Below are positions 1 through 64,000 of a stretch of DNA of 64,000 nt, in pieces. Source of the stretch: Leptotrichia wadei (GTDB taxonomy: Bacteria > Fusobacteriota > Fusobacteriia > Fusobacteriales > Leptotrichiaceae); assembly GCF_007990545.2 (NCBI RefSeq), contig NZ_AP019829.2, forward strand, positions 2,108,001 through 2,172,000. The letters run 5' to 3'. Position numbers and translations under genes: made by a program. Below the pieces are notes generated by a model. That model was not told the origin of the DNA, made no database searches, and saw only the letters and a program-made list of their open reading frames with translations. Position 1 is the stretch's first letter, and each line of letters opens with the position of its first letter.

Positions 1-1440
1 ATCTTCCAAAATTTGCTTTACTTCTGCACCTGTAACATCTGTTATAAATACTGTATTTGAAGTAAATGGCAATAATGAATATGCCAAATCGTATGAAAAA
101 TCTCCAGGATTTAGCGTAATTCTTACATTTCCTGCATTCCCAATTACAAAATCAACATTTCCAGTTCCTGTATTTCTCAATTTATACAAAACAGATTCTG
201 CCACAAGAGTTGTTGCGAATGAACCGTCTTTATTATGTTCGCTTGGCACTCTGTTATCTGAACCCCCTGGAATTTCTTCAGTAATTTTACCAATTTTACG
301 TTTTCCAAGTTCTGTTTTTTCCTTTTGGTATCTTTCTAAAAGTTTTGCTAAGGCTGGATCATTTTTTATAGCAACTATATTTTTATTATTTTTTATTGAA
401 TTTAAAATCTTGCTTTTTTCCTTTTCGTCAAGCTGAACAGCTTTACCATCAGCACCTTTCACTTCAAAAAAGTCATCTCCAATTAGCAGTTTTGGTGCAG
501 GAGTTAATTCTGTAATCACTCCATTCTTATCAAATTTTGCCTTCATTTCACCAAGCAAATATGAATAATTCCACGCTTCTGCAATGTAGACAGGATTTCC
601 ATTAGGCGAATTTACTTTTTTAGGATAACTGTCAGCTTCAGGAACTAATCCGAACTGCTCAAATTCCTTTCCTAGCAAGTAATGCGTATCTCCTGATATA
701 ATCAAGTCAATTCCATCAACTTTTTGCCCAATTTCCACATTTTTTTCATATCCTGCGTGAGATAACAGCACTATTTTATTTATTCCCTTATCTTGAAGTT
801 CCTTTGCATATTTTCTGGCTGTTTCAACTTCATCTAAAAATTTAATATCTTCTCCTGGACTAGAAGACTCCTTCGTTTTTTTCACAACATCTATCCCAAT
901 AATTCCTACATTTTGTCCGCCAATATTTTTTATAATATAAGGCTTCCATTTCCCTTCCAGTATGCTTCCCTTGTCAGGCACTACATTAGATGAAACTACT
1001 GGTATTTTCAAAACGTCTAGAAATGCTCCTAAAACTTTATTCCCATCATCAAATTCATGATTTCCCAGAGTATAGGCATCAAAATTAATCGCATTCATAA
1101 GTTCAGCATCCGCTTTTCCCTCAAATAACGTATAATAAAGAGTCCCTGTTACCGCATCACCTGCATGAACCACAAGAGTATTTTTATTATTTTTTCTAAA
1201 ATTCTTGATTTCTTGTCCCACTCTAGGCAATCCCCCAATATGCACCGTAACTGTTTTTCCATCCAGCTTAATTGGCATTTTTTCTTCTTCCAGATGTGAG
1301 TGATGGTCATTAATATGAGCAACATTTAACTCAAATGTACTTTGAGAATTTTTCCCAGCTGCTTTTTTAATAGTTTTTGCTTCTACATTTGCCACTGGCA
1401 GTAATGCCAATACTAAACCTAACAAAAGTAACTTTTTCAT
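1..1440 (-). CDS. 5'-nucleotidase / NAD-nucleotidase family, 3' end beyond window
   Basis: The frame is open from the ATG at 1440 to base 1 (480 codons), so the C-terminus is outside the window. A signal peptide (MKKLLLLGLVLALLPVANVEA) is followed by the metallophosphoesterase domain with the motifs HINDHHSHLE, GNHEFD and GDTHYL that bind the two metals in the UshA/NadN family; the remaining part looks like the start of the C-terminal 5'-nucleotidase domain (GGSDNR, GNAGNVR, SLLPF). The family hydrolyses extracellular nucleotides or NAD in the periplasm. The start has a good ribosome site (GGAGG about 7 nt upstream). Whether the substrate is 5'-NMP, UDP-sugar, NAD or 2',3'-cyclic nucleotide cannot be told from this part. 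Confidence 0.9.
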   Translation of the reverse strand, partial: MKKLLLLGLVLALLPVANVEAKTIKKAAGKNSQSTFELNVAHINDHHSHLEEEKMPIKLDGKTVTVHIGGLPRVGQEIKNFRKNNKNTLVVHAGDAVTGTLYYTLFEGKADAELMNAINFDAYTLGNHEFDDGNKVLGAFLDVLKIPVVSSNVVPDKGSILEGKWKPYIIKNIGGQNVGIIGIDVVKKTKESSSPGEDIKFLDEVETARKYAKELQDKGINKIVLLSHAGYEKNVEIGQKVDGIDLIISGDTHYLLGKEFEQFGLVPEADSYPKKVNSPNGNPVYIAEAWNYSYLLGEMKAKFDKNGVITELTPAPKLLIGDDFFEVKGADGKAVQLDEKEKSKILNSIKNNKNIVAIKNDPALAKLLERYQKEKTELGKRKIGKITEEIPGGSDNRVPSEHNKDGSFATTLVAESVLYKLRNTGTGNVDFVIGNAGNVRITLNPGDFSYDLAYSLLPFTSNTVFITDVTGAEVKQILED

Positions 1441-1568
1441 AATTTTTACCTCCTGCATTATATAATTTCTATTTTTCAAATTTTATATTTCCAGTTTAAT
1501 TATAACTTGATTTTCAAAAAAAATCACTAAAAAAAATAATTTTTTTTAAACATAGATTTCAAATAAAT

Positions 1569-1602
1569 TTGACAATATTTTTTAATAAATATGTGCTATA
1601 AT
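1569..1602 (+). promoter_or_regulatory. Extended -10 promoter for the Arg-rich peptide gene
   Basis: TGcTATAAT (1594-1602) is a perfect extended -10. A TTGACA at 1569-1574 is 22 nt upstream, too far for an ordinary -35, so the extended -10 probably carries the promoter. Confidence 0.5.
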
Positions 1603-1660
1603 TCAAAAAACAATTTTTTTATTGTTAAAAAATAATTTTTAAAGAAGGGAAGATGGTATA

Positions 1661-1921
1661 ATGAATATCAGAAATCTTATAAAAAAAATGATTCTAATTT
1701 TTGGAGTTATTGGAATCTCACTCACATCTTTTGCAGCACCTAGAAGAAATAACAGAGTAGTATATGTAAAAAAAGAACCTACACGTAAAGTAATAATAAG
1801 AAGAAGATATATTTTCGTGAAAGTTCCTAGAAGAAGAAATTCAAAAGTAGTATATGTAAAAAAAGAACCTACACGTAGACAAAGAGCTGCCGCTAGAGCG
1901 AGAGCTGCCAGAAGAAGATAA
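1661..1921 (+). CDS. Small secreted Arg/Lys-rich protein with internal repeat
   Basis: An 86-residue protein with an N-terminal hydrophobic signal segment (about residues 9-25, ending SFAA) and a very basic mature part: the unit VVYVKKEPTR occurs twice, followed by an Ala/Arg tail (AAARARAARRR). At DNA level an exact 31-bp direct repeat lies at 1757-1787 and 1847-1877, exactly 30 codons apart, showing an in-frame duplication. AAGAAGGGAAG gives a ribosome site before the ATG, an extended -10 lies upstream and a terminator downstream, so it is probably expressed. I do not recognise a family. A charged envelope or nucleic-acid/LPS-binding peptide is possible but this is a guess. Confidence 0.7.
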   Translation: MNIRNLIKKMILIFGVIGISLTSFAAPRRNNRVVYVKKEPTRKVIIRRRYIFVKVPRRRNSKVVYVKKEPTRRQRAAARARAARRR

Positions 1922-1934
1922 TTTAACAAAAAAT

Positions 1935-1984
1935 AGCAATAAATCTCTGACTTTTACAAGCGGGAGATGAATTGCTTTTTTTTA
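1935..1984 (+). terminator. Rho-independent terminator
   Basis: Interrupted stem AGCAAT..TCTC / GAGA..ATTGCT followed by a run of T. It ends the Arg-rich peptide gene. Confidence 0.7.
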
Positions 1985-1992
1985 TAAATGCT

Positions 1993-2139
1993 ATGTTTGT
2001 TGAGGCTTTGAATATAAAAGAAAGAAAAAGAAAATGGTTAAAAGAAAAAGTAGAAAAAATATTATCAAAAATAAGTGAAATAAAAAATAATATAATCGTT
2101 GTTGTAAAAGACAGCAGTTATTTTTTATTTCAAAGTTAA
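1993..2139 (+). CDS. Possible 48-codon ORF of unknown function
   Basis: ATG to TAA, 48 codons: a Lys-rich amphipathic helix (KERKRKWLKEKVEKILSKI) followed by a hydrophobic strand-like end (IIVVVKDSSYFLFQS). It sits directly behind the terminator of the preceding gene and has no convincing ribosome site. The mixed helix-plus-strand composition looks more like protein than random AT-rich DNA, so it may be a small gene or the tail of a lost gene. Weak call. Confidence 0.25.
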   Translation: MFVEALNIKERKRKWLKEKVEKILSKISEIKNNIIVVVKDSSYFLFQS

Positions 2140-2224
2140 ATTCATTATTTTTTAAAAAAAATGAAAAAGAAAATTGAAAAATAACTATTAAAATGTTAAA
2201 ATTAAGTATAGATAAATAATTTAG

Positions 2225-2258
2225 AAAGGAGCGATATTTAAAATATCGGATAGTAATT
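2225..2258 (+). promoter_or_regulatory. adk ribosome site with hairpin in the spacer
   Basis: AAAGGAG at 2225-2231 is 27 nt from the ATG at 2259, much too far for normal initiation. Between them CGATATT (2232-2238) and AATATCG (2242-2248) form a perfect 7-bp hairpin with a 3-nt loop. If it folds, the effective spacing falls to 10 nt. Confidence 0.5.
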
Positions 2259-2888
2259 ATGAATATAGTGTTATTTGGAGCACCTGGAGCAGGGAAAGGG
2301 ACTCAAGCAAAAGAATTAATTAAAAAATATGAAATTCCTCAAATTTCAACTGGAGACATTTTAAGAGCGGCAATCGCTAATAAAACTCCACTTGGACTGG
2401 AAGCAAAAAAATTGATGGATGAAGGAAAATTGGTTTCAGACGACATCGTAAATGGACTTGTAGAAGCAAGACTTAAAGAAGATGACTGTAAAAAAGGGTT
2501 CATTTTGGATGGATTTCCAAGAACTGTGGCTCAGGCCAAAGAACTTGATAAAATTTTAGCAAAATCAAATAGAGAAATTGAAAAAGTAATTGCACTTGAA
2601 GTAAGTGATGAAGAAATTATTGAAAGAATTACAGGAAGAAGAGTTTCTAAAAAAACTGGTAAAATCTACCACATAAAATATAATCCGCCAGTTGACGAAA
2701 ATCCAGAAGACTTGGAACAAAGAGCAGATGATAACGAAGAAACAGTTAAAAAAAGATTGGCAGTTTATAACGAACAAACAGCACCAGTATTGGATTTTTA
2801 CAAAAATCAAAATAAAGTTTATAGCGTAGACGGTGCAAAAAAACTGGAAGAAATTACAAAAGATATAATTGATATTTTGGAAAAATAA
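2259..2888 (+). CDS. adk: Adenylate kinase
   Basis: Catalyses ATP + AMP = 2 ADP in the cytoplasm. The 209 residues include the P-loop GAPGAGKGT (7-15), the AMP-site STGDILR (30-36), the DGFPRT motif near residue 84, and a LID segment (about 121-158) without the four Cys of zinc-binding forms. Normal length for the family. The start is fixed by the P-loop position although the ribosome site lies 27 nt upstream across a hairpin. It is followed by map after about 280 bp; in many bacteria secY-adk-map are adjacent, here secY is 14 kb away. Confidence 0.97.
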   Translation: MNIVLFGAPGAGKGTQAKELIKKYEIPQISTGDILRAAIANKTPLGLEAKKLMDEGKLVSDDIVNGLVEARLKEDDCKKGFILDGFPRTVAQAKELDKILAKSNREIEKVIALEVSDEEIIERITGRRVSKKTGKIYHIKYNPPVDENPEDLEQRADDNEETVKKRLAVYNEQTAPVLDFYKNQNKVYSVDGAKKLEEITKDIIDILEK

Positions 2889-2984
2889 AATATAGCCTTA
2901 TTCAAGAACTATAAATTATAAAGCAAGGCAGCTTGATTCCTTGTTCAAATAAAATATATGTTGTTGAACATATCTAATAGAATT

Positions 2985-3070
2985 AATTTTAATACTAAAT
3001 CTCATTTAAAAATAGAAGTTATATTTTATATTATTTGCTAACAAAAGAGCTTGACCTTGACCCCTTGTAA
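2985..3070 (+). repeat. Dispersed intergenic element, copy 1 (R3 plus ACAAGGGG-type arm)
   Basis: The stretch reading TTAATACTAAATCT..TTTAAAAATAGAAGTTATATTTTAT..ATTTGCTA..CTTGACC..CTTGTAAAG is repeated in reverse orientation at 49276-49360 and, for its first 50 bp, at 34589-34638. The match extends over about 85 bp with scattered differences. It fills much of the adk-map spacer. Confidence 0.7.
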
Positions 3071-3167
3071 AGAAATTTAGAATTAGTTTACTGTTTAAAA
3101 TGGGAAATAGTATAAATTGTTATCAATATTTAAATTAAAAAAAGAAATTTAGAAAGAAGAAGAAAAA

Positions 3168-3941
3168 ATGATAATTTACAAAACATTAGATGAAATAAAA
3201 AAAATAAAAAAAGCTAATGAAATAATCGCAAGACTTTTTGAAGATGTATTGCCAAAATATGTAAAAGCTGGAATAAGCACTTATGAACTTGATCAAATAG
3301 CAGAAGATTACATTAGAAGCCAAGGGGCAATCCCAGGGACAAAAGGGTATGACATAGGAAGTCCATATCCTCCATATCCAGCTGCAACTTGTATTTCTGT
3401 AAATGAAGTTGTAGTACATGGTATTCCTAGCAAAAAGCAAATTTTAAAAGAAGGGGATATTTTGACAATTGACACAGTAACAGTGCTTGATGGATATTTT
3501 GGAGATTCTGCAATTACTTATGCTGTTGGAGAAATTGATGAAACTTCTAAAAAATTGATGGAAGTTACTGAAAAGGCAAGAGCTATTGGAATTGAAGCTG
3601 CACATGCTGGAAATAGAATTGGCGACATTGGACATGCTATTCAAGAATATGTGGAAAGTTTTGGATTCTCACTTGTAAGGGATTTTGCAGGGCACGGAGT
3701 TGGAAAGGAAATGCACGAAGATCCAATTATCCCAAATTATGGAAAAGCTGGAACTGGAGCTAAAATTGAAGACGGAATGGTAATTACAGTTGAACCAATG
3801 GTAAACGTCGGAACTTATAAAGTAAAAATATTGCCTGATATGTGGACTGCCGTTACAAAAGATGGAAAACGTTCAGCCCAATATGAACACAGTTTTGCCA
3901 TTATTGATGGAAAGCCTGTAATTTTAAGTGTAAGAGATTAA
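3168..3941 (+). CDS. map: Type I methionyl aminopeptidase
   Basis: Removes the initiator Met from nascent proteins. 257 residues with the pita-bread metal ligands visible in order: Asp in TIDTVTV, Asp in GYFGDSA, His in GHGVGKEMHEDP, Glu in ITVEPMV and Glu in YEHSFAII. No N-terminal zinc-finger or linker extension, so a plain type Ia enzyme. RBS AGAAAGAAG precedes the ATG. It follows adk and precedes a DUF1304 membrane-protein gene by 37 bp, which may be co-transcribed. Confidence 0.97.
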   Translation: MIIYKTLDEIKKIKKANEIIARLFEDVLPKYVKAGISTYELDQIAEDYIRSQGAIPGTKGYDIGSPYPPYPAATCISVNEVVVHGIPSKKQILKEGDILTIDTVTVLDGYFGDSAITYAVGEIDETSKKLMEVTEKARAIGIEAAHAGNRIGDIGHAIQEYVESFGFSLVRDFAGHGVGKEMHEDPIIPNYGKAGTGAKIEDGMVITVEPMVNVGTYKVKILPDMWTAVTKDGKRSAQYEHSFAIIDGKPVILSVRD

Positions 3942-3978
3942 TAAAAAATTAAAAATATAATGAAGGGAGAGAATTAGA

Positions 3979-4356
3979 TTGAGCATACTGGCATTCATAT
4001 TAATATTATTCGTGGCAATAGAGCATTATTACATATTAATTCTTGAAATGTACCTGAACGAAAGCAAATCCATCCAAAAAAACTTTGGATTGGAACTAGA
4101 CTTTCTAAAAGATGAACATGTAAAAAAAATGCTGGCAAATCAAGGACTATACAACGGTTTTCTTGCCTCAGGATTAATGTGGAGTTTAACCGAAAGCGGA
4201 GAATTTCAATTTCAAATTGCAATTTTCTTCCTGATTTGTATTATCTGTGCAGCAATCTATGGTTCTGTAACAGTTTCTAAAAAAATCTTTTTATTGCAGG
4301 GAATACCTGCATTAATGGCTTTTATTTTATTGTTATTGCCATTGATAATTTCATAA
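3979..4356 (+). CDS. DUF1304 family membrane protein
   Basis: 125 residues, starting at a TTG preceded by GAAGGGAGAG (spacing about 6). Hydrophobic segments at about 2-22, 55-72, 76-98 and 103-124 predict four membrane helices. The pattern EHYYILILEMYL near the N-terminus and ANQGLYNGFLASGLMW in the middle are the signature of DUF1304. Function of the family is unknown. It lies 37 bp behind map. Confidence 0.8.
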   Translation: MSILAFILILFVAIEHYYILILEMYLNESKSIQKNFGLELDFLKDEHVKKMLANQGLYNGFLASGLMWSLTESGEFQFQIAIFFLICIICAAIYGSVTVSKKIFLLQGIPALMAFILLLLPLIIS

Positions 4357-4363
4357 TTTTATA

Positions 4364-4403
4364 AATGCACCTGAAATGAAGAAAAGTTTTAGGTGTATTT
4401 TTT
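4364..4403 (+). terminator. Terminator after the DUF1304 gene
   Basis: AATGCACCT (4364-4372) pairs with AGGTGTATT (4391-4399), followed by T6. Confidence 0.8.
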
Positions 4404-4413
4404 GTAAATAATA

Positions 4414-4436
4414 ACAAGGGGTCAATAACCCCCTGC
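4414..4436. repeat. ACAAGGGGTC-type hairpin
   Basis: AACAAGGGGTCAATAACCCC forms a GGGGT/ACCCC stem. Related GGGTCAAG/CTTGACCC sequences with CTTGT ends occur at 3050-3069, 6742-6763, 39897-39921 and 49288-49306. It lies between convergent genes and has no clear U-tract on either side. Confidence 0.5.
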
Positions 4437-4469
4437 TACAAGTTTATTCGCAAAATCTAATTTTAAAAA

Positions 4470-5639
4470 TTAACCTTTTATATGTTTTTTACTATTTTTA
4501 TCAGGATTTTCAATTTTATCCTTCTCTTTTTTTCTTTCATTTTTTAGAACTTCATCCAACAGTTTAATTACTCTTGTATTTTCAAAATCCTTTCTATATT
4601 TGTTTACTACACTTTCATCAGCAACTGCAAGCATTTGGGCAACAGCTAGATAAAGTTCCAGTTCTGACTGCTCGTTAAAGTATACATCTTCATAACTTAC
4701 ATCCTTTGTTGAAACGTTGTCTAAATAATATTTTACTGCACTTCCCACTCCATAATTCATCATATTTTTAGCTATCTCTATTTCTGCGATTTTTAACTCA
4801 AATCCTCTTACATAATCATTTGGAATACCAAATTCCTTTTGATTTTTATCAATTTTAAAATAATCTACTATTCGTTTATATTTGCTGGTTTCCTCTTTTT
4901 GACTTTTTATAGTGTCTTTTCCATCGTCAAGGATTTCCTTTATACTTTCAGAATAAGTTTTACTATCTTCTTCAGTATCTTCTGCTTCATCCAAATCATC
5001 ACTTTCATCTTCATTTTTATTTTGTATAATTCCATTTTTTTCATCGTATAAAAATCCATCTGGAAGATCATTCGCTTCATTATTTGTACTGTTATCTTCT
5101 TCATTTAAATAATCTCCCAATGTATTAATAAATGAAATCATCTCCAAATTATCATTTAATATTTCAACCAAATCCATAACTGGAGTTCCTTTATAGCTTC
5201 GCTTTAAAAGATTATAATATTTTTTAGCAATTTTTTCATCACCTTTTAGTTTGTAATAGCTCCATTCATTTGACAATCTATCAAATTTTGACGAGTATTT
5301 TGAAATTTTGTCCATATATTGTCTTGCTTTTTTAAAATCCTTTTGGTCTCCAATCATATATGCACCAGCAATAGTTGCTCCCAATGTTTCGTTTCTCTCA
5401 TCTTTTTCATAAATTTCCTTCAGTTTTAGAAAATCATCATTTTCTTTTCCATCTTCTGTAAAAAAATTTTTTTCATCTTTAATATCATATTGAAATTTTA
5501 TAGTTTCATCAATAATATCCTGTTTTATCCCAATTTTAGAAAGCCTATCCTGTATAAGCTCTGCCCGTGTATATGCCAGTGATTTTGAATTTAAACTAAA
5601 AAACAATGGCAACGACAATAATATAAACAATTTTTTCAT
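4470..5639 (-). CDS. Secreted protein of unknown function, paralogue A
   Basis: 389 residues with a signal peptide (MKKLFILLSLPLFFSLNSKSLA). The mature N-terminus (LSKIGIKQDIIDETIKF..DIKDEKNFF) is closely similar to that of the next gene upstream (LSKLGVKQELIDETIAL..EIRDTQYF), as are the helical-repeat-like parts with alternating Lys and Glu. About residues 180-240 form a strongly acidic Asn/Asp/Glu-rich low-complexity insert missing in the paralogue. No enzyme motif is seen; the helices may be TPR-like (for example LKEIYEKDERNETLGATIAGAYMIG). Likely periplasmic. GGAGG ribosome site before ATG at 5639. Confidence 0.8.
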   Translation of the reverse strand: MKKLFILLSLPLFFSLNSKSLAYTRAELIQDRLSKIGIKQDIIDETIKFQYDIKDEKNFFTEDGKENDDFLKLKEIYEKDERNETLGATIAGAYMIGDQKDFKKARQYMDKISKYSSKFDRLSNEWSYYKLKGDEKIAKKYYNLLKRSYKGTPVMDLVEILNDNLEMISFINTLGDYLNEEDNSTNNEANDLPDGFLYDEKNGIIQNKNEDESDDLDEAEDTEEDSKTYSESIKEILDDGKDTIKSQKEETSKYKRIVDYFKIDKNQKEFGIPNDYVRGFELKIAEIEIAKNMMNYGVGSAVKYYLDNVSTKDVSYEDVYFNEQSELELYLAVAQMLAVADESVVNKYRKDFENTRVIKLLDEVLKNERKKEKDKIENPDKNSKKHIKG

Positions 5640-5727
5640 AAATTTCCTCCTGTTTTTATATAAATTTTATTTAAATATATTTTGTTTATTTACTGGAAAG
5701 GAACTATTATTTCCTTATTAAGCAGTA

Positions 5728-6609
5728 TTAATTTACCATTTTTGCCAAGAAATCCTTATCTTTTTCAGTTTCTTCTTGAATTTTCTTAGCAATCCAAGTA
5801 TCTTCTAATTTTGCTCCATTACTTATTTTAAGCATAATTTCCCGTATTTCTTCATTCATTATTACAACGTTAAAATAAAGTATAACTTCAGCACGAAGAT
5901 TATAATTCCGTATTTCATCACTAACATTATCATTCACAACATTATCCAAATACTCTGCAACAGCCTGCTTCACTTCTCTCTTATCAAATAATCCACGAAT
6001 TTTATTCAAATAATAAGTCAATTTCATCAGATGATATTCCTCATCAGAAACTCCTATTTTTTTTCTTTCGCTTTCATCCTTTAACAATTTCAAAACTTTT
6101 TCTGTCAACATCTGTTTTTCCTCAGGATTTTTTGCCACAAAAATTTTTGATAGTGCTATTATCGAAGGATCACTATATTTTTTAGGAATTTCATCCATGT
6201 ATTTTTCAAATTCAGGCATATTTCCTTGTTCCAAAGCATACATCATTTTTGAAAAAGTTTTTGTATATTCATAGGGTGTATATTTTTCAAATAAATCCAA
6301 ATATTTTTTATAATCTCCACTTATTTTTGATTCAAAAATAGTAATCAATGCCTGTGCGGCTATATAATTCCTCTTATCCTTTTGAAGCAATTTTTCCAGC
6401 TTTGCGACCCGTTCTCGTATGATTTTCTCATCTTCCTCAAAATATTGCGTATCACGTATTTCATAATCCAATGCAATCGTTTCATCAATCAATTCTTGCT
6501 TAACTCCAAGTTTTGACAATGTTTCCTGAATCTTTTCCTTTTGTGTAAATCCATATATTTCAAAATTTATCATTAAAAATATTCCTAAAATCAAGAATAA
6601 TTTTCTCAT
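5728..6609 (-). CDS. Secreted protein of unknown function, paralogue B
   Basis: 293 residues from the ATG at 6609; AAGGAT lies 9 nt upstream, so this start is preferred to the GTG at 6618. Signal peptide MRKLFLILGIFLMINFEIYG, then a mature part with the same N-terminal signature as the downstream gene (LSKLGVKQELIDETI). Mostly helical with a TPR-like rhythm (LEKLLQKDKRNYIAAQALITIFESKISGD). The two genes are 88 bp apart on the same strand and look like a tandem duplication. Function unknown. Confidence 0.75.
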   Translation of the reverse strand: MRKLFLILGIFLMINFEIYGFTQKEKIQETLSKLGVKQELIDETIALDYEIRDTQYFEEDEKIIRERVAKLEKLLQKDKRNYIAAQALITIFESKISGDYKKYLDLFEKYTPYEYTKTFSKMMYALEQGNMPEFEKYMDEIPKKYSDPSIIALSKIFVAKNPEEKQMLTEKVLKLLKDESERKKIGVSDEEYHLMKLTYYLNKIRGLFDKREVKQAVAEYLDNVVNDNVSDEIRNYNLRAEVILYFNVVIMNEEIREIMLKISNGAKLEDTWIAKKIQEETEKDKDFLAKMVN

Positions 6610-6741
6610 CTTTACCACATCCTTAAAATTTTGATAAAAACATCTCCTTTAATATTCATTGTACAGTCATTTGCAAAAGTTTAAAACTTTCAACAAACAT
6701 AGTATTTTTTATGCTTTAATTTCTTATTTTTTCCATTTTCT

Positions 6742-6763
6742 GACAAGGAGTCTTGACCCTTGT
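6742..6763. repeat. ACAAGG-type hairpin
   Basis: ACAAGG (6743-6748) pairs with CCTTGT (6758-6763) across AGTCTTGAC. A second example of the hairpin at 4414. Confidence 0.5.
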
Positions 6764-6807
6764 AATTATAAATACTGTTGTCATTCAGTCTTCATCGCTT
6801 TTACTTT

Positions 6808-6914
6808 TATACTCAAACCCATTTAAAATTGAACTATTAAAAATTACATAAACCTAAGGTTGGGATAAAATAGTCATAACTTTTGAGTTCGTCTTTAAAT
6901 CATTTGTACTATAC
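6808..6914 (+). repeat. Dispersed 105-bp inverted-repeat element (R1), copy A
   Basis: The element runs from TATACTCAAAC to GTACTATA and shares most positions with copies at 33954, 34639, 37450 and 53466: ..TTTAAAATTGAACTATTAAAAATTA.ATAAACCTAAGG..., AAAATAGTCATAACTTTTGAGTTC. The ends are imperfect inverted repeats. It occupies the spacer 6610-6994, in which I see no gene. Confidence 0.75.
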
Positions 6915-6994
6915 AATCGCCTATATTTTTTATACATTATAGTATATCCCACATTTTTGATTTTTAAAAATTTTTTCTTGATTTTTTTTGAAAT

Positions 6995-7759
6995 TTAAAA
7001 CATCAAATTAAAATTAATTCCCGCTAATTTTAAAAGGAACTCCACAATTACTATAAATCCATTCATTAGAATTCGACTTCCAAAGTAAACTATGGCAAAT
7101 ATAATTAAAATTCCATATTTTTCAATTTTATCATAAAATTTTCTTACTCTCTTACCAGAAAAAGAATAAATTATCCTTCCACCATCCAAAGGTGTTATTG
7201 GTATTAAATTAAACATACCAAGCAACAAATTTATTAGATATGTATAAAGCAGAACTGTCATAAAAATATTTTCAATATCCAAGTATTTCCCAAGATATTT
7301 TAATAAAAGAAGTGAAACTGCAGCAATAATAAAATTTACAGTTATTCCAGCTATCGCAACACAAAATAACCCAAGCCGATGTGGTCTTAGATTATCAAAA
7401 TTCACTGGAACAGGCTTTGCCCAGCCTACCAAAAACTTAAATCCGCTCAAAAGTATTAAAATAGGCAAAATTATCCCTGTCAAGTCAATATGCTTTAGGG
7501 GATTCAAGGTTATCCTTCCATTCATTTTTGCCGTATTATCCCCAAATTTATAAGCCACATATCCATGTGCCACCTCATGAAAAGTCATTGATATTACAAA
7601 AACCGCAAGTGAAATTATCATATCCCTTGAAATTTCCACCACAAAAAAAATTCTTGCAATAAAATAAGCAATAACTGCAACAATAATCCCCAATTTTATT
7701 CCCGAATACCGTGGATTCAAACTCTTAAACCTGTCATAATAGTCTTTTAATTTTTTCAC
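6995..7759 (-). CDS. Site-2 protease family (M50) membrane zinc metalloprotease
   Basis: 254 residues with about five or six membrane helices. The zinc site HEVAH (61-65) lies in helix form and the third ligand is in NLIPITPLDGGR (about 184-195), the standard S2P/M50 arrangement. Short, without PDZ domain, like the YwhC/ Rip3-like group of small site-2 proteases. Substrate unknown. It has AGAAAGGA as ribosome site and is single in its transcription unit. Confidence 0.88.
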   Translation of the reverse strand: MKKLKDYYDRFKSLNPRYSGIKLGIIVAVIAYFIARIFFVVEISRDMIISLAVFVISMTFHEVAHGYVAYKFGDNTAKMNGRITLNPLKHIDLTGIILPILILLSGFKFLVGWAKPVPVNFDNLRPHRLGLFCVAIAGITVNFIIAAVSLLLLKYLGKYLDIENIFMTVLLYTYLINLLLGMFNLIPITPLDGGRIIYSFSGKRVRKFYDKIEKYGILIIFAIVYFGSRILMNGFIVIVEFLLKLAGINFNLMF

Positions 7760-7928
7760 AAAATTTCCTTTCTAAATTTGACTTTACATAATATTTTTTA
7801 TTCATTACTCAAATTCATCACCCAAAATCCAATTCCTATTGCATAAATTATATCAAATTTTCCCAAAAATAACAAAACATTTTAAAAATTTGATGGATTA
7901 AAGTATTTAAATCTTTTTTTACAAATAA

Positions 7929-7963
7929 AAAAAACAACCTTATGTAAAAGTTGTTGTTTTTAA
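7929..7963 (-). terminator. Terminator of the 39-codon unit
   Basis: On the minus strand AACAAC..GTTGTT closes a hairpin and is followed by T8. It lies about 35 nt behind the TAG of the short ORF. Confidence 0.7.
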
Positions 7964-7995
7964 CGAATAATTTAACCCTTGTTTTGATGGATACT

Positions 7996-8115
7996 CTACT
8001 TTAACCCGTACTTTTGAGAAAATTCTTTATTTATCGGTGTTACAGAGATTTTTTCAGACATTAAAATCGCATTTTTTTGACTAATTTTTGTTATTTTTTG
8101 CTGTTTTTTTGGCAT
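7996..8115 (-). CDS. 39-residue basic peptide, function unknown
   Basis: ATG at 8115, TAG at 7996. The peptide is Lys-rich (MPKKQQKITKISQKNAIL...), with no membrane segment. TAGGAGTTACGGAAA provides a plausible ribosome site (GGAG, 8 nt spacing), a promoter lies about 100 nt upstream (8213-8240) and a terminator downstream, so promoter, ORF and terminator form a complete unit of about 280 nt. It might code for a small protein, or the RNA itself may matter, or it may be the leader remnant of a lost element. I do not recognise it. Confidence 0.4.
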   Translation of the reverse strand: MPKKQQKITKISQKNAILMSEKISVTPINKEFSQKYGLK

Positions 8116-8212
8116 TTTCCGTAACTCCTAGCCTGCATTTTTACTGGCTTTCAATAGATTTTTCCTTGATTTTTTTAATTTTGGTAATGGTAGGAATTTT
8201 TACTACAAACTT

Positions 8213-8240
8213 ATTTTACCACATTTTTTTGATTTTTCAA
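8213..8240 (-). promoter_or_regulatory. Promoter of the short unit
   Basis: TTGAAA (8235-8240) and TAAAAT (8213-8218) spaced 16, with TGg before the -10. Confidence 0.55.
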
Positions 8241-8248
8241 AATTTTTT

Positions 8249-8280
8249 TTAAAAAATGGAGTACCAAAACTGATACTCCA
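8249..8280 (-). terminator. Terminator of the helical-repeat protein gene
   Basis: GGAGTA (8258-8263) pairs with TACTCC (8274-8279); on the minus strand T6 follows. Confidence 0.8.
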
Positions 8281-8308
8281 AGTAACTTCTTTTTACTACA
8301 TTTTTGCA

Positions 8309-8620
8309 CTATTTTTTAAACATTCCAGTAACTTTGCCGGCCAAGTCCTTTGCTCCTTCTACAGTTTTATCTACTGCTTTTTCAGCACCTTTTTCCACAT
8401 CTTTAACAATTTTGTTATTTGCTGCTTTATTAGCCAAGTCTTTTGCACCTTCCACAGTTTTTTCAAAAACTTCTTCAGTTCCTTTTTTAATATTTTGAGC
8501 AACTTCGCTTCCAGCAATTTCCTTTGTTTTGTCAGCAGCTTTGTCAGCCAAGTCTTTTGCTCCATCTACAGTTTTTTTCAATGCATCTTCTGCACCTTTT
8601 TTTAAATCGTCAAATTTCAT
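8309..8620 (-). CDS. Amphipathic helical repeat protein (LEA/apolipoprotein-like)
   Basis: 103 residues from the ATG at 8620, which has GGAGGA 8 nt upstream; the ATG at 8635 overlaps that ribosome site and is rejected. Three copies of a roughly 34-residue unit, KTVxGAKDLAxKA preceded by KGAE, make up the protein (KKTVDGAKDLADKAADK, EKTVEGAKDLANKAANN, DKTVEGAKDLAGKV). No signal peptide and no hydrophobic segment. The Ala/Lys/Glu/Asp periodicity resembles LEA-type stress proteins or apolipoprotein helices. Function is unknown; own terminator downstream. Confidence 0.75.
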   Translation of the reverse strand: MKFDDLKKGAEDALKKTVDGAKDLADKAADKTKEIAGSEVAQNIKKGTEEVFEKTVEGAKDLANKAANNKIVKDVEKGAEKAVDKTVEGAKDLAGKVTGMFKK

Positions 8621-8670
8621 AATTTTTTCCTCCATTTTTTTTATTTATAATTATTAAATAACTATCTTTT

Positions 8671-10500
8671 TTATTCTACAGTTACTGATTTTGCCAAGTT
8701 TCTAGGCTTATCAACATCATTTCCCTTTAATTTTGATAAATAGTATGCCAATAACTGATGAATTACGATTGTAGGGAATCCTGCGTAATCATCTTCCACA
8801 TTTGGAATATAGAATACTTCATCTGCCACTTCTTCCACAACTGTATTTCCTTCTTTTGCAACTGCAATGACATAAGCTCCCCTTGATGTGACTTCCTTTA
8901 TGTTTGATACTGATTTTTCAAATAAGTCAGATTGTGTAGCATTTACAACAACTGGTACTCCATCTGTAATTAATGCTATAGTTCCGTGTTTCAATTCCCC
9001 TGAAGCAAAGGCTTCTGAATGAATATACGAGATTTCTTTAGATTTTAGGGCACCTTCCACAGCGATTACATAATCAAGTCCACGCCCAAGATAGAACATG
9101 CTTTCGCTATCCTTGATTTTATCAGCAACATCTTTGATTTTTTCATCGTATTCCAGCATTCTTTGAATACTTTGTTCTACTTCATACAATTTTTTAATAT
9201 TCTCAGCTGCTTCATCTTTTGTAATTTTTCCAAATTTATATGCAAAATCAATTGCCATTAAGTTTAAAATTACCATTTGAGTAGTGTATGCTTTTGTAGA
9301 GGCAACGGCAATTTCAGGTCCTGCCCAAGTGTAAATAACATGATCTGCTTCTCTTGCTACCGAAGATCCTACCACATTTGTAATTGCAACAACTCTTGCA
9401 CCATGTCTTTTAGCTTCCTTCATAGCTTCAAGCGTATCCAAAGTTTCTCCAGACTGGCTTAACACAATAACCAATGTTTTATCATCAATTACAGGATTTC
9501 TATATCTAAATTCAGAAGCAATGTCAACATCTACACGTATTCTAGTTTTTTTCTCAATAATATGCTTTCCGGCAAGCCCTGCATGATAAGCAGTTCCACA
9601 AGCCACAATATAAATATCGTTAATTCCACTCAAATATTCCTTTGTAAGCCCCGCATTATCAAAATTAATGTTGTAATTTCCATCAACTCTGCTGTTTAAT
9701 GTTTTTACAAGTACTTCAGGCTGTTCAAAAATTTCCTTTTCCATAAAATATTCATATCCACCTTTAGAAGCGGCTTCCAAATCCCATTCAATATGAGTTA
9801 TTTCTCTTTTTTTCTCATTTCCGTCAGCATCCATAATTTTTACAGAATCTTTTTTTATTTCCACAATTTCATTATTTTCAATTAAATAAACATCTCTCGT
9901 ATATTTTAAAATAGCAGGAATATCAGACGCAATAAAGTTTTCTCCCTTTCCAATTCCAACTATTAACGGACTTTCCTTTCTAGCCGCAATAATTCTATCA
10001 GGCTCCTTAACAGACATGATTCCAAGCGCATAGGCACCCTTTATAACTTTTAGCAATTTTTTTACTGTTTCAAGAATATCTCCTGTATAAAGTTCGTCCA
10101 ATAAATGTGCCACAACTTCTGTATCAGTTTCTGATTTAAATTCATATCCTTTTGCAATTAAATCTCTTTTCAACTCTAAATAATTTTCAATAATTCCATT
10201 ATGAACAACAACTAATGTTTTATCCTTATTAAAATGGGGATGCGAATTTTCATCAGATGGCTTTCCGTGAGTTGCCCATCTTGTATGCCCAATCGCAACT
10301 GTCCCTTTAAGCGGATGTTTTTCCAGTTCATCAGCCAAATTTTTCAATCTTCCCACTTTTTTCACAATCTCAAACTTTTCACTTCCAGTATTAACAGCAA
10401 TCCCAGCTGAATCATACCCTCTGTACTCTAACTTTTCCAACCCGTCAATAACAAAATCTTGAGCATTTTTTGCTCCAATGTAACCTACAATTCCACACAT
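8671..10500 (-). CDS. glmS: Glutamine-fructose-6-phosphate aminotransferase
   Basis: 609 residues, makes glucosamine-6-phosphate from fructose-6-phosphate and glutamine, the first step to UDP-GlcNAc for peptidoglycan and lipid A. Class II glutamine amidotransferase domain with Cys2 as nucleophile (MCGIVGYIG) and RYDSAG-type contacts (LEYRGYDSAG), then two SIS domains (SQSGETLDTLEA near 350; SEAFASGELKHGTIAL near 480) and the C-terminus KSVTVE. ATG preceded by AAAGGAGAAG. Its leader contains a glmS ribozyme, so expression is very probably controlled by the product GlcN6P. Confidence 0.98.
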   Translation of the reverse strand: MCGIVGYIGAKNAQDFVIDGLEKLEYRGYDSAGIAVNTGSEKFEIVKKVGRLKNLADELEKHPLKGTVAIGHTRWATHGKPSDENSHPHFNKDKTLVVVHNGIIENYLELKRDLIAKGYEFKSETDTEVVAHLLDELYTGDILETVKKLLKVIKGAYALGIMSVKEPDRIIAARKESPLIVGIGKGENFIASDIPAILKYTRDVYLIENNEIVEIKKDSVKIMDADGNEKKREITHIEWDLEAASKGGYEYFMEKEIFEQPEVLVKTLNSRVDGNYNINFDNAGLTKEYLSGINDIYIVACGTAYHAGLAGKHIIEKKTRIRVDVDIASEFRYRNPVIDDKTLVIVLSQSGETLDTLEAMKEAKRHGARVVAITNVVGSSVAREADHVIYTWAGPEIAVASTKAYTTQMVILNLMAIDFAYKFGKITKDEAAENIKKLYEVEQSIQRMLEYDEKIKDVADKIKDSESMFYLGRGLDYVIAVEGALKSKEISYIHSEAFASGELKHGTIALITDGVPVVVNATQSDLFEKSVSNIKEVTSRGAYVIAVAKEGNTVVEEVADEVFYIPNVEDDYAGFPTIVIHQLLAYYLSKLKGNDVDKPRNLAKSVTVE

Positions 10501-10539
10501 AGTATCTTCTCCTTTAATAATATAAAATTACTAGAAAAT

Positions 10540-10701
10540 GTTACTATAATAATTTTGTAATTCCAATTACTTGAAATTTTTGTATATTATTGAGGCTGTA
10601 ACCACCTAAAGAGCATCCGCCGATATTTCGATGACTCTTTTCCTCGTCTTCTTTATACATAAATTTTATATTTTCAAAATTACTCCTAAAGAACTGGCGC
10701 T
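10540..10701 (-). ncRNA. glmS ribozyme (GlcN6P-activated self-cleaving riboswitch)
   Basis: The minus-strand leader has the cleavage-site segment A|GCGCCAG (cleavage between 10701 and 10700), then GACGAGGAAAAGAG, the core TCATCGAAATATCGGCGGATG (10614-10634 region) closing on CTC, then GGTGGTTACAGCC and a final AATAAT/ATTATT stem. These are the conserved core elements of the glmS ribozyme family (Rfam glmS, described from Bacillus subtilis). It begins about 25 nt after the predicted transcription start and ends about 40 nt before the glmS ATG. Domain boundaries at the 3' side are approximate. Confidence 0.95.
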
Positions 10702-10731
10702 TTTTTATATTTTTATTTCCTAGTTTAAATG

Positions 10732-10760
10732 ATTATATCAAATTTTCCGTATTTTTTCAA
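10732..10760 (-). promoter_or_regulatory. glmS promoter
   Basis: TTGAAA (10755-10760), 17-nt spacer, TATAAT (10732-10737). It places the start near 10725, just ahead of the ribozyme. Confidence 0.85.
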
Positions 10761-10819
10761 TATATATACAAATTTTTTAAATAAAATAAAAAAAATTATT
10801 CTACTTTTATTTAATTAAT

Positions 10820-10848
10820 TTGAAATGTTTGCAATGTTGTGATATACT
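10820..10848 (+). promoter_or_regulatory. Promoter of the parvulin lipoprotein gene
   Basis: TTGAAA (10820-10825), 17-nt spacer, TATACT (10843-10848) with TGa before it. Divergent from the glmS promoter. Confidence 0.8.
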
Positions 10849-10901
10849 AGAGCTATAAATTTAGAAATTTAAATAAACAAATTAAATTGGAGGATTCTAA
10901 G

Positions 10902-11780
10902 ATGAACAATAAATTAAAAATGGGTATTATAACAACATTATGCATATTTGCATTATCTTGTGGAAATGGACAAAATGGAAAAGTACTATTTGAATCAGCA
11001 GATAAAAAAATAAAAGTATACGAAAATGAAGTTGATATTGAATTACAAAAAAATTTATTTTCTAACGGTTTGACACAAAAGGATCTTACACCTGACCAAA
11101 TTAAGCAAATGAAACAATCTATTATTAAAAATATCGCTTTAAATAGAGCACTTGCAATAAAAGGTAAAGAAGAAAAACTTGACAAAGATAAAAAATATAC
11201 GGAAAATCAAAATGTTATAAAAGAACAATTATTAGCAAGCTTAACTTTAGTTAATGAAGTTAATGGTAAAGTTAATGTTACTGACGAAGAAGCTAAAAAA
11301 TATTATGATGCAAACCCTGCTGCATTCACTCTTCAAGAAGATTCTGCAAAATTACAAATTATAGCCTTCAAAGCTGCTGACTCTGCAACAGCAAACCAAG
11401 TATTAAAGGATGTTCTTGCAAATCCTAATAATTTTACTACGTATGCACGTAAATACAATGCAAATATTCCTGGAGTTCCTGAAAATGGAGAAACCCCTGA
11501 AATTCCAGAAAGTCGTTTAGGTGCATTAGGTGCAGCTATTAAAAATGTACCAGCTGGACAAATTGTTAATAGCGTAGTTAAGGTTGACAATGCTTTATAT
11601 ATTGTAAGAGTATTGGAAAAGAACTCTAAAGGTGTAATTCCTTTTGAAAAAGTTAAAGAAGCTATCAAAACTCAAGTTAAAAATCAAAAAAGACAAATTG
11701 AACAACAAAATTATTTAAAATCTGTATCTGATGAATTTAAACTTTCAAATATGGATGATGCAATAAAAAATATTAAATAA
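10902..11780 (+). CDS. Peptidylprolyl isomerase (parvulin/SurA-PrsA type) lipoprotein
   Basis: 292 residues from the ATG at 10902, which has GGAGGA 8 nt upstream; the TTG at 10887 overlaps that site. A lipobox FALSC puts the lipidated Cys at 20. A SurA-N-like helical part (about 30-130) is followed by a PpiC rotamase domain (about 135-255) with the RLGALG...PAGQIVNSVVKVDNALYIVRV pattern. The protein probably helps fold exported proteins at a membrane face. Compared with PpiD-like 49480 in this window it has one domain and is lipid-anchored. Confidence 0.88.
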   Translation: MNNKLKMGIITTLCIFALSCGNGQNGKVLFESADKKIKVYENEVDIELQKNLFSNGLTQKDLTPDQIKQMKQSIIKNIALNRALAIKGKEEKLDKDKKYTENQNVIKEQLLASLTLVNEVNGKVNVTDEEAKKYYDANPAAFTLQEDSAKLQIIAFKAADSATANQVLKDVLANPNNFTTYARKYNANIPGVPENGETPEIPESRLGALGAAIKNVPAGQIVNSVVKVDNALYIVRVLEKNSKGVIPFEKVKEAIKTQVKNQKRQIEQQNYLKSVSDEFKLSNMDDAIKNIK

Positions 11781-11844
11781 TTTAATTGATTATAGTAATG
11801 TTTAGGCGTTATAAAAATCCGTTAACAGTAGTACTTCATAAAAC

Positions 11845-11863
11845 AAGGGGAAAATTTCCCCTT
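11845..11863. terminator. Perfect hairpin, possible terminator
   Basis: AAGGGGAAAATTTCCCCTT is a near-perfect palindrome behind the parvulin gene. The U-tract after it is poor (ATTAAAA), so termination is uncertain. Confidence 0.45.
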
Positions 11864-11961
11864 ATTAAAAAATATAAAAAATTAAAATAAAAAAATGCTA
11901 TATTAACAGAATTTTATTTACCTCTATAAATAATAAAAATCACATTAAAGGAGGGTTTTTT

Positions 11962-13515
11962 GTGAAAATTTTAAAATACTTGTTAAGTGCTGTATTGCTA
12001 GTATTAGTCATATTTCTTTTTGGTATTATGTTTTCAAGTAATATCGTTTCATTTATGGCAAGATCCAAACATTCTGAATTTGAAAATGTAAAATATTCTG
12101 TAAAAAATAGTCGGATGGTTTTTGATAATTTTGTAGTTAATGGAAAAAATCTTGGAAAAGGACATGCCACAGTTGGAATAGTACGAACTGGACTGTTTAA
12201 ACTTGTGCCAAAATTGACAATTTCTAACCTGAAGTTGGAAGATGTAAATTTAGATAGCATTTATAAGGAAAAAAATTCTCAAATTGATACTTTTACAGAA
12301 AAAATAAATTCTCTTAGTGCTCAAGAAAAGGCAGATAAAACAACTGCTGATTTCATTAAAGAAACGACAGATAAAGTTGCAACTTTAACAACTAATACTG
12401 ATAGCCTTATTAATAGCAAATGGAGAGAAAATATTGAAAAAATCAATGTTTTGAAAAAAAATTATGCAGAACTTACAGATTTAAAGAGTAAAGCTCAAAA
12501 AATTGTAGAATTAAATAATGAAATTAAACCACTTGTGAAGTCTATAAATTCTGAAAAGGAAAATATTGAAAAAAATATTTCTGAAATCGAGCTGGAAAGG
12601 GATATTGCACTTGCAAACGTTTCTGATAATTTGACTAAACTTGAAAAAGAAATTTCATTAAATGACTTTAACAATAATTCTAATAGTAATGTTCAAAATA
12701 TGAATTTATACATATTCCTAGATAAAGGGAAAGATTTAGAGACATCACTAAACACAGCTTTAAAAGCTACTGCTCTTATAAAGGAAATAAAAGATTTAAA
12801 TATTAGAATTTCAGATATAGATATTAACGAAGGAAAAATTGTGGCTAAAGGGTTAAATGGAGATATTTCCCAAGTAAGTGGCGAAGTTTTATTGCAAAAT
12901 AATTCAAAGGCTTTGATAAAAGGTCAAAATAATGGCTATGAGATTACTTATAACAAAGATAACTTTACTTCTAAAACTTTATTTTCAATTAATAAAATAG
13001 GTTCACTTATTGAATATTCCAAAAATGATCTAATTGAAGGAAAAACTATAAAACTTTCTTCAGAACTTGTTATGGAAAATGATAATTTTAAAAACTTGAA
13101 TCATACTGTCTTGACTGATGAAGAAAAAACATTGCTAACTCAAAAAATTGAAAACTTGAGAAATAACAATTATCAGCAAATTATGACAAAATATGAGGAA
13201 GACAATAAAAATATTGAAACATTAATTGATACTGTTTATGCTCAAAAGGACAAGCTTGACAAGTTACAAAGGGATTTACTGTCACTTGGAACTATTATTG
13301 CAGTTGAACAGCCTGCCGTAATTAATAATGAAAACACTCCACAAAATAACAGTTCAGCAATCAATATCTTAAATAATAATGCAAGCTCCAGCAATACTAA
13401 CAATAATAACAGTAATAACAATAATACCGATAGCAGCAGTAATAATGCAAATAATAATGCAGAAAAGCAAAATGGCAATCAAAATACTAATAAAATTAAT
13501 ATTGGAAACAGATAA
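11962..13515 (+). CDS. AsmA/TIGR03545-like envelope protein with coiled coil and Asn-rich tail
   Basis: 517 residues from a GTG start with AAAGGAGGG upstream. One N-terminal membrane helix (about 4-27), then an AsmA-like beta segment (NFVVNGKNLGKGHATVGIVRTGLFKLVPKLTISNLKLEDV), a long Lys/Glu-rich coiled coil (about 105-235), a second beta part (about 270-360) and an Asn/Ser-rich low-complexity tail from about 455 to the end. This order resembles TIGR03545, a family seen in bacteria with outer membranes; AsmA-like proteins are linked to lipid transport between membranes. Family call is moderate, function inferred only. Confidence 0.6.
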   Translation: MKILKYLLSAVLLVLVIFLFGIMFSSNIVSFMARSKHSEFENVKYSVKNSRMVFDNFVVNGKNLGKGHATVGIVRTGLFKLVPKLTISNLKLEDVNLDSIYKEKNSQIDTFTEKINSLSAQEKADKTTADFIKETTDKVATLTTNTDSLINSKWRENIEKINVLKKNYAELTDLKSKAQKIVELNNEIKPLVKSINSEKENIEKNISEIELERDIALANVSDNLTKLEKEISLNDFNNNSNSNVQNMNLYIFLDKGKDLETSLNTALKATALIKEIKDLNIRISDIDINEGKIVAKGLNGDISQVSGEVLLQNNSKALIKGQNNGYEITYNKDNFTSKTLFSINKIGSLIEYSKNDLIEGKTIKLSSELVMENDNFKNLNHTVLTDEEKTLLTQKIENLRNNNYQQIMTKYEEDNKNIETLIDTVYAQKDKLDKLQRDLLSLGTIIAVEQPAVINNENTPQNNSSAINILNNNASSSNTNNNNSNNNNTDSSSNNANNNAEKQNGNQNTNKINIGNR

Positions 13516-13525
13516 ATCTTATAAT

Positions 13526-13557
13526 AGGCATACCGATACTGATATGCCTTATTTTTT
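13526..13557 (+). terminator. Terminator before phnC
   Basis: AGGCATA (13526-13532) pairs with TATGCCT (13543-13549), then TATTTTTT. Confidence 0.85.
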
Positions 13558-13561
13558 AAAA

Positions 13562-13586
13562 TATTATTTGTATAGTAAAACTAAAC
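13562..13586 (-). repeat. Solo end of the R1 element
   Basis: The minus strand reads GTTTAGTTTTACTATACAAATAAT, matching the right end of R1 copy B (GTTCAGTTTTACTATACAAATAA). No other part of the element is seen here, so it may be a remnant. Confidence 0.4.
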
Positions 13587-13611
13587 TTGAATTTTAGAAA
13601 GGAATTTTTTT

Positions 13612-14361
13612 ATGTTATTAAGTGTAAAAAATATTTTAAAGGAATATAACAATGGAACAACTGCCTTAAAAAATGTCTCATTTGAAGTGGAAAAAGGTGA
13701 ATTTATCTCCATCATTGGACCGTCGGGTTCTGGAAAATCGACATTGCTTAGAAGTATTAATAAAATGATTGATATTTCCCAAGGTTCGATTTTATTTAAA
13801 AATAGGAATATTGAAAAATTGAAGAAAAAAGAAATCGAGCTTGTAAGGCGTGAAATTGGTATGATTTTTCAAAATTATAATCTTGTGGAAAGACTGACTG
13901 TTATTGAAAATGTGCTTCATGGGCGGCTTGGATATAAGTCGGTATTTGCTGGAATACTTGGGATTTATTCAGAAGAGGAAAAAAAAGAGGCTTTTAAATT
14001 TTTAGAAAAGGTAAACATGACTAAATATGCCTATCAGAAATGTAACGAACTTTCAGGTGGGCAAAAACAGCGTGTGGGAATTGCAAGAGCGATAATGCAA
14101 AAGCCAAAACTGCTTCTCTGTGATGAGCCAATCGCTTCACTTGACCCCAAAACTGCCGAAAATATAATGGATTATTTAAAAAAAATTGTTACAGAACTGA
14201 AAATTACGTGCATTGTCAATCTTCATCAAGTTGATATTGCAAAAAAATATTCAAACAGAATTATTGCCTTAAATAAAGGTGAGAAAATTTTTGATGATAA
14301 ACCAGAGCATCTTACAGATGATATGATTGAATTTATTTATAAAGATGAAGAATTGGATTAA
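13612..14361 (+). CDS. phnC: Phosphonate-type ABC transporter ATP-binding protein
   Basis: 249 residues, full ABC domain: Walker A GPSGSGKST (36-44), Q-loop FQNYNL, signature LSGGQKQRVGIARA, Walker B LLLCDEP, H-loop NLHQV. The insertion LHGRLGYKSVFAGILGIYSEEEK is characteristic of PhnC. Powers import of phosphonate, phosphite or a related anion through the two PhnE-like permeases that follow after 12 and 74 bp. AGAAAGGAAT ribosome site. Confidence 0.93.
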   Translation: MLLSVKNILKEYNNGTTALKNVSFEVEKGEFISIIGPSGSGKSTLLRSINKMIDISQGSILFKNRNIEKLKKKEIELVRREIGMIFQNYNLVERLTVIENVLHGRLGYKSVFAGILGIYSEEEKKEAFKFLEKVNMTKYAYQKCNELSGGQKQRVGIARAIMQKPKLLLCDEPIASLDPKTAENIMDYLKKIVTELKITCIVNLHQVDIAKKYSNRIIALNKGEKIFDDKPEHLTDDMIEFIYKDEELD

Positions 14362-14373
14362 CAGGAGGATTTT

Positions 14374-15168
14374 ATGAATTTAAACGAAAAAGATATTTTT
14401 AAACAGAGATTTCATTCTAAAATTGTATTTATATTAATAATTATTTCACTTTACGTAATATCCTCTATTATTTCAGGCTTTCAAAATGGAACGGCATTTT
14501 CCTCAATTCCAGCTGGAATTTTTTGGCTACTTCAAAAATTTATCCCCACACAAAATGCCCTTCAATATTTTCCTGAAATAATAAATTCTGCTTTAAAAAC
14601 AGTTTTACTTGCCATAACTTCCACAATAATTTCAGCAATATTTGCCTCATTTTTAGCAATCATCGGTTCAAATTCAACTGGAATCAATATTTTTACAAAA
14701 ATTATAACAAAAGTAATCGCTTCATTTTTTAGAAATATGCCAATTGTAGCCTGGTCATTAATACTTGTATTTTCCTTTAAGCAAAGCCAATTTACAGGCT
14801 TTCTGGCGTTATTTCTAATAACATTTGGATATTTGACACGTGCCTTTTCTGAAACAATAGATGATGTTGCAGGTGATGTAATTGAAGCATTAAAATCAGT
14901 AGGAGCTTCATACTTTCAAATAATATTTTGTGGAGTTATTCCAAGTATATCTTCCCAGCTTTTATCCTGGCTTCTATTTTTCATAGAAACTGGAGTTAGA
15001 GAATCAACATTAGTTGGAATTTTAACAGGAACTGGAATTGGATTTACATTTAGCTTATATTACAAAAGTTTCCGTTACGATGCCGCTGGGCTTGTAATTT
15101 TAGTCGTTACAGTGATTGTAGTTGGTGTAGAAATGCTTTCAAACAAACTTAGAAGTGAATTAATGTAA
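14374..15168 (+). CDS. phnE: Phosphonate-type ABC transporter permease 1
   Basis: 264 residues with about six membrane helices and the permease loop EALKSVGASYFQIIFCGVIPS that contacts the ATPase (EAA motif). Family BPD_transp/PhnE. ATG with CAGGAGG, 12 bp behind phnC. Probably forms a heterodimer with the next gene product. Confidence 0.9.
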   Translation: MNLNEKDIFKQRFHSKIVFILIIISLYVISSIISGFQNGTAFSSIPAGIFWLLQKFIPTQNALQYFPEIINSALKTVLLAITSTIISAIFASFLAIIGSNSTGINIFTKIITKVIASFFRNMPIVAWSLILVFSFKQSQFTGFLALFLITFGYLTRAFSETIDDVAGDVIEALKSVGASYFQIIFCGVIPSISSQLLSWLLFFIETGVRESTLVGILTGTGIGFTFSLYYKSFRYDAAGLVILVVTVIVVGVEMLSNKLRSELM

Positions 15169-15242
15169 AATATTTGAATAATTCTCTTTATTATAAAAAT
15201 AAAAAGAAGAAAAATAAAATAAAAAAGAAGGTGAATATTCTT

Positions 15243-16049
15243 TTGGAAAAAATAAAAATAAAAAAACTTACAAAATCAAGAATTTATTTATACACAACCT
15301 TATCAGTATTATCAGTTATTACCGTTTATACTTTAGCCACAATGGATTTTGGCGGTGTCAATATCATTGAAGCAACTAGACATTTTTTCAAGGACTTAAA
15401 AACAATGTTTTTTTCTCCAAGTTTATCTGACAGATACACTTATGCCCAAGTGTTTCAAAGCCTTGCAGTAACAATCGCCCTAGCAGTCCTTACAACAATA
15501 ATTGGCTCATTTATAGCATTATTTTTATCTTTTTTTGCAGCCCAAAATCTTTCCAATAAACATTTATCAAAAACTATAAAATTAGGTTTATCCTTTATTC
15601 GAGCAATCCCAACAATATTATGGGTTATGGTCTTTTCAGTCGTCGCAAATGTTGGAGTAGAAGCTGCAATTATAGGAATGACCTTCCACAGTATCGCCTA
15701 CCTCGTAAAAGCCTATTCTGAAAGCATCGAAGAGATAGACAGCGGAATTATCGAAGCTTTGAGAGCAACAGGAGCTTCATTTTGGAAAATTATCTTTCAA
15801 GGAGTTTTACCAAGCACTGTAACTTCCATTTTATCCTGGACTTTTATCCGTTTTGAAATAAACTTTACAAATGCAGTTTTAGTTGGAGCTGCTGCTGGAG
15901 CTGGTGGAATTGGATACGATATGTTTATGTCTGGAACAATGTATTTTGATATACGTGAAATTGGAGTATTTGTATACTTAATATTTGGTGTAGCAATTAT
16001 ATTGGAATTTATTTCATATTTATTGAGAAAAAAATATTTGAAAAATTAA
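15243..16049 (+). CDS. phnE: Phosphonate-type ABC transporter permease 2
   Basis: About 268 residues from a TTG at 15243, which has GAAGGTGA 8 nt upstream. In-frame alternatives are GTG 15231 and TTG 15174; the latter has no ribosome site and would add a Lys-rich tail. Six membrane helices and the EAA loop EALRATGASFWKIIFQGVLPS. Second half of the PhnE pair. No phnD-like binding-protein gene lies in the cluster, so the substrate cannot be named and the receptor must be coded elsewhere. Confidence 0.85.
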   Translation: MEKIKIKKLTKSRIYLYTTLSVLSVITVYTLATMDFGGVNIIEATRHFFKDLKTMFFSPSLSDRYTYAQVFQSLAVTIALAVLTTIIGSFIALFLSFFAAQNLSNKHLSKTIKLGLSFIRAIPTILWVMVFSVVANVGVEAAIIGMTFHSIAYLVKAYSESIEEIDSGIIEALRATGASFWKIIFQGVLPSTVTSILSWTFIRFEINFTNAVLVGAAAGAGGIGYDMFMSGTMYFDIREIGVFVYLIFGVAIILEFISYLLRKKYLKN

Positions 16050-16071
16050 AATTTTTATTATATAAATAAAT

Positions 16072-16114
16072 AAAAAAATCTCTAAAAAGAATTTTACCTA
16101 GTTAGAGATTTTTT
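16072..16114. terminator. Bidirectional terminator between phnE and secY
   Basis: AAATCTCTAA pairs with TTAGAGATTTTTT; A-run and T-run on the two sides allow use from both strands. Confidence 0.85.
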
Positions 16115-16141
16115 ATTTTATATAAATTCTAAATTTTAATA

Positions 16142-17458
16142 TTAACGATGTCTTCTATTTACAAAGCTCTTCATATGTTTAACTGCCAAGAATGAGTCTA
16201 TTTGCAATAATATTTCTACAGCAGTCCCAACTAAAATTAGTAAACTTGTTCCTCCAAGCATTACTGGAAGATTTAAAATATATCCAAACCAAATATTTGG
16301 CATAATTCCCAATAATGATAAAAATATTGCACTCCCAAATGTTACTCTCGTTGCAACTTTTTCCAAATAATCAGCAGTTTCCTTTCCAGCTCTTATTGTT
16401 GGAATTGTTCCTCCACTTTGCTTCAAATCATCTGCTACCTTATCTGGATCAAAAGCAATTGTAAGTGTATAGAAAAATGAAAATACTGTAATTAATATTG
16501 CAAATAAAAGTAAGTAAAAAACTCCTTTCGGCTCAAATTGAGCTGCTAAAAAGTTTTTTAAATTTCCAGATTTCATCATTGATACTAAAAATGAAGGTGC
16601 TGCCATCAAAACTGATGCAAAGATTATTGGCATTACTCCAGACATATTTATTTTTAATGGCAAGTATGTTCTTTTTCCAACAGTACTTTGCCCACCGCCA
16701 AATCCAAGACTTCCTTTTCCAGCATATTGGATAGGAATTCTTCTTTCAGCCAATTGAACAATTACCATTAATGCAATAAATATTATAAATACTATTACTG
16801 ATAATCCCAATAAAACTTTTCCCATTCCACTAGGCAATCCAGCATACATATTACTAATAACAGATGGCAATCCTGCAACAATATTTAAGAAAATCAACAT
16901 TGATGTCCCATTTCCAATACCTCTTATTGAGATTCTTTCAGAGATCCACATTAAAAATGAAGTTCCACCTGTAATTAAAACTACTGTACTAAGTACAAAT
17001 TTTGGACCTGGTTCTAATACTAACCCTTGATTTTGCATTAATATTGCAATTCCAAAAGATTGAATTATTGCAAGTACAATTGTTACATATCTTGACCACT
17101 GAGTTATTTTATCTCTTTCTTTTCCACCTTCCTTTTGCATTTCATCAATTTTAGGAAAAATAACTCCTAATAATTGAAATACAATGGAAGCATTAATGTA
17201 AGGGACAATTCCCAATGCAAAAATTGAAGCTCTTTCAACAGCTCCACCTGAAAATAAATTTAAAAATTGAGCAATCGCATTTCCTTGCTGGAAATTTTTA
17301 AAAGCTTCTGTATTAATTCCAGGAACTGCTATGTGAATTCCAACTCTTGCAACCATTATCATAAGTAATGTAAATGTTACTCTTTTTTCTAACTCAGGTA
17401 TATTAAAAATAGCTTTTACCCTACTTGATACTGCTTCAGCTAGAGTCAATTCTATCAC
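16142..17458 (-). CDS. secY: Protein translocase subunit SecY
   Basis: 438 residues with ten predicted membrane helices, the channel of the Sec translocase. Typical SecY patterns: RITFTLLMI-like start (RVTFTLLMIMVARVGIHIAVPGI), GIVPYINASI, SERISIRGIGNGTSMLIF, QLAERRIPIQYAGK, and the C-terminal FLAVKHMKSFVNRR. It is the last gene of the ribosomal superoperon, 37 bp after rplO, and is followed by a terminator instead of adk. Confidence 0.98.
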   Translation of the reverse strand: MIELTLAEAVSSRVKAIFNIPELEKRVTFTLLMIMVARVGIHIAVPGINTEAFKNFQQGNAIAQFLNLFSGGAVERASIFALGIVPYINASIVFQLLGVIFPKIDEMQKEGGKERDKITQWSRYVTIVLAIIQSFGIAILMQNQGLVLEPGPKFVLSTVVLITGGTSFLMWISERISIRGIGNGTSMLIFLNIVAGLPSVISNMYAGLPSGMGKVLLGLSVIVFIIFIALMVIVQLAERRIPIQYAGKGSLGFGGGQSTVGKRTYLPLKINMSGVMPIIFASVLMAAPSFLVSMMKSGNLKNFLAAQFEPKGVFYLLLFAILITVFSFFYTLTIAFDPDKVADDLKQSGGTIPTIRAGKETADYLEKVATRVTFGSAIFLSLLGIMPNIWFGYILNLPVMLGGTSLLILVGTAVEILLQIDSFLAVKHMKSFVNRRHR

Positions 17459-17495
17459 TCCTTTAGTGTATGAAGAAAAAGCAAGATATTAAATC

Positions 17496-18110
17496 TTACT
17501 TATCTCCATCTTCTTTTTTATTATTTCCTGCTTTAGCTGAATATGATTTGATTTCTAATAATTCTACACTTCCTCCAGCTTTTTCGATTAATTCTTTAGC
17601 TGCTTTTGAGATTCTGTGTGCTTTTACAGTTAATTTTTTATTAACTTCTGTATTCCCTATAATTTTTAATAAGCTAGTAAATTCCTTTTCTTTTACATAA
17701 GCCTCAATATTTGAGTTTAAGTATTCTTTTACAGCTCTTCTTCCTTTTATATTTCTTAACACTTCATCAGAATATTTTTTTATAAATTTAGGGTTTTTAA
17801 CTATTCCATTTTCAACTAATGTTTCTAAGCTAACTACATCTCCATCATTAAATTTTTCAACAATATCAGACAATGTAATTGCTATAATATCTTTTTTAAA
17901 TGGTGCATTAGAAAATCCTCTTTTAGGGATTCTTCTAATAATAGGCATTTGTCCACCTTCAAATATTGGTGATACATAAGAACCTGATCTTTGTTTTTGT
18001 CCATTATGACCTTTACCAGCTGTTTTACCCCAACCAGTTCCGTGTCCTCTTCCTACTCTTCTTCTTTCTCTTTTCGATCCAGCAGCAGGTCTTAATTCAT
18101 TAAGATTCAT
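17496..18110 (-). CDS. rplO: Ribosomal protein L15, long form
   Basis: Large-subunit protein L15. The N-terminus (MNLNELRPAAGSKRERRRVGRGHGTGWGKTAGKGHNGQKQRSG) and the Gly-rich loop are typical. At 204 residues it is about 55 longer than the common form of about 146-150: an extra charged helical stretch of roughly 40 residues (about 112-150) lies before LLKIIGNTEVNKKLTVKAH, and there is a short C-terminal tail. Between rpmD and secY in the spc operon. Confidence 0.95.
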   Translation of the reverse strand: MNLNELRPAAGSKRERRRVGRGHGTGWGKTAGKGHNGQKQRSGSYVSPIFEGGQMPIIRRIPKRGFSNAPFKKDIIAITLSDIVEKFNDGDVVSLETLVENGIVKNPKFIKKYSDEVLRNIKGRRAVKEYLNSNIEAYVKEKEFTSLLKIIGNTEVNKKLTVKAHRISKAAKELIEKAGGSVELLEIKSYSAKAGNNKKEDGDK

Positions 18111-18116
18111 TTATCT

Positions 18117-18296
18117 TTAAACCTCCTCTACTTTAAGTAAATAAGAAACTAATTTAATTTTTCCTTCTATATCAGCAGTTTTGTTATGAACTGCGCTTTG
18201 ACTGATTTTTCTTAATCCAAGTGATTTTACAGTCGCAACATGATTAGGTTTTCTTCCATTAATTCCTTTTACAAGTGTTACTTTTACTTTAGACAT
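18117..18296 (-). CDS. rpmD: Ribosomal protein L30
   Basis: 59 residues, MSKVKVTLVKGINGRKPNHVATVKSLGLRK.., ending KVEEV. The small gene between rpsE and rplO expected in spc operons; its sequence fits bacterial L30 throughout (single ferredoxin-like fold, no extension). Ribosome site GGAGG before ATG at 18296. Confidence 0.96.
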   Translation of the reverse strand: MSKVKVTLVKGINGRKPNHVATVKSLGLRKISQSAVHNKTADIEGKIKLVSYLLKVEEV

Positions 18297-18316
18297 TAAT
18301 TTTACCTCCTAACCTA

Positions 18317-18826
18317 TTATCCTAAAATTTCTTCAACTGATTTTCCTCTAAGTCTTGCCACGTCTTCAAGAGAACGTAATTGTTTAAGACCTTCTAAAGT
18401 TGCTCTTGCAACGTTATCTTTAGTTTTTGAACCTCTAATTTTTGTAAGCACGTCAGTTACACCTGCTAACTCAAGCAATTCCCTAGTTGCTGAACCAGCA
18501 ATAACTCCTGTCCCTTTTGAAGCTGGTTTTAATAATACGCTAGTTGCATTATATTTACCAATTTGCTCATGTGGTAATGTTCCACCCTTTAATGAAACAT
18601 TTACTAGGTTTTTCTTAGCGTTTGCAATAGCTTTTTTAATTGCATCAGGTACACCGTTAGCTTTTCCTAAACCGATACCTACTTTTCCTTTTTCATCTCC
18701 AACAGCTGCCAATACTGAGAATGAAATTCTTCTTCCTCCTTTAACAGTTTTAGAAACTCTGCTTATTCTTAAAAGTCTTTCTTTATATTCACTTTCTCTT
18801 TCTCTGTTATCTCTATCTCTAGCCAA
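18317..18826 (-). CDS. rpsE: Ribosomal protein S5
   Basis: 169 residues. Double-stranded RNA-binding N-domain (LLRISRVSKTVKGGRRISFSVLAAVGD) and C-domain with GTGVIAGSATRELLELAGV. Small-subunit protein near the mRNA entry, important for accuracy. Residues of the spectinomycin-resistance loop (KGGRRIS) look wild type. Confidence 0.98.
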   Translation of the reverse strand: MARDRDNRERESEYKERLLRISRVSKTVKGGRRISFSVLAAVGDEKGKVGIGLGKANGVPDAIKKAIANAKKNLVNVSLKGGTLPHEQIGKYNATSVLLKPASKGTGVIAGSATRELLELAGVTDVLTKIRGSKTKDNVARATLEGLKQLRSLEDVARLRGKSVEEILG

Positions 18827-18844
18827 AATAAATCCTCCTTATCT

Positions 18845-19207
18845 TTAGAATTTTAATCCTGCTTCTCTAGCAGCATCTGCCACAGCTTTAATTCTTCCTG
18901 TGTAAATATATCCACCTCTGTCGAATACAACAGCAGTAATTCCTTTATCTAATGCTTTTTTAGCAATTCTTTCTCCAACTTGTTTAGCTGCTTCAATATT
19001 TGAACCTTTTTCAATTTTAGCACCTTTTTCAATAGTTGATGCAGAAACTAAAGTGTTTCCTGTTGTATCATCAATTACTTGAACGAAGATATTTTGTAAA
19101 CTTCTATACACAGCAAGTCTAGGTCTTTCAGCAGTTCCAACGATTTTTTTTCTAATACTTCTATGTTTTTTTTGTCTTAATTTATTTCTATCAAATTTTT
19201 TTACCAT
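18845..19207 (-). CDS. rplR: Ribosomal protein L18
   Basis: 120 residues; binds 5S rRNA. Basic N-terminal tail then the typical [20 protein letters not shown] and [28 protein letters not shown] end. 13 bp from rplF and 18 bp from rpsE. Confidence 0.98.
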
Positions 19208-19220
19208 TAAAATCTACCTC

Positions 19221-19754
19221 CTATCCTTTCTTACCTTCTTTTCTTCTAATTACTTCGTCAGCATATTTAACTCCTTTTCCTTTGTAAGGTTCAGGCGCTC
19301 TCTTAGCTCTGATGTTTGCAGCAACTTGTCCAACTAATTGCTTGTCAATTCCTTCAACAGAAATTTTAGTATTTCCTTCAACTTTAAAAGTAATTCCATC
19401 TACTGCTTCAATTTCAACTGGATGTGAATATCCTAAAGATAAAGTCAATCCTTTTCCACTAGCCTGTACTCTATATCCTACTCCGACTAATTCCAATCCT
19501 TTAGAAAATCCTTCACTTACTCCAACAATCATATTGTTTAAATTTGCTCTTGTAGTCCCATGAAGAGCTCTAATACTTGGTAAATCATTTGGTCTTTCAA
19601 ATGTAATTTCATTACCATCAATATTTACTTTAATTTCACTGCTTAATTCTCTTACTAATTGCCCTTTTGGCCCTTTTACAGTAAAAGTATGACCATCCTG
19701 CTTAACTTCAACACCAGCAGGTATAGTTATAGGTTTGTTACCTATTCTTGACAT
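19221..19754 (-). CDS. rplF: Ribosomal protein L6
   Basis: 177 residues, two-domain L6: [15 protein letters not shown] start and the C-terminal [29 protein letters not shown]. Binds near the factor-binding site of the 50S subunit. Normal length. Confidence 0.98.
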
Positions 19755-19786
19755 TGTTTATCCTCCTAATTTATAAAATGCGTAAA

Positions 19787-20182
19787 TTACCACACGTAGC
19801 AAAGAACTTCTCCACCAACATTATGCTTTCTGCATTCCTTGTCTGTAATAACACCTTGTGGTGTTGAGACAATGGCAATTCCTAATCCACCTAATACTTT
19901 AGGTAAACTTTCTACTGATGTGTAAACTCTTCTTCCAGGTTTTGATATTCTCTTTAACCCTTTAATTACAGCTTCTCCATCTACAGTTTTTAAAGAAACA
20001 ACTATATTTTTTATAGCTCCTTCTTCTTTAATTTCGTAACCGTTTATATATCCTTCATTTTTTAATATATTTGCTATACTTTCTTTAATTCTTGAAAATG
20101 GTACTGCAACTTGTGCATGTTTAGCCATGTTTCCGTTTCTGATTCTAGTAAGCATATCAGCAATAGGATCTGTTAAATACAT
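19787..20182 (-). CDS. rpsH: Ribosomal protein S8
   Basis: 131 residues, from [22 protein letters not shown] to the conserved end [13 protein letters not shown]. Primary 16S rRNA-binding protein; in E. coli it represses spc operon translation at rplE, but I could not confirm the target structure here. Confidence 0.98.
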
Positions 20183-20203
20183 TAATTCTTCCTCCTCTCA
20201 AAA

Positions 20204-20491
20204 TTACCAACTTGATTTTTTTACTCCTGGGATAACTCCCTCTCCTGCTAATTGTCTGAACATAACTCTTGAAATACCAAATTCTCTCATGTAACCTCTT
20301 GGTCTTCCGTTAATTTGACATCTATTTCTAACTCTTGTAGGCGAAGCATTTCTAGGCAATTTAGATAACTCTAAAACTGCTTCTCTGTCACCTTTTTTAG
20401 CTCTTGCTTTTAATTCAGCCCTTTTAGCTGCATATTTATCAACTGTTTTTTGTCTTTTTAAGTTTCTTTCAACCATTGCTTTTTTAGCCAT
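20204..20491 (-). CDS. rpsN: Ribosomal protein S14, zinc-free long form
   Basis: 95 residues. Ends with [31 protein letters not shown]..; only one Cys is present in the region that holds two CxxC in zinc-binding S14, so this is the C-minus type. ATG with AAGGAGG. Confidence 0.97.
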
Positions 20492-20521
20492 TGATTAAAT
20501 TACACCTCCTTCAAAATAATA

Positions 20522-21076
20522 CTATTTTGCAAACGGCATTCCGAATGCTTTTAATAAAGCTCTTCCTTGCTCATCATTTTCTGCTGTAGATACAATTGTG
20601 ATTCCTAATCCAAAGATTTTATCTACTTTATCAATCTCGATTTCAGGGAATACGATTTGTTCTCTTAACCCTAATGTATAATTCCCTCTTCCGTCAAATC
20701 CTTTAGGTGAAACACCTTCAAAATCTCTTACTCTTGGTAAAGTAATACTGATTAATCTATCAAGAAATTCATACATTTTTTCTTTTCTTAATGTAACTTT
20801 CGCTCCAATTTTTTGTCCTTCTCTTAATTTAAATCCAGCTTCTGATTTTCTAGCTGCTCTTGCTACAGGCTGCTGTCCTGTAATTTGTGCCAATTCAGTG
20901 ATAGCCGCATCTATTAATTTAGGATTGCTTACTGCTTCTCCAATCCCCATATTAACTACTATTTTATTAAGTTTAGGTACTTGCATAACGTTAGATAAAT
21001 TTAGTTCTTTCATTAATGACGAAACGATTTCATCTTTATATAATTTTTGTAATCTTGGAATATATTTTTGGTCCAC
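20522..21076 (-). CDS. rplE: Ribosomal protein L5
   Basis: 184 residues; binds 5S rRNA and the P-site tRNA. Typical [51 protein letters not shown] and the ending [12 protein letters not shown]. 26 bp downstream of rplX. Confidence 0.98.
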
Positions 21077-21101
21077 TTATGACATCCTCCTCTCTAAAAT
21101 A

Positions 21102-21485
21102 TTATATTTCATTACCAGATACAACTGATATTCTTACTTTTTTTCCATCTCTTATTTCTTTTCTTACTCTTGTAGGTTTTCCTGCCGTTTCATCCCAAAG
21201 CATTACTTTAGATGAGAAAATTGGCATTTCTCTTTCTACAACTTCGCCTTGTGGGTTCATTGCATTAGGTTTGATGTGTCTTTTTTTAATATTTACACCC
21301 TCAACAATTATTTTTCCAGTTTTAGGGAAAACTTTTAATACTTTTCCAATTTTTCCTTTATCTCCAGTTTGTGTACTGTTTTCATTACGTAACAAATCTT
21401 TTGATCTGCCACTAATTACAATAACTGTATCTCCAGTTTTAACATGTAATTTTCTAGGTACTGATTTTAAGTTTGGTTTAGCCAC
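21102..21485 (-). CDS. rplX: Ribosomal protein L24
   Basis: 127 residues, KOW-type assembly initiator: KLHVKTGDTVIVISGRSKD, VEGVNIKKRHIKP..GEVVEREMPIFSSKVMLWD. Somewhat longer than the usual about 105 owing to its first 12 residues and internal TQTGDKGKIG segment. Confidence 0.97.
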   Translation of the reverse strand: MAKPNLKSVPRKLHVKTGDTVIVISGRSKDLLRNENSTQTGDKGKIGKVLKVFPKTGKIIVEGVNIKKRHIKPNAMNPQGEVVEREMPIFSSKVMLWDETAGKPTRVRKEIRDGKKVRISVVSGNEI

Positions 21486-21501
21486 GTTTAAACTCTCCTT
21501 C

Positions 21502-21870
21502 CTATAATACTTCTGGTGCTAGAGAAACTATTTTCATAAAGTTTTTAGCTCTTAATTCTCTTGCTACAGGTCCAAAGATTCTTGTCCCTCTTACTTCTAA
21601 TGCAGTATTTAAAATAACTGCCGCATTATCATCAAATTTTATATATGAACCATCTGCTCTTTTTAATTCTTTTCTTGTTCTAACGATTACAGCTTTAACT
21701 ACATCACCTTTTTTAACGTTTCCGTTTGGTATAGCTTCTTTCACAGTTGCTACTACGATGTCTCCTATTTTACCGAATCTTCTTCTTGATCCACCTAATA
21801 CTCTAATAACCATGATTTTTTTAGCTCCAGTGTTATCAGCGACATTAAGCATCGTTTGTTGTTGAACCAT
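21502..21870 (-). CDS. rplN: Ribosomal protein L14
   Basis: 122 residues, from [28 protein letters not shown] to [16 protein letters not shown]-like end ([16 protein letters not shown]). Subunit-interface protein. Preceded by a 98-nt A/T-rich spacer after rpsQ, the largest gap within this stretch of the operon. Confidence 0.98.
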
Positions 21871-21968
21871 TTAAAATTTCCTCCTCTCAAATATTAACTC
21901 ACGCTATTTGCTTTTTTTTAATATTGAAAATAAAATATTATTTTTTTTATTTTATTGATAAAATAGAA

Positions 21969-22229
21969 CTATTTAGCTCTTTCTAAGATTGTAACAACTC
22001 TCCATCTTTTATCTTTACTTAATGGTCTAGTTTCCATGATTTGCACTCTATCTCCGATTCCACATTCATTGTTTTCATCGTGTGCTTTATATTTTTTAGA
22101 AGTTTTTACTCTTTTTTTATAAAGTTTGTGTAATTTCATTGTTTCCTCAAGAACAACTACAGTTTTATCCATTTTATTTGAAACAACGATTCCTTCTCTT
22201 ACTTTTCTTTCGTTTCTTTTATTTTCCAC
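21969..22229 (-). CDS. rpsQ: Ribosomal protein S17
   Basis: 86 residues, OB fold: [60 protein letters not shown]. Primary 16S-binding assembly protein. 11 bp after rpmC. Confidence 0.98.
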
Positions 22230-22240
22230 TCTTGATCCTC

Positions 22241-22432
22241 CTATTTACCAGTTTTTTCAGTTACAACAGTTTTTAATCTTGCTATTGTTCTTTTAACATC
22301 TCGTATTTTAGCAGTGTTTTGTAATTGTCCAAGAGTTTTTTGAAATTTTAAATTAAATAATTCTTGTTTCAATTCATTTACTTTAACTTCCAATTCTTCC
22401 AATGATAATTCTCTAATTTCGTTAATTGTCAT
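22241..22432 (-). CDS. rpmC: Ribosomal protein L29
   Basis: 63 residues, helical hairpin: LRELSLEEL-like start ([26 protein letters not shown]) and [13 protein letters not shown] end. Sits at the peptide exit tunnel. Its ATG overlaps the rplP stop (TAATG), so translation is coupled. Confidence 0.98.
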
Positions 22433-22857
22433 TACTTATCACCACCTACTTCTTCTTTTCTAACAAATTTAACTTTTATAGGTAGTTTATGTCCAGCTTT
22501 TCTTAATGCTTCTTTGGCTTTTTCTTCAGATACTCCGCCAACTTCAAACATTACTTTATCTTTTTTAACTACTGCTACCCAACCTTCTGCATTACCTTTA
22601 CCTTTACCCATTCTTGTTCCTTCAGGTCTTTTAGTATAAGGTTTATCAGGGAATATTCTAATCCAAATTTTACCTTCTCTTTTAAACGTTCTGTTGATTG
22701 TTACCCTACAAGCCTCAATTTGTCTTGAAGTAATCCAACCAAATTCTTTAGCGGCAAGTCCAAATTCACCAAAATCAACTTTGTTTCCTTTAGTTGCTAC
22801 ACCACCCATTTTTCCTCTGAACTGTTTTCTATATTTCGTTCTTTTAGGTATTAACAT
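22432..22857 (-). CDS. rplP: Ribosomal protein L16
   Basis: 141 residues from the ATG at 22857 ([15 protein letters not shown], the family start); an in-frame upstream start would lie inside rpsC and is rejected. Contains [25 protein letters not shown] and the RMGKGKG loop near the peptidyl-transferase centre. One nucleotide separates it from the rpsC stop; its ribosome site GAAGGAG is inside rpsC. Confidence 0.97.
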
Positions 22858-22858
22858 A

Positions 22859-23515
22859 TTATTCGTTTTCTCCTTCCTTTGTAGTAGAAAGAACTTCACC
22901 ATTAAATATCCATACTTTTAATCCTAAAGCACCGTATGTAGTGTGTGCAGTAGCTGTTGCATAATCAACATCTGCTCTTAAAGTATGTAGTGGTACTCTT
23001 CCTGAAAGTGTCCATTCACTTCTCGCAATTTCGGCACCATTCAATCTTCCCGATACCATAACTTTAATTCCTTTAATCCCAGCTTTTTCTGCTCTTTGAA
23101 TAGCTTGTTGAACTGCTCTTTTATAAGCAACCCTTTTTTCAATTGCTGTTGCAATGCTTTCTGCTACTAATTGAGCATCCTTATTAGGATTTTTGATTTC
23201 TTGTACTTTAATTTGAACTCTTTTACCAGTCAATTTTTCCAATTTTACTTTTAAAGCTTCGATTTCTTGACCTTTTCTACCAATTAAAATTCCAGCTTTT
23301 CCAGTTTCTATAATAACTGCTACTTCTGTAGGCGATGTTCTTTCTATCTGAATAGAAGAAATCCCTGCATGGTAATAGTTTTTCTTAATATATTTTTTTA
23401 TTTTTAAATCTTCATGAAAATTATCTACGTATTCTTTCCCCTCAGCGAACCATTTTGAATCCCAAGTTCTTGTGATTCCTAATCTTATCCCCCTAGGATC
23501 TACTTTTTGTCCCAC
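22859..23515 (-). CDS. rpsC: Ribosomal protein S3
   Basis: 218 residues: [31 protein letters not shown] domain with [20 protein letters not shown], and C-domain [21 protein letters not shown]. Lines the mRNA entry channel and has helicase-related residues. Confidence 0.98.
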
Positions 23516-23540
23516 AGACTTACCTCCTTATTTGTCTAAA

Positions 23541-23879
23541 TTAATCTACTTTTTCATCAACTTCTACTGTGATGTGAGCTGTTGGTTTTCTGATAATATC
23601 AGCTCTTCCCATTGCTCTTGGGCTGATTCTCTTTAATACTGGTCCTTTATCAATTAATATTTTTGAAACAAATAATTTATCAGGATCCATATTATTATTG
23701 TGTTCAGCATTTGCAATTGCTGATCTTAATGTTTTTTCTATATATAATGCTGCTTTTTTGTTTGTAAATTTCAGTATATTCAATGCTTGTAATGCGTTTT
23801 TCCCTCTTACAATATCAGCAACTAATCTTGCTTTTTGAGGGCTTAATCTTTGGTATTTCAATTTAGCTACAACTGCCAT
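23541..23879 (-). CDS. rplV: Ribosomal protein L22
   Basis: 112 residues: KYQRLSPQKARLVADIVRGKNALQALNIL and PRAMGRADIIRKPTAHITVEV. Its loop reaches the exit tunnel. Normal length, no macrolide-type deletion in the loop. Confidence 0.98.
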   Translation of the reverse strand: MAVVAKLKYQRLSPQKARLVADIVRGKNALQALNILKFTNKKAALYIEKTLRSAIANAEHNNNMDPDKLFVSKILIDKGPVLKRISPRAMGRADIIRKPTAHITVEVDEKVD

Positions 23880-23943
23880 TCAAAGTCCTCTCCTTTCCAA
23901 TGTATATCTATTAATTCCTTAATATTAAATATTAAATTTTTAA

Positions 23944-24213
23944 TTATTTAGCCTTTTTAGCATCTTTTCCATGTCCATAGAAAGTTCTAGTTGGTGCAAA
24001 TTCGCCTAATTTATGTCCAACCATTTCCTCAGTTATATATACAGGTATATGTTTTTTACCGTTATATACAGCAAAAGTATGCCCAATAAATTCAGGGAAT
24101 ATAGTTGATCTTCTAGACCATGTTTTGATAACTTGTTTTTTACCTCCCAATGCTTCTATTTTTTCTAATAAATATGCATCGACGAAAGGTCCTTTTTTTA
24201 ATGAACGAGCCAT
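23944..24213 (-). CDS. rpsS: Ribosomal protein S19
   Basis: 89 residues: [51 protein letters not shown] and [15 protein letters not shown]. 16S head protein. It is preceded by a 199-nt spacer after rplB, which is unusual as these two are normally almost adjacent. Confidence 0.98.
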
Positions 24214-24244
24214 TCTTTCCTCCTTATTTCATTTTTTAAATCGA

Positions 24245-24266
24245 GAAATGTTACTCAATACATTTC
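24245..24266 (-). promoter_or_regulatory. Hairpin in the rplB-rpsS spacer
   Basis: GAAATGT/ACATTTC, 7 bp with an 8-nt loop, 32 nt before rpsS. A second hairpin, GACTG/CAGTC with loop TGC, lies near 24332-24344. No T-run follows either, so they are candidates for RNA processing or feedback sites, not terminators. Confidence 0.35.
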
Positions 24267-24412
24267 ATTTATTTAATTCCATGTATCAAGCAATATTTTT
24301 ATATTCAGCCAAACTTCTATTCAGATATTTTGACTGGCACAGTCCATTTCTACGTTTTTTATTTAAAAACTTTAACAATATATTTTTAAATATTAAATCA
24401 ATTTTTAAACAA

Positions 24413-25240
24413 TTATTTTTTTCTTCCTCTAACAATGAATTTATCACTAGGTTTTTTACCTCTAGTTTTCTTACCGAGTGTAGGTTTACCCCAAGGTGTA
24501 ACTGGTGATTTTCTACCTATTGGAGATCTTCCTTCTCCTCCTCCGTGTGGGTGATCCACAGGGTTCATTACAGATCCTCTAACGTGAGGTTTTCTTCCTA
24601 AGTGTCTATTTCTTCCAGCTTTTCCTAATGATACTAATGAATGTTCAGAATTTCCTACTGCTCCAACTGTTGCCATACATTCTTTGTGAATCAGTCTTAA
24701 TTCTCCAGATGGTAATTCCACGTGGCAGTAAGTTCCTTCTTTTGCGACAAGTCTTGCAGCTGTTCCTGCAGATCTTGCCAACTGTCCACCTTTACCAGGC
24801 ATAAGTTCTACATTGTGAATAACTGTCCCTACTGGCAAGTCTTTTAATTTCAATGCATTTCCAGGTTTAATGTCCGCACCTTCTCCTGCTAATACAACAT
24901 CACCTTTTTTAAGTCCATTTGGAGCCAAGATATATCTTTTTTCTCCATCAACATAATGTAACAATGCGATGTTTGCAGTTCTATTTGGATCATATTCAAG
25001 AGTTGCAACTTTTGCTGGCACTCCAATTTTATTTCTTTTCCAGTCGATTACTCTATATAATCTTTTGTGTCCTTTATGTCTGTTTCTACCTGTTCTATGT
25101 CCATAGTTGTCAATCCCATAAGATGAACTTAATGGCTCAACTAAAGATTTCTCAGGTCTTACTTTATCTAAGTCCTTATTAACTAATATCGACATATGCC
25201 GTGTCCCACTAGTCATCGGTTTTAATTTTTTTATTGGCAT
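24413..25240 (-). CDS. rplB: Ribosomal protein L2
   Basis: 275 residues, peptidyl-transferase-associated protein. Patterns [42 protein letters not shown] and the conserved [31 protein letters not shown], with the essential His in GGG-region present. Separated from rplW by 191 nt containing a possible internal promoter. Confidence 0.98.
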
Positions 25241-25333
25241 AACTTACGTTCCCTCTCTTCCTATTTCTCATTTTTATTTTCTTAAATCATTCAAAAACAC
25301 TGAATAATTTCTATAATTTTACATAACTTATCT

Positions 25334-25342
25334 ATTATATCA
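25334..25342 (-). promoter_or_regulatory. Possible internal promoter before rplB
   Basis: TGaTATAAT on the minus strand is a perfect extended -10 in the A/T-rich rplW-rplB spacer. No good -35 at 17 nt. Confidence 0.4.
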
Positions 25343-25431
25343 TTTTTATTAAATAATTTCCACAAAAAAAATTATTTATTTTACTTTTTTTAAAATTAAA
25401 TTTCAAAATCAAAATAAATTTTATATATTAA

Positions 25432-25716
25432 TTATCCTTCATAAGCTGTAATTGATTCTCCAGCCTTTAATTTAACAATTGCTTTTTTGATAGCAGATGT
25501 TTTATACATTGACATTCTGAATCTTTTGTTTTTTGGTTTGATGTTTAAAGTATTTACACCTTGAACTTTTACATTGAACAATTTTTCAACCGCATCTTTA
25601 ATTTGAAGTTTATTTGCTCTTTTATCTACAATGAAAACATATTCATTATTTTCTAGTAAAATTCTAGCTTTTTCTGTATTAATTACAGGTTTTTTGATAA
25701 TATCAGTAATATGCAT
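25432..25716 (-). CDS. rplW: Ribosomal protein L23
   Basis: 94 residues: IIKKPVINTEKARILLENNEYVFIVDKRANKLQIKDAVEKLFNVKV is the L23 fold at the tunnel exit, docking site of trigger factor and SRP. The ATG overlaps the rplD stop by one base. Confidence 0.97.
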   Translation of the reverse strand: MHITDIIKKPVINTEKARILLENNEYVFIVDKRANKLQIKDAVEKLFNVKVQGVNTLNIKPKNKRFRMSMYKTSAIKKAIVKLKAGESITAYEG

Positions 25717-26360
25717 TATGCCAACACCTCCTCGATAGTTGCAAGAGCTTCTTTAGTTAAGACTACTTTATCTTGTTTGATTAACCAGTAAACGCTTAAA
25801 TCTCTTGTATTAATTGCTGCAACTTTTTCAATATTTCTAGTAGATAAGTATAAGAAGTAATCTCTATCTACAGTATCAGTATCGTCATTTGTTATATATA
25901 ATTGTTTCGCTCCATTAAAATTTAATGTTTTTGCAAACTCAACAAATGTTTTTGTTTTTGGTGTTTCTAAAGCAAAATCATCTAATACGATTACATTTCC
26001 TTCACTAATTTTTTGAGCTAAAGCTGATCTTAAAGCTAATATTCTAACTTTTTTATTTACTTTTTTAGCATAATTTCTAGGTTTTGGTCCGTGAACAACT
26101 CCTCCACCTACCATGTGTGGCGCTCTTGTAGAACCTTGTCTTGCTCTACCTGTTCCTTTTTGTCTAAAAGGTTTTCTTCCTCCACCTCTTACTTCTGCTC
26201 TTGTTTTTGTTGAAGCTGATCCTTGTCTTGCTTCAGCTAATTCTGCTACTAAAACTTCGTGCATTACGTGTTTATTTGGTTCAATTCCAAAAATTTCGTT
26301 ATTTACTTCCACAGTTCCTGCTTGTGAACCGTCTAATTTATATATATTTAAAACTGGCAT
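25716..26360 (-). CDS. rplD: Ribosomal protein L4
   Basis: 214 residues with the long loop [38 protein letters not shown]. In E. coli L4 represses the S10 operon; whether it does so here is unknown. 23 bp behind rplC. Confidence 0.98.
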
Positions 26361-26382
26361 GTTATCCTCCTCTCTTTCCTAT

Positions 26383-27009
26383 TTAATATTTTTTTACCGA
26401 TTTTTTGATTACTAAGAACCCATTTTTTGGTCCTGGAACAGCACCTTTTACTAACAAAAGACTGTTTTCTACATCAAATTTAATAACTTGCAAGTTTTGA
26501 ACTGTTACTTTTTCAGCTCCCAATCTTCCAGCCATTTTTTTACCTTTAGGTACATTACTGTTTGATGCAGCTCCTCCTGCGTTAGAACCTCCAAGTCTAT
26601 GGTTTCTTGAAACCCCGTGTGAAGCTCTGTTTCCACCAAAGTTATGTCTTTTCATAACTCCTGCAGTCCCTTTACCTTTTGAAGTCCCAGAAATATCAAC
26701 GAATTCGATACCTTCTAATACATCTACTTTAATTTCTTGTCCCAATGTAAAGTCAGCTGGATTAGCTACTTTAAATTCCTTAAGAAATCTTTTTGGAGTA
26801 ACTCCTGCTTTTTTAAATACACCTAATAGTGGTTTAGTAGTATTTTTTTCTTTTTTATCTCCATAAGCTAATGTGATAGCGTTATATCCTTCTTTTTCTT
26901 CTGTTTTAATTTGTGTAATGAAGTTAGTTCCTGCTTCGATTACTGTAACTGGAATTAATTTTTCATCTTCAAAAATTTGTGTCATTCCGATTTTTTTACC
27001 TAATATCAT
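26383..27009 (-). CDS. rplC: Ribosomal protein L3
   Basis: 208 residues: MILGKKIGMTQIFEDEKLIPVTVIEAG and the tip loop KGKGTAGVMKRHNFGGNRASHGVSRNHRLGGS. The methylatable Gln region is present. Follows rpsJ after 59 bp. Confidence 0.98.
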   Translation of the reverse strand: MILGKKIGMTQIFEDEKLIPVTVIEAGTNFITQIKTEEKEGYNAITLAYGDKKEKNTTKPLLGVFKKAGVTPKRFLKEFKVANPADFTLGQEIKVDVLEGIEFVDISGTSKGKGTAGVMKRHNFGGNRASHGVSRNHRLGGSNAGGAASNSNVPKGKKMAGRLGAEKVTVQNLQVIKFDVENSLLLVKGAVPGPKNGFLVIKKSVKKY

Positions 27010-27068
27010 TTTTTATTTTTCCTCCTTAATATATTGGTTGACAATCTTTTGCCAACTTGTACTAAGCC

Positions 27069-27374
27069 TTACGATTGCTTAATTTCAACTCCCACACCTG
27101 ATGGTAAGTTTAATGATGCTAATGCATTTACGATTTGTTGACTAGAATTTTTAATTTCTACAAATCTTCTGTGAATTCTCATTTCAAATTGTTCTCTTGA
27201 ATCTTTATTTACGTGAACTGATCTTAAAACTGTATATTTTTTAATTTTTGTAGGTAATGGAAGTGGTCCTGCTAATTCTGAACCATTTTTCTTAGCTACT
27301 TCTGCAATTTTTTTAGCAGATTGATCTAACAATTTATGATCATAAGATTGTAAATATATTCTTATTTTATCCAA
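27069..27374 (-). CDS. rpsJ: Ribosomal protein S10 / NusE
   Basis: 101 residues: IRIYLQSYDHKLLDQSAKKIAEVAKKNG..GPLPLPTKIKKYTVLRSVHVNKDSREQFEMRIHRR. Head protein of 30S and transcription antitermination factor. First gene of the S10 part, with its own promoter and leader stem-loop behind tuf. Confidence 0.98.
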   Translation of the reverse strand: MDKIRIYLQSYDHKLLDQSAKKIAEVAKKNGSELAGPLPLPTKIKKYTVLRSVHVNKDSREQFEMRIHRRFVEIKNSSQQIVNALASLNLPSGVGVEIKQS

Positions 27375-27414
27375 AGTCTTTCCTCCTGTTTATTTTACCT
27401 TGTTTTTTTTATAA

Positions 27415-27449
27415 TTAGAGAAATTAGATTATCAAAATCTAATCTCTCC
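27415..27449 (-). promoter_or_regulatory. Leader hairpin of the S10 operon
   Basis: On the minus strand GAGAGATTAGATT pairs with AATCTAATTTCTC (12-13 bp, one mismatch) around TTGAT. It ends about 40 nt before rpsJ. No T-run follows in this direction, so it is not a terminator for tuf. Confidence 0.55.
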
Positions 27450-27489
27450 TTTTATTTAACTTGAACTATTTCCTATTACATTTCTAAAT

Positions 27490-27518
27490 ATTATAACAAA
27501 TATTTTGATTATCTGCAA
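27490..27518 (-). promoter_or_regulatory. S10 operon promoter
   Basis: TTGCAG (27513-27518), 17-nt spacer, TATAAT (27490-27495) with TGt directly before the -10. Confidence 0.75.
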
Positions 27519-27556
27519 TATTTTTTTCCACATTTTAAGAAATTTACTGTTTAAAA

Positions 27557-28741
27557 CTATTTAGTAATAGTTGCAACTACTCCTGAAGCTACTGTTCTTC
27601 CACCTTCTCTTATCGCAAATCTTAATCCTTCTTCCATTGCAATTGGGTGAATCAGTTCTACTGTCATTTCAATGTTATCTCCAGGCATTACCATTTCTAC
27701 ACCTTCTGGCAAGTTTACTTCTCCTGTAATGTCAGTTGTTCTGAAATAGAATTGTGGCTTGTATCCTGTAAAGAATGGAGTATGTCTTCCTCCTTCATCT
27801 TTTGTAAGTACGTATACTTCTGACTTGAATCCTGTATGTGGAGTGATTGTTCCTGGTTTTGCAAGTACTTGCCCTCTTTCCACTTCTTCTTTCTTAGTTC
27901 CTCTTAACAATGCTCCTATATTATCTCCAGCTTGTCCTGAATCCAATAATTTTCTGAACATTTCTACTCCTGTTACTGTTGTTTTTGAAGTCGGCTTGAT
28001 TCCTACGATTTCTACTTCTTCCCCAACTTTTACTACTCCTCTTTCTACTCTTCCTGTTACTACTGTTCCTCTTCCTGTAATTGTGAACACATCTTCAATT
28101 GGCATAAGGAATGGTTGGTCAATTGGTCTTTCTGGTGTTGGAATATATTCATCCACTGCATCCATCAGTTCTACAATTGCATCTATCCATTTTTGTTCTC
28201 CATTTAATGCTCCTAATGAAGATCCTTTGATTACTGGTACGTCATCTCCCGGGAATCCGTATTCGTTTAATAATTCTCTTACTTCCATTTCTACTAATTC
28301 TAATAATTCTTCGTCATCTACCATGTCTACTTTGTTCAAGTATACTACGATGTAAGGTACTCCTACTTGTCTTGCAAGCAAGATGTGTTCCCTTGTTTGA
28401 GGCATTGGACCGTCAGCTGCTGATACTACTAGGATTGCTCCATCCATTTGAGCTGCTCCTGTAATCATATTTTTTACATAGTCAGCATGTCCTGGACAGT
28501 CTACGTGAGCGTAGTGTCTTTTTTCTGTTTCATACTCAATGTGAGCTGTGTTAATTGTAATCCCTCTTTCTCTTTCTTCAGGAGCTTGGTCGATGTTTTC
28601 AAAATCAACTTTTTCAGCTAGCCCTTTTTCAGACAATACTTTTGAAATTGCTGCTGTTGTTGTTGTCTTTCCATGGTCAACGTGACCAATTGTTCCTATG
28701 TTTACGTGTGGTTTACTTCTCTCGAATTTAGCTTTTGCCAT
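27557..28741 (-). CDS. tuf: Elongation factor Tu
   Basis: 394 residues. G1 GHVDHGKT (19-26), G2 GITINT, G3 DCPGH, G4 NKVD, then beta-barrel domains 2 and 3. Delivers aminoacyl-tRNA to the ribosome. GGAGG site before ATG. 55 bp behind fusA. The gene is richer in preferred codons than its neighbours. Confidence 0.99.
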
Positions 28742-28796
28742 TTTAATTTTTCCTCCATTTTATTTTAAATTTTTTAAGATTCTATTTTATTTTTTA

Positions 28797-30881
28797 CTAT
28801 TTCCCTTGTCTTTCATCAATTACTTGTTGAGCAATATTTTTTGGAACTTCTACATATTTTTCAAATTCCATTGAATAAGATGCTCTTCCTTGTGTTTTTG
28901 ATCTCAAGTCAGTTGCATAACCGAACATTTGTGATAAAGGTACTTCTGCATCAATAATTTTTGCATTATTTCTGTCAGTCATTCCTGAAACTTGTCCTCT
29001 TCTTGAGTTTAAGTCACCAATAACATCTCCCATGTATTCTTCTGGAGTAGTAACTTCTACTTTGAAGATTGGTTCCAATAATACTGGGTTAGCAGCTCTA
29101 AGTCCTTTTTTGATTGCCATAGATCCTGCAATTTTAAATGCCATTTCTGATGAATCTACTTCATGGTAAGATCCATCATATAATGTAACTTTTATATCTT
29201 GAACTGGGTATCCTGCAACAACCCCAGCTTCTAACGCTTCTTGTATTCCTTTATCTACTGCTGGAATATATTCTCTTGGAATAGCTCCTCCAGTAATTTC
29301 ATTAATAAATTCATATCCTTTTCCATGGTTAGCTTCAACTTTCATCTTAACATGTCCATATTGTCCACGTCCTCCAGATTGTTTAGCATATTTTTCTTCA
29401 ACATCTGTTGCGCCATTAATTGTTTCTCTATAAGCAACTTGTGGTTTACCAACGTTTGCTTCTACTTTAAATTCACGTTTCATTCTATCTACGATGATTT
29501 CCAAATGTAATTCTCCCATTCCTGAAATCAATGTTTGACCAGTTTCTTGGTTAGTTGTAACTTTAAATGTTGGATCTTCTTCAGCAAGTTTTGAAAGTGC
29601 TGTCCCCATTTTTTCTTGGTCAGCTTTTGTTTTAGGTTCAACAGCTATTTGAATAACTGTATCAGGAAATTCCATTTTTTCTAGGATAATTGGAGCATTT
29701 TCAGCACACAATGTATCTCCAGTTGTAGTATCTTTTAATCCAACTGCAGCTGCAATATCTCCAGAATAAACTATATCAAGTTCTTCTCTCTTGTTAGCGT
29801 GCATTTGAAGCAATCTTCCCATTCTTTCTTTTTTACCTTTAGTTGAGTTTAATACATAAGATCCTTTTTCCAATACTCCTGAATAAACTCTAAAGAATGA
29901 TAATCTTCCAACGAATGGATCTGTGATGATTTTAAATGCCAATGCTGAGAATGGCTCATCATCTGAAATTGTTCTTTGGATAGGTTCTTCAGTTTTAGGA
30001 TCAGTACCATTTACTTTTCCTCCATTAATATCTACTGGTGACGGCATGTAGGCAACTACTGCATCAAGTAATGGTTGAATTCCTTTATTTTTGAATGCTG
30101 TTCCACACAATACGGGTACAACAGTTCCTGCAATTGTAGCAACTCTTAATGCTCTTTTAATTTCATCTTCAGTAATTTCTTCTCCACCAAAGTATTTTTC
30201 CATCAATTCATCATCAGTTTCAACTACAGATTCAATCATATGTTCTCTAGCTTCTTGAGCAGCATCAGCTAATTCAGCTCTTATATCAACTACTTCATAG
30301 TCAGCTCCCATAGTTTCATCTTTAAATAAATATTCCTTCATTGTTACTAGATCGATAATTCCTTCAAAATTATCTTCTGCACCAATTGGTAATTGAATTG
30401 GTACACCATTTCCACCTAATTTTTCTTTAATATCGTTTACACACATATCAAAGTCTGCACCGACTCTATCCATTTTGTTTAAAAATGCCATTCTTGGTAC
30501 GTTATATTTATCTGCTTGTCTCCAAACAGTTTCTGATTGCGGTTGAACCCCGTCAACTGCCGAGAATACAGCAACAGATCCATCTAATACTCTTAACGAT
30601 CTTTCTACTTCAACTGTAAAGTCAACGTGGCCTGGTGTATCTATTATATTAATTCTATGTCCGTTCCAGAATGCTGTTGTTGCAGCTGATGTAATTGTGA
30701 TTCCTCTTTCTTGTTCTTGTTCCATGTAATCCATCGTAGCAGCTCCTTCGTGAACTTCTCCAATTTTATGGTTTACTCCTGTATAAAACAAGATTCTTTC
30801 AGTAGTAGTTGTTTTTCCAGCATCTATATGTGCCATGATACCAATATTTCTAGTATCCTTCAAAGCAACTTTTCTTGCCAT
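28797..30881 (-). CDS. fusA: Elongation factor G
   Basis: 694 residues, five-domain translocase GTPase: AHIDAGKTT (17-25), [21 protein letters not shown], and domain IV ..[14 protein letters not shown]. Catalyses translocation of tRNA and mRNA. Preceded by a 240-nt structured spacer after rpsG. Confidence 0.99.
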
Positions 30882-30951
30882 TTAATTTTTCCTCCTTATA
30901 TTGTAAACTTCTTTTTTAAAAGAATTATATGTAACCTGCTCTAACTTCTAA

Positions 30952-31023
30952 AAATCAGAGCTTCTTGGAAAATATATTTATATATATTTACCAAGCTCTT
31001 TGGATAGTTCCTACCCTGATTAT
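30952..31023 (-). promoter_or_regulatory. Three-stem RNA structure in the rpsG-fusA spacer
   Basis: Minus strand: outer AATCAG/CTGATT, a 6-bp stem GGGTAG/CTATCC closed by GAA, and AGAGCTTGG / CCAAGAAGCTCT around an A/T loop, followed by TTTTTAG. It may work as attenuator, partial terminator or S7 feedback site. Fold deduced by eye. Confidence 0.5.
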
Positions 31024-31121
31024 TATATTTTTTATAAATTCAATTCTGAAAAAATGAATTTTTTAAAAATATAAATACTAAATATTTCTGAATACTTAAT
31101 ATTTATCAAGCAAACTTAAGA

Positions 31122-31592
<471 letters not shown>

Positions 31593-31624
31593 TTAATTGT
31601 CCTCCTTACTTTTTTAAAAATTAA

Positions 31625-31993
31625 TTACCCTTTTTTCGCTCCGTATCTTGATCTACCTTGTTTTCTGTTTACAACTCCTGCTGTATCTAATGCTCCTCTG
31701 ATTATTTTATATCTAACCCCTGGCAAATCTTTTGTTCTTCCTCCTCTTAAAAGAACGATACTATGTTCTTGCAAGTTGTGTCCGATTCCTGGAATATAAG
31801 CAGTAACTTCGATTCCATTTACTAATTTAACCCTTGCTACCTTTCTTAAGGCCGAATTAGGCTTTTTAGGTGTAGTTGTATATACTCTTACACAAACCCC
31901 TCTTTTTTGTGGATTACCTTTCAATGCAGGTGATTTTTTCTTTTTCTCAGTTGTACTTCTACCAAATCTTACTAATTGATTAATAGTAGGCAT
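31625..31993 (-). CDS. rpsL: Ribosomal protein S12
   Basis: 122 residues from the ATG at 31993 ([11 protein letters not shown]), with GAGGAGG 7-8 nt upstream; an upstream in-frame start adding MRGGKQ covers that site and is rejected. Decoding-centre protein; both Lys positions linked to streptomycin resistance (TTPKKPNSA and GGRTKDLPG) are Lys, so wild type; Thr replaces the common Val before the second. First gene of the str operon. Confidence 0.97.
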
Positions 31994-32088
31994 CTGTTTT
32001 CCTCCTCTCAAATTTCTTTGATTTATATATTTATTCTTGCGTTATTTTTCAAAACTAAAACTTTTTATAAAGCTCATTTCTTCAATCT

Positions 32089-32164
32089 ACATTTGATAAA
32101 GCCCAATTTGACAAAGTCTCCATTCCTTTTTCTTGCTTTTCCTGCAAGCTACTTTATCAAACAT
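32089..32164 (-). promoter_or_regulatory. Leader stem-loop of the str operon
   Basis: TTTGATAAAG and CTTTATCAAA (32152-32161 and 32092-32101) are perfect complements, extendable by G-U, U-G and A-U to 13 bp. The 50-nt arm contains a second hairpin CTTGC/GCAAG. It lies in a leader of about 275 nt, 96 nt before rpsL. Confidence 0.6.
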
Positions 32165-32273
32165 AAGTGCATACCCATTTTAAGTATGTCGATTTACTCT
32201 AAAATTCACTTCAAATATATTATTTTTTAAAAAAATATATTTTCAAAATTTAGTTATGAGTTCTAACCTAAAT

Positions 32274-32302
32274 ATTCTATACTAAAATAGCCCTTTTGTC
32301 AA
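32274..32302 (-). promoter_or_regulatory. str operon promoter
   Basis: TTGACA (32297-32302), 17-nt spacer, TAGAAT (32274-32279). The -35 lies inside the hairpin at 32287-32309. Confidence 0.75.
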
Positions 32303-32309
32303 GGGCTAT
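32287..32309 (-). terminator. Hairpin after murE overlapping the str promoter
   Basis: ATAGCCCTT and AAGGGCTAT (9 bp, loop GACAA), followed by TTTTAG. Positioned 78 nt behind the murE stop. The same bases contain the -35 TTGACA of the next operon. Confidence 0.65.
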
Positions 32310-32386
32310 AAAAGATTTTTATTTAATATTTTTTAGGTATGTTAAATTTAGTTATAAGTACAGTTTTATTTTGTTTATTATTTTTT

Positions 32387-33898
32387 TTATTTCCCAGCCA
32401 AAATTTTTCTTACTACTTCCCTATCATCAAAATGTGTTTTTTCAGTTCCGATTATTTGATAAGTTTCATGTCCTTTTCCTGCGATTAAAAGACTATCTCC
32501 CTTTTTAAGAAGTCTCATTCCGTATCTTATTGCCTTTTCCCTGTCGGCGATAATTATATATTTATCAAATGGATATTTTTCTGCAATAAGCCCTTTTTCT
32601 ATATCTGCTAAAATTTTTATGGGATTTTCTGTACGAGGATTATCTGATGTTAAAATGATGTAATCACTAAATTTTGTTGCTGCTTTTGCCATTTTTGGAC
32701 GCTTATCATGATCTCTGTCGCCACCTGCACCAAATATTGTTATTACTTGATTATCTGTAATTTGCTTTAAAGTTTTTCCAATATTTAAAAGTCCATCATC
32801 TGTATGTGCAAAATCTATTACGATTCTTGCCTCCAAATCGTTTTTTATTGTTTCAAATCTTCCTGGAACTGAAGGCATTTCTTGTAATTTTTTTACAATA
32901 AAATCTATTTTTACTCCAAGTGACAATGCACTGGCAGCACAGCCAAGGACATTATATAAATTATATTCTCCCACTAATTCTATTTCAAATTTGTATTCTT
33001 CTTCATCTTTATTTTTTACAAGATTTCTTCTTTCAAAATAATTATCCAAGTTTATTTTTATTTTCATTCCATGATTTGTATAATTTAAAATATCTCCCCA
33101 TACGTCAGCTTCTTCATTTTTTATACTTATGGAAATATAATCGTTATTTCCACCTTTTTTTTCAGAATAAATTTTTTCCCCGTATTTATCGTCAATATTA
33201 ACTATTCCTGCACCATTATTTCTCAGCATTGAAAATATTTTTTTCTTGGCATTAAAATAATTCTCCATAGTTTTGTGAAAATCAAGGTGGTCTTGTGTCA
33301 AGTTAGTAAATATTGCAGAATCAAATTTAAGCATATCCACACGTCCAATTTGAAGGGCATGGGAACTTACTTCCATTATAAAGTAATCTACACCTTTTTT
33401 TACACTTTTATCTATTAATTTTATTAATTCTAATGATTCTGGAGTTGTATTAACTGTTTCAAACTCTTCATCTAAAATACGATTTCCAGTAGTTCCTATT
33501 CTAGCTGTTTTTTCCAAAATATTTTCCAAAATAAAACTTGATGTAGTTTTGCCATTTGTTCCTGTAATTCCAACTATTTTTATTTTATTTTGTGGATAAT
33601 CATAATAATTTGAAGCAATTATTCCTAATTTTTTACGTATATCCTCCACTTGAACAAAAGTTACAAAATTAGCATTTCTATACTCTTTTGCATTTACATC
33701 CCTTTCACAAATAATCATTTTAGCCCCGCTGTCAATAGCCTTTTGAATAAAATCATGCCCATCCACAGCACTTCCTGTCATTGCCACAAATACAAAATCC
33801 TTTTCGATTTTTCGTGAATCATACTCAATACCCCTAATTTCAAAGTTTTCTCCCTCTTGAAGCAACTTGTAACTTACATCTTTAAATATTTTATACAT
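32387..33898 (-). CDS. murE: UDP-MurNAc-tripeptide synthetase MurE
   Basis: 503 residues from the ATG at 33898, with AAGGGAGAG 9 nt upstream (a TTG at 33922 would overlap it). ATP-dependent Mur ligase adding the third peptidoglycan residue: GITGTNGKTT (110-119), catalytic SSHAL region (MEVSSHALQIGRV), C-terminal GAGGDRDHDKRP and DNPRTE. The DNPR motif is that of enzymes adding a diamino acid such as meso-DAP; some fusobacteria use lanthionine instead, so the exact substrate stays open. No other mur gene is nearby. Confidence 0.95.
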   Translation of the reverse strand: MYKIFKDVSYKLLQEGENFEIRGIEYDSRKIEKDFVFVAMTGSAVDGHDFIQKAIDSGAKMIICERDVNAKEYRNANFVTFVQVEDIRKKLGIIASNYYDYPQNKIKIVGITGTNGKTTSSFILENILEKTARIGTTGNRILDEEFETVNTTPESLELIKLIDKSVKKGVDYFIMEVSSHALQIGRVDMLKFDSAIFTNLTQDHLDFHKTMENYFNAKKKIFSMLRNNGAGIVNIDDKYGEKIYSEKKGGNNDYISISIKNEEADVWGDILNYTNHGMKIKINLDNYFERRNLVKNKDEEEYKFEIELVGEYNLYNVLGCAASALSLGVKIDFIVKKLQEMPSVPGRFETIKNDLEARIVIDFAHTDDGLLNIGKTLKQITDNQVITIFGAGGDRDHDKRPKMAKAATKFSDYIILTSDNPRTENPIKILADIEKGLIAEKYPFDKYIIIADREKAIRYGMRLLKKGDSLLIAGKGHETYQIIGTEKTHFDDREVVRKILAGK

Positions 33899-33953
33899 TT
33901 TCACATACTCTCCCTTTTCCAAAAATCCCGTAATTCTAAAATTTTCATTTATA

Positions 33954-34056
33954 TATACTCGAATCTCCTTAAAACCAAACTAATAAAAATTGAGTAAAAC
34001 TAGGATTTGAGTAAAATTATCATAACTTTAAACTTAGTTTTAAAGTAATCTTTATA
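33954..34056 (+). repeat. R1 element, copy E
   Basis: From TATACTCGAATC to CTTTATA; shares ACTAATAAAAATT, TAGGATTTGAGTAAAATTATCATAACTT and AACTTAGTTTTAAA with the other copies. It is the most divergent copy. The rest of the spacer 33899-34180 shows nothing else. Confidence 0.6.
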
Positions 34057-34180
34057 AGCAGGCTGAAGTTTAAGTTCATTAAATTTATTTAGCTTTTATT
34101 AATTTAATTTTTGAGAGATCTAAAAATATCTTATAATGTATTTTACCACTTTAACCAAAAAAAATCTAGAAAAAAAGTTG

Positions 34181-34209
34181 TTGACAAATCTAAAAAAATA
34201 CTGTATAAT
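34181..34209 (+). promoter_or_regulatory. tRNA operon promoter, perfect consensus
   Basis: TTGACA (34181-34186), 17-nt spacer, TATAAT (34204-34209), 34 nt before the first tRNA. Confidence 0.95.
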
Positions 34210-34242
34210 CTTATACGTAAGTTTACTTTTTAGGTAAAATAT

Positions 34243-34330
34243 GCCTTGGTGGCGAAATCGGTAGACGCACAGGACTTAAAATCCTGTGGGAATTTATCCC
34301 GTGCCGGTTCAAGTCCGGCCCGAGGCACCA
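34243..34330 (+). tRNA. tRNA-Leu (anticodon TAA)
   Basis: 88 nt with coded CCA. Acceptor GCCTTGG/CCGAGGC (with one G-T), anticodon loop CTTAAAA with TAA at 34277-34279, long class II variable arm (TGGGAATTTATCCCG), and GGTTCAAGTCC T-arm. Reads UUA/UUG, the main Leu codons of an AT-rich genome. Confidence 0.97.
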
Positions 34331-34351
34331 CTTATAAAAAACTTTCATTGT

Positions 34352-34428
<77 letters not shown>

Positions 34429-34431
34429 AAT

Positions 34432-34508
34432 GCCTAGATAGCTCAGTTGGCTAGAGCATACGGTTCATACCCGTAGGGTCGGAAGTTCGAATCTTCTTCT
34501 AGGCACCA
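34432..34508 (+). tRNA. Elongator tRNA-Met (CAT)
   Basis: 77 nt with CCA. Fully paired acceptor GCCTAGA/TCTAGGC, anticodon CAT at 34466-34468 in TACGGTTCATACCCGTA, which fits elongator Met and not tRNA-Ile2. Only 3 nt behind the initiator tRNA. Confidence 0.95.
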
Positions 34509-34556
34509 TTATATTAATTAAGTCGTACTTGCAATTAATGTAGGTATTTTTTTTAT

Positions 34557-34589
34557 AAAATGTAGTTAGATGGCTACATTTTTTATTTT
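34557..34589 (+). terminator. Terminator of the tRNA operon
   Basis: AATGTAG (34559-34565) / CTACATT (34574-34580) followed by TTTTATTTT. Confidence 0.85.
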
Positions 34590-34638
34590 ATAACATAAAA
34601 TATAATTTCTATTTTTTAAATAGAGTTTAGTATCAAAA
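34589..34638 (-). repeat. R3 element, copy 2 (short)
   Basis: TAACATAAAATATAATTTCTATTTTTTAAATAGAGTTTAGTATC matches the reverse complement of 2985-3035 and the forward strand at 49316-49355. It directly abuts R1 copy C. Confidence 0.65.
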
Positions 34639-34744
34639 TATACTCAAATATTCAAAATCAAACTATTAAAAATCATATAAACTTAAGGTTTGAGTAAAAT
34701 AGTCATAGTTTTTGAGTTAAATTTCAAATCAGTTTTACTATATA
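34639..34744 (+). repeat. R1 element, copy C
   Basis: From TATACTCAAAT to TTTACTATA; nearly all of AACTATTAAAAATCATATAAACTTAAGG and TTTGAGTAAAATAGTCATAGTTTTTGAGTT is shared with copies A, B and D. Confidence 0.75.
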
Positions 34745-34794
34745 ATTTTTGATTTGACCTAAATATTTTATTCTATTTTTAGAAAGAAAAACAC

Positions 34795-34822
34795 TTGACT
34801 AATAATAGTTTTAAATTATAAA
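34795..34822 (+). promoter_or_regulatory. Probable promoter of the GT9 gene
   Basis: TTGACT (34795-34800), 16-nt spacer, TATAAA (34817-34822), about 120 nt before the start codon. Confidence 0.5.
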
Positions 34823-34944
34823 ATAACATGAAACAACATAAATCAAAATTTAAAATTTATAGATATTTTGCATGAATCTTTGCTTAATTTATTTTGGTAT
34901 TAAAAAAATCAAGTAAAATATTAGACTTTAGAAGAGGAAAAAAT

Positions 34945-35985
34945 ATGAAAATATTAATAATAAGATTTAGCTCATTTGGGGATGTAGTGCTTACAACGCC
35001 AGTAATAAGGGCAATTAAAGAAAAATGTCCAAAAGCTGTAATAGATTTTGCAGTTTACAATACTTTTTCTGAAGCAATTTCCTTGAATCCTGAAATTAGG
35101 AATTTGATAATTTTTGAGAAAAAGAAAAGTAAGGACCGAAAATATATAAAAGACATGATAAATAGACTAAAAACAGAAAATTATGACTGTGTCATTGATC
35201 TTCATTCTAAATTTTTATCTAGAATTATTGGAAAAAGTCTTGAAAACAGGCATACTCAATATTGCCGATACAAAAAAAGAAAATGGTGGAAAACTATTCT
35301 TGTAAAGTTAAAACTTATAACTTATAATGCAGATTGCACAATTGTTGAAAGTTACTTTACAGCTTTAAAAAAATTGGGAATAAATTTTTCGGATGAAAAC
35401 ATAAAAAATGGACTTGGGGATAATTTAGAATTTTATATTGATAAAAAAATGGAAGAAGAGTTTGTAAAAAAATATGATTTGGAAAATGGAAATTATTTTG
35501 TGTTAGCTCCTGGAGCTTCTAAATTTACGAAAAAATGGCCTTATTATGATGAATTGGCAAAAAAAATTTTGAAAAATAAAAATAAATTTGTAAATAATGA
35601 GGAAAAATTAAGAATTTTTGTGATTGGCGGAAAAGAAGATGCAAATGTTGTAAAAACTGATGAAGATGAACAAATTATTGATTTGTGCGGGAAAATTTCC
35701 TTTAAGGAAAGCGGAATATTGTTGAAATATGCAAAAGCGGCTGTTGCAAATGATTCAGGCCCGTTTCATATAGCCAGAGCTGTAAAAGCCAAGACTTTTG
35801 TATTTTTTGGACCGACTGATCCGAAATTATTTTCCTTTGAAAAAAATACTTTTTTACTGAATAATCCAAGTTGTCCGCCACATTCACTTTACGGAGACAA
35901 TAAATTTCCAAAAAAATACGCAGATTGTATGACTGGAATCTCAGTAGAAACTGTATTTAATAAAATTGTTAAAGAATACAATTAA
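34945..35985 (+). CDS. Glycosyltransferase family 9 (heptosyltransferase-like)
   Basis: 346 residues from the ATG at 34945 (MKILIIRFSSFGDVVLTTPVIRAIK), preceded by GAAGAGGA; an earlier TTG start has no ribosome site. The Rossmann start SSFGDVVLTTP, APGASKFTKKWPYYDEL in the middle and NDSGPFHIARAVKAKTFVFFGPTDP near the C-terminus are the GT9/WaaC-WaaF pattern, transferring heptose to the LPS inner core in the cytoplasm. Acceptor and donor unproved here. Confidence 0.9.
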   Translation: MKILIIRFSSFGDVVLTTPVIRAIKEKCPKAVIDFAVYNTFSEAISLNPEIRNLIIFEKKKSKDRKYIKDMINRLKTENYDCVIDLHSKFLSRIIGKSLENRHTQYCRYKKRKWWKTILVKLKLITYNADCTIVESYFTALKKLGINFSDENIKNGLGDNLEFYIDKKMEEEFVKKYDLENGNYFVLAPGASKFTKKWPYYDELAKKILKNKNKFVNNEEKLRIFVIGGKEDANVVKTDEDEQIIDLCGKISFKESGILLKYAKAAVANDSGPFHIARAVKAKTFVFFGPTDPKLFSFEKNTFLLNNPSCPPHSLYGDNKFPKKYADCMTGISVETVFNKIVKEYN

Positions 35986-36259
35986 CAGACTTGTTCTATA
36001 ATAAAAATTTTATTTAAAAAAAAGAAATTATATTTTATTTATTCAAGATTCTAATATTAAAAGATTTTATAAAAAATAACATTTTACAAATGATAACATA
36101 GTTTGCAAATTATAAATTATCAAATAATTCTATATAAAAAAGAAAGTGTAACCTTTTTTGTGTAAATAAACTAAAAAAAACTTATATCACTAGGTTTGTT
36201 ATATATTTATACAAATTATATACACTCTCAAATAATAAAAAAAGAAAGAGAGAAAAATT

Positions 36260-37288
36260 ATGAAAATACTTGCATTTGAATCATCTTGTGATGAAACTTC
36301 TGTTGCAGTTGTTGAGGATGGGAAAAAGATTTTAAGCAATATTATTTCCACACAAATTGATATTCACAAAGAATTTGGCGGTGTAGTGCCTGAAATTGCT
36401 TCACGGCACCATATAGAAAATATTTTACCAGTATTTACCGAAGCTCTGGAAAAAGCAAATTGTGAATTAAGCGACATTGATTATATCGCAGTAACAAATA
36501 CTCCTGGACTTATCGGCTCTTTACTTGTAGGCCTAATGTTTGCAAAATCCCTAAGCTATGCCAATAACATTCCATTAATTCCAGTAAATCATATTAACGG
36601 ACATATTTTCTCAAGTTTCATTGACAATGATGTAAAATTGCCTGCAATATCACTAGTTGTATCAGGTGGGCATACAAATTTGTATTATATTTATGAAGAA
36701 AATGGAAAAATAATTACTGATTTACTTGGTGAAACATTAGATGATGCGGTCGGAGAAACTTATGACAAAATTGCCAGAATATTGGGACTGGAATATCCTG
36801 GAGGTCCACATATTGACAGACTATCAGTAAATGGTGAAGATATTTTAAAAATAAAAAAACCAAAAGTTGATGGCTACAATTTTAGTTTTAGTGGGATAAA
36901 AACTTTTATAACTAATTATGTAAATAGCCAAAATATGAAAGGTAATCCATTTTCAAAAGAAGATATTGCAAAATCTCTTCAGGAAATTATTGTAAATGTG
37001 CTATATGATAAAATTTTGATGGCTGTGAAAGAAAAAGATGTGAAAACGATACTTGTTGCAGGCGGCGTTTCTGCAAATAGACGGCTTCGTGAAAAATTTT
37101 CAGAATTTACAAATTTAAAGACTGATGAAAATGAGCAAATTCAAGTTCATTTTCCTAAACTGGAATATTGTACAGACAATGCAGCTATGATAGGAGTTGC
37201 GGCTTATTATGATTTAAAAAATAATTCTCAAATTAATTTGGAAAAACAGTATGATGTGGATGCGATTTCTACAAAATTAGAAAAATAA
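36260..37288 (+). CDS. tsaD: tRNA N6-threonylcarbamoyladenosine synthase TsaD
   Basis: 342 residues. Transfers threonylcarbamoyl to A37 of ANN-decoding tRNAs with TsaB/TsaE. ASKHA fold; FESSCDETSVAVV start, metal ligands His111 and His115 (NHINGH), VVSGGHTNLYY, GEAxDDAVGE-type segment (GETLDDAVGETYDKIARILGL) and late Asp in TDNAAMIG. RBS AGAAAGAGAG. The 274-bp spacer before it is A/T-rich without recognisable gene. Confidence 0.98.
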   Translation: MKILAFESSCDETSVAVVEDGKKILSNIISTQIDIHKEFGGVVPEIASRHHIENILPVFTEALEKANCELSDIDYIAVTNTPGLIGSLLVGLMFAKSLSYANNIPLIPVNHINGHIFSSFIDNDVKLPAISLVVSGGHTNLYYIYEENGKIITDLLGETLDDAVGETYDKIARILGLEYPGGPHIDRLSVNGEDILKIKKPKVDGYNFSFSGIKTFITNYVNSQNMKGNPFSKEDIAKSLQEIIVNVLYDKILMAVKEKDVKTILVAGGVSANRRLREKFSEFTNLKTDENEQIQVHFPKLEYCTDNAAMIGVAAYYDLKNNSQINLEKQYDVDAISTKLEK

Positions 37289-37344
37289 TAATAAAATAAC
37301 CAACAAAAAAATATTACTTTGGTTATGCTGCAATAAATCAAATA

Positions 37345-37385
37345 AAAAAATAACCGCTGTTATTTATAAGAACGGTTATTTTTTA
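37345..37385 (+). terminator. Terminator of tsaD
   Basis: AATAACCG (37349-37356) / CGGTTATT (37373-37380) followed by T6. Confidence 0.9.
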
Positions 37386-37449
37386 ATTACATTAATTTTT
37401 ACAAATATCTCTTCTATATCCAACAGTTAATGTTGAAATTATCAACTTA

Positions 37450-37546
37450 TTATCTCCGATATTATTTTAAAATAGAACTGCTAAAAATTATATAAATCTA
37501 GGGTTTGAGTAAAATAGCCATAATTTTTGAGTTCAGTTTTACTATA
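37450..37546 (+). repeat. R1 element, copy B
   Basis: AGAACTGCTAAAAATTATATAAATCTAGGG, TTTGAGTAAAATAGCCATAATTTTTGAGTTCAGTTTTACTATA; lacks the TTTAAATCA bases near the right end that copies A, C and D have. Confidence 0.75.
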
Positions 37547-37565
37547 CAAATAACCAAAATTATAA

Positions 37566-38390
37566 TTAAATATTCTTTGCTCTTTCCAAAAACAATTCCT
37601 GCAATTTCACAGCTTCTCCATCTTCTGTATTTGCTCCAACAAATTCAAAATCCGTTGGCAGCAGTTTTCTTAATCTGTCTATGGAATTTCCCATCGCATA
37701 ACCTTTCCCAACCATTGTAAGCATTTCAAAATCGTTTTCACCATCACCAAAAGCTACCGCATCCTTCAGTTCCAAGCCTTCTCTTTCTAACAGGAATTTT
37801 GCCGCTGCACCCTTATTGGCTCCTTTTGCCATAATTTCCATACAATAATCGGTAACAAAAATAACATTTACATCATTTCTTATTTTCAAGATGGCTTTTT
37901 CCAAGTTTATAAGCTGCTCATGTTCTCCAATGTAGAATATTTTTAAAATATCCAAGTTTTTCAATTCATTCTTTGGGACTTCCTTAAAGTCAACTTTTAC
38001 ATCCCTCGAAATTCTGTCATACACTTTTTGAGCCGTTCCCTTTGTAATAATCCAGTCGTTTCCTGAAAAAATATTTAAATGTGAACCTTCAGCTATGCTT
38101 TCATAATCCAGCCCCAAGATTGCCTCTGCCGCTTCTTTTGGCAAGCCTTTTTCATAAATCATATTTCCATCTGCATCAAAGATTCTTGCACCATTTGCAG
38201 CTATAATAGGAATTTTTACCTCAAGCTGCTCAGTTATATACCCAATCTGGTCATAACTTCTACCTGAAGCAATATAAAAGTTTATTCCTTTTTTTATTAT
38301 TTCCTTTGTTATATCTTTAGTAAATTTTGTAACATGATGCCCTCTGCTTAGTAAAGTTCCATCCAAATCACTGATAACTGCTTTATACAT
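37566..38390 (-). CDS. Cof-type HAD-IIB phosphatase 1
   Basis: 274 residues. Motif I DLDGTLL (8-14), motif II ASGRSYDQIG region, motif III Lys (GAAAKFLLE), motif IV GDGENDFEML. C2B-capped HAD proteins dephosphorylate sugar phosphates, flavin or pyridoxal phosphates; the substrate cannot be derived. 52 bp from the second HAD gene, same strand, so perhaps one operon, but with only about a third identity to it. Confidence 0.88.
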   Translation of the reverse strand: MYKAVISDLDGTLLSRGHHVTKFTKDITKEIIKKGINFYIASGRSYDQIGYITEQLEVKIPIIAANGARIFDADGNMIYEKGLPKEAAEAILGLDYESIAEGSHLNIFSGNDWIITKGTAQKVYDRISRDVKVDFKEVPKNELKNLDILKIFYIGEHEQLINLEKAILKIRNDVNVIFVTDYCMEIMAKGANKGAAAKFLLEREGLELKDAVAFGDGENDFEMLTMVGKGYAMGNSIDRLRKLLPTDFEFVGANTEDGEAVKLQELFLERAKNI

Positions 38391-38441
38391 AAACTCCCCT
38401 TTCCTATTTCTTTAATTTAGTTATTCTCAAATTTTAATTTT

Positions 38442-39254
38442 CTATAAATTAAATAATTCCCTTAATTTTTTTGCCATCCCATCTTCAGCATTACTTTCAA
38501 TAACTTCAGTATCTGAAAGTTTTTCAAGCAGCAAATAAATTGAATTTCCCATCGCAAATCCAAGCCCAGTTTCTGTTATCAATTCATAGTCATTCAATCC
38601 GTCACCAAATGAAATTGCATCTTTTAATGTAAGTCCGTCTCTTTCTAGTAGTACTTCAGCCGCTTTTGCCTTATTGCAGTTTGCTGAAAAAACTTCCAAA
38701 CTTCCTTCGTTCGCAAATAAAAGACTTACATTTCCATCTCCAACCACTTTTCTTATTTCATTTTCAAGTCCCAGCAATTCATCGTGATCTTCCCCAAGAA
38801 AAAATATTTTTGTAAAATTATGCTTTTTAAATTCTTCAGGAGTAATTTGCTCTGGATATCTAGTTCTATCAGGCTTTTTATTGTAAAAATATTCTCGTAA
38901 ATCTTCAGTAACAAACCAATTTGGTCCAGAATATCCAGTTATAATTATATCTTTCCCAAACGACTTGTAATCAATATTCAAGACTTTATCCAAATATTCT
39001 CGCTTCAAATTATTTGAAAAAATTTCATTCCCATTTTCATCAAAAGCGACAGATCCGTGTGAAGTAATAAGCGGAACTTTCACGCCAAGTTCATCCATCG
39101 CTTCTTTTGCTCCTAAATAATTTCTTCCAGTCGCAATATAAAATTTTATTCCTTTTTTCAATAATAATTCTACTGTTTCCCTAGTAAATTCACTCACTTT
39201 ATGTTCTGCATTCAAAAGTGTACCGTCCAAATCACTTACAACAGCTTTAAACAT
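38442..39254 (-). CDS. Cof-type HAD-IIB phosphatase 2
   Basis: 270 residues: DLDGTLLNAEHKVS, ATGRNYLGAKEAMDELG, SANCNKAKAAEVLLERDG, FGDGLNDYELI. Very close to the protein from 40018 (same cap segments, for example TEDLREYFYNKKPDRTRYPEQI versus its counterpart), so a recent duplication. AGGAGAGAA ribosome site. Substrate unknown. Confidence 0.88.
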   Translation of the reverse strand: MFKAVVSDLDGTLLNAEHKVSEFTRETVELLLKKGIKFYIATGRNYLGAKEAMDELGVKVPLITSHGSVAFDENGNEIFSNNLKREYLDKVLNIDYKSFGKDIIITGYSGPNWFVTEDLREYFYNKKPDRTRYPEQITPEEFKKHNFTKIFFLGEDHDELLGLENEIRKVVGDGNVSLLFANEGSLEVFSANCNKAKAAEVLLERDGLTLKDAISFGDGLNDYELITETGLGFAMGNSIYLLLEKLSDTEVIESNAEDGMAKKLRELFNL

Positions 39255-39414
39255 TTATTCTCTCCTTCTTTTATTATGTAAAAATCTATAAGAAATTATA
39301 CTTTATTTAGTTTTTTTATCCATCGTAAAGAAAATTTATAGCAAATCTGCTATTATAAACGAAGAATAGTATAAAACCTCATTAATACAGCTATTTTTTC
39401 AATTCTTTATATTT

Positions 39415-39777
39415 TTATAAAAATAATTTTGAAAACTCATTCATAAATTCCTCTTCATTAAAAGGTTTTGACAAAAATGCCTTTGCTCCAGCTTCTTTCC
39501 CCATTTTCATATAATTAGGAAACATAACCATTGTACTGCAAATCATGATTCTAGCTTCCTTATCCAAATCCGTAATAACTTGTGCAGCTTTTAATCCGTG
39601 CATTCTTGGCATATTTATATCCATTGTTACAACAGATGGGTTTACCTTTTTATACATTTCCACAGCTTCCAGCCCATCGCTTGCTTCATACACTTTATAT
39701 CCCTGTTCTTCAAGAATATCCTTTATGTCCTCTCTAATATATGATGTATCATCTACAACCAATGCAATTTTATTCAT
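39415..39777 (-). CDS. Orphan CheY-like receiver protein
   Basis: 120 residues, a single receiver domain: acidic pair Asp9-Asp10, phosphoacceptor Asp53 (TMDINMPRMHG), Ser/Thr in ICSTMV, Lys in LSKPF. No output domain and no histidine kinase or chemotaxis gene nearby. AGAAGGGAA before the ATG. Its partner cannot be guessed from context; it lies between two related HAD phosphatase genes. Confidence 0.9.
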   Translation of the reverse strand: MNKIALVVDDTSYIREDIKDILEEQGYKVYEASDGLEAVEMYKKVNPSVVTMDINMPRMHGLKAAQVITDLDKEARIMICSTMVMFPNYMKMGKEAGAKAFLSKPFNEEEFMNEFSKLFL

Positions 39778-39896
39778 TTTTTCCCTTCTCTCTTTATTTA
39801 TTTACTATTTTAAAACTAAATTTATTTAATAATAAAATATTTTAATTCTCTGTAAATTTATTATTTAGATCTGTTCGATAACTTAATTTTTTTATT

Positions 39897-39921
39897 TAAC
39901 AAAGGGTCAAGCTCTCTTGCT
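39897..39921. repeat. ACAAGGGTCAAG-type repeat arm
   Basis: AACAAAGGGTCAAGCTCTCTTGCTTC resembles TAAAAGGTCAAGGTCTCTTGCTAGC at 49286 and the reverse complement of 3046-3066. The rest of the spacer 39778-40017 is A/T-rich and shows no gene. Confidence 0.45.
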
Positions 39922-40017
39922 TCAGAACATTTATTTTATTAAATTCTGAACAAATATAATTTCCGAACAAGTCTATTATTTAAATAAAAAATAGAATATT
40001 TAAATTTTATATTTTTA

Positions 40018-40824
40018 CTAAATCTTAAATATTTCCCTTACTTTCCTTGCCATCCCATCTTCAGCATTGCTTCCAATAACTTCTGTATCTGTTAATTTTT
40101 CAAGCAGTCTATAAATTGAATTTTTCATTGCAAATCCAAGTCCAGTTTGAGTTATTAAATCATAATCATTAAATCCATCTCCAAATGAAACTGCATCTTT
40201 TAACAACAGTCCATCCCTTTGAAGCAAAAATCCAGCTGCCACAGCCTTATCGCAGTCACTTGAAAAGATCTCCAAACTTTTTTCGTTTACAAATACGATA
40301 TTAACTTCATTATTCGTTACTTTTCTTACTTCCTTTTCTATTTCCAGCAGTTTTTTATGCTCGCCTAGAAAAAATATTTTTGTAAAAGCAAGTTTTTTAA
40401 AGTTATCCCACTCAATTTGCTCTGGATACTGCTTCCTATTTGGCTTTTGAGCATAAAAATAATCTCTGGCATCTTCCGTAACGTACCAATGATTACCTGA
40501 GAATCCATTTAAAATTATTCCTTTATCAAACGATTTATAGTCAATCGAAAAAATTTTGTCCACATATTTTTGTTCAATATTATTCACGTAAATTTCTCTT
40601 CCATTTTCATCTACAATCCTAGCGCCATTTGACGTAATCAAAGGAATTTTCAGTCCAATTTCATCCATAATTTCCTTTGCTCCGACATATCCACGTCCAG
40701 TTGCAATATAAAACTTTATCCCTTTTTCCAGCAGCAATTCAATTGTTTCCTTTGTGAATGGACTAACTTTATGCTCTTCATTTAAAAGCGTCCCGTCCAG
40801 ATCACTTACAACAGCCTTATACAT
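40018..40824 (-). CDS. Cof-type HAD-IIB phosphatase 3
   Basis: 268 residues with DLDGTLLNEEHKVS, ATGRGYVGAKEIMDEIG, SSDCDKAVAAGFLLQRDG, FGDGFNDYDLI. Sister of the gene at 38442; same length and cap. AGGAGG ribosome site. Together three HAD-IIB genes lie within 3.3 kb. Confidence 0.88.
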   Translation of the reverse strand: MYKAVVSDLDGTLLNEEHKVSPFTKETIELLLEKGIKFYIATGRGYVGAKEIMDEIGLKIPLITSNGARIVDENGREIYVNNIEQKYVDKIFSIDYKSFDKGIILNGFSGNHWYVTEDARDYFYAQKPNRKQYPEQIEWDNFKKLAFTKIFFLGEHKKLLEIEKEVRKVTNNEVNIVFVNEKSLEIFSSDCDKAVAAGFLLQRDGLLLKDAVSFGDGFNDYDLITQTGLGFAMKNSIYRLLEKLTDTEVIGSNAEDGMARKVREIFKI

Positions 40825-40955
40825 AAAATTTCCTCCTACAATGATTTTAGCACATTACCCCCAAAATTTGAATTAAAAATTTTTTAAACTTGCAAAAACT
40901 TGCCTAATAATGATACAATATCAAAAAGAGAAATAAAATTTATGAGGTGAAAGCA

Positions 40956-41432
40956 ATGGGAACATTTGAAGATTATTTAAAATTTGAAGTGACTGAAGCA
41001 CAAGAAGACAAAAAGCAGCTAAGAATTATAGAAAAAATTTCTTTATCAGAAGAAACTGAAAAGGCTATAAAAGGTATAGATAAGGATATTACAATTATCG
41101 CCGTGGCACAAGTTTACTGTCCAGATTGCCGTGCAACTGTCCCTTTCCTAAAAAAATTCAGCGACTTGAATAATAAAATAAAAATCGACTACCGTTCAAG
41201 AGAAACTGCCAAAGAATTTTTTCCAAATACAGATGAAAAAATAAAAATACCTACTTTAATTTCGTATGTTGACGGAAAATACAATATTTTTTGGAATGAA
41301 TTTCCAGCTGTAGTAAAAAATGAAATGGATAAAAATCCAGAAAATTTTGAAGACATTAAGTACAATTTCAGAATTGGAAAATTTAATGCACAAATTGAAA
41401 AGGAACTGGTTGACTACTTGACTTCTTTATAA
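40956..41432 (+). CDS. Thioredoxin-like protein with CPDC motif
   Basis: 158 residues from the ATG at 40956, with GAGGTGA upstream (the GTG of that site at 40947 is rejected as start). Thioredoxin fold: strand ITIIAVAQV then YCPDC with Cys55 and Cys58, cis-Pro loop KIPTLISY and the helix EIEKELVDYLTSL-like end. No signal peptide, so cytoplasmic. Possibly a thiol reductase of the YbbN/thioredoxin_9 kind. Partner unknown. Confidence 0.75.
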   Translation: MGTFEDYLKFEVTEAQEDKKQLRIIEKISLSEETEKAIKGIDKDITIIAVAQVYCPDCRATVPFLKKFSDLNNKIKIDYRSRETAKEFFPNTDEKIKIPTLISYVDGKYNIFWNEFPAVVKNEMDKNPENFEDIKYNFRIGKFNAQIEKELVDYLTSL

Positions 41433-41445
41433 AATAAAAAAATAA

Positions 41446-41493
41446 AAAGCAGGGAATAAGAATTTTTTACATTTTTTTCCTTGCTTTATTTTA
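41446..41493 (+). terminator. Terminator of the thioredoxin-like gene
   Basis: AAAGCAGGGAA / TTCCTTGCTTT (one G-T pair), followed by ATTTTAT. Confidence 0.75.
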
Positions 41494-41560
41494 TAGACTT
41501 CCCCTTTTTCAAAGTCAAGCCGATAAAAGCTAAATAAATAAAAATTATTGTAACTTAACT

Positions 41561-42340
41561 TTAACTTCTTATTTTCAAAAAGAATGCAAGAATATTCAAA
41601 ATCCAAAATTGCAAAGGGTAAAAAATATAGAAAAACCATTTGTGAATTGGTGCCTTGCTTCCTTTTTTTCCATTGTACAAAAATATGAATGGTAAAAATA
41701 AAAATGTTAAACCGTCGCTGTTATAGCAAAAACTGTCAAACCATGCTCTTGAATTAGGGTATTTAGCAGGATTTAACGATGGCGTAAATAATGGAATATA
41801 TAACATATTCAAAATTAAAAATGTTATTACCTGCTTTTTTCTATTTCCATAAAATGCCCAAAAACTAATCATTGTAAACAAAGTCTGTATTCCACCTTCA
41901 AGTCCCATGATATAATTTCCAATCACAATAGGAACAAAAGAAAATACCAATCCCAAAATAAAAAGAAAAATTCCTAAAATATTATAAATTACTTTTTTAC
42001 TACTTCTCCCTTTTTGCAAGAAATAAATTATTGTAAATCCAATCGCAAGACTTAAAAAAATATTATCTATTATTTGATATCTTTCTCCTAGTATAATAAA
42101 TGAAATTACATTTCCAAATTGCATCAAAATAGCGGCTATCCACAATCTTGCCATATATTTTTTACGATTTCTTGTATGATAAAAGCCTTCCACTGTAAAA
42201 AATGCAAATAATGGTGCCACAAATCTTGTGATTAAATGAATCCAAGATGGTAAAAATCCTGAAAATACAAAAAATACTGAGTCTAAAAACATAAAAAACA
42301 AAGCAATATATTTCAACTGATTTGTATTTAATTTTTTCAT
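41561..42340 (-). CDS. TraX family membrane protein
   Basis: 259 residues with seven or eight membrane helices. Start MKKLNTNQLKYIALFFMFLDSV, RFVAPLFAFFTVEGFYHTRNRKKYMARLW and the late WIxxPL.. region fit the TraX/acyltransferase-3-related family, named after the F-pilin acetylase but widespread in non-conjugative genomes. AAGGAGGA ribosome site. No conjugation gene nearby, so function open. Confidence 0.85.
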   Translation of the reverse strand: MKKLNTNQLKYIALFFMFLDSVFFVFSGFLPSWIHLITRFVAPLFAFFTVEGFYHTRNRKKYMARLWIAAILMQFGNVISFIILGERYQIIDNIFLSLAIGFTIIYFLQKGRSSKKVIYNILGIFLFILGLVFSFVPIVIGNYIMGLEGGIQTLFTMISFWAFYGNRKKQVITFLILNMLYIPLFTPSLNPAKYPNSRAWFDSFCYNSDGLTFLFLPFIFLYNGKKGSKAPIHKWFFYIFYPLQFWILNILAFFLKIRS

Positions 42341-42549
42341 AAAATCCTCCTTAAATATTATTTTTGTAAAAAATTATAACACTTTTATCAGATAAATTTA
42401 TAATATTTTATATAAAATAATCTTTATTATTAAAAATAAATAAAATATTTTTAAAAATTGAACTAATAAATATAAAATTTTTATATTTGAAAAAATAAGC
42501 ACATTATTTTAATATATTTAGGTGTTGCACTTTGATTATAAAATCCATA

Positions 42550-43494
42550 TTATAAATTCCAAAGTAAAAATTCCAAATCCTCATCTTTAGTTTCTTCATT
42601 ATTTTCACAATTACAATTTTTCTCATAAAAAACCCTATACATCTTGCTCTTGTACTTAAAAACCTTCATTTTATTCAAATTCTTCTCCAAAAACGAGTTT
42701 TCATAACTTCCAATCATAAAAAAATCACAATTATAACCTTTATTTTGAATAGATTTTACAGCTTTTCTAAACTCTTTTTTATTTTTTTCCATATCTACAT
42801 TTTTATCCTTTAAAACAAAAGTTGCATACAAAAAATTTGAAATTTTATTAATTTCAGGCATTTCTGGATATCCAAAAAATGCTATCACTTTTCTAAATTT
42901 ATACAAAAATTTATAAATTTTTTTATAGTCCATCACAACATATTTTTTATTAGCCTTATTTTTCAAGTGAATTTCAAAATTTCCATAATTTAAAATTTCC
43001 TCATCGTTTACTGCCAAATCACCTTTTCTACTATTTTTCAAACTAAAAAATACAATATTTTTGTAAAACTCATAAATTGGCATACTTTTTCGCCTTTTTG
43101 TCAAAATTTTTTGTGTTATTTTATTTTCTTCAAGAATAGTCGTAATTACGGTTTTTACTCCACATTTTTTGGCTTCTGTTATTAACATCTTGTAAGCCTT
43201 GCCAAAATTAACTTTATTTCTATATTCTTTTTTTATTCTAAATGAATTTAAATACCCGATATTATTTTTAAAAATAGAACAAGCCCCAACACCCACAAGA
43301 TTGTCATTTTCAGTATCAATTCCTACCACGATAATCGGTGTCTTTTCACTATCTTTTTGCAATGATTCAAATAAATTCGGCACTTTCTCATATTTTACCT
43401 GTACAAGCGATTCCATTTCCTCTTCATCCAGAATATTTCTTATTTCATCGCTGTAATCATTATTTTGAATAATTTTAAATTCTATTTTTTTCAT
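42550..43494 (-). CDS. GNAT family acetyltransferase-like protein
   Basis: 314 residues. A GNAT core in the first half: VGVGACSIFKNNIGYLNSFRIKKEYRNKVNFGKAYKMLITEAKKCGV matches strands 4-5 and the acetyl-CoA P-loop region, although the R/QxxGxG/A loop is replaced by YRNKVNFGKA. The C-terminal half (about 160-314) is lysine-rich with a Cys-rich end (KNCNCENNEE). It overlaps the upstream metallohydrolase gene by 20 bp and is translationally coupled to it. Substrate unknown. Confidence 0.65.
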   Translation of the reverse strand: MKKIEFKIIQNNDYSDEIRNILDEEEMESLVQVKYEKVPNLFESLQKDSEKTPIIVVGIDTENDNLVGVGACSIFKNNIGYLNSFRIKKEYRNKVNFGKAYKMLITEAKKCGVKTVITTILEENKITQKILTKRRKSMPIYEFYKNIVFFSLKNSRKGDLAVNDEEILNYGNFEIHLKNKANKKYVVMDYKKIYKFLYKFRKVIAFFGYPEMPEINKISNFLYATFVLKDKNVDMEKNKKEFRKAVKSIQNKGYNCDFFMIGSYENSFLEKNLNKMKVFKYKSKMYRVFYEKNCNCENNEETKDEDLEFLLWNL

Positions 43495-44215
43495 CTTTCC
43501 CCAATCTCCTAATCAAATCTCGTGCCGTAATCTCTTTCCCTGTCGCAGGAAAAATTTTATCATAGCCATTCAGGATAATCTTTTTCCAACTTTCAATCAA
43601 TTCTTCCTTATTTTCCCCAAATAATGGAATTAACGGAAATTTAAAACATAAGTTCTGAACCATATCCCCACAAAACAAATATTTCTCATTATTTTTTTCA
43701 TCAAAAACTGCAAGAGAAATCGAATCATCTGAATGTCCCTTTGTTTCAATAATTTCCATATTCCCAAAACCATATTTTGAAAGCAAAATCCTTTCCTGTT
43801 GTAAAAAATTAATAAAAATTACTTTTTCCATATCAATTTTCTCCAATTTTGGAAAGATATTTTTAGTAAAATTCTTTTTACTTTTCAATTTTTTAGAAAT
43901 CTTTTCTGTAAATGGATAAAATCCATTTGGAATAACACTTTTTCCTGTTTCTAATATATTTTCAGAATTTTTATGTGCAATAACTCTAACATCTCCAATT
44001 GCATCAATGAGTATTTTCAAATTTCCCACATGATCAGTGTGAGAATGGCTTAGAACTATCACTTTTATCTTTTTTGCCTCTCCAATTTTCTGAATTATTC
44101 TCTTCAAAATTTTTTTCTTTTTTACATGTACCCCCGTATCTATCAATAAATATTCATCATTTTTATTTTTAAATAAATACAAATTATTTAACCCAATTTT
44201 TATTTTTTCTATCAT
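43475..44215 (-). CDS. Metallo-beta-lactamase-fold hydrolase
   Basis: 246 residues from the ATG at 44215, with AAGGAGC 10 nt upstream; longer in-frame versions extend into the terminator region and are rejected. Metal motif HSHTDH (57-62), later ligands in ETKGHSDDSISL (His) and FCGDMVQN (Asp). Glyoxalase II-like general fold. Coupled with the GNAT gene, which suggests a two-step modification or detoxification pair, by context only. Confidence 0.85.
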   Translation of the reverse strand: MIEKIKIGLNNLYLFKNKNDEYLLIDTGVHVKKKKILKRIIQKIGEAKKIKVIVLSHSHTDHVGNLKILIDAIGDVRVIAHKNSENILETGKSVIPNGFYPFTEKISKKLKSKKNFTKNIFPKLEKIDMEKVIFINFLQQERILLSKYGFGNMEIIETKGHSDDSISLAVFDEKNNEKYLFCGDMVQNLCFKFPLIPLFGENKEELIESWKKIILNGYDKIFPATGKEITARDLIRRLGKDEKNRI

Positions 44216-44242
44216 TTTTAGAAAGCTCCTTGATATTTTAAT

Positions 44243-44280
44243 GAAAAACTTGCCAGTCCAGTAAATAGAACTGACAGGCA
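44243..44280 (-). terminator. Terminator of the small hydrophobic peptide gene
   Basis: Minus strand TGCC..AGTTC pairs with GGACTGGCA (9 bp with a 4-nt bulge), loop TATTTACT, followed by AGTTTTTC. Confidence 0.7.
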
Positions 44281-44311
44281 TAAGGTGGGAAGAACAATGG
44301 GATTTACTTAA

Positions 44312-44383
44312 TTATTTTTGACTACTAAAGAATAAAAAAGCAGCAATTGTAACTGCTAAAACAGTCAAATCCCAGTTCATCAT
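44312..44383 (-). CDS. 23-residue hydrophobic peptide, type I toxin-like
   Basis: ATG at 44383 with GGGAGGTGG 5-6 nt upstream, TAA at 44312. The peptide MMNWDLTVLAVTIAAFLFFSSQK has one membrane-spanning stretch (about residues 6-19) with a short polar tail. Its transcription unit is complete: promoter (44443-44470), a 5' stem-loop, strong ribosome site, ORF, terminator. This is the layout of type I toxins of the Ldr/Fst/TxpA kind, membrane peptides controlled by an antisense RNA. I could not find a convincing antisense promoter, and no family homologue is recognised, so toxin function is inference. Confidence 0.6.
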   Translation of the reverse strand: MMNWDLTVLAVTIAAFLFFSSQK

Positions 44384-44415
44384 TGAGACCACCTCCCAAC
44401 ATATCGAACATAACA

Positions 44416-44436
44416 TCAAGGTTTGTGAAGCCTTGA
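44416..44436 (-). promoter_or_regulatory. 5' stem-loop of the small-peptide mRNA
   Basis: TCAAGG and CCTTGA (6 bp) with a 9-nt loop, at the predicted 5' end of the transcript and about 33 nt before the ribosome site. Confidence 0.55.
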
Positions 44437-44442
44437 CAAATG

Positions 44443-44470
44443 ATTATAACATAAAAAAAATCCCATTCAA
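44443..44470 (-). promoter_or_regulatory. Promoter of the small-peptide gene
   Basis: TTGAAT (44465-44470), 16-nt spacer, TATAAT (44443-44448). A second extended -10, TGtTATAAT, lies upstream at 44536-44544 on the same strand. Confidence 0.65.
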
Positions 44471-44594
44471 TAATGAACAAGACTTTTTTCTCACAATTTG
44501 TTATATTCAACTTGTTGGTTTTTTTACTCAAAAATATTATAACACTTCTAAAGATAAATTTCAATACTAAAAAATTAATTTTTTTTATTTTCTG

Positions 44595-44603
44595 TGGTAT
44601 AAT
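44595..44603 (+). promoter_or_regulatory. Extended -10 before the lpxL-like gene
   Basis: TGgTATAAT, 34 nt before the ATG at 44637. Confidence 0.55.
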
Positions 44604-44636
44604 TTATTAAATAGATTATATTTAAAGGAGCATTTT

Positions 44637-45503
44637 ATGAAAACAACCATAGATTTTATAATATTCTCAATTTTTTATATTTTTATAAAAATCTTTAACT
44701 TTTTTCCACCGAAAATTCGTCTAAAAATATCTGAATTTATTGGTGTTTTGCTTTTTTATCTCATTCCAAAAGGAAGAAAATTGTCGTATCGTAACTTAAA
44801 TTTGATTTTAAATGAACAAAATAGTTTTAATTATTCAAAGAAAAAAATTAAGGAAATTGCGATAAAATCTTATAAAAATACAGCAAAGTCGTTTTTACTG
44901 CCTTTTTGGATATATGAATATTTTGAGAATTTCCCGCCAAAAACATATAATTCCAAATTACTGGAAAAATTAAAGAGTGAAAATGAACGAATTATTCTTG
45001 TTACTTCACATTTTGGATTTTTTCATGCAAGTCTTTTTCCAACGGGAAATGATAGAATGTTTATCCCAATTAGAATTATTCCAAATAAATTTATTGAATC
45101 CTATATGGATAAAATTCGTTTTAGAAACAATATGACTTATTTTCCGGAGCAAAATTACAAGTCCTTTTTGAAAAATAAAAATTCAAAGGGCATTTTTGTG
45201 CTTTTAAGTGATGTAAGAAAACCAGGTGGCGATAAAATCACATTTTTTTGATTACCTACCACTAATTCAGGCTTTCCTGCCTATTTTTCCAAGAAAGAGA
45301 ATATTCCGATTGTTATTATTCACAATGAAGTTGATAAAAACAATATTTGCCACATTTTTATAGACAAAGTCATCCATCCTGAAAATTACAAAAATAGACA
45401 CCAAATAATGAAATCTATTTTAACTGAATACGAAAAAATTATACTAAAACTGCCAGAGCAATGGTTCTGGTTTCAGGAAAGATGGAAAGAATTAGAGAAA
45501 TAA
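44637..45503 (+). pseudogene. LpxL/HtrB-like acyltransferase interrupted by in-frame TGA
   Basis: The reading frame runs 204 codons to a TGA at 45249-45251, then stays open in the same frame for 83 more codons to TAA at 45501. The joined product of about 288 residues has LpxL family character throughout: N-terminal membrane helix, GRKLSYRNLNLIL, VTSHFGFFHAS, KITFF*LPTTNSGFPAYFSKK, and EQWFWFQERWKELEK. The conserved residue at the stop is Gly, so a single G-to-T change (GGA to TGA) explains it. The HX4(D/E) catalytic motif reads HFGFFH, lacking the acid. Both point to decay, unless TGA is read through or miscalled. Confidence 0.8.
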
Positions 45504-45597
45504 TAGTATATTTTTAGTTTTATTATTCATTTATTTTTTGCTATAAGACGTTATTTTGTATTAGTATAGTTTTTTATTTATCAAATATTTTATCAAC

Positions 45598-45626
45598 TTG
45601 ACAAAAAAAATTAAGTATGTTACTAT
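45598..45626 (+). promoter_or_regulatory. Promoter of the autotransporter gene
   Basis: TTGACA (45598-45603), 17-nt spacer, TACTAT (45621-45626) with TGt before the -10. Confidence 0.8.
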
Positions 45627-45691
45627 TAAAAAGCAGATATACTTTTCAGAAAATAGTGTTAAAAAATGTATAATATGGAGGTAATTCTAAA

Positions 45692-47032
45692 ATGAAAAAA
45701 ATATTATTATTACTAGGAGTATTAGTTATTAGTGCAAATTCATTTTCTGCCGCTTCAATCGTCGGTGGAGGACTTAATATACATGCAGGAACTAGCATAT
45801 CAGGTTCATCAAATTATAATTTAGGCACTGGGTCAAACACAGTTACAGCTACTGGTTCAAGTACAATATCAGCTGGAACTAAATTTACTGTACCAGCAGG
45901 GGGAACTTTAGATATAGTAACAGATTCAGGAACAATACAGACTTACACAGGACCAACAGTTGTAACATTAACTTCACCATTAAGTGGAAGTGTTACACCA
46001 GCAACAGTGGGTTCAGTAATTAGTTCATCGGGATCAACACCAAGTACACCTGCAACTCCGTCAACACCAAGCACACCAGCGGCACCAACTACGCCTACAA
46101 CACCGTCTACTCCGTCAACACCGGCTGCACCAACACCAAGTACACCGACAGGATCTGTACCTACATTTCAAGGTGCTAGATCAAGAGTAAACTATGACTT
46201 GGCAAAAACTATAACAGCAAACGGATTTAAAGATTTAGAACAAGCTAAGAAAGAAAATGGAGCTAACCTTAATTTACAATATCTTGGTGGAGTAAATTCT
46301 TATGATTATGATTCAAGATATAGTTCTAAAACTAATGGGGTAGTTTTATCAGGAACAAAGAATTTTGGTAACTTTACAATGGGAGCAGGATTTGGATATG
46401 AAAAAACTAATGTAAAATATAAAAATTCATTTGACGGCGTGAGAGAAAAACTAGATTCATATCAAGCATCATTAAGTGGAAAATATGATTTTACAGATAA
46501 TTTAGATGTGGCTTCAGTATTAACTTATGGAAGTAACAAACATAAATACAAAAATTATAATAATGTAAAATTTGATTCAGATGTACTTGATTTCCAAACT
46601 AGATTAGGATATAAATTTAGAGATGATTCAGATGAAAACACTTATGTAAAACCTTATGTTGGATTAGGAGTAACAAGTGTTAAAGAAGATTCATTCACTG
46701 TTGGAAATGTAAACTTTGGAAAAGCTAAGAGAAGCAGTGGAAATGCTACAGCAGGAGTTTATGGACAAACAAGAGTTGGAGCTGTAGATTTGTATGGAAA
46801 TATTGAATATGAACAAAGATTTAGCAGAAAATCATACAATGGTGAAAGAAGTATTTCTACAAATGGTGTAGAAGTTGCTAAGTTAGCTGCATTAGATTAT
46901 GATCAAGGTGTATTTAATTTAGGACTTGGAGCAAAATATAATGTTTCAGATAACTTTAACATGTCAGCAGGATATGAATTATATGATACAAAAAATAGCA
47001 TATTCAAAGTAGGATTAGGATTAGAATTCTAA
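45692..47032 (+). CDS. Autotransporter-type outer-membrane protein with Pro-rich linker
   Basis: 446 residues. Signal peptide (MKKILLLLGVLVISANSFSA), a short Gly/Ser/Thr-rich passenger (about 22-105), a linker of TPSTP/TPAAP-like repeats (about 113-155), then a C-terminal beta-barrel of about 280 residues with alternating strands and a terminal Phe (KVGLGLEF), the BAM signal. Such proteins are surface-exposed adhesin or porin-like. The passenger is far smaller than in classical autotransporters. The linker is coded by imperfect 9-base repeats (46035-46155). Strong promoter and terminator, single gene. Confidence 0.8.
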   Translation: MKKILLLLGVLVISANSFSAASIVGGGLNIHAGTSISGSSNYNLGTGSNTVTATGSSTISAGTKFTVPAGGTLDIVTDSGTIQTYTGPTVVTLTSPLSGSVTPATVGSVISSSGSTPSTPATPSTPSTPAAPTTPTTPSTPSTPAAPTPSTPTGSVPTFQGARSRVNYDLAKTITANGFKDLEQAKKENGANLNLQYLGGVNSYDYDSRYSSKTNGVVLSGTKNFGNFTMGAGFGYEKTNVKYKNSFDGVREKLDSYQASLSGKYDFTDNLDVASVLTYGSNKHKYKNYNNVKFDSDVLDFQTRLGYKFRDDSDENTYVKPYVGLGVTSVKEDSFTVGNVNFGKAKRSSGNATAGVYGQTRVGAVDLYGNIEYEQRFSRKSYNGERSISTNGVEVAKLAALDYDQGVFNLGLGAKYNVSDNFNMSAGYELYDTKNSIFKVGLGLEF

Positions 47033-47081
47033 TAACTCAAAATACAAAAATTGTTTTTTTTCCTAATATTTATATTAATAG

Positions 47082-47117
47082 AAAAACACTCAAGATAAAA
47101 GTATCCTGAGTGTTTTT
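47082..47117 (+). terminator. Terminator of the autotransporter gene
   Basis: AAAAACACTCA..GATA / TATC..TGAGTGTTTTT with loop AAAG. Confidence 0.9.
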
Positions 47118-47209
47118 AAATTTCTTACTAAAATTTATAAGAGCAATAGGACAATTATCAAAAATAATATTTATTTAATTAATTATATATCAAATCAAGT
47201 TAATTTTTA

Positions 47210-48277
47210 TTAATTTACAGAATATCCCACTGATAATCCGAATCTTACTTCTTCTGTTTCAGTAGTCTTTCTATTTGATCCAGATTTCTTATAAGAATCT
47301 CTATAATATGGACGATATTTCACAAAAGGATTTACCGAAACTTTGCCTTCTCCTGCTTCAAATGATTTTTTATATCCAGCTTCTGTAATTACACCAAACA
47401 TATTTTCCCAATAATATCTTGGGTATCTTTCAAATTCGTTTTCTAGGACAACTTTCCCGTAAATTCCCGCAACTGACGGTGTCGTATATGATAAGTTTGC
47501 ATAATAATCTTGATAAACTGATGGTTTAGCCTTTTTCCCATTTTTTTGTGTCTTATTTGTGTCTCTGTAATGATTCGTGAAATAAGTATAATAATCTAAA
47601 CTTCCCCATTCTCCCTTTTTAATATTATTACTTACTTCAAGATCTGCATTAAGTCCCCAACCATTAACTTTTGACCCTTTAAAGTCATTTCCGCTCAAAT
47701 AATACTCTCCTCTTCTATTCCCTTTAAATCTAAAATAAATACCTTCTACAGCCAATGTTACATTTTGTCCCCATATTTTTTTATTAAACGTCGGTCCTAT
47801 CGCAAATTCATTCCCAATTCCTGTTGTAGAAATTTCTTTTGTAACTAAATCTTTATTTCTATAAATATCATTTTGCCATCTAATTTTCAATTTAACATCA
47901 TCTGATAATTTCTTCTCTAACCCTAATTTACTATAAATTCTATCATTTTTTCTAAAAGTTCCATACTGAGTAATTGTTTGTCCATTAAATCTATTTCTAT
48001 TTTGATCCTTATCCCATCTTGTCCAAAATGTCAAATCCCAGTCTCCTTCATCAATTAATCCAATCTTCCCAGAAAAAATACTTCTTACCCGTGTTCTCCC
48101 ACGATTATCCTTCTTAAATCCAGCAAATCCAATTCCATTCACATCATCTCCAGTTTTATCCTGATAATTCTGCCTGTATTCAGTAGAAATATTAATATTC
48201 TTCAACACATCTTGATCCGCTTTAGCAAACCCAGAAATTACCAAAGTTAATGCCAACAATCCTAATAATTTTTTCAT
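47210..48277 (-). CDS. Outer-membrane beta-barrel protein, FomA/porin-like
   Basis: 355 residues. Signal peptide MKKLLGLLALTLVISGFAKA, then a chain of amphipathic strands rich in Tyr, Arg, Lys and Asn (NISTEYRQNYQDK, DLTFWTRWDKDQN, LKIRWQNDIYRN, YYANLSYTT, GLSVGYSVN). Length and composition resemble the major outer-membrane porins of fusobacteria. GAGGAAGG ribosome site. Identification as FomA family is likely but not certain. Confidence 0.7.
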   Translation of the reverse strand: MKKLLGLLALTLVISGFAKADQDVLKNINISTEYRQNYQDKTGDDVNGIGFAGFKKDNRGRTRVRSIFSGKIGLIDEGDWDLTFWTRWDKDQNRNRFNGQTITQYGTFRKNDRIYSKLGLEKKLSDDVKLKIRWQNDIYRNKDLVTKEISTTGIGNEFAIGPTFNKKIWGQNVTLAVEGIYFRFKGNRRGEYYLSGNDFKGSKVNGWGLNADLEVSNNIKKGEWGSLDYYTYFTNHYRDTNKTQKNGKKAKPSVYQDYYANLSYTTPSVAGIYGKVVLENEFERYPRYYWENMFGVITEAGYKKSFEAGEGKVSVNPFVKYRPYYRDSYKKSGSNRKTTETEEVRFGLSVGYSVN

Positions 48278-48485
48278 AAATCATTTCCTTCCTCTCATCT
48301 GTTTTTTACTTATTTATCACCATATAATTTCAAAATTATAGCTAAATAGTACCAGTATTTAACAAATATTAAGTATCCCATATTGTTGGAAAAATTATAT
48401 AATTATTCTTTTTATTATGTGATAAACTTATCTAACTTTATACTAAATTTAATTATCAAATTATTTGTATATCAAATCATAACTT

Positions 48486-48515
48486 ATATTAACATTTTTT
48501 CTACTTAATTGTCAA
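48486..48515 (-). promoter_or_regulatory. Possible distal promoter of the porin-like gene
   Basis: TTGACA (48510-48515), 18-nt spacer, TAATAT (48486-48491); would give a leader of about 200 nt. The spacer 48278-48567 holds no ORF. Confidence 0.4.
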
Positions 48516-48567
48516 TAAACTAATTATATATCTTTTATATATTTCTATATATTTTGTTAATGATTAA

Positions 48568-49227
48568 TTACTTAATTTCAATCTCTGAATTTATCTTACC
48601 ACCTTTTTTTCCATGTACAACGACTAAATCTATCTTCTTATACTTATTTACTTTAACCGACAATATATTTAATCTATTCTCATAAATATATCGAAACACA
48701 TCATTTAACCTACTATCTGGCACAACTAAAAAAAATTCTCCATAATTTTTTAAAAGCCTTCTTATTTCTAAAATTATTTCTTCCAATGTAAGTAAAACTT
48801 CATATTTACTAATTTGTTCTGTCTTATTTTTAGGCATTTTCCCAGAATTAATTTTTTTATATGGCGGATTTGAAAAAATAAAATCATATTCTCCATTTAT
48901 ACTTTTTATATTTTTATTAATCGGAATTATTTTTTCATTTAAATCATTTATCTCTATATTTTTTTTTAAAGTAGAAAAAACTTCCTTTTGAATTTCCACA
49001 GCAAAAATTTTTGAAATAACATCAAGTTCCGAAAGTAATAATGAAATTATTCCTTGTCCCGCCCCAATTTCTAAAAATGATTTTTTCTCTTTCAAATTCT
49101 TACATTTTCTACTAAAATATTCTTGCATAAATTTTGAGAGCAAAATAGCATCTTCTGTTATTTTTAGCCCTTTTTCCTCCACAATCATCTTTTTCCCGAC
49201 ACTTTCTAAATTTTCAATATAACTCAT
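48568..49227 (-). CDS. tRNA1(Val) adenine-37 N6-methyltransferase-like
   Basis: 219 residues, Rossmann methyltransferase: SAM motif FLEIGAGQGIISLLL (61-75), acidic end of strand 2 (VEIQ), and NPPY at 120-123, the signature of N6-adenine or exocyclic-amine methylases. Overall order (ITEDAILLSKF start, RLLKNYGEFFLVVPDSRL) fits the TrmN6/YfiC group that modifies A37 of tRNA-Val. AGGAG ribosome site. Confidence 0.85.
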   Translation of the reverse strand: MSYIENLESVGKKMIVEEKGLKITEDAILLSKFMQEYFSRKCKNLKEKKSFLEIGAGQGIISLLLSELDVISKIFAVEIQKEVFSTLKKNIEINDLNEKIIPINKNIKSINGEYDFIFSNPPYKKINSGKMPKNKTEQISKYEVLLTLEEIILEIRRLLKNYGEFFLVVPDSRLNDVFRYIYENRLNILSVKVNKYKKIDLVVVHGKKGGKINSEIEIK

Positions 49228-49275
49228 TTTAACTCCTGATCTTCAATAAAATTATACCATTTCCCATTTAAACAG

Positions 49276-49360
49276 AATTTCTTTGTAAAAGGTCAAGGTC
49301 TCTTGCTAGCAAATGACATAAAATATAACCTCTATCTTTAAACGAGATTTAGTATTAATA
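49276..49360 (-). repeat. R3 element, copy 3 (long, reversed)
   Basis: Reverse complement matches 2985-3070 over about 85 bp, including CATTTGCTAGCAAGAGACCTTGACC and the end TACAAAGAAATT. Confidence 0.7.
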
Positions 49361-49365
49361 TAAAA

Positions 49366-49412
49366 AACTGTCTTAAATATTTTTAGTATTTAAAACAGTT
49401 CTTTTTAGTATC
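49366..49412 (-). terminator. Terminator of the PpiD-like gene
   Basis: AACTGT..TTAAATA / TATTTAA.ACAGTT, followed by T-rich sequence on the minus strand. Confidence 0.8.
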
Positions 49413-49479
49413 TTGTACTTCTTCTATTTGACAACAAAAGAATCCTTGATGAATCAAATTTAACTATTTAAACAGAAAA

Positions 49480-51309
49480 CTATTTTGTAATTCCCAATTG
49501 CTTGTCTGCATATTCGTGTGCGAGTTCCAATCTTACACGTTCTTTTGAATTTTCAAATGTTGCTTGTGTAAATGGTATTTCTGATGTTTTTGCAATTAAA
49601 TAATATCCAGTTGCATCATTTCTTTCTAAGAATCCATTTACCTGCAATGCAAATATTTGATCCATTAATTCTTTATTTATTCCAATTCCTGGAATTGCAT
49701 CAGTTTTAACTAACTTTTTGAATCTTTCTTTTATGCTAAAGTTATATTTATCTTGTTTTTCCACAGTACTCCAAGTAACTTTCTTACTTTCAATTTCAGC
49801 TTTTAAATCTTGAATTTTCTTAATAACTTTTTGTTTTGAAGCTTCAGAAATAGTTGGAGTTATTAAAATATGGCTAATTTTCGCTACATTTTCATTTTTT
49901 GGATCTTTACTTTGAATGTAAATAATGTGATAACCAAACTGTGTTTTTATTGGTCCTACAATATCTCCAGCCTTACCATTCTTAACCGCATTTGCAAATT
50001 CTGGAACAAGTTTTGATAAATCTGCTGTTTCTCCCAAACTTCCGCCATTTTTAGCCGAACCAGGATCTTTTGAAAATTCTCTAGCTTTTTCTGCAAAATT
50101 ATCTTTATTTGTAGTTTTCATAATTTCTTCAGCTTGCTTTTTAGCCACAGCAAAATCATTTTCTCCAGCTTGATATTCCTCTCCAATCACATAACCACCT
50201 ATACTATTTTTAGTATCATAGCTATCTCTTTTAGAATCAAATCTTGCTTGTAATGTTGCATTATCAGGCTTATAAGTATCAATTAAATAATTATAATATT
50301 TTTGAGAATAATCTCTTAACTGATCTACACCTACTAAATCAGCATCTGCCTTTATTCCAGCCGCTTTAGCCTTATTTGCAATTTGTATAAATTTACCTAA
50401 ATTTATTTTTAACATACCTTTTAAATCATTTACCATTTTTGGTGAATAACCTTCTTGAGTTTGTGAAACAGCATTTACAATTTGTTCATTTACGTCTGCA
50501 TTTGTATATTTATATTCTCCACTTTGTGCCACAGGCGTTGTTATATTGGTATACATTTTTTTAAATTCTTCATCTTTAAACTCAATTTTAGCTTTTTGTT
50601 TAGCTTTTGCAATAAATGAATTTAAAATCATAATATCCTTATCTTGTTTCATATTTTCTTTAATTTGGTCTTTTACATCTTCAAATTCTTGATTTTCAAA
50701 AGCTTGAGTATACTTATTTCTTTCATAAGCTTTTTTTACTTCTTCATCGGTAACTTTATCATCTGCAAATAATTTTTCTCTCATTTTATCAACAGTTTTT
50801 TGATCTTTTATCATTTTTTTAAATGAAGTAACATTATACCCAACTGATCTTAAATATTGAGAAAATTCATCTTTCCCTAATTTTGATTGTTTTTGATAAG
50901 CTTTAAATTCCTTATTAACAGTTGATCCACTTACTCTTATTCCCAAATTCTTAGCTGATGAAATCAATATTTCCTTATTTATTAAAAGCTGTAAAACATA
51001 TTGATTTACAATTTCATCAGGAATATTTTTTATATTATCAGTATTTACTCCCGCTTGTGCCAATTGCTGCATTTTTTGCTGATTTATCTCATTTAGCTGA
51101 TTTTTTAACGAATAAGTCTCCCTTTCAAAATCATCACGATAAATTTTTATCCCATTAACCGTCGCAATTACTTCTCTATTACCTTTTGAAGCTTCGAAAA
51201 TATTATTCTTCAAAAATAATATTCCAGTAATAAGCATTGCTATTCCAAACATCCCCATCATAACTGCTGATGCGATCTGGATACCTCTTTTGTGACTTCT
51301 GAATCCCAT
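49480..51309 (-). CDS. Membrane-anchored peptidylprolyl isomerase, PpiD/SurA-like
   Basis: 609 residues. Short cytoplasmic Arg/Lys start, one membrane helix (about 11-33), SurA-N-like helices (about 45-230), a first divergent rotamase-like part and a clear PpiC domain (about 375-465: EFSKDPGSAKNGGSLGE, VPEFANAVKNGKAGDIVGPIKTQFGYHIIYI), then a further ISHILITPTISEASKQK segment that starts another parvulin domain. Folds exported proteins in the periplasm. Same strand as GerMN and amidase genes upstream, but separated by a terminator. Confidence 0.85.
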   Translation of the reverse strand: MGFRSHKRGIQIASAVMMGMFGIAMLITGILFLKNNIFEASKGNREVIATVNGIKIYRDDFERETYSLKNQLNEINQQKMQQLAQAGVNTDNIKNIPDEIVNQYVLQLLINKEILISSAKNLGIRVSGSTVNKEFKAYQKQSKLGKDEFSQYLRSVGYNVTSFKKMIKDQKTVDKMREKLFADDKVTDEEVKKAYERNKYTQAFENQEFEDVKDQIKENMKQDKDIMILNSFIAKAKQKAKIEFKDEEFKKMYTNITTPVAQSGEYKYTNADVNEQIVNAVSQTQEGYSPKMVNDLKGMLKINLGKFIQIANKAKAAGIKADADLVGVDQLRDYSQKYYNYLIDTYKPDNATLQARFDSKRDSYDTKNSIGGYVIGEEYQAGENDFAVAKKQAEEIMKTTNKDNFAEKAREFSKDPGSAKNGGSLGETADLSKLVPEFANAVKNGKAGDIVGPIKTQFGYHIIYIQSKDPKNENVAKISHILITPTISEASKQKVIKKIQDLKAEIESKKVTWSTVEKQDKYNFSIKERFKKLVKTDAIPGIGINKELMDQIFALQVNGFLERNDATGYYLIAKTSEIPFTQATFENSKERVRLELAHEYADKQLGITK

Positions 51310-51353
51310 TGTCTATCTTCCTTTCTCTCTTCTCTCACTTTAGTCATTTTATT

Positions 51354-51362
51354 ATTATACCA
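51354..51362 (-). promoter_or_regulatory. Extended -10 of the PpiD-like gene
   Basis: TGgTATAAT on the minus strand, about 45 nt before the ATG. Confidence 0.5.
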
Positions 51363-51458
51363 TATAATCCTTTATTTTTCTATCGTTTTTTTTTACTATT
51401 TGTAATTTATTCTTTTAAAAAAATTTAACTTATTTTATAATAAATCTAATTTGCAAAA

Positions 51459-51507
51459 TAAAAAACTGCTTTGACATTAAAAACTTTCTATTAATATCAA
51501 AACAGTC
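51459..51507 (-). terminator. Terminator of the amidase-GerMN operon
   Basis: ACTGTTTTGA.ATTAA / TTAAT.TCAAA.CAGT followed by T6 on the minus strand. Confidence 0.8.
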
Positions 51508-51539
51508 TAAATTAATCTTTCCCTTGAATACTTTACTTT

Positions 51540-52085
51540 CTATTGAGTATTTGTCTCACCATCTATTTGAATAATAACACTTTGAATATTGGGAAAGTTT
51601 TTTAAAATCGTATTTGTTACAGCTTGAGAAAATCCATTAAATAATTCAGGATTTTTTTTCAAATTTGCAAATGCTGCATTTAATTTTACAACTGTTGTAT
51701 TTACATTGTCAATTCTAAGGTTGTAGGCACTTCTAAATTTCATATCATCTGTAATATAATTTGAATTTCTGATAATTCCATTTATAAAATCCCCTTCAAT
51801 TAAGTTCACTTGACGCGGAATTACGATTTCTCGCTCATAAATTGTTCTTGTACCAGGATCAAATACAAATATAGAAATTTTATTTTGAGTTTCCTCATTT
51901 TGCGCTGTTTCCTTTACTAAATTCTTATCAACAGTTACATGTATTTCTTCACTGTTATCCCTGTCATATATATTCGTTGCAACTACAGCAGCCGTTATTA
52001 AAATAAGCAATATTATAAAAAATACGCTGCTAAAAAATCCTTTTTTCTTTTTAGGTTCTTCTTTTGATTCTTCTTTTTTTGGCAT
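51540..52085 (-). CDS. GerMN domain protein, membrane-anchored
   Basis: 181 residues: Lys/Glu-rich cytoplasmic start, one membrane helix (about 17-41), then a GerMN domain (about 65-178: ISIFVFDPGTRTIYEREIVIPR, LIEGDFINGIIRN, FANLKKNPELFNGFSQAVTNTILKNFPNIQSVIIQIDGE). GerMN is known from spore germination GerM and from lipoproteins in non-sporulating bacteria. 45 bp behind the amidase gene, so it may bind peptidoglycan or modulate the amidase. Confidence 0.85.
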   Translation of the reverse strand: MPKKEESKEEPKKKKGFFSSVFFIILLILITAAVVATNIYDRDNSEEIHVTVDKNLVKETAQNEETQNKISIFVFDPGTRTIYEREIVIPRQVNLIEGDFINGIIRNSNYITDDMKFRSAYNLRIDNVNTTVVKLNAAFANLKKNPELFNGFSQAVTNTILKNFPNIQSVIIQIDGETNTQ

Positions 52086-52130
52086 AAAATTCTCCTAATT
52101 TGGATAATATTTCCATTATTTAAAATGAAA

Positions 52131-53258
52131 TTATCTAAAATAACTTCTTATTGCACTTCCAATAGCATTTGCTGCTCTTTCTTGACCATCTGGTGTTAAA
52201 TATTGCGATAAATCAGAATAATTATTCATAAATCCTAATTCTACAAGTATTGATGGTGAATTACTTCCACGAAGTACTGCAAAATTTGCTCCAAAAACTC
52301 CTCTTCTTCTAAGCCCTGTTGTATTTATAAGATTATTTAATACAGATTCTGCTATAGCTTGACTTGTCTTTTGATTTTTTCTATAAAAAATATCATTTAA
52401 AATAAAGTCTGAAAATGGCACATCTCCATAGCTTCCATCAACTTTATTTTCAAATTTGGCTACTTGTGTAGCGTAACTTCCCTGATCTTTTTTACTAAAG
52501 TAGAATACTTCTGTTCCATTTGCCGATGAACTTGAACCTGAATTTAAATGAATACTTATAAAGAAATCTGCATTTGCATCATTTCCAATTTTAGCTCTTG
52601 TATCTAATGGTACAAAGAAATCCGAATCTCTAGTCATTATAACATTGTAATCCTGTCTTAAATTATTAGCTAGCCTTGTTGCTACTTGTAATGCTATATC
52701 TTTTTCATTATATCCATTTCCTCTTGCTCCTGAATCACGCCCACCATGTCCAGGATCTACAACTATTGTATATTTTTTATTTCCTCTTGAAGTATTACCT
52801 GACTGGCTTTGTGACTGAGTCTGTGTTATTCTTGTATTGTTGCTGTTATTATTCTGTCTTTGTGGTGCATTATATGATTTTTGAACTGTTGCAGCTTTAC
52901 CTCCATCTAATGTTACTTGAAATTCTCCACTTCTGCTAGTAACTTGATAAGTAACAGATGGTTTTAAATACACATACACTACTACCATTCCATTGTTTTC
53001 AACTGTATAAATCTTACTTATATACTGATCATTTTTGTTAATAAATGCTGGAACGCCACTTTCAATTTTACTATCTGAGAAACTTAACATTAGCAGGTCT
53101 TCGCCCCCTAATTTTGTGACAGAAGCATTTGGAATAATCTGTTTATTTTCCCTAAATGTTCCGATGACCTTTCCATTATTATATGAAACATTTTTTAAAG
53201 TATCGGAAAATGTGATTGCACTTATAAAAAGTAACAAAAATAATAATATCCTTTTCAT
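52131..53258 (-). CDS. N-acetylmuramoyl-L-alanine amidase, AmiC-like
   Basis: 375 residues. Signal peptide (MKRILLFLLLFISAITFS), an AMIN-like beta domain (about 20-125), a Gln/Asn/Ser-rich linker (about 128-160), and an Amidase_3 domain with the zinc ligands in VVDPGHGGRDSGA (His), NEKDIAL (Glu), FISIHLNS (His) and the catalytic Glu in ILVELGFM. Cleaves stem peptides from glycan strands, typically for daughter-cell separation. GGAGG ribosome site; first gene of a two-gene operon with GerMN. Confidence 0.93.
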   Translation of the reverse strand: MKRILLFLLLFISAITFSDTLKNVSYNNGKVIGTFRENKQIIPNASVTKLGGEDLLMLSFSDSKIESGVPAFINKNDQYISKIYTVENNGMVVVYVYLKPSVTYQVTSRSGEFQVTLDGGKAATVQKSYNAPQRQNNNSNNTRITQTQSQSQSGNTSRGNKKYTIVVDPGHGGRDSGARGNGYNEKDIALQVATRLANNLRQDYNVIMTRDSDFFVPLDTRAKIGNDANADFFISIHLNSGSSSSANGTEVFYFSKKDQGSYATQVAKFENKVDGSYGDVPFSDFILNDIFYRKNQKTSQAIAESVLNNLINTTGLRRRGVFGANFAVLRGSNSPSILVELGFMNNYSDLSQYLTPDGQERAANAIGSAIRSYFR

Positions 53259-53465
53259 TTTTTCCTCCTATTTTTTATTAATCATTTTATTATTTTTTAA
53301 GTTCATAAACTTTAATAAACATAATATCACTAAATTTTTATTTTTTCTATTTCCAGACAAAAAAATCCCTATCTCTTAATTATATAGATACTATGCAGCT
53401 TTTACTCTTACAATTGTCTATAAATACTATAACTATTCAATTTTTATAACTTTTAATTTTACAAT

Positions 53466-53571
53466 TATAAGTAAAACTGGTTTAAAACTGAACTCAAAAG
53501 CTGCAACTATTTTACTCAAATCCTGAGTTTATATAATTTTAGCAGTTCAATTTTAAATGAGTTCGAGTATA
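53466..53571 (-). repeat. R1 element, copy D (reversed)
   Basis: Reverse complement runs TATACTCGAACTCATTTAAAATTGAACTGC ... TTTGAGTAAAATAGTTGCAGCTTTTGAGTTCAGTTTTAAACCAGTTTTACTTATA. Its two ends are the clearest terminal inverted repeats (about 20 of 28 positions). The remainder of the spacer 53259-53582 shows no gene. Confidence 0.75.
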
Positions 53572-53582
53572 ATTTATAAAAT

Positions 53583-53849
53583 TTATTTTGTTTCAATTCT
53601 TTCAACTGCAGATTTAAGAACAGTCATTCTTGCATTTTTATCAATTTTCATTTCCACAGTATCTGTAAAAACATTTGTAATAGTTCCTTGGATTCCTCCA
53701 ACTGTAATTATTCTAGCTCCCACTTTTAAATTTTCCATTAACTCAGCCTTTTGTTTTTTCTTTTTTTTATTTGCAAAATACGTTGGTAAAATTAATACTG
53801 CCAAAAATACTACATAAATTATTATTACCCCTATTGAATTATTATTCAT
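53583..53849 (-). CDS. yajC: Preprotein translocase accessory subunit YajC
   Basis: 88 residues: one membrane helix (about 7-26, VIIIYVVFLAVLILPTYFAN), then NKKKKKQKAELMENLKVGARIITVGGIQGTITNVFTDTVEMKI, the YajC fold. Part of the SecDF-YajC complex; secDF is not adjacent. AGGAGGAAG ribosome site. Confidence 0.95.
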   Translation of the reverse strand: MNNNSIGVIIIYVVFLAVLILPTYFANKKKKKQKAELMENLKVGARIITVGGIQGTITNVFTDTVEMKIDKNARMTVLKSAVERIETK

Positions 53850-53894
53850 AATTATCTATTTCTTCCTCCTTCTTAAATTCTAAAATCCTTTTTA

Positions 53895-53923
53895 ATTATA
53901 CCACAATTTAGAATATGTTTCAA
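53895..53923 (-). promoter_or_regulatory. yajC promoter
   Basis: TTGAAA (53918-53923), 17-nt spacer, TATAAT (53895-53900). Confidence 0.85.
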
Positions 53924-53994
53924 TTTTAAAAAAAATTATTTTTAATTCATAAATTGTATAATATATTGCGACAAATTATTTACATTAACTTAAA

Positions 53995-54040
53995 ATAAAA
54001 ATGACTATCTCAAAAAATTAATTTCAAGACAGCCATTTCG
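53995..54040 (-). terminator. Terminator of pgk
   Basis: AAATGGCTGTCTTGAAATT / TTTGAGATAGTCATTT with two mismatches, followed by TTATTTT on the minus strand. Confidence 0.75.
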
Positions 54041-54099
54041 TGATTAAAATGAAAAAATTATTTTTAGTTAACTAAATTAATAGTTATTCAAGTTAGTTA

Positions 54100-55302
54100 T
54101 TATTTTTCTGAAATTGCATCTACTCCTGGTAATACTTTTCCTTCCAAGTATTCAAGTGATGCTCCTCCTCCAGTTGAGATATGTGAGAATTTATCAGCAA
54201 ATCCTAATTGGATAGCTGCTGCTGCTGAATCTCCACCACCGATGATTGTTTTAGCATCAGATAATTCTGCAATTGCTTTACATACACCAATTGTTCCTTT
54301 AGCGAAGTTTTCCATTTCAAATACTCCCATTGGTCCATTCCATACTACAGTTTTAGCACCTTCTAAAGCTTTTTTAAATAATTCTACAGATTTTTCACCT
54401 ATATCTAATCCCATCCATCCATCTTCAATGTCATCTACAGAAACTGTTTTAAATTCTGTATCATTTTTGAATTCTTTAGCTACAACTGTATCAATTGGCA
54501 ACAATAATTCAACATTTTTTTCTTTAGCTTTTTTGATTAATGAAGCGGCTAATTCTACCTTGTCAGCTTCTAGCAATGAAGAACCTGTATTTTTACCTTC
54601 AGCTTTTAAGAAAGTAAACATCATTCCTCCACCAATAATTACTTTATCAGCTTTGTCTAATAAATTTTCAATTACACCAATTTTATCAGAAACTTTTGCT
54701 CCACCTAAAATGGCAACCAATGGTCTTTCAGGATTGTCAACTGCTCCACCGATAAATTTGATTTCTTTTTCTACTAAGAATCCTACTGCTGATTCTTTGA
54801 TATTTGAAGCAATTCCTACATTTGAAGCATGGGCTCTATGAGCAGTTCCGAATGCATCGTTTACAAATACATCTCCAAGTGATGCCCAGTATTTTCCTAA
54901 TTCAGGATCATTTTTAGATTCTTTTTTACCATCTAAGTCTTCAAATCTAGTGTTTTCAAACATTAGGATTTCTCCATCTTTTAGTTCAGAAACTGCTTTT
55001 TCTAATTCTGCTCCTCTAGTTTCAGGAACAAATTTAACTGGTTTTCCTAAAAGTTCTTCCAATCTTTTTGCAACTGGGGCTAAAGTTTTTGAGGCTTTGT
55101 CAGCTTCTTCCTTAACTTTTCCTAAATGAGAAAATGCGATTACTCTTCCGCCATTTTCCAAAATATATTTTAAAGTTGGAAGTGCAGCTGTAATTCTATT
55201 ATCATTTGTAATAACTCCATCTTTTATTGGTACATTGAAATCAACTCTTACTAATACTTTTTTACCTTTTACATCTAAGTCTTTTAAAGTTTTTTTAGCC
55301 AT
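54100..55302 (-). CDS. pgk: Phosphoglycerate kinase
   Basis: 400 residues, glycolytic ATP-forming step from 1,3-bisphosphoglycerate. [16 protein letters not shown] start, [54 protein letters not shown] and the [14 protein letters not shown] end. Own promoter and terminator; GAPDH is not adjacent. Confidence 0.99.
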
Positions 55303-55354
55303 TCCGTTATAACCTCCTAAAATTTATTAATAAAATCTCTATTTTTCCACTTGA

Positions 55355-55383
55355 ATTATACCACTCTTTAATCTGATTTTCAA
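55355..55383 (-). promoter_or_regulatory. pgk promoter
   Basis: TTGAAA (55378-55383), 17-nt spacer, TATAAT (55355-55360). Confidence 0.85.
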
Positions 55384-55492
55384 GTGATTTAATATATAAT
55401 CTCAAAACATTTTTAATATCTGAAGAAATAAGCTATTTTATGCCTATAGAATCAATATTTAACAATAGAATACTATAAAAACTTTATATTTT

Positions 55493-56080
55493 TTACAATT
55501 CTAAAGTTTGTCTCAATTTAATTTTATCAATCTCTGATATTTTTTTTAACGGTTTTGGATTTTTAGAATGCTCAGAAATAGCTTTTTCAAACCAAGTAAC
55601 GCCAATCCATTTTCCAAATTTATATCCTGATTTTTCAAAAACTGCAATTTTTTTAAATCCAAAATAATTATGCATTTTTTCACTATTTTCATTAGGATAA
55701 GTTATAAGTGCGTAAACATTCACAACATTTTGTAACTTCAATATTTCAATTAAAATTTTATATAATTTTTTCCCAATTCCATTTCCCGCATAATTTCCAT
55801 CTGTATAAACTGAAAGCTCCACATCCCACTGATAAGCAGCTCTGCTCCAAATCCTATGTGCATAGGCATATCCAATAATTTTCCCATCATACGTACAAAC
55901 AATATAGGGATATTTCTCCAAAGTCTCCCTAATTCTTTCCCTAAATTCCTCAACTGCAGGAACTTCATACTCAAAAGTTATTGTTGTATTTTCAATATAT
56001 GGCTTATAAATTCCTAAAATTTCTTCAGCATCTCCTTCAGTTGCAAATCTAAAAATTAAATTTTCTTTTTTTAATTTCAT
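55493..56080 (-). CDS. GNAT acetyltransferase, phosphinothricin/methionine-sulfoximine type
   Basis: 195 residues from the ATG at 56080, with GAGGTG 6 nt upstream (an overlapping GTG at 56089 is the alternative). IYKPYIENTTITFEYEVPAVEEFRERI, GYAYAHRIWSRAAYQWDVELSVYTDGNYAGNGIGKKLYKILIE and GFKKIAVFEKSGYKFGKWIGVTWFEKAI are typical of the Pat/YncA/MnaT group that N-acetylates phosphinothricin, methionine sulfoximine or similar amino acids. Confidence 0.88.
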   Translation of the reverse strand: MKLKKENLIFRFATEGDAEEILGIYKPYIENTTITFEYEVPAVEEFRERIRETLEKYPYIVCTYDGKIIGYAYAHRIWSRAAYQWDVELSVYTDGNYAGNGIGKKLYKILIEILKLQNVVNVYALITYPNENSEKMHNYFGFKKIAVFEKSGYKFGKWIGVTWFEKAISEHSKNPKPLKKISEIDKIKLRQTLEL

Positions 56081-56222
56081 TTCCAGCACCTCAATACTTT
56101 TAGTTTTTTCTTTATTGAACTTTATCTTTAAGTTTCTTAATTAATGATGACTTTTAAATTTACATAAGACATACTAACACTTTTTCAGATGAATTTCAAT
56201 AGAATAGATTTTTTATTTACTC

Positions 56223-56250
56223 TTGACATCCATAAAAAACACGGTATAAC
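56223..56250 (+). promoter_or_regulatory. phoN promoter
   Basis: TTGACA (56223-56228), 16-nt spacer, TATAAC (56245-56250). Confidence 0.8.
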
Positions 56251-56288
56251 TTTATTAAGAAATATTATTAAGAAAAGGATGGTTCGAC

Positions 56289-57035
56289 ATGAAAAAAACA
56301 TTTTTAATTGGTGCATTTTTATTTGCAAGTTTAGTTTCATTTTCTGCGGGAAAAGGAAATGATGTAACAACAAAACCAGATGTCTACTTTTTGAAAAGCT
56401 CGCAAGTTGTAAGCAGTTATGACTTATTGCCAGCTCCACCAGCAGTTGACAGTATCGCTTTTTTAAATGACAAGGCTCAGTATGAAAAGGGAAAATTACT
56501 TAGAAATACTGAAAGAGGAAAACAGGCATACAACGATGCACGTGTAGAAGGAGATGGAGTACCTCGTGCTTTTTCAGAGGCTTTTGGATACACAATCTCA
56601 GCACAGACAACACCTGAAATTTTTAAGTTAGTTACAAAATTACGTGAAGATGCGGGAGATTTAGCAACAAGATCTGCAAAACAGACATACATGAGAATAC
56701 GTCCGTTTGCATATTTTAAAGAATCAACTTGCCGTCCAGAAGATGAAGCGAGCCTTTCAACAAACGGTTCTTATCCATCAGGACATACTTCAATCGGTTG
56801 GGCTACTGCATTAGTTTTAGCTGAAATAAATCCAGCAAGACAAAGTGAAATTATAAAACGTGGTTATGAAATGGGGCAAAGCCGTGTAATCTGTGGTTAT
56901 CACTGGCAAAGTGACGTCGATGCAGCCCGTGTGGTAGCAAGTACAGTTGTTGCAACACTGCATTCAAACAGCGAATTTAATGCTCAATTAGCTAAGGCAA
57001 AAGCAGAATTTCAAAGACTTAGCAGAAAAAAATAA
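56289..57035 (+). CDS. phoN: Class A non-specific acid phosphatase
   Basis: 248 residues. Signal peptide ([21 protein letters not shown]), then the PAP2 phosphatase signature in full: KX6RP as [15 protein letters not shown] as [11 protein letters not shown], and SRX5HX3D as [35 protein letters not shown] is the usual N-terminal class A pattern. Periplasmic enzyme releasing phosphate from organic monoesters. Together with the 5'-nucleotidase at the left edge it suggests nucleotide scavenging. Confidence 0.93.
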
Positions 57036-57274
57036 TAAATATTAATTCAAAAAAACAGCTTTATTTCAAATTTATTTCAAATTCTGAAGATAAAAACTGT
57101 CTTTAGTATATTTATTAAAAAAATTATTAGGTTCTAGCCTTTTAAATAAATTATTTTAGACTTTTTCTTAATTTACAAATACATTCTATCATAAAAATAT
57201 ATTTTTAAAATGAATTCAAACTGAATAAAAAACTATAATTATTTTAAAATTAAGCTAATTTTACCTGTTAATTT

Positions 57275-57303
57275 AAAAAAATGGGGCATCAATTGTAATG
57301 CCC
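57275..57303 (-). terminator. Terminator after tRNA-Arg
   Basis: GGGCAT / ATGCCC with loop TACAATTG, then T7 on the minus strand. Elsewhere the 306-bp spacer 57036-57342 has a weak ACAG/CTGT hairpin behind phoN and no gene. Confidence 0.85.
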
Positions 57304-57342
57304 TTATATTTTTTATTTAGTTAAATATTTTTTATAAAAAAA

Positions 57343-57419
57343 TGGCGTACCCGTGAGGAATCGAACCCCAAGCCTTCTGATCCGAAGTCAGACGCTCTAT
57401 CCAGTTGAGCTACGAGTAC
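57343..57419 (-). tRNA. tRNA-Arg (anticodon TCG)
   Basis: 77 nt with coded GCCA end. Acceptor GTACTCG/CGGGTAC with one T-G pair, D-arm AGCTCAACTGGATAGAGC, anticodon loop CTTCGGA with TCG (57383-57385), T-arm GGGTTCGATTCC. It lies 23 nt behind rpmB on the same strand. Confidence 0.96.
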
Positions 57420-57441
57420 ACAAAAAGTAAGTTTTAATAAC

Positions 57442-57699
57442 TTACTTTGCCAATACTTTTAATATTTTAGGGCTTAATGTTTCTTTATTTTTTAGTAAGA
57501 TTTTTTTAACTTGATCGTTATTTTTCCCTTTTAATGTTTTCATTGCCTTTGTACAAACTCTTACTCTAACTTCTTCATTGTTAATAGTTAAAAGCATTGT
57601 TTGCAAATTTGGTCTCCAAATTCTTTTGGTAGCTTTGTGAGAGTGACTTACTCTGTTTCCATGACTTACTGTTTTTCCAAAAACTTCACATCTTTGCAT
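57442..57699 (-). CDS. rpmB: Ribosomal protein L28
   Basis: 85 residues from the ATG at 57699 (MQRCEVFGKTVSHGNRVSHSHKATKRIWRPN), with GAGGTG upstream; an upstream in-frame start is rejected. No Zn-binding Cys pairs. TrNA-Arg follows 22 nt downstream and may be processed from the same transcript. Confidence 0.96.
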   Translation of the reverse strand: MQRCEVFGKTVSHGNRVSHSHKATKRIWRPNLQTMLLTINNEEVRVRVCTKAMKTLKGKNNDQVKKILLKNKETLSPKILKVLAK

Positions 57700-57915
57700 T
57701 TTATTCACCTCTACTAAATATTTTAGTAGTTCTCCTTTCATCTTTATTTTTTAAGCAGTCCTTACTGCTTTTATCATAATATATTAACTTAACTTTTTAT
57801 AAAAAAATCGTTATTTAGTTAAAATTATTTTTATATATCGAATTTTATTTTATCATATTTTTAGAACTTTTACAAGTTATTATGATATTTTTTTACTTTA
57901 TTTCAAAATTTTTCT

Positions 57916-58302
57916 TTATTTTTCAAAAAATTTCTTTAAATTTGGTGGAAAATAATTCGGTCCTTTTATAACTTTCCCATCTTCCCGATAAATCGGATCT
58001 CCATTTTCATCCAATTTGCTAAGGTTGCTTCTGTGGATTTCTTCAAAAACATCATCAATTACATTTTGCATTCCATGCTCAATAATTGTTCCACAAAGGA
58101 TGTAGAGCATATCTCCAAGTGCGTCTGCCACTTCTACAACATTCCCTTTTTTAGCCGCTTCCAAATATTCTCCATTTTCTTCAGCCATCAAGTCAAATCT
58201 CAATTTTTCCAATCCATCCTTTAATTTTCCAATCGGCTTTTTAGAATTTCCAAGTTTATAGATTCTATGAAATTCTTCTACACTCTCTATCTTTCTTTTC
58301 AT
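57916..58302 (-). CDS. MazG-like nucleotide pyrophosphohydrolase
   Basis: 128 residues, all-alpha NTP-PPase fold: EENGEYLEA (metal site EExxE-like) and EVADALGDMLYILCG (ExxD), then a C-terminal extension SKLDENGDPIYREDGKVIKGPNYFPPNL that is common in PRA-PH/HisE-like and phage MazG-related proteins. Probably hydrolyses a nucleoside triphosphate to monophosphate, as house-cleaning or signalling enzyme. Confidence 0.82.
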   Translation of the reverse strand: MKRKIESVEEFHRIYKLGNSKKPIGKLKDGLEKLRFDLMAEENGEYLEAAKKGNVVEVADALGDMLYILCGTIIEHGMQNVIDDVFEEIHRSNLSKLDENGDPIYREDGKVIKGPNYFPPNLKKFFEK

Positions 58303-58326
58303 ATATTTTTTATTTCCCTTTCAAAT

Positions 58327-58911
58327 TTATATTAAAATCATTGTGCTTATTATAAGCAAAATCAGTATTTTTACAATATCCGTATATAAAACTGCCGCCA
58401 CATAAAATCTTATTTTCTTCAAAAATTCAGTTTCATTATTTTCTAAAACTTTTATTTTTATCATTTTTTTTATTTTTTTTGAATCAAAAATTATTAAAAT
58501 TATTACTAAAAATAACGATATTATTAGCAATATTACAGGTAAAATTCCAATATTTTTCTGAAACAAAACTTTTATTACTGAAGAAAAAATTGATAAATTT
58601 AATCCAGTTAAAAGCGAATAAATTATAAAACTTAACTTTATAACTTTTTTACTTCTATTCACTATTATTTTATACAAAAAAAATGTCAAAAAAATTTCTA
58701 AAACAATTATTCCAATAAATAAAAACGATATTTTATCCAAAACTTGCTTCATTTTAAAAATATACATAATTTTATACATTTCAGCATGTAAATTTAATAT
58801 CTGCGATAACAGAACTGAAATTAATATTCCACAAAATACCCAAATTTTACTGTTTGTAATTTCATCGTTAATAAATTTTTCCACATCGTCACTTAATTTA
58901 TTATCCTGCAA
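58327..58911 (-). CDS. Divergent Bax-inhibitor-1-like membrane protein
   Basis: 194 residues from a TTG start with AGGGA upstream. Five or six membrane helices. It follows the Bax-inhibitor gene and aligns by eye in position: DDVEKFINDEITNSKIWVFCGILIS against DDLDRIVSSKVRGSMLWMVLGLLVT, and IYSLLTGLNLSIFSSV against AYSFLNGLTFSVLGMV. The Asp pair of the pore appears lost at the C-terminal end. A decayed or specialised paralogue; much more A/T-rich than its neighbour. Function unknown. Confidence 0.6.
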   Translation of the reverse strand: MQDNKLSDDVEKFINDEITNSKIWVFCGILISVLLSQILNLHAEMYKIMYIFKMKQVLDKISFLFIGIIVLEIFLTFFLYKIIVNRSKKVIKLSFIIYSLLTGLNLSIFSSVIKVLFQKNIGILPVILLIISLFLVIILIIFDSKKIKKMIKIKVLENNETEFLKKIRFYVAAVLYTDIVKILILLIISTMILI

Positions 58912-58935
58912 AATTTCCCTGCTTTCTAAAAAAAG

Positions 58936-58980
58936 TAAAATTGCTTTAAAATCAGAAAAACTCCGAATTTAAAGCATTTT
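58936..58980 (-). terminator. Terminator of the Bax-inhibitor-1 gene
   Basis: TGCTTTAAA / TTTAAAGCA with a 17-nt loop, followed by ATTTTACTTTTTT on the minus strand. Confidence 0.7.
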
Positions 58981-59004
58981 CACATTAATATTTTAAATAT
59001 AATT

Positions 59005-59772
59005 TTATTTTCTTCTTCCTAAAAGTCTTAAAATATAAATAAACAAGTTTACAAAATCTAAATATAAATTTAATGCGCCAACTATTTCTATTTTATTTAA
59101 AATTTCTGAATCTTCTTGAGCCGCATAAGCAACAATGTTGTTTCTTATTCTATTTACATCAACTGCAATAAAAATTGTAAATATAATTACTCCAATTATT
59201 GATATAAACAAGTCAACTCCACTATTTTGCAAAAAGATATTTATTATGCTTACTAAAATAATTGCAATTAATCCAGCAACTAAAATTGGTGTAAACTTTG
59301 TCAAATTTTCTCTAGTCAAGTATCCATAAACAGCCAAAACCGCAAATAACACAAATGTTCCTAAAAATGCCGAAACTATTATTTCAGGGGCATAAACCAT
59401 TCCAAGAACTGAAAATGTCAATCCATTTAAAAATGAATATGCAAGAAACATAAGTCTCAATGTACTTGAATTAGCCTTATAAACTAACGCAGTAAACCCA
59501 AATACCACAGCTATTTCCAAAATAGCAAACAGCCAATACATTTTCAAAATTCCATATGCAATCGGATTACCTGATACTAATCCTGTATATACCATATAAC
59601 CTGTAATTCCTGTCACAAGAAGTCCCAACACCATCCAAAGCATACTTCCACGAACTTTTGAACTTACAATTCTGTCTAAATCATCATAAGTCATTCTAAC
59701 TTGTCCACCATATTCATTATAACCATCGTTATTATGATTATAAGTTTCAAGTTCATCATAATCTTTTTTCAT
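59005..59772 (-). CDS. Bax inhibitor-1/YccA family membrane protein
   Basis: 255 residues from the ATG at 59772, with AAGAGGTGA 5-6 nt upstream (the overlapping GTG at 59781 is rejected). Polar N-terminal 40 residues, then seven helices: SMLWMVLGLLVTGITGYMVYTG, AYSFLNGLTFSVLGMVY, FIAVDVNRIR and LNLYLDFVNLFIYILRLLGRRK are family hallmarks. BI-1 proteins act as pH-sensitive Ca2+ leak channels and interact with FtsH in E. coli (YccA). Confidence 0.93.
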   Translation of the reverse strand: MKKDYDELETYNHNNDGYNEYGGQVRMTYDDLDRIVSSKVRGSMLWMVLGLLVTGITGYMVYTGLVSGNPIAYGILKMYWLFAILEIAVVFGFTALVYKANSSTLRLMFLAYSFLNGLTFSVLGMVYAPEIIVSAFLGTFVLFAVLAVYGYLTRENLTKFTPILVAGLIAIILVSIINIFLQNSGVDLFISIIGVIIFTIFIAVDVNRIRNNIVAYAAQEDSEILNKIEIVGALNLYLDFVNLFIYILRLLGRRK

Positions 59773-59909
59773 AAAAATCACCTCTTATTTATAAACTTTT
59801 TTAATAAATTTCATTGTTTACAAATTTATTAAATCAATTAATTTTCATAAGACTTTCACTACTAATTCATCCTATCGAATAAATTAGTGACAATATAAAG
59901 CTCATACTT

Positions 59910-59918
59910 ATTATATCA
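59910..59918 (-). promoter_or_regulatory. Promoter of the Bax-inhibitor-1 gene
   Basis: TGaTATAAT on the minus strand (extended -10). The leader then holds an imperfect hairpin (CACTAATT..ATTC / GAT..AATTAG.AGTG, 59855-59893). Confidence 0.55.
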
Positions 59919-60004
59919 CATTTAATAAAATTTATAAAATATGTTTTTTTAAATTATAAATATATAAGCTTTTTTTGCGAACTATTGCAATTTAAAATCC
60001 AAAC

Positions 60005-61915
60005 TTACTTTTTAAACGGAACTTTTGATTCTTCCAACAAAATATTAACAATTTCATCAACTGAAATATTTTTACTTTCTTGTGAACCAAATCTTCTCAT
60101 ATTTACTTCATTATTCGTAGCTTCATTTTTACCAATAATCAACTGAACTGGTATTTTTTGTTCTCCGTTTGCTTCTCTGATTTTGTAGCCGATTTTTTCA
60201 GCTCTTGTGTCAATTTCCACTCTTATTCCAGCATTTTGTAATTTTTCAAACACTTCATTTGCAAATGGCACCTGCTCATCAGAAATTGTAAGAATTCTCA
60301 CTTGTGTCGGTGCAAGCCAGAATGGAAAAGCTCCTGCATAATGTTCGATTAAAATTCCAAGGAATCTTTCTAAACTTCCGTACATCGCACGGTGAATCAT
60401 TACTGGTTCATGTTTTTCTCCATCTGCACCGATATAACTCATTTCAAATCTTTGAGGCAAGTTGAAGTCAAGCTGAATTGTTCCACATTGCCAAATTCTT
60501 CCGATTGAATCTTTCATCTTAAAGTCAATTTTTGGACCGTAAAATGCTCCATCTCCAGGATTTAACTTGTAATCAATTCCTTTGTGTTCCAAGGCTGATT
60601 TTAAATTAGCTTCTGCCATTTCCCAAATTTCGTCTGAACCAATTGCTTTATCAGGTTTTGTTGATAATTCAATGTGATATTCAAATCCGAATAAAGTATA
60701 GAATTTATCGTATAAATCAATAATTTCGATAATTTGTTCTTCAATTTGCTCTTTCGTACAGAAAACATGGGCATCATCCTGTGTGAATGCTCTAACTCTC
60801 ATAAGTCCATGCAAAGCTCCACTAAATTCGTGTCTGTGAACAAGTCCCATTTCTCCATATTTTAATGGCAAATCTTTGTATGAATGCAAGTTATTTTTAT
60901 ATGCTATTATTGAACCTGGACAATTCATTGGTTTTATTGCATAAATTTTTTCATCAATTGTCGATGTATACATATTTTCTCTGTAATTAAACCAGTGTCC
61001 AGAAATTTCCCAAAGTTCTCTATCCAGCATAATTGGAGTTTTTATTTCCTGATAACCTCTTTTTTTATGCTCAACTCTCCACATTTCTTGAAGTTTGTTA
61101 AAAATTTCCACACCTTTTGGCATAAAGAACGGAAAACCTGGTCCATGTTCATCCAAGAAAAATAAGTTAAGCTGTTTTCCTAATTTTCTGTGATCTCTTC
61201 TTTCAGCTTCTTCCATCATTGTCAAATAGTCATCCAGCTCTTTTTTAGTCGCAAAAGCTACTCCATAAATTCTTTGAAGCATTTTATTATTTGAATCTCC
61301 ACGCCAGTAAGCTCCAGCAGTTGACATTAATTTAAATGCTTTTAAATATCCAGTTGACGGAACATGTGTTCCACGGCATAAATCCACAAATTCTCCCTGT
61401 TTATAAATACTGACTTTATCAACTCCCAAGTCATCAATTATTTCAACTTTATAAGTTTCACCTTTTTCAGCAAAGAATTTTTTAGCTTCTTCGGCACTCA
61501 TTTCACTTCTTTCAAAAGGATAATTTTCTTTTACTATTTTTTTCATTTCTTCTTCGATTTTTGTTAAATCTTCTTCAGTAAAAGGTCTTTCAGGATCAAA
61601 GTCATAGAAAAATCCATTTTCCACAACAGGCCCTATTGTAACTTTTGTATTTGGAAATAATCTTTGCACAGCTTGAGCCATTATGTGAGCCGCACTGTGT
61701 CTTATAATTTCAATTCCTTTTTCACTTGTATTAGTAATTATTTCAATTTCTCCAGATTTATCAATAATATAAGATGGATCAACTTGCACACCGTCAATTA
61801 TCGCCCCAACGGTTGCCTTCCCAAGACTGCTCCCAATACTTTTTGCAAATTCCACAACAGTCATCGGATTTTCCAACTGTCTTTTACTGCCATCAGGCAA
61901 AATCATTTCTATCAT
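60005..61915 (-). CDS. thrS: Threonyl-tRNA synthetase
   Basis: 636 residues from the ATG at 61915: MIEMILPDGS aligns with the usual family start and AGAAGG is 7 nt upstream, whereas the ATG at 61921 is 1 nt from that site. Order: TGS domain, editing domain (HSAAHIMAQAV and zinc-site CRGTH), catalytic class II core (RNELSG-like EFSGALHGLMRVRAFTQDDAHVFC, PMNCPG, FYGPKIDF, HRAMYGSLERFLGILIEHYAGAFPFWLAP) and anticodon domain. Leader is only about 65 nt, with no T-box. Confidence 0.98.
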   Translation of the reverse strand: MIEMILPDGSKRQLENPMTVVEFAKSIGSSLGKATVGAIIDGVQVDPSYIIDKSGEIEIITNTSEKGIEIIRHSAAHIMAQAVQRLFPNTKVTIGPVVENGFFYDFDPERPFTEEDLTKIEEEMKKIVKENYPFERSEMSAEEAKKFFAEKGETYKVEIIDDLGVDKVSIYKQGEFVDLCRGTHVPSTGYLKAFKLMSTAGAYWRGDSNNKMLQRIYGVAFATKKELDDYLTMMEEAERRDHRKLGKQLNLFFLDEHGPGFPFFMPKGVEIFNKLQEMWRVEHKKRGYQEIKTPIMLDRELWEISGHWFNYRENMYTSTIDEKIYAIKPMNCPGSIIAYKNNLHSYKDLPLKYGEMGLVHRHEFSGALHGLMRVRAFTQDDAHVFCTKEQIEEQIIEIIDLYDKFYTLFGFEYHIELSTKPDKAIGSDEIWEMAEANLKSALEHKGIDYKLNPGDGAFYGPKIDFKMKDSIGRIWQCGTIQLDFNLPQRFEMSYIGADGEKHEPVMIHRAMYGSLERFLGILIEHYAGAFPFWLAPTQVRILTISDEQVPFANEVFEKLQNAGIRVEIDTRAEKIGYKIREANGEQKIPVQLIIGKNEATNNEVNMRRFGSQESKNISVDEIVNILLEESKVPFKK

Positions 61916-61989
61916 TTCCATACCTTCTTTCTTTTATCATATAAATTAAGGCTTACTAAGCCTAGTTATATAGTTAGTTATAATTATTT

Positions 61990-62018
61990 ATTATAGTATA
62001 ATTCCTGCTTTTTTTCAA
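61990..62018 (-). promoter_or_regulatory. thrS promoter
   Basis: TTGAAA (62013-62018), 17-nt spacer, TATAAT (61990-61995). The leader carries AGGCT/AGCCT (61950-61964). Confidence 0.85.
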
Positions 62019-62117
62019 CCTAAAAATACATAAAAAATTAAATAACATTTAAATATGTACTGTATAATCAAATGCAACAAAAAATGTATAATGAGGTTTA
62101 ATATAAAAAAGTCAAAT

Positions 62118-62174
62118 ATAAAATTGTTTTTATTACTAATAATGAAGTTACCTTCCTCTTTCAATAATTAGTAT
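62118..62174 (-). terminator. Possible terminator after brxL
   Basis: ACTAAT..ATT / AAT..ATTAGT arms around a 20-nt loop, followed by AATAAAAACAATTTTATATTT. Weak. Confidence 0.35.
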
Positions 62175-62175
62175 T

Positions 62176-64000
62176 CTATTCCACCCCTAAAGCTTTAAAT
62201 ACAGCATCTTCAGCTGTAGAATAAAAAATTAAGTTAAATGCACCTATTAAATCTGGTGGTACCGTCGCCAAATCAGAAGCCGAAGTCATTGGCAATAATA
62301 CTTTTTTTGCCCCTGAATCTAAACACACTTGTAACACATTTGCGAGTTCACTTACTTTTATTATTGTTCCACCGATACTCAAATCTCCTAAAATTACCGC
62401 ACTTGAAATAATAGGTTTATTTAATGCAGCTGAACAAATAGCGATGTATGTAGACAAAGTTAAATTTGAAGCCATTCCAATACCTTTTAAGTCTTGATAA
62501 TTTACAACATAATCATTATTTTTTGTGCTGATTTCTCCACTTATTAATTTCCCATTAGCTCTTAAGTATTTAAATGCCATTTCAGCTGATTCCTTTGCTT
62601 CACGATTATTTCCTAATCCTGCTTTTTCAAATTTTCCTGTTCCTTTTGTCATCTGAGTTTCAATTTTAAACAATCCAATCATTCCACTTTTTATACTTGA
62701 AACAATATACAAATGACCTGGTTTCCCAATACCTTCTGGAATTAAACTTCTACTACTTTGCTCTGGAACAGGAACATATTCTTCATTAAATTTTTCATTA
62801 TCGATATACGAAAAATTTACATCATAAAATTCCATCCCACCTATTTTTTTTAGTTGCTCTTTAACTCTTCTTCTCATTTCTAGTGAGAATCTTAATATCT
62901 TTTCAATTTTTTCTTTTGTAAATTTTCCATGTGGATAAATTATTTTTACCATTCCAGAAACAGTTTTTTTGACTGCAATCACATCTCTTTGATTTAATTG
63001 ATTTCCTAATTTAAAATACTTATCATATGCATCTGCATAAGAAATTTTACGTAATTCTCTCATAATTTCCGCATAATAATCTGTTATAAAACCATAGTCA
63101 TCAGTAAAAAACTCTGGTCTATATTTAGGAATTTCCCAACCAGGTAAATAACAGTGCATTCTATCTAAAAATGCCGTATCTCTCCCCATTACATGAGGAA
63201 ATGGTTCAAATAAATTAGAAGTTTTTAAAACAACATCTACACTCTGATTAATATTTCCTATAAAAGCCATTCCAGCACTTGCATTTTTTTGTTCTTTCCC
63301 TCGTGCAAACGAACCTGATGCCATATAATCTTTCATAATTTGGACTCCATCTTGATCCTTAAACTTCATTCCTGCCACCTCATCAAAGGCTACACAGTCC
63401 CAAAGTCCTACAAGTCCCATTGTTCCTCTTCCCATATTATAAAAAAGATTAGCTACACTTGTTTGACCTCCTGATACAAGTATACTGTTAGGACTTATTT
63501 CCTTATAAATATGTGATTTCCCAGTTCCACGAGGCCCTAGCTCACAAAAATTATAATTATTTTCTAACAATGGTATCAATCTTGACAAATGAAGCCATTT
63601 AACTCTTTCGTCAAATTTACTAGATTCCATTCCTGTACTTCTTAAAACAATATCTATCCACTCTTCATCTGTAAATTTTTCTCTTAAATCTTTAAACTCT
63701 TCAAAATCAATTTCTGGCATTTGTACAGGTGTTAATTTTTTTATAATTACAGGATTTCCTTTTTTATCGTCTTCATCATAATAATATTCCAACTGAATAA
63801 TACACCAAATACCTCCTCCTAACAATCTCTCGTATTTAGAAGGATAAACATCTGATACTGGAACACTTTTTAACGATAAATTAGAAAATTCAGCTTCATG
63901 TCTATTCTCCTTAAAATTTAACTTTACAGTAACCTTGTCAATTATTGTATAAGATCCATTTTCTCTTAATTTTGATTTTATTCTTTCGGCTTCATCAGGT
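62176..64000 (-). CDS. brxL: BREX system Lon-like AAA+ protein BrxL, 5' end beyond window
   Basis: The frame is open from TAG at 62176 to the window edge; the TTG at 63825 is internal, since the upstream 58 codons (ERIKSKLRENGSYTIIDKV.., NLSLKSVPVSDVYPSKYERLLGGG) are coding and family-like. AAA+ part: Walker A GPRGTGKSH, Walker B VAFDEVAG, sensor region FIGNINQS, MGRDTAFLDRMHCYLPGWEIPKY. C-terminal Lon-like domain: GIGMASNLTLSTYIAICSAALNKP, GDLSIGGTI, SGAKKVLLP. BrxL is a terminal gene of type I BREX phage-defence loci, so the rest of the island should lie to the right. Confidence 0.93.
   Translation of the reverse strand, partial: PDEAERIKSKLRENGSYTIIDKVTVKLNFKENRHEAEFSNLSLKSVPVSDVYPSKYERLLGGGIWCIIQLEYYYDEDDKKGNPVIIKKLTPVQMPEIDFEEFKDLREKFTDEEWIDIVLRSTGMESSKFDERVKWLHLSRLIPLLENNYNFCELGPRGTGKSHIYKEISPNSILVSGGQTSVANLFYNMGRGTMGLVGLWDCVAFDEVAGMKFKDQDGVQIMKDYMASGSFARGKEQKNASAGMAFIGNINQSVDVVLKTSNLFEPFPHVMGRDTAFLDRMHCYLPGWEIPKYRPEFFTDDYGFITDYYAEIMRELRKISYADAYDKYFKLGNQLNQRDVIAVKKTVSGMVKIIYPHGKFTKEKIEKILRFSLEMRRRVKEQLKKIGGMEFYDVNFSYIDNEKFNEEYVPVPEQSSRSLIPEGIGKPGHLYIVSSIKSGMIGLFKIETQMTKGTGKFEKAGLGNNREAKESAEMAFKYLRANGKLISGEISTKNNDYVVNYQDLKGIGMASNLTLSTYIAICSAALNKPIISSAVILGDLSIGGTIIKVSELANVLQVCLDSGAKKVLLPMTSASDLATVPPDLIGAFNLIFYSTAEDAVFKALGVE

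What the first reader, a model, noticed from the sequence alone, without database searches (positions are those of the whole stretch)
44243..44544. Complete small-peptide locus that looks like a new type I toxin
Seen: on the minus strand TTGAAT-16-TATAAT, a 5' stem-loop TCAAGG/CCTTGA, GGGAGGTGG, a 23-codon ORF coding a single hydrophobic helix with a polar tail (MMNWDLTVLAVTIAAFLFFSSQK), and a terminator. A second extended -10 lies upstream. Known: type I toxins (Ldr, Fst, TxpA, BsrG) are such peptides with structured leaders. Inference: a toxin, or another membrane micro-protein, in a phylum with few described type I systems. The antisense RNA was not found.
Basis: partly seen in the sequence, partly recalled or inferred. 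Interest (0 to 1): 0.7.

Follow-up and report, generated by a model that had tools for sequence, protein, structure and literature searches.

The report
Leptotrichia toxin peptide with tandem antitoxin RNA
A 23-residue membrane peptide gene in an oral Leptotrichia bacterium is preceded, on the same DNA strand, by a small RNA gene whose product is complementary to the peptide's own messenger at the ribosome-binding site; dozens of co-evolved copies on chromosomes and small plasmids make it very likely a new, oddly arranged family of RNA-controlled toxin-antitoxin system in a phylum where the literature searched lists none of this type.

Summary
The 'second extended -10' upstream (P1, TTGAAA-17-TATAAT) drives a predicted ~75-nt RNA on the SAME strand. 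It ends in a terminator whose 3' arm supplies the -35 of the peptide promoter (P2). Its 5' part pairs with the peptide mRNA leader up to the Shine-Dalgarno (19 of 20 positions), plus the 5' hairpin loop.

The genome holds four such loci. About 40 occur in 12 of 13 Leptotrichia species, and one in a neighbouring genus; three sequenced plasmids carry it. Pairing is far above shuffles (0/300 in 30 of the first 31 loci), specific for the own partner (mean -29 versus -13 kcal/mol), and seeds change together with targets, even at one fixed chromosomal position. Several toxin frames are broken while the RNA is kept.

Best reading: a new type I toxin-antitoxin family, with the antitoxin RNA encoded in tandem upstream and acting in trans by blocking ribosome loading. 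Reviews read here describe antitoxins on the opposite strand or divergent, and do not list Fusobacteriota. A second, sequence-unrelated group with the same tandem layout, pairing at the start codon, exists in two other Leptotrichiaceae genera. Toxicity and transcripts are untested.

The parts
44536..44564 (-). P1: promoter of the antitoxin sRNA (TTGAAA-17-TATAAT, extended -10)
   Evidence: 11 of 12 consensus positions, best of the region; an equivalent -10 precedes the sRNA in nearly all relatives
44453..44530 (-). Predicted antitoxin sRNA, about 75-78 nt
   Evidence: between P1 and a terminator; folds into a 17-bp terminator hairpin with a largely free 5' part, z -2.5
44499..44518 (-). sRNA seed CCAACAAGUUGAAUAUAACA, pairs with leader 44415-44396 (19 of 20 positions incl. 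G-U)
   Evidence: read directly; duplex -30.8 kcal/mol against shuffled mean -12.3, 0 of 300
44490..44496 (-). sRNA second contact UUGUGAG, pairs with the 5' hairpin loop CUUCACAAA
   Evidence: part of the RNAduplex optimum; the matching element changes with the loop in other loci (UGCGA/UCGCA, UUUGCAGAA/UUCUGCAAA)
44453..44490 (-). Rho-independent terminator of the sRNA; its 3' arm also holds most of the -35 (TTGAAT) of P2
   Evidence: 17-bp stem then U-run; module TTGAATNGG..T7..TATAAT found at three loci of this genome by pattern, backward control 0
44443..44470 (-). P2: promoter of the peptide mRNA (TTGAAT-16-TATAAT)
   Evidence: 10 of 12 consensus positions
44416..44436 (-). 5' stem-loop of the mRNA; loop is the second sRNA contact
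   Evidence: both-sided changes keep pairs in 3 of the 5 stem pairs of the alignment
44396..44415 (-). sRNA target in the leader, abutting and overlapping the first G's of the Shine-Dalgarno
44389..44397 (-). Shine-Dalgarno GGGAGGUGG
44312..44383 (-). ORF of 23 codons plus stop, MMNWDLTVLAVTIAAFLFFSSQK (putative toxin)
   Evidence: relatives at 43-96% identity in 12 of 13 species of the genus
44251..44276 (-). Terminator of the peptide mRNA
   Evidence: conserved in relatives

Best explanation
A type I toxin-antitoxin module of a new family with an unusual tandem layout. P1 makes a short, untranslated RNA that stops at a terminator; P2, whose -35 lies inside that terminator, makes the mRNA of a 23-residue hydrophobic peptide. 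The sRNA acts in trans: it meets the loop of the mRNA's 5' hairpin and zips up over about 20 nt that end at the Shine-Dalgarno, so the 30S ribosome cannot load and the duplex is open to RNase III. If sRNA synthesis stops, for example on plasmid loss or under stress, the mRNA is translated and the peptide inserts into the membrane. Shown: sequence elements, complementarity, co-variation, specificity, conservation, plasmid carriage. Inferred: transcription, translational block, RNase III, toxicity.
For: Complementarity beats shuffles: 0 of 300 in 30 of 31 loci, 1 of 300 in the other; 0 of 300 in 6 of 7 further loci. Own partner against partners of other specificity: mean -29.3 against -12.7 kcal/mol over 38 loci; own-genome 4x4 matrix diagonal -26.5 to -33.3, off-diagonal -7.6 to -17.0. 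17 distinct seed/target pairs 96% paired, swapped partners 49%. At one syntenic locus seed and target changed together (L001/L004/L006/L008 against L005/L007/L009). Small single-helix peptides, mostly under purifying selection. Unannotated copies on three small Leptotrichia plasmids. Toxin frames broken with sRNA kept: L010, L049, L080, L109. Several loci per genome and a tandem duplicate.
Against: No transcript or toxicity data. One locus (L044) keeps an intact peptide frame without any upstream sRNA, and no cognate seed was found in that genome at one mismatch; its P2 has, however, lost the -35 as well. The 3'UTR masking of the SD seen in single folds is only weakly above shuffled 3'UTRs (0.75 against 0.58) and not recovered in the alignment fold, so this common type I hallmark is not established.
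Confidence: 0.77

Rival explanations
1. The same tandem sRNA controls a small membrane peptide that is not a toxin (a regulator or stress micro-protein).
For: Toxicity is untested; the peptide frame is mostly under purifying selection; an orphan copy without sRNA exists.
Against: Plasmid carriage, several orthogonal copies per genome, tandem duplication and repeated loss of the toxin start or frame with the RNA kept fit an addiction module better than a housekeeping peptide.
Confidence: 0.16
2. Cis-acting attenuation: P1 transcription reads through into the ORF, and the two complementary segments form an intramolecular hairpin that masks the SD; no free sRNA works in trans.
For: Both segments lie on one strand about 100 nt apart, so a read-through RNA would pair with itself; the start-codon group has the same order.
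Against: A 17-bp terminator and an independent promoter lie between the two segments; P2 transcripts lack the masking arm, so cis masking would leave the main mRNA uncontrolled.
Confidence: 0.05
3. Type III toxin-antitoxin system (RNA gene, terminator, toxin on one strand).
For: Same gene order as type III as described in PMC8167048.
Against: Type III toxins are endoribonucleases and the RNA consists of repeats bound by the protein; here the product is a 23-aa hydrophobic helix and the RNA is complementary to the mRNA.
Confidence: 0.01
4. Chance ORF with accidental inverted repeats.
For: AT-rich intergenic DNA gives many short ORFs.
Against: Conservation in 12 of 13 species and co-varying pairing in about 40 loci.
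Confidence: 0.005

Closest known systems
tisB/istR-1, shoB/ohsC, zorO/orzO, dinQ/agrB (E. coli type I with a non-overlapping antitoxin gene)
   Same: Small hydrophobic peptide; adjacent sRNA gene not opposite the toxin; complementarity limited to the 5' leader; duplicated copies in zor/orz (PMC3919570, PMC4147584).
   Different: [quoted passage not shown] here the sRNA is on the same strand, in tandem, its terminator forms the toxin -35, and pairing abuts the SD. The peptides match no Pfam or NCBIfam family above cut-off.
Fst/RNAII, TxpA/RatA, BsrG/SR4 (Firmicutes type I)
   Same: Short hydrophobic peptide, structured mRNA, plasmid or chromosome.
   Different: Antitoxins are convergent and overlap the toxin gene (fst, txpA: PMC4147584; BsrG from general knowledge); here there is no overlap and no opposite-strand RNA is predicted.
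Ldr/Rdl, Ibs/Sib, Hok/Sok
   Same: Multi-copy small membrane toxins held by antisense RNA.
   Different: Cis-encoded on the opposite strand; no family match; no Rfam match in the locus.
Type III (ToxIN, TenpIN)
   Same: RNA gene, terminator and toxin on one strand.
   Different: Protein-RNA mechanism with an RNase toxin and repeat RNA; neither is present here.
msoT1/msoA1 of Microcystis (PMC12390103)
   Same: Type I system proposed outside Proteobacteria, Firmicutes and Tenericutes.
   Different: Cis-encoded antitoxin in a cyanobacterium.

Membership tests
Type I toxin-antitoxin (general) | Antitoxin is an RNA with its own promoter and terminator | tested here: met
   P1 11 of 12 and a 17-bp terminator hairpin, conserved; prediction from sequence, no transcript data
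Type I toxin-antitoxin (general) | RNA is complementary to the toxin mRNA at sites that control translation | tested here: met
Type I toxin-antitoxin (general) | Toxin is a small hydrophobic peptide | tested here: met
   21-24 aa, hydrophobic core and polar tail, read from sequence
Type I toxin-antitoxin (general) | Antitoxin encoded on the opposite strand or divergent (usual layout) | tested here: not met
   same strand, tandem; PMC12390103 and PMC4147584 state the usual layout; PMC8167048 mentions 'parallel' in general terms without naming an example in the passage read
Type I toxin-antitoxin (general) | Toxin mRNA kept inert by structure until processed | tested here: inconclusive
   SD paired with the 3'UTR in single folds, weakly above shuffles, no alignment support
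Type I toxin-antitoxin (general) | Over-expression toxic, rescued by the RNA | not testable with these tools
   needs a growth experiment
Fst, Ldr, Hok, TxpA and other curated toxin families | Sequence match to the family model | tested here: not met
   no relevant Pfam or NCBIfam family in any of 14 members; only weak chance-level Pfam hits, best E 0.031
Known RNA families (Rfam antitoxins) | Match to a covariance model | tested here: not met
   no match up to E 1
Type III toxin-antitoxin | Endoribonuclease toxin and repeat RNA upstream | tested here: not met
   23-aa peptide; non-repetitive RNA

The most novel reading that the evidence does not exclude
A distinct 'tandem' class of type I toxin-antitoxin systems, seen in Leptotrichiaceae in two sequence-unrelated forms: one pairs with the SD and hairpin loop, the other with the start codon (L118, L121, L122, L123, L119). 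Antitoxin RNA and toxin mRNA are read in the same direction, and the antitoxin terminator doubles as part of the toxin promoter, so antitoxin transcription could also hold back toxin transcription. Seed and target diversify freely and give many orthogonal pairs per genome and per plasmid.
Probability: 0.5. Interest if true: 0.85.

Novelty: new variant of a known kind. Interest (0 to 1): 0.74.

Why it matters
A 2025 paper lists type I systems only from Proteobacteria, Firmicutes and Tenericutes, with one cyanobacterial addition (PMC12390103), and its search method looks on the opposite strand only. A tandem same-strand antitoxin would be missed by such scans, so the layout may be more widespread. 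About 40 co-varying toxin/antitoxin pairs give a natural data set on how sRNA-mRNA specificity evolves, and the plasmid copies are candidates for addiction modules in an oral genus.

Tried and rejected
Opposite-strand antitoxin: no convincing promoter on + leads into the toxin; the TTGACA-17-AAAAAT match at 44433-44461 points away from it. Weak peptide hits outside the group (L035, L036, L052, L053) lie inside larger proteins or lack the module. Pattern hits in other families of the phylum (for example L067, L071, L072, L073) show no strong upstream complementarity and no such ORF. Further BLAST hits in the own genome (L059, L062, L063, L064) are only AT-rich fragments. 3'UTR-SD masking first looked universal but the shuffle control weakened it. 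No relevant Pfam, NCBIfam or Rfam match, no phage match, no viral-contig match. The 23-residue query was too short for the search for related loci, and tblastn on plasmids gave nothing, although the DNA search did.

Full report
Observation. The 23-codon ORF runs 44383-44312.

Relatives. The peptide has two relatives in the same genome. A fourth, more divergent locus at C1:433824 (MMNSDVVTFIVMVMILYIIFNK) was found through the conserved terminator/promoter DNA. In the genus, 12 of 13 species carry one to several copies. Another genus of the family (G014) has one intact copy (L034) and one with a damaged frame (L080). No convincing copy was found elsewhere in 98 genomes of the phylum. The genus is Leptotrichia: one hit genome is L. 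hongkongensis, and plasmid records identify L. wadei and L. hofstadii. Within subgroups pN/pS is 0.33-0.39, except one subgroup with only three synonymous changes.

The missing antitoxin. Between P1 and P2 lies a predicted ~75-nt RNA ending in a 17-bp terminator hairpin followed by U's. The 3' arm of that hairpin overlaps the TTGAAT of P2. Its 5' part, CCAACAAGUUGAAUAUAACA, pairs with UGUUAUGUUCGAUAUGUUGG, which ends inside the Shine-Dalgarno (19 of 20 positions). UUGUGAG pairs with the loop of the 5' hairpin. RNAduplex gives -30.8 kcal/mol against -12.3 for shuffled sRNAs. The same test gave 0 of 300 shuffles in 30 of the first 31 loci and 1 of 300 in L026, and 0 of 300 in 6 of 7 further loci (L101: 1 of 300).

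Co-variation and specificity. Seventeen distinct seed/target blocks are 96% paired, with several pair types at all positions; with partners swapped the value is 49% (maximum 71% in 2000 permutations). That control does not re-optimise the swapped pairs, so the energy matrix is the fairer one: own partner mean -29.3, partners of other specificity mean -12.7 (1204 pairs; 8 of them reach the weakest own-partner value). In the window's genome the four sRNAs prefer their own mRNA: diagonal -30.8, -26.5, -33.3, -28.8; off-diagonal no better than -17.0. At the window's own chromosomal position, orthologues have two different seeds, each with its matching target. This is hard to explain other than by selection for sRNA-mRNA pairing.

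Mobility and decay. Three small Leptotrichia plasmids carry the module without annotation: pJMUB3936p3, pJMUB3934p3 and pJCM16775-3. pJMUB3934p3 and pJCM16775-3 carry nearly the same module next to different neighbouring genes. In several loci the toxin frame is damaged while the sRNA stays: start codon lost (L010, L049), frame cut short (L109) or replaced after a few codons (L080). One locus (L044) shows the reverse, toxin frame intact and sRNA gone, but there the -35 of P2 is gone too and no matching seed was found in that genome.

Mechanism. The best-supported model is translational block in trans by loop contact followed by zippering across the ribosome-loading region. Transcription from both promoters, RNase III cleavage and toxicity are inferred. 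Masking of the SD by the 3'UTR, common in type I mRNAs, appears in single folds, but against shuffled 3'UTRs the excess is modest (0.75 against 0.58), and the alignment fold does not recover it; I leave it open. In the genomic layout P1 transcripts end inside P2, so a transcriptional interference component is possible but untested.

A second tandem group. In two other genera of the family (G029 on C1, C23 and C100; G018 on C2) a sequence-unrelated hydrophobic peptide of about 23 aa has the same order P1 - short RNA - terminator - P2 - ORF. There the RNA is complementary to the start codon and first codons (12-14 bp), again with co-variation: UAAACGAACCAU/AUGGUUCGUUUA, CGAUAUAACAUAU/AUAUGUUAUAUCG, CGAAUGAACAUA/UAUGUUCAUUCG, AUGAAACGAUGCAU/AUGUAUCGUUUCAU. 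Two copies sit on a 6.9-kb contig with replication- and mobilisation-like ORFs (judged by eye, not by a family search). The layout is therefore not an accident of one family.

Comparison with the known. The system works like type I. It fails the usual description only in layout: papers read here place antitoxins on the opposite strand (PMC12390103) or divergent (tisB, shoB, zor, dinQ; PMC4147584); one review says 'divergent, convergent or parallel' in passing (PMC8167048, citing a 2008 review that was not held), so I do not claim that a parallel layout was never mentioned. The gene order recalls type III, but the mechanism and the protein do not. No paper in the library linked Leptotrichia with type I toxins, and the F. 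nucleatum transcriptome paper searched does not mention type I systems. The library lacks most subscription journals, so an earlier report cannot be excluded.

Noticed in passing
L118, L121, L122, L123 (G029) and L119 (G018): A second, sequence-unrelated tandem module: same-strand RNA complementary to the start-codon region of a 23-aa hydrophobic ORF, co-varying among copies, partly on a plasmid-like contig.
   Followed up: partly
L044 1-1390 (G011:C12): Toxin-like frame without upstream sRNA; an unrelated terminator hairpin sits directly before the -10. Possible orphan toxin, or silenced by loss of the -35.
   Followed up: partly
L103 (G014) and L106 (G012): MINRDFLVFIILVVILTFWFNR-type peptides with the terminator/-10 unit but no clear sRNA seed upstream; decayed or differently controlled members.
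   Followed up: no
window 44637-45251: Reading frame that looks like a lipid A-type acyltransferase stops just after a run of T at about 45243-45249, and plausible protein sequence continues in another frame: frameshift, pseudogene, phase-variable tract or sequencing error.
   Followed up: no
window 37566-40824: Three paralogous HAD-type hydrolase genes near each other on the minus strand, with a CheY-like single-domain response regulator between them (39415-39777).
   Followed up: no
L015 (G009:C1 1650844-1651363): Two toxin/antitoxin modules of different specificity in direct tandem within about 400 bp.
   Followed up: partly
L111 979-1209: A 231-bp stretch just upstream of the plasmid module is 98.7% identical to a stretch on an L. 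shahii plasmid (NZ_AP019828.1), hinting at a mobile unit next to the module.
   Followed up: no
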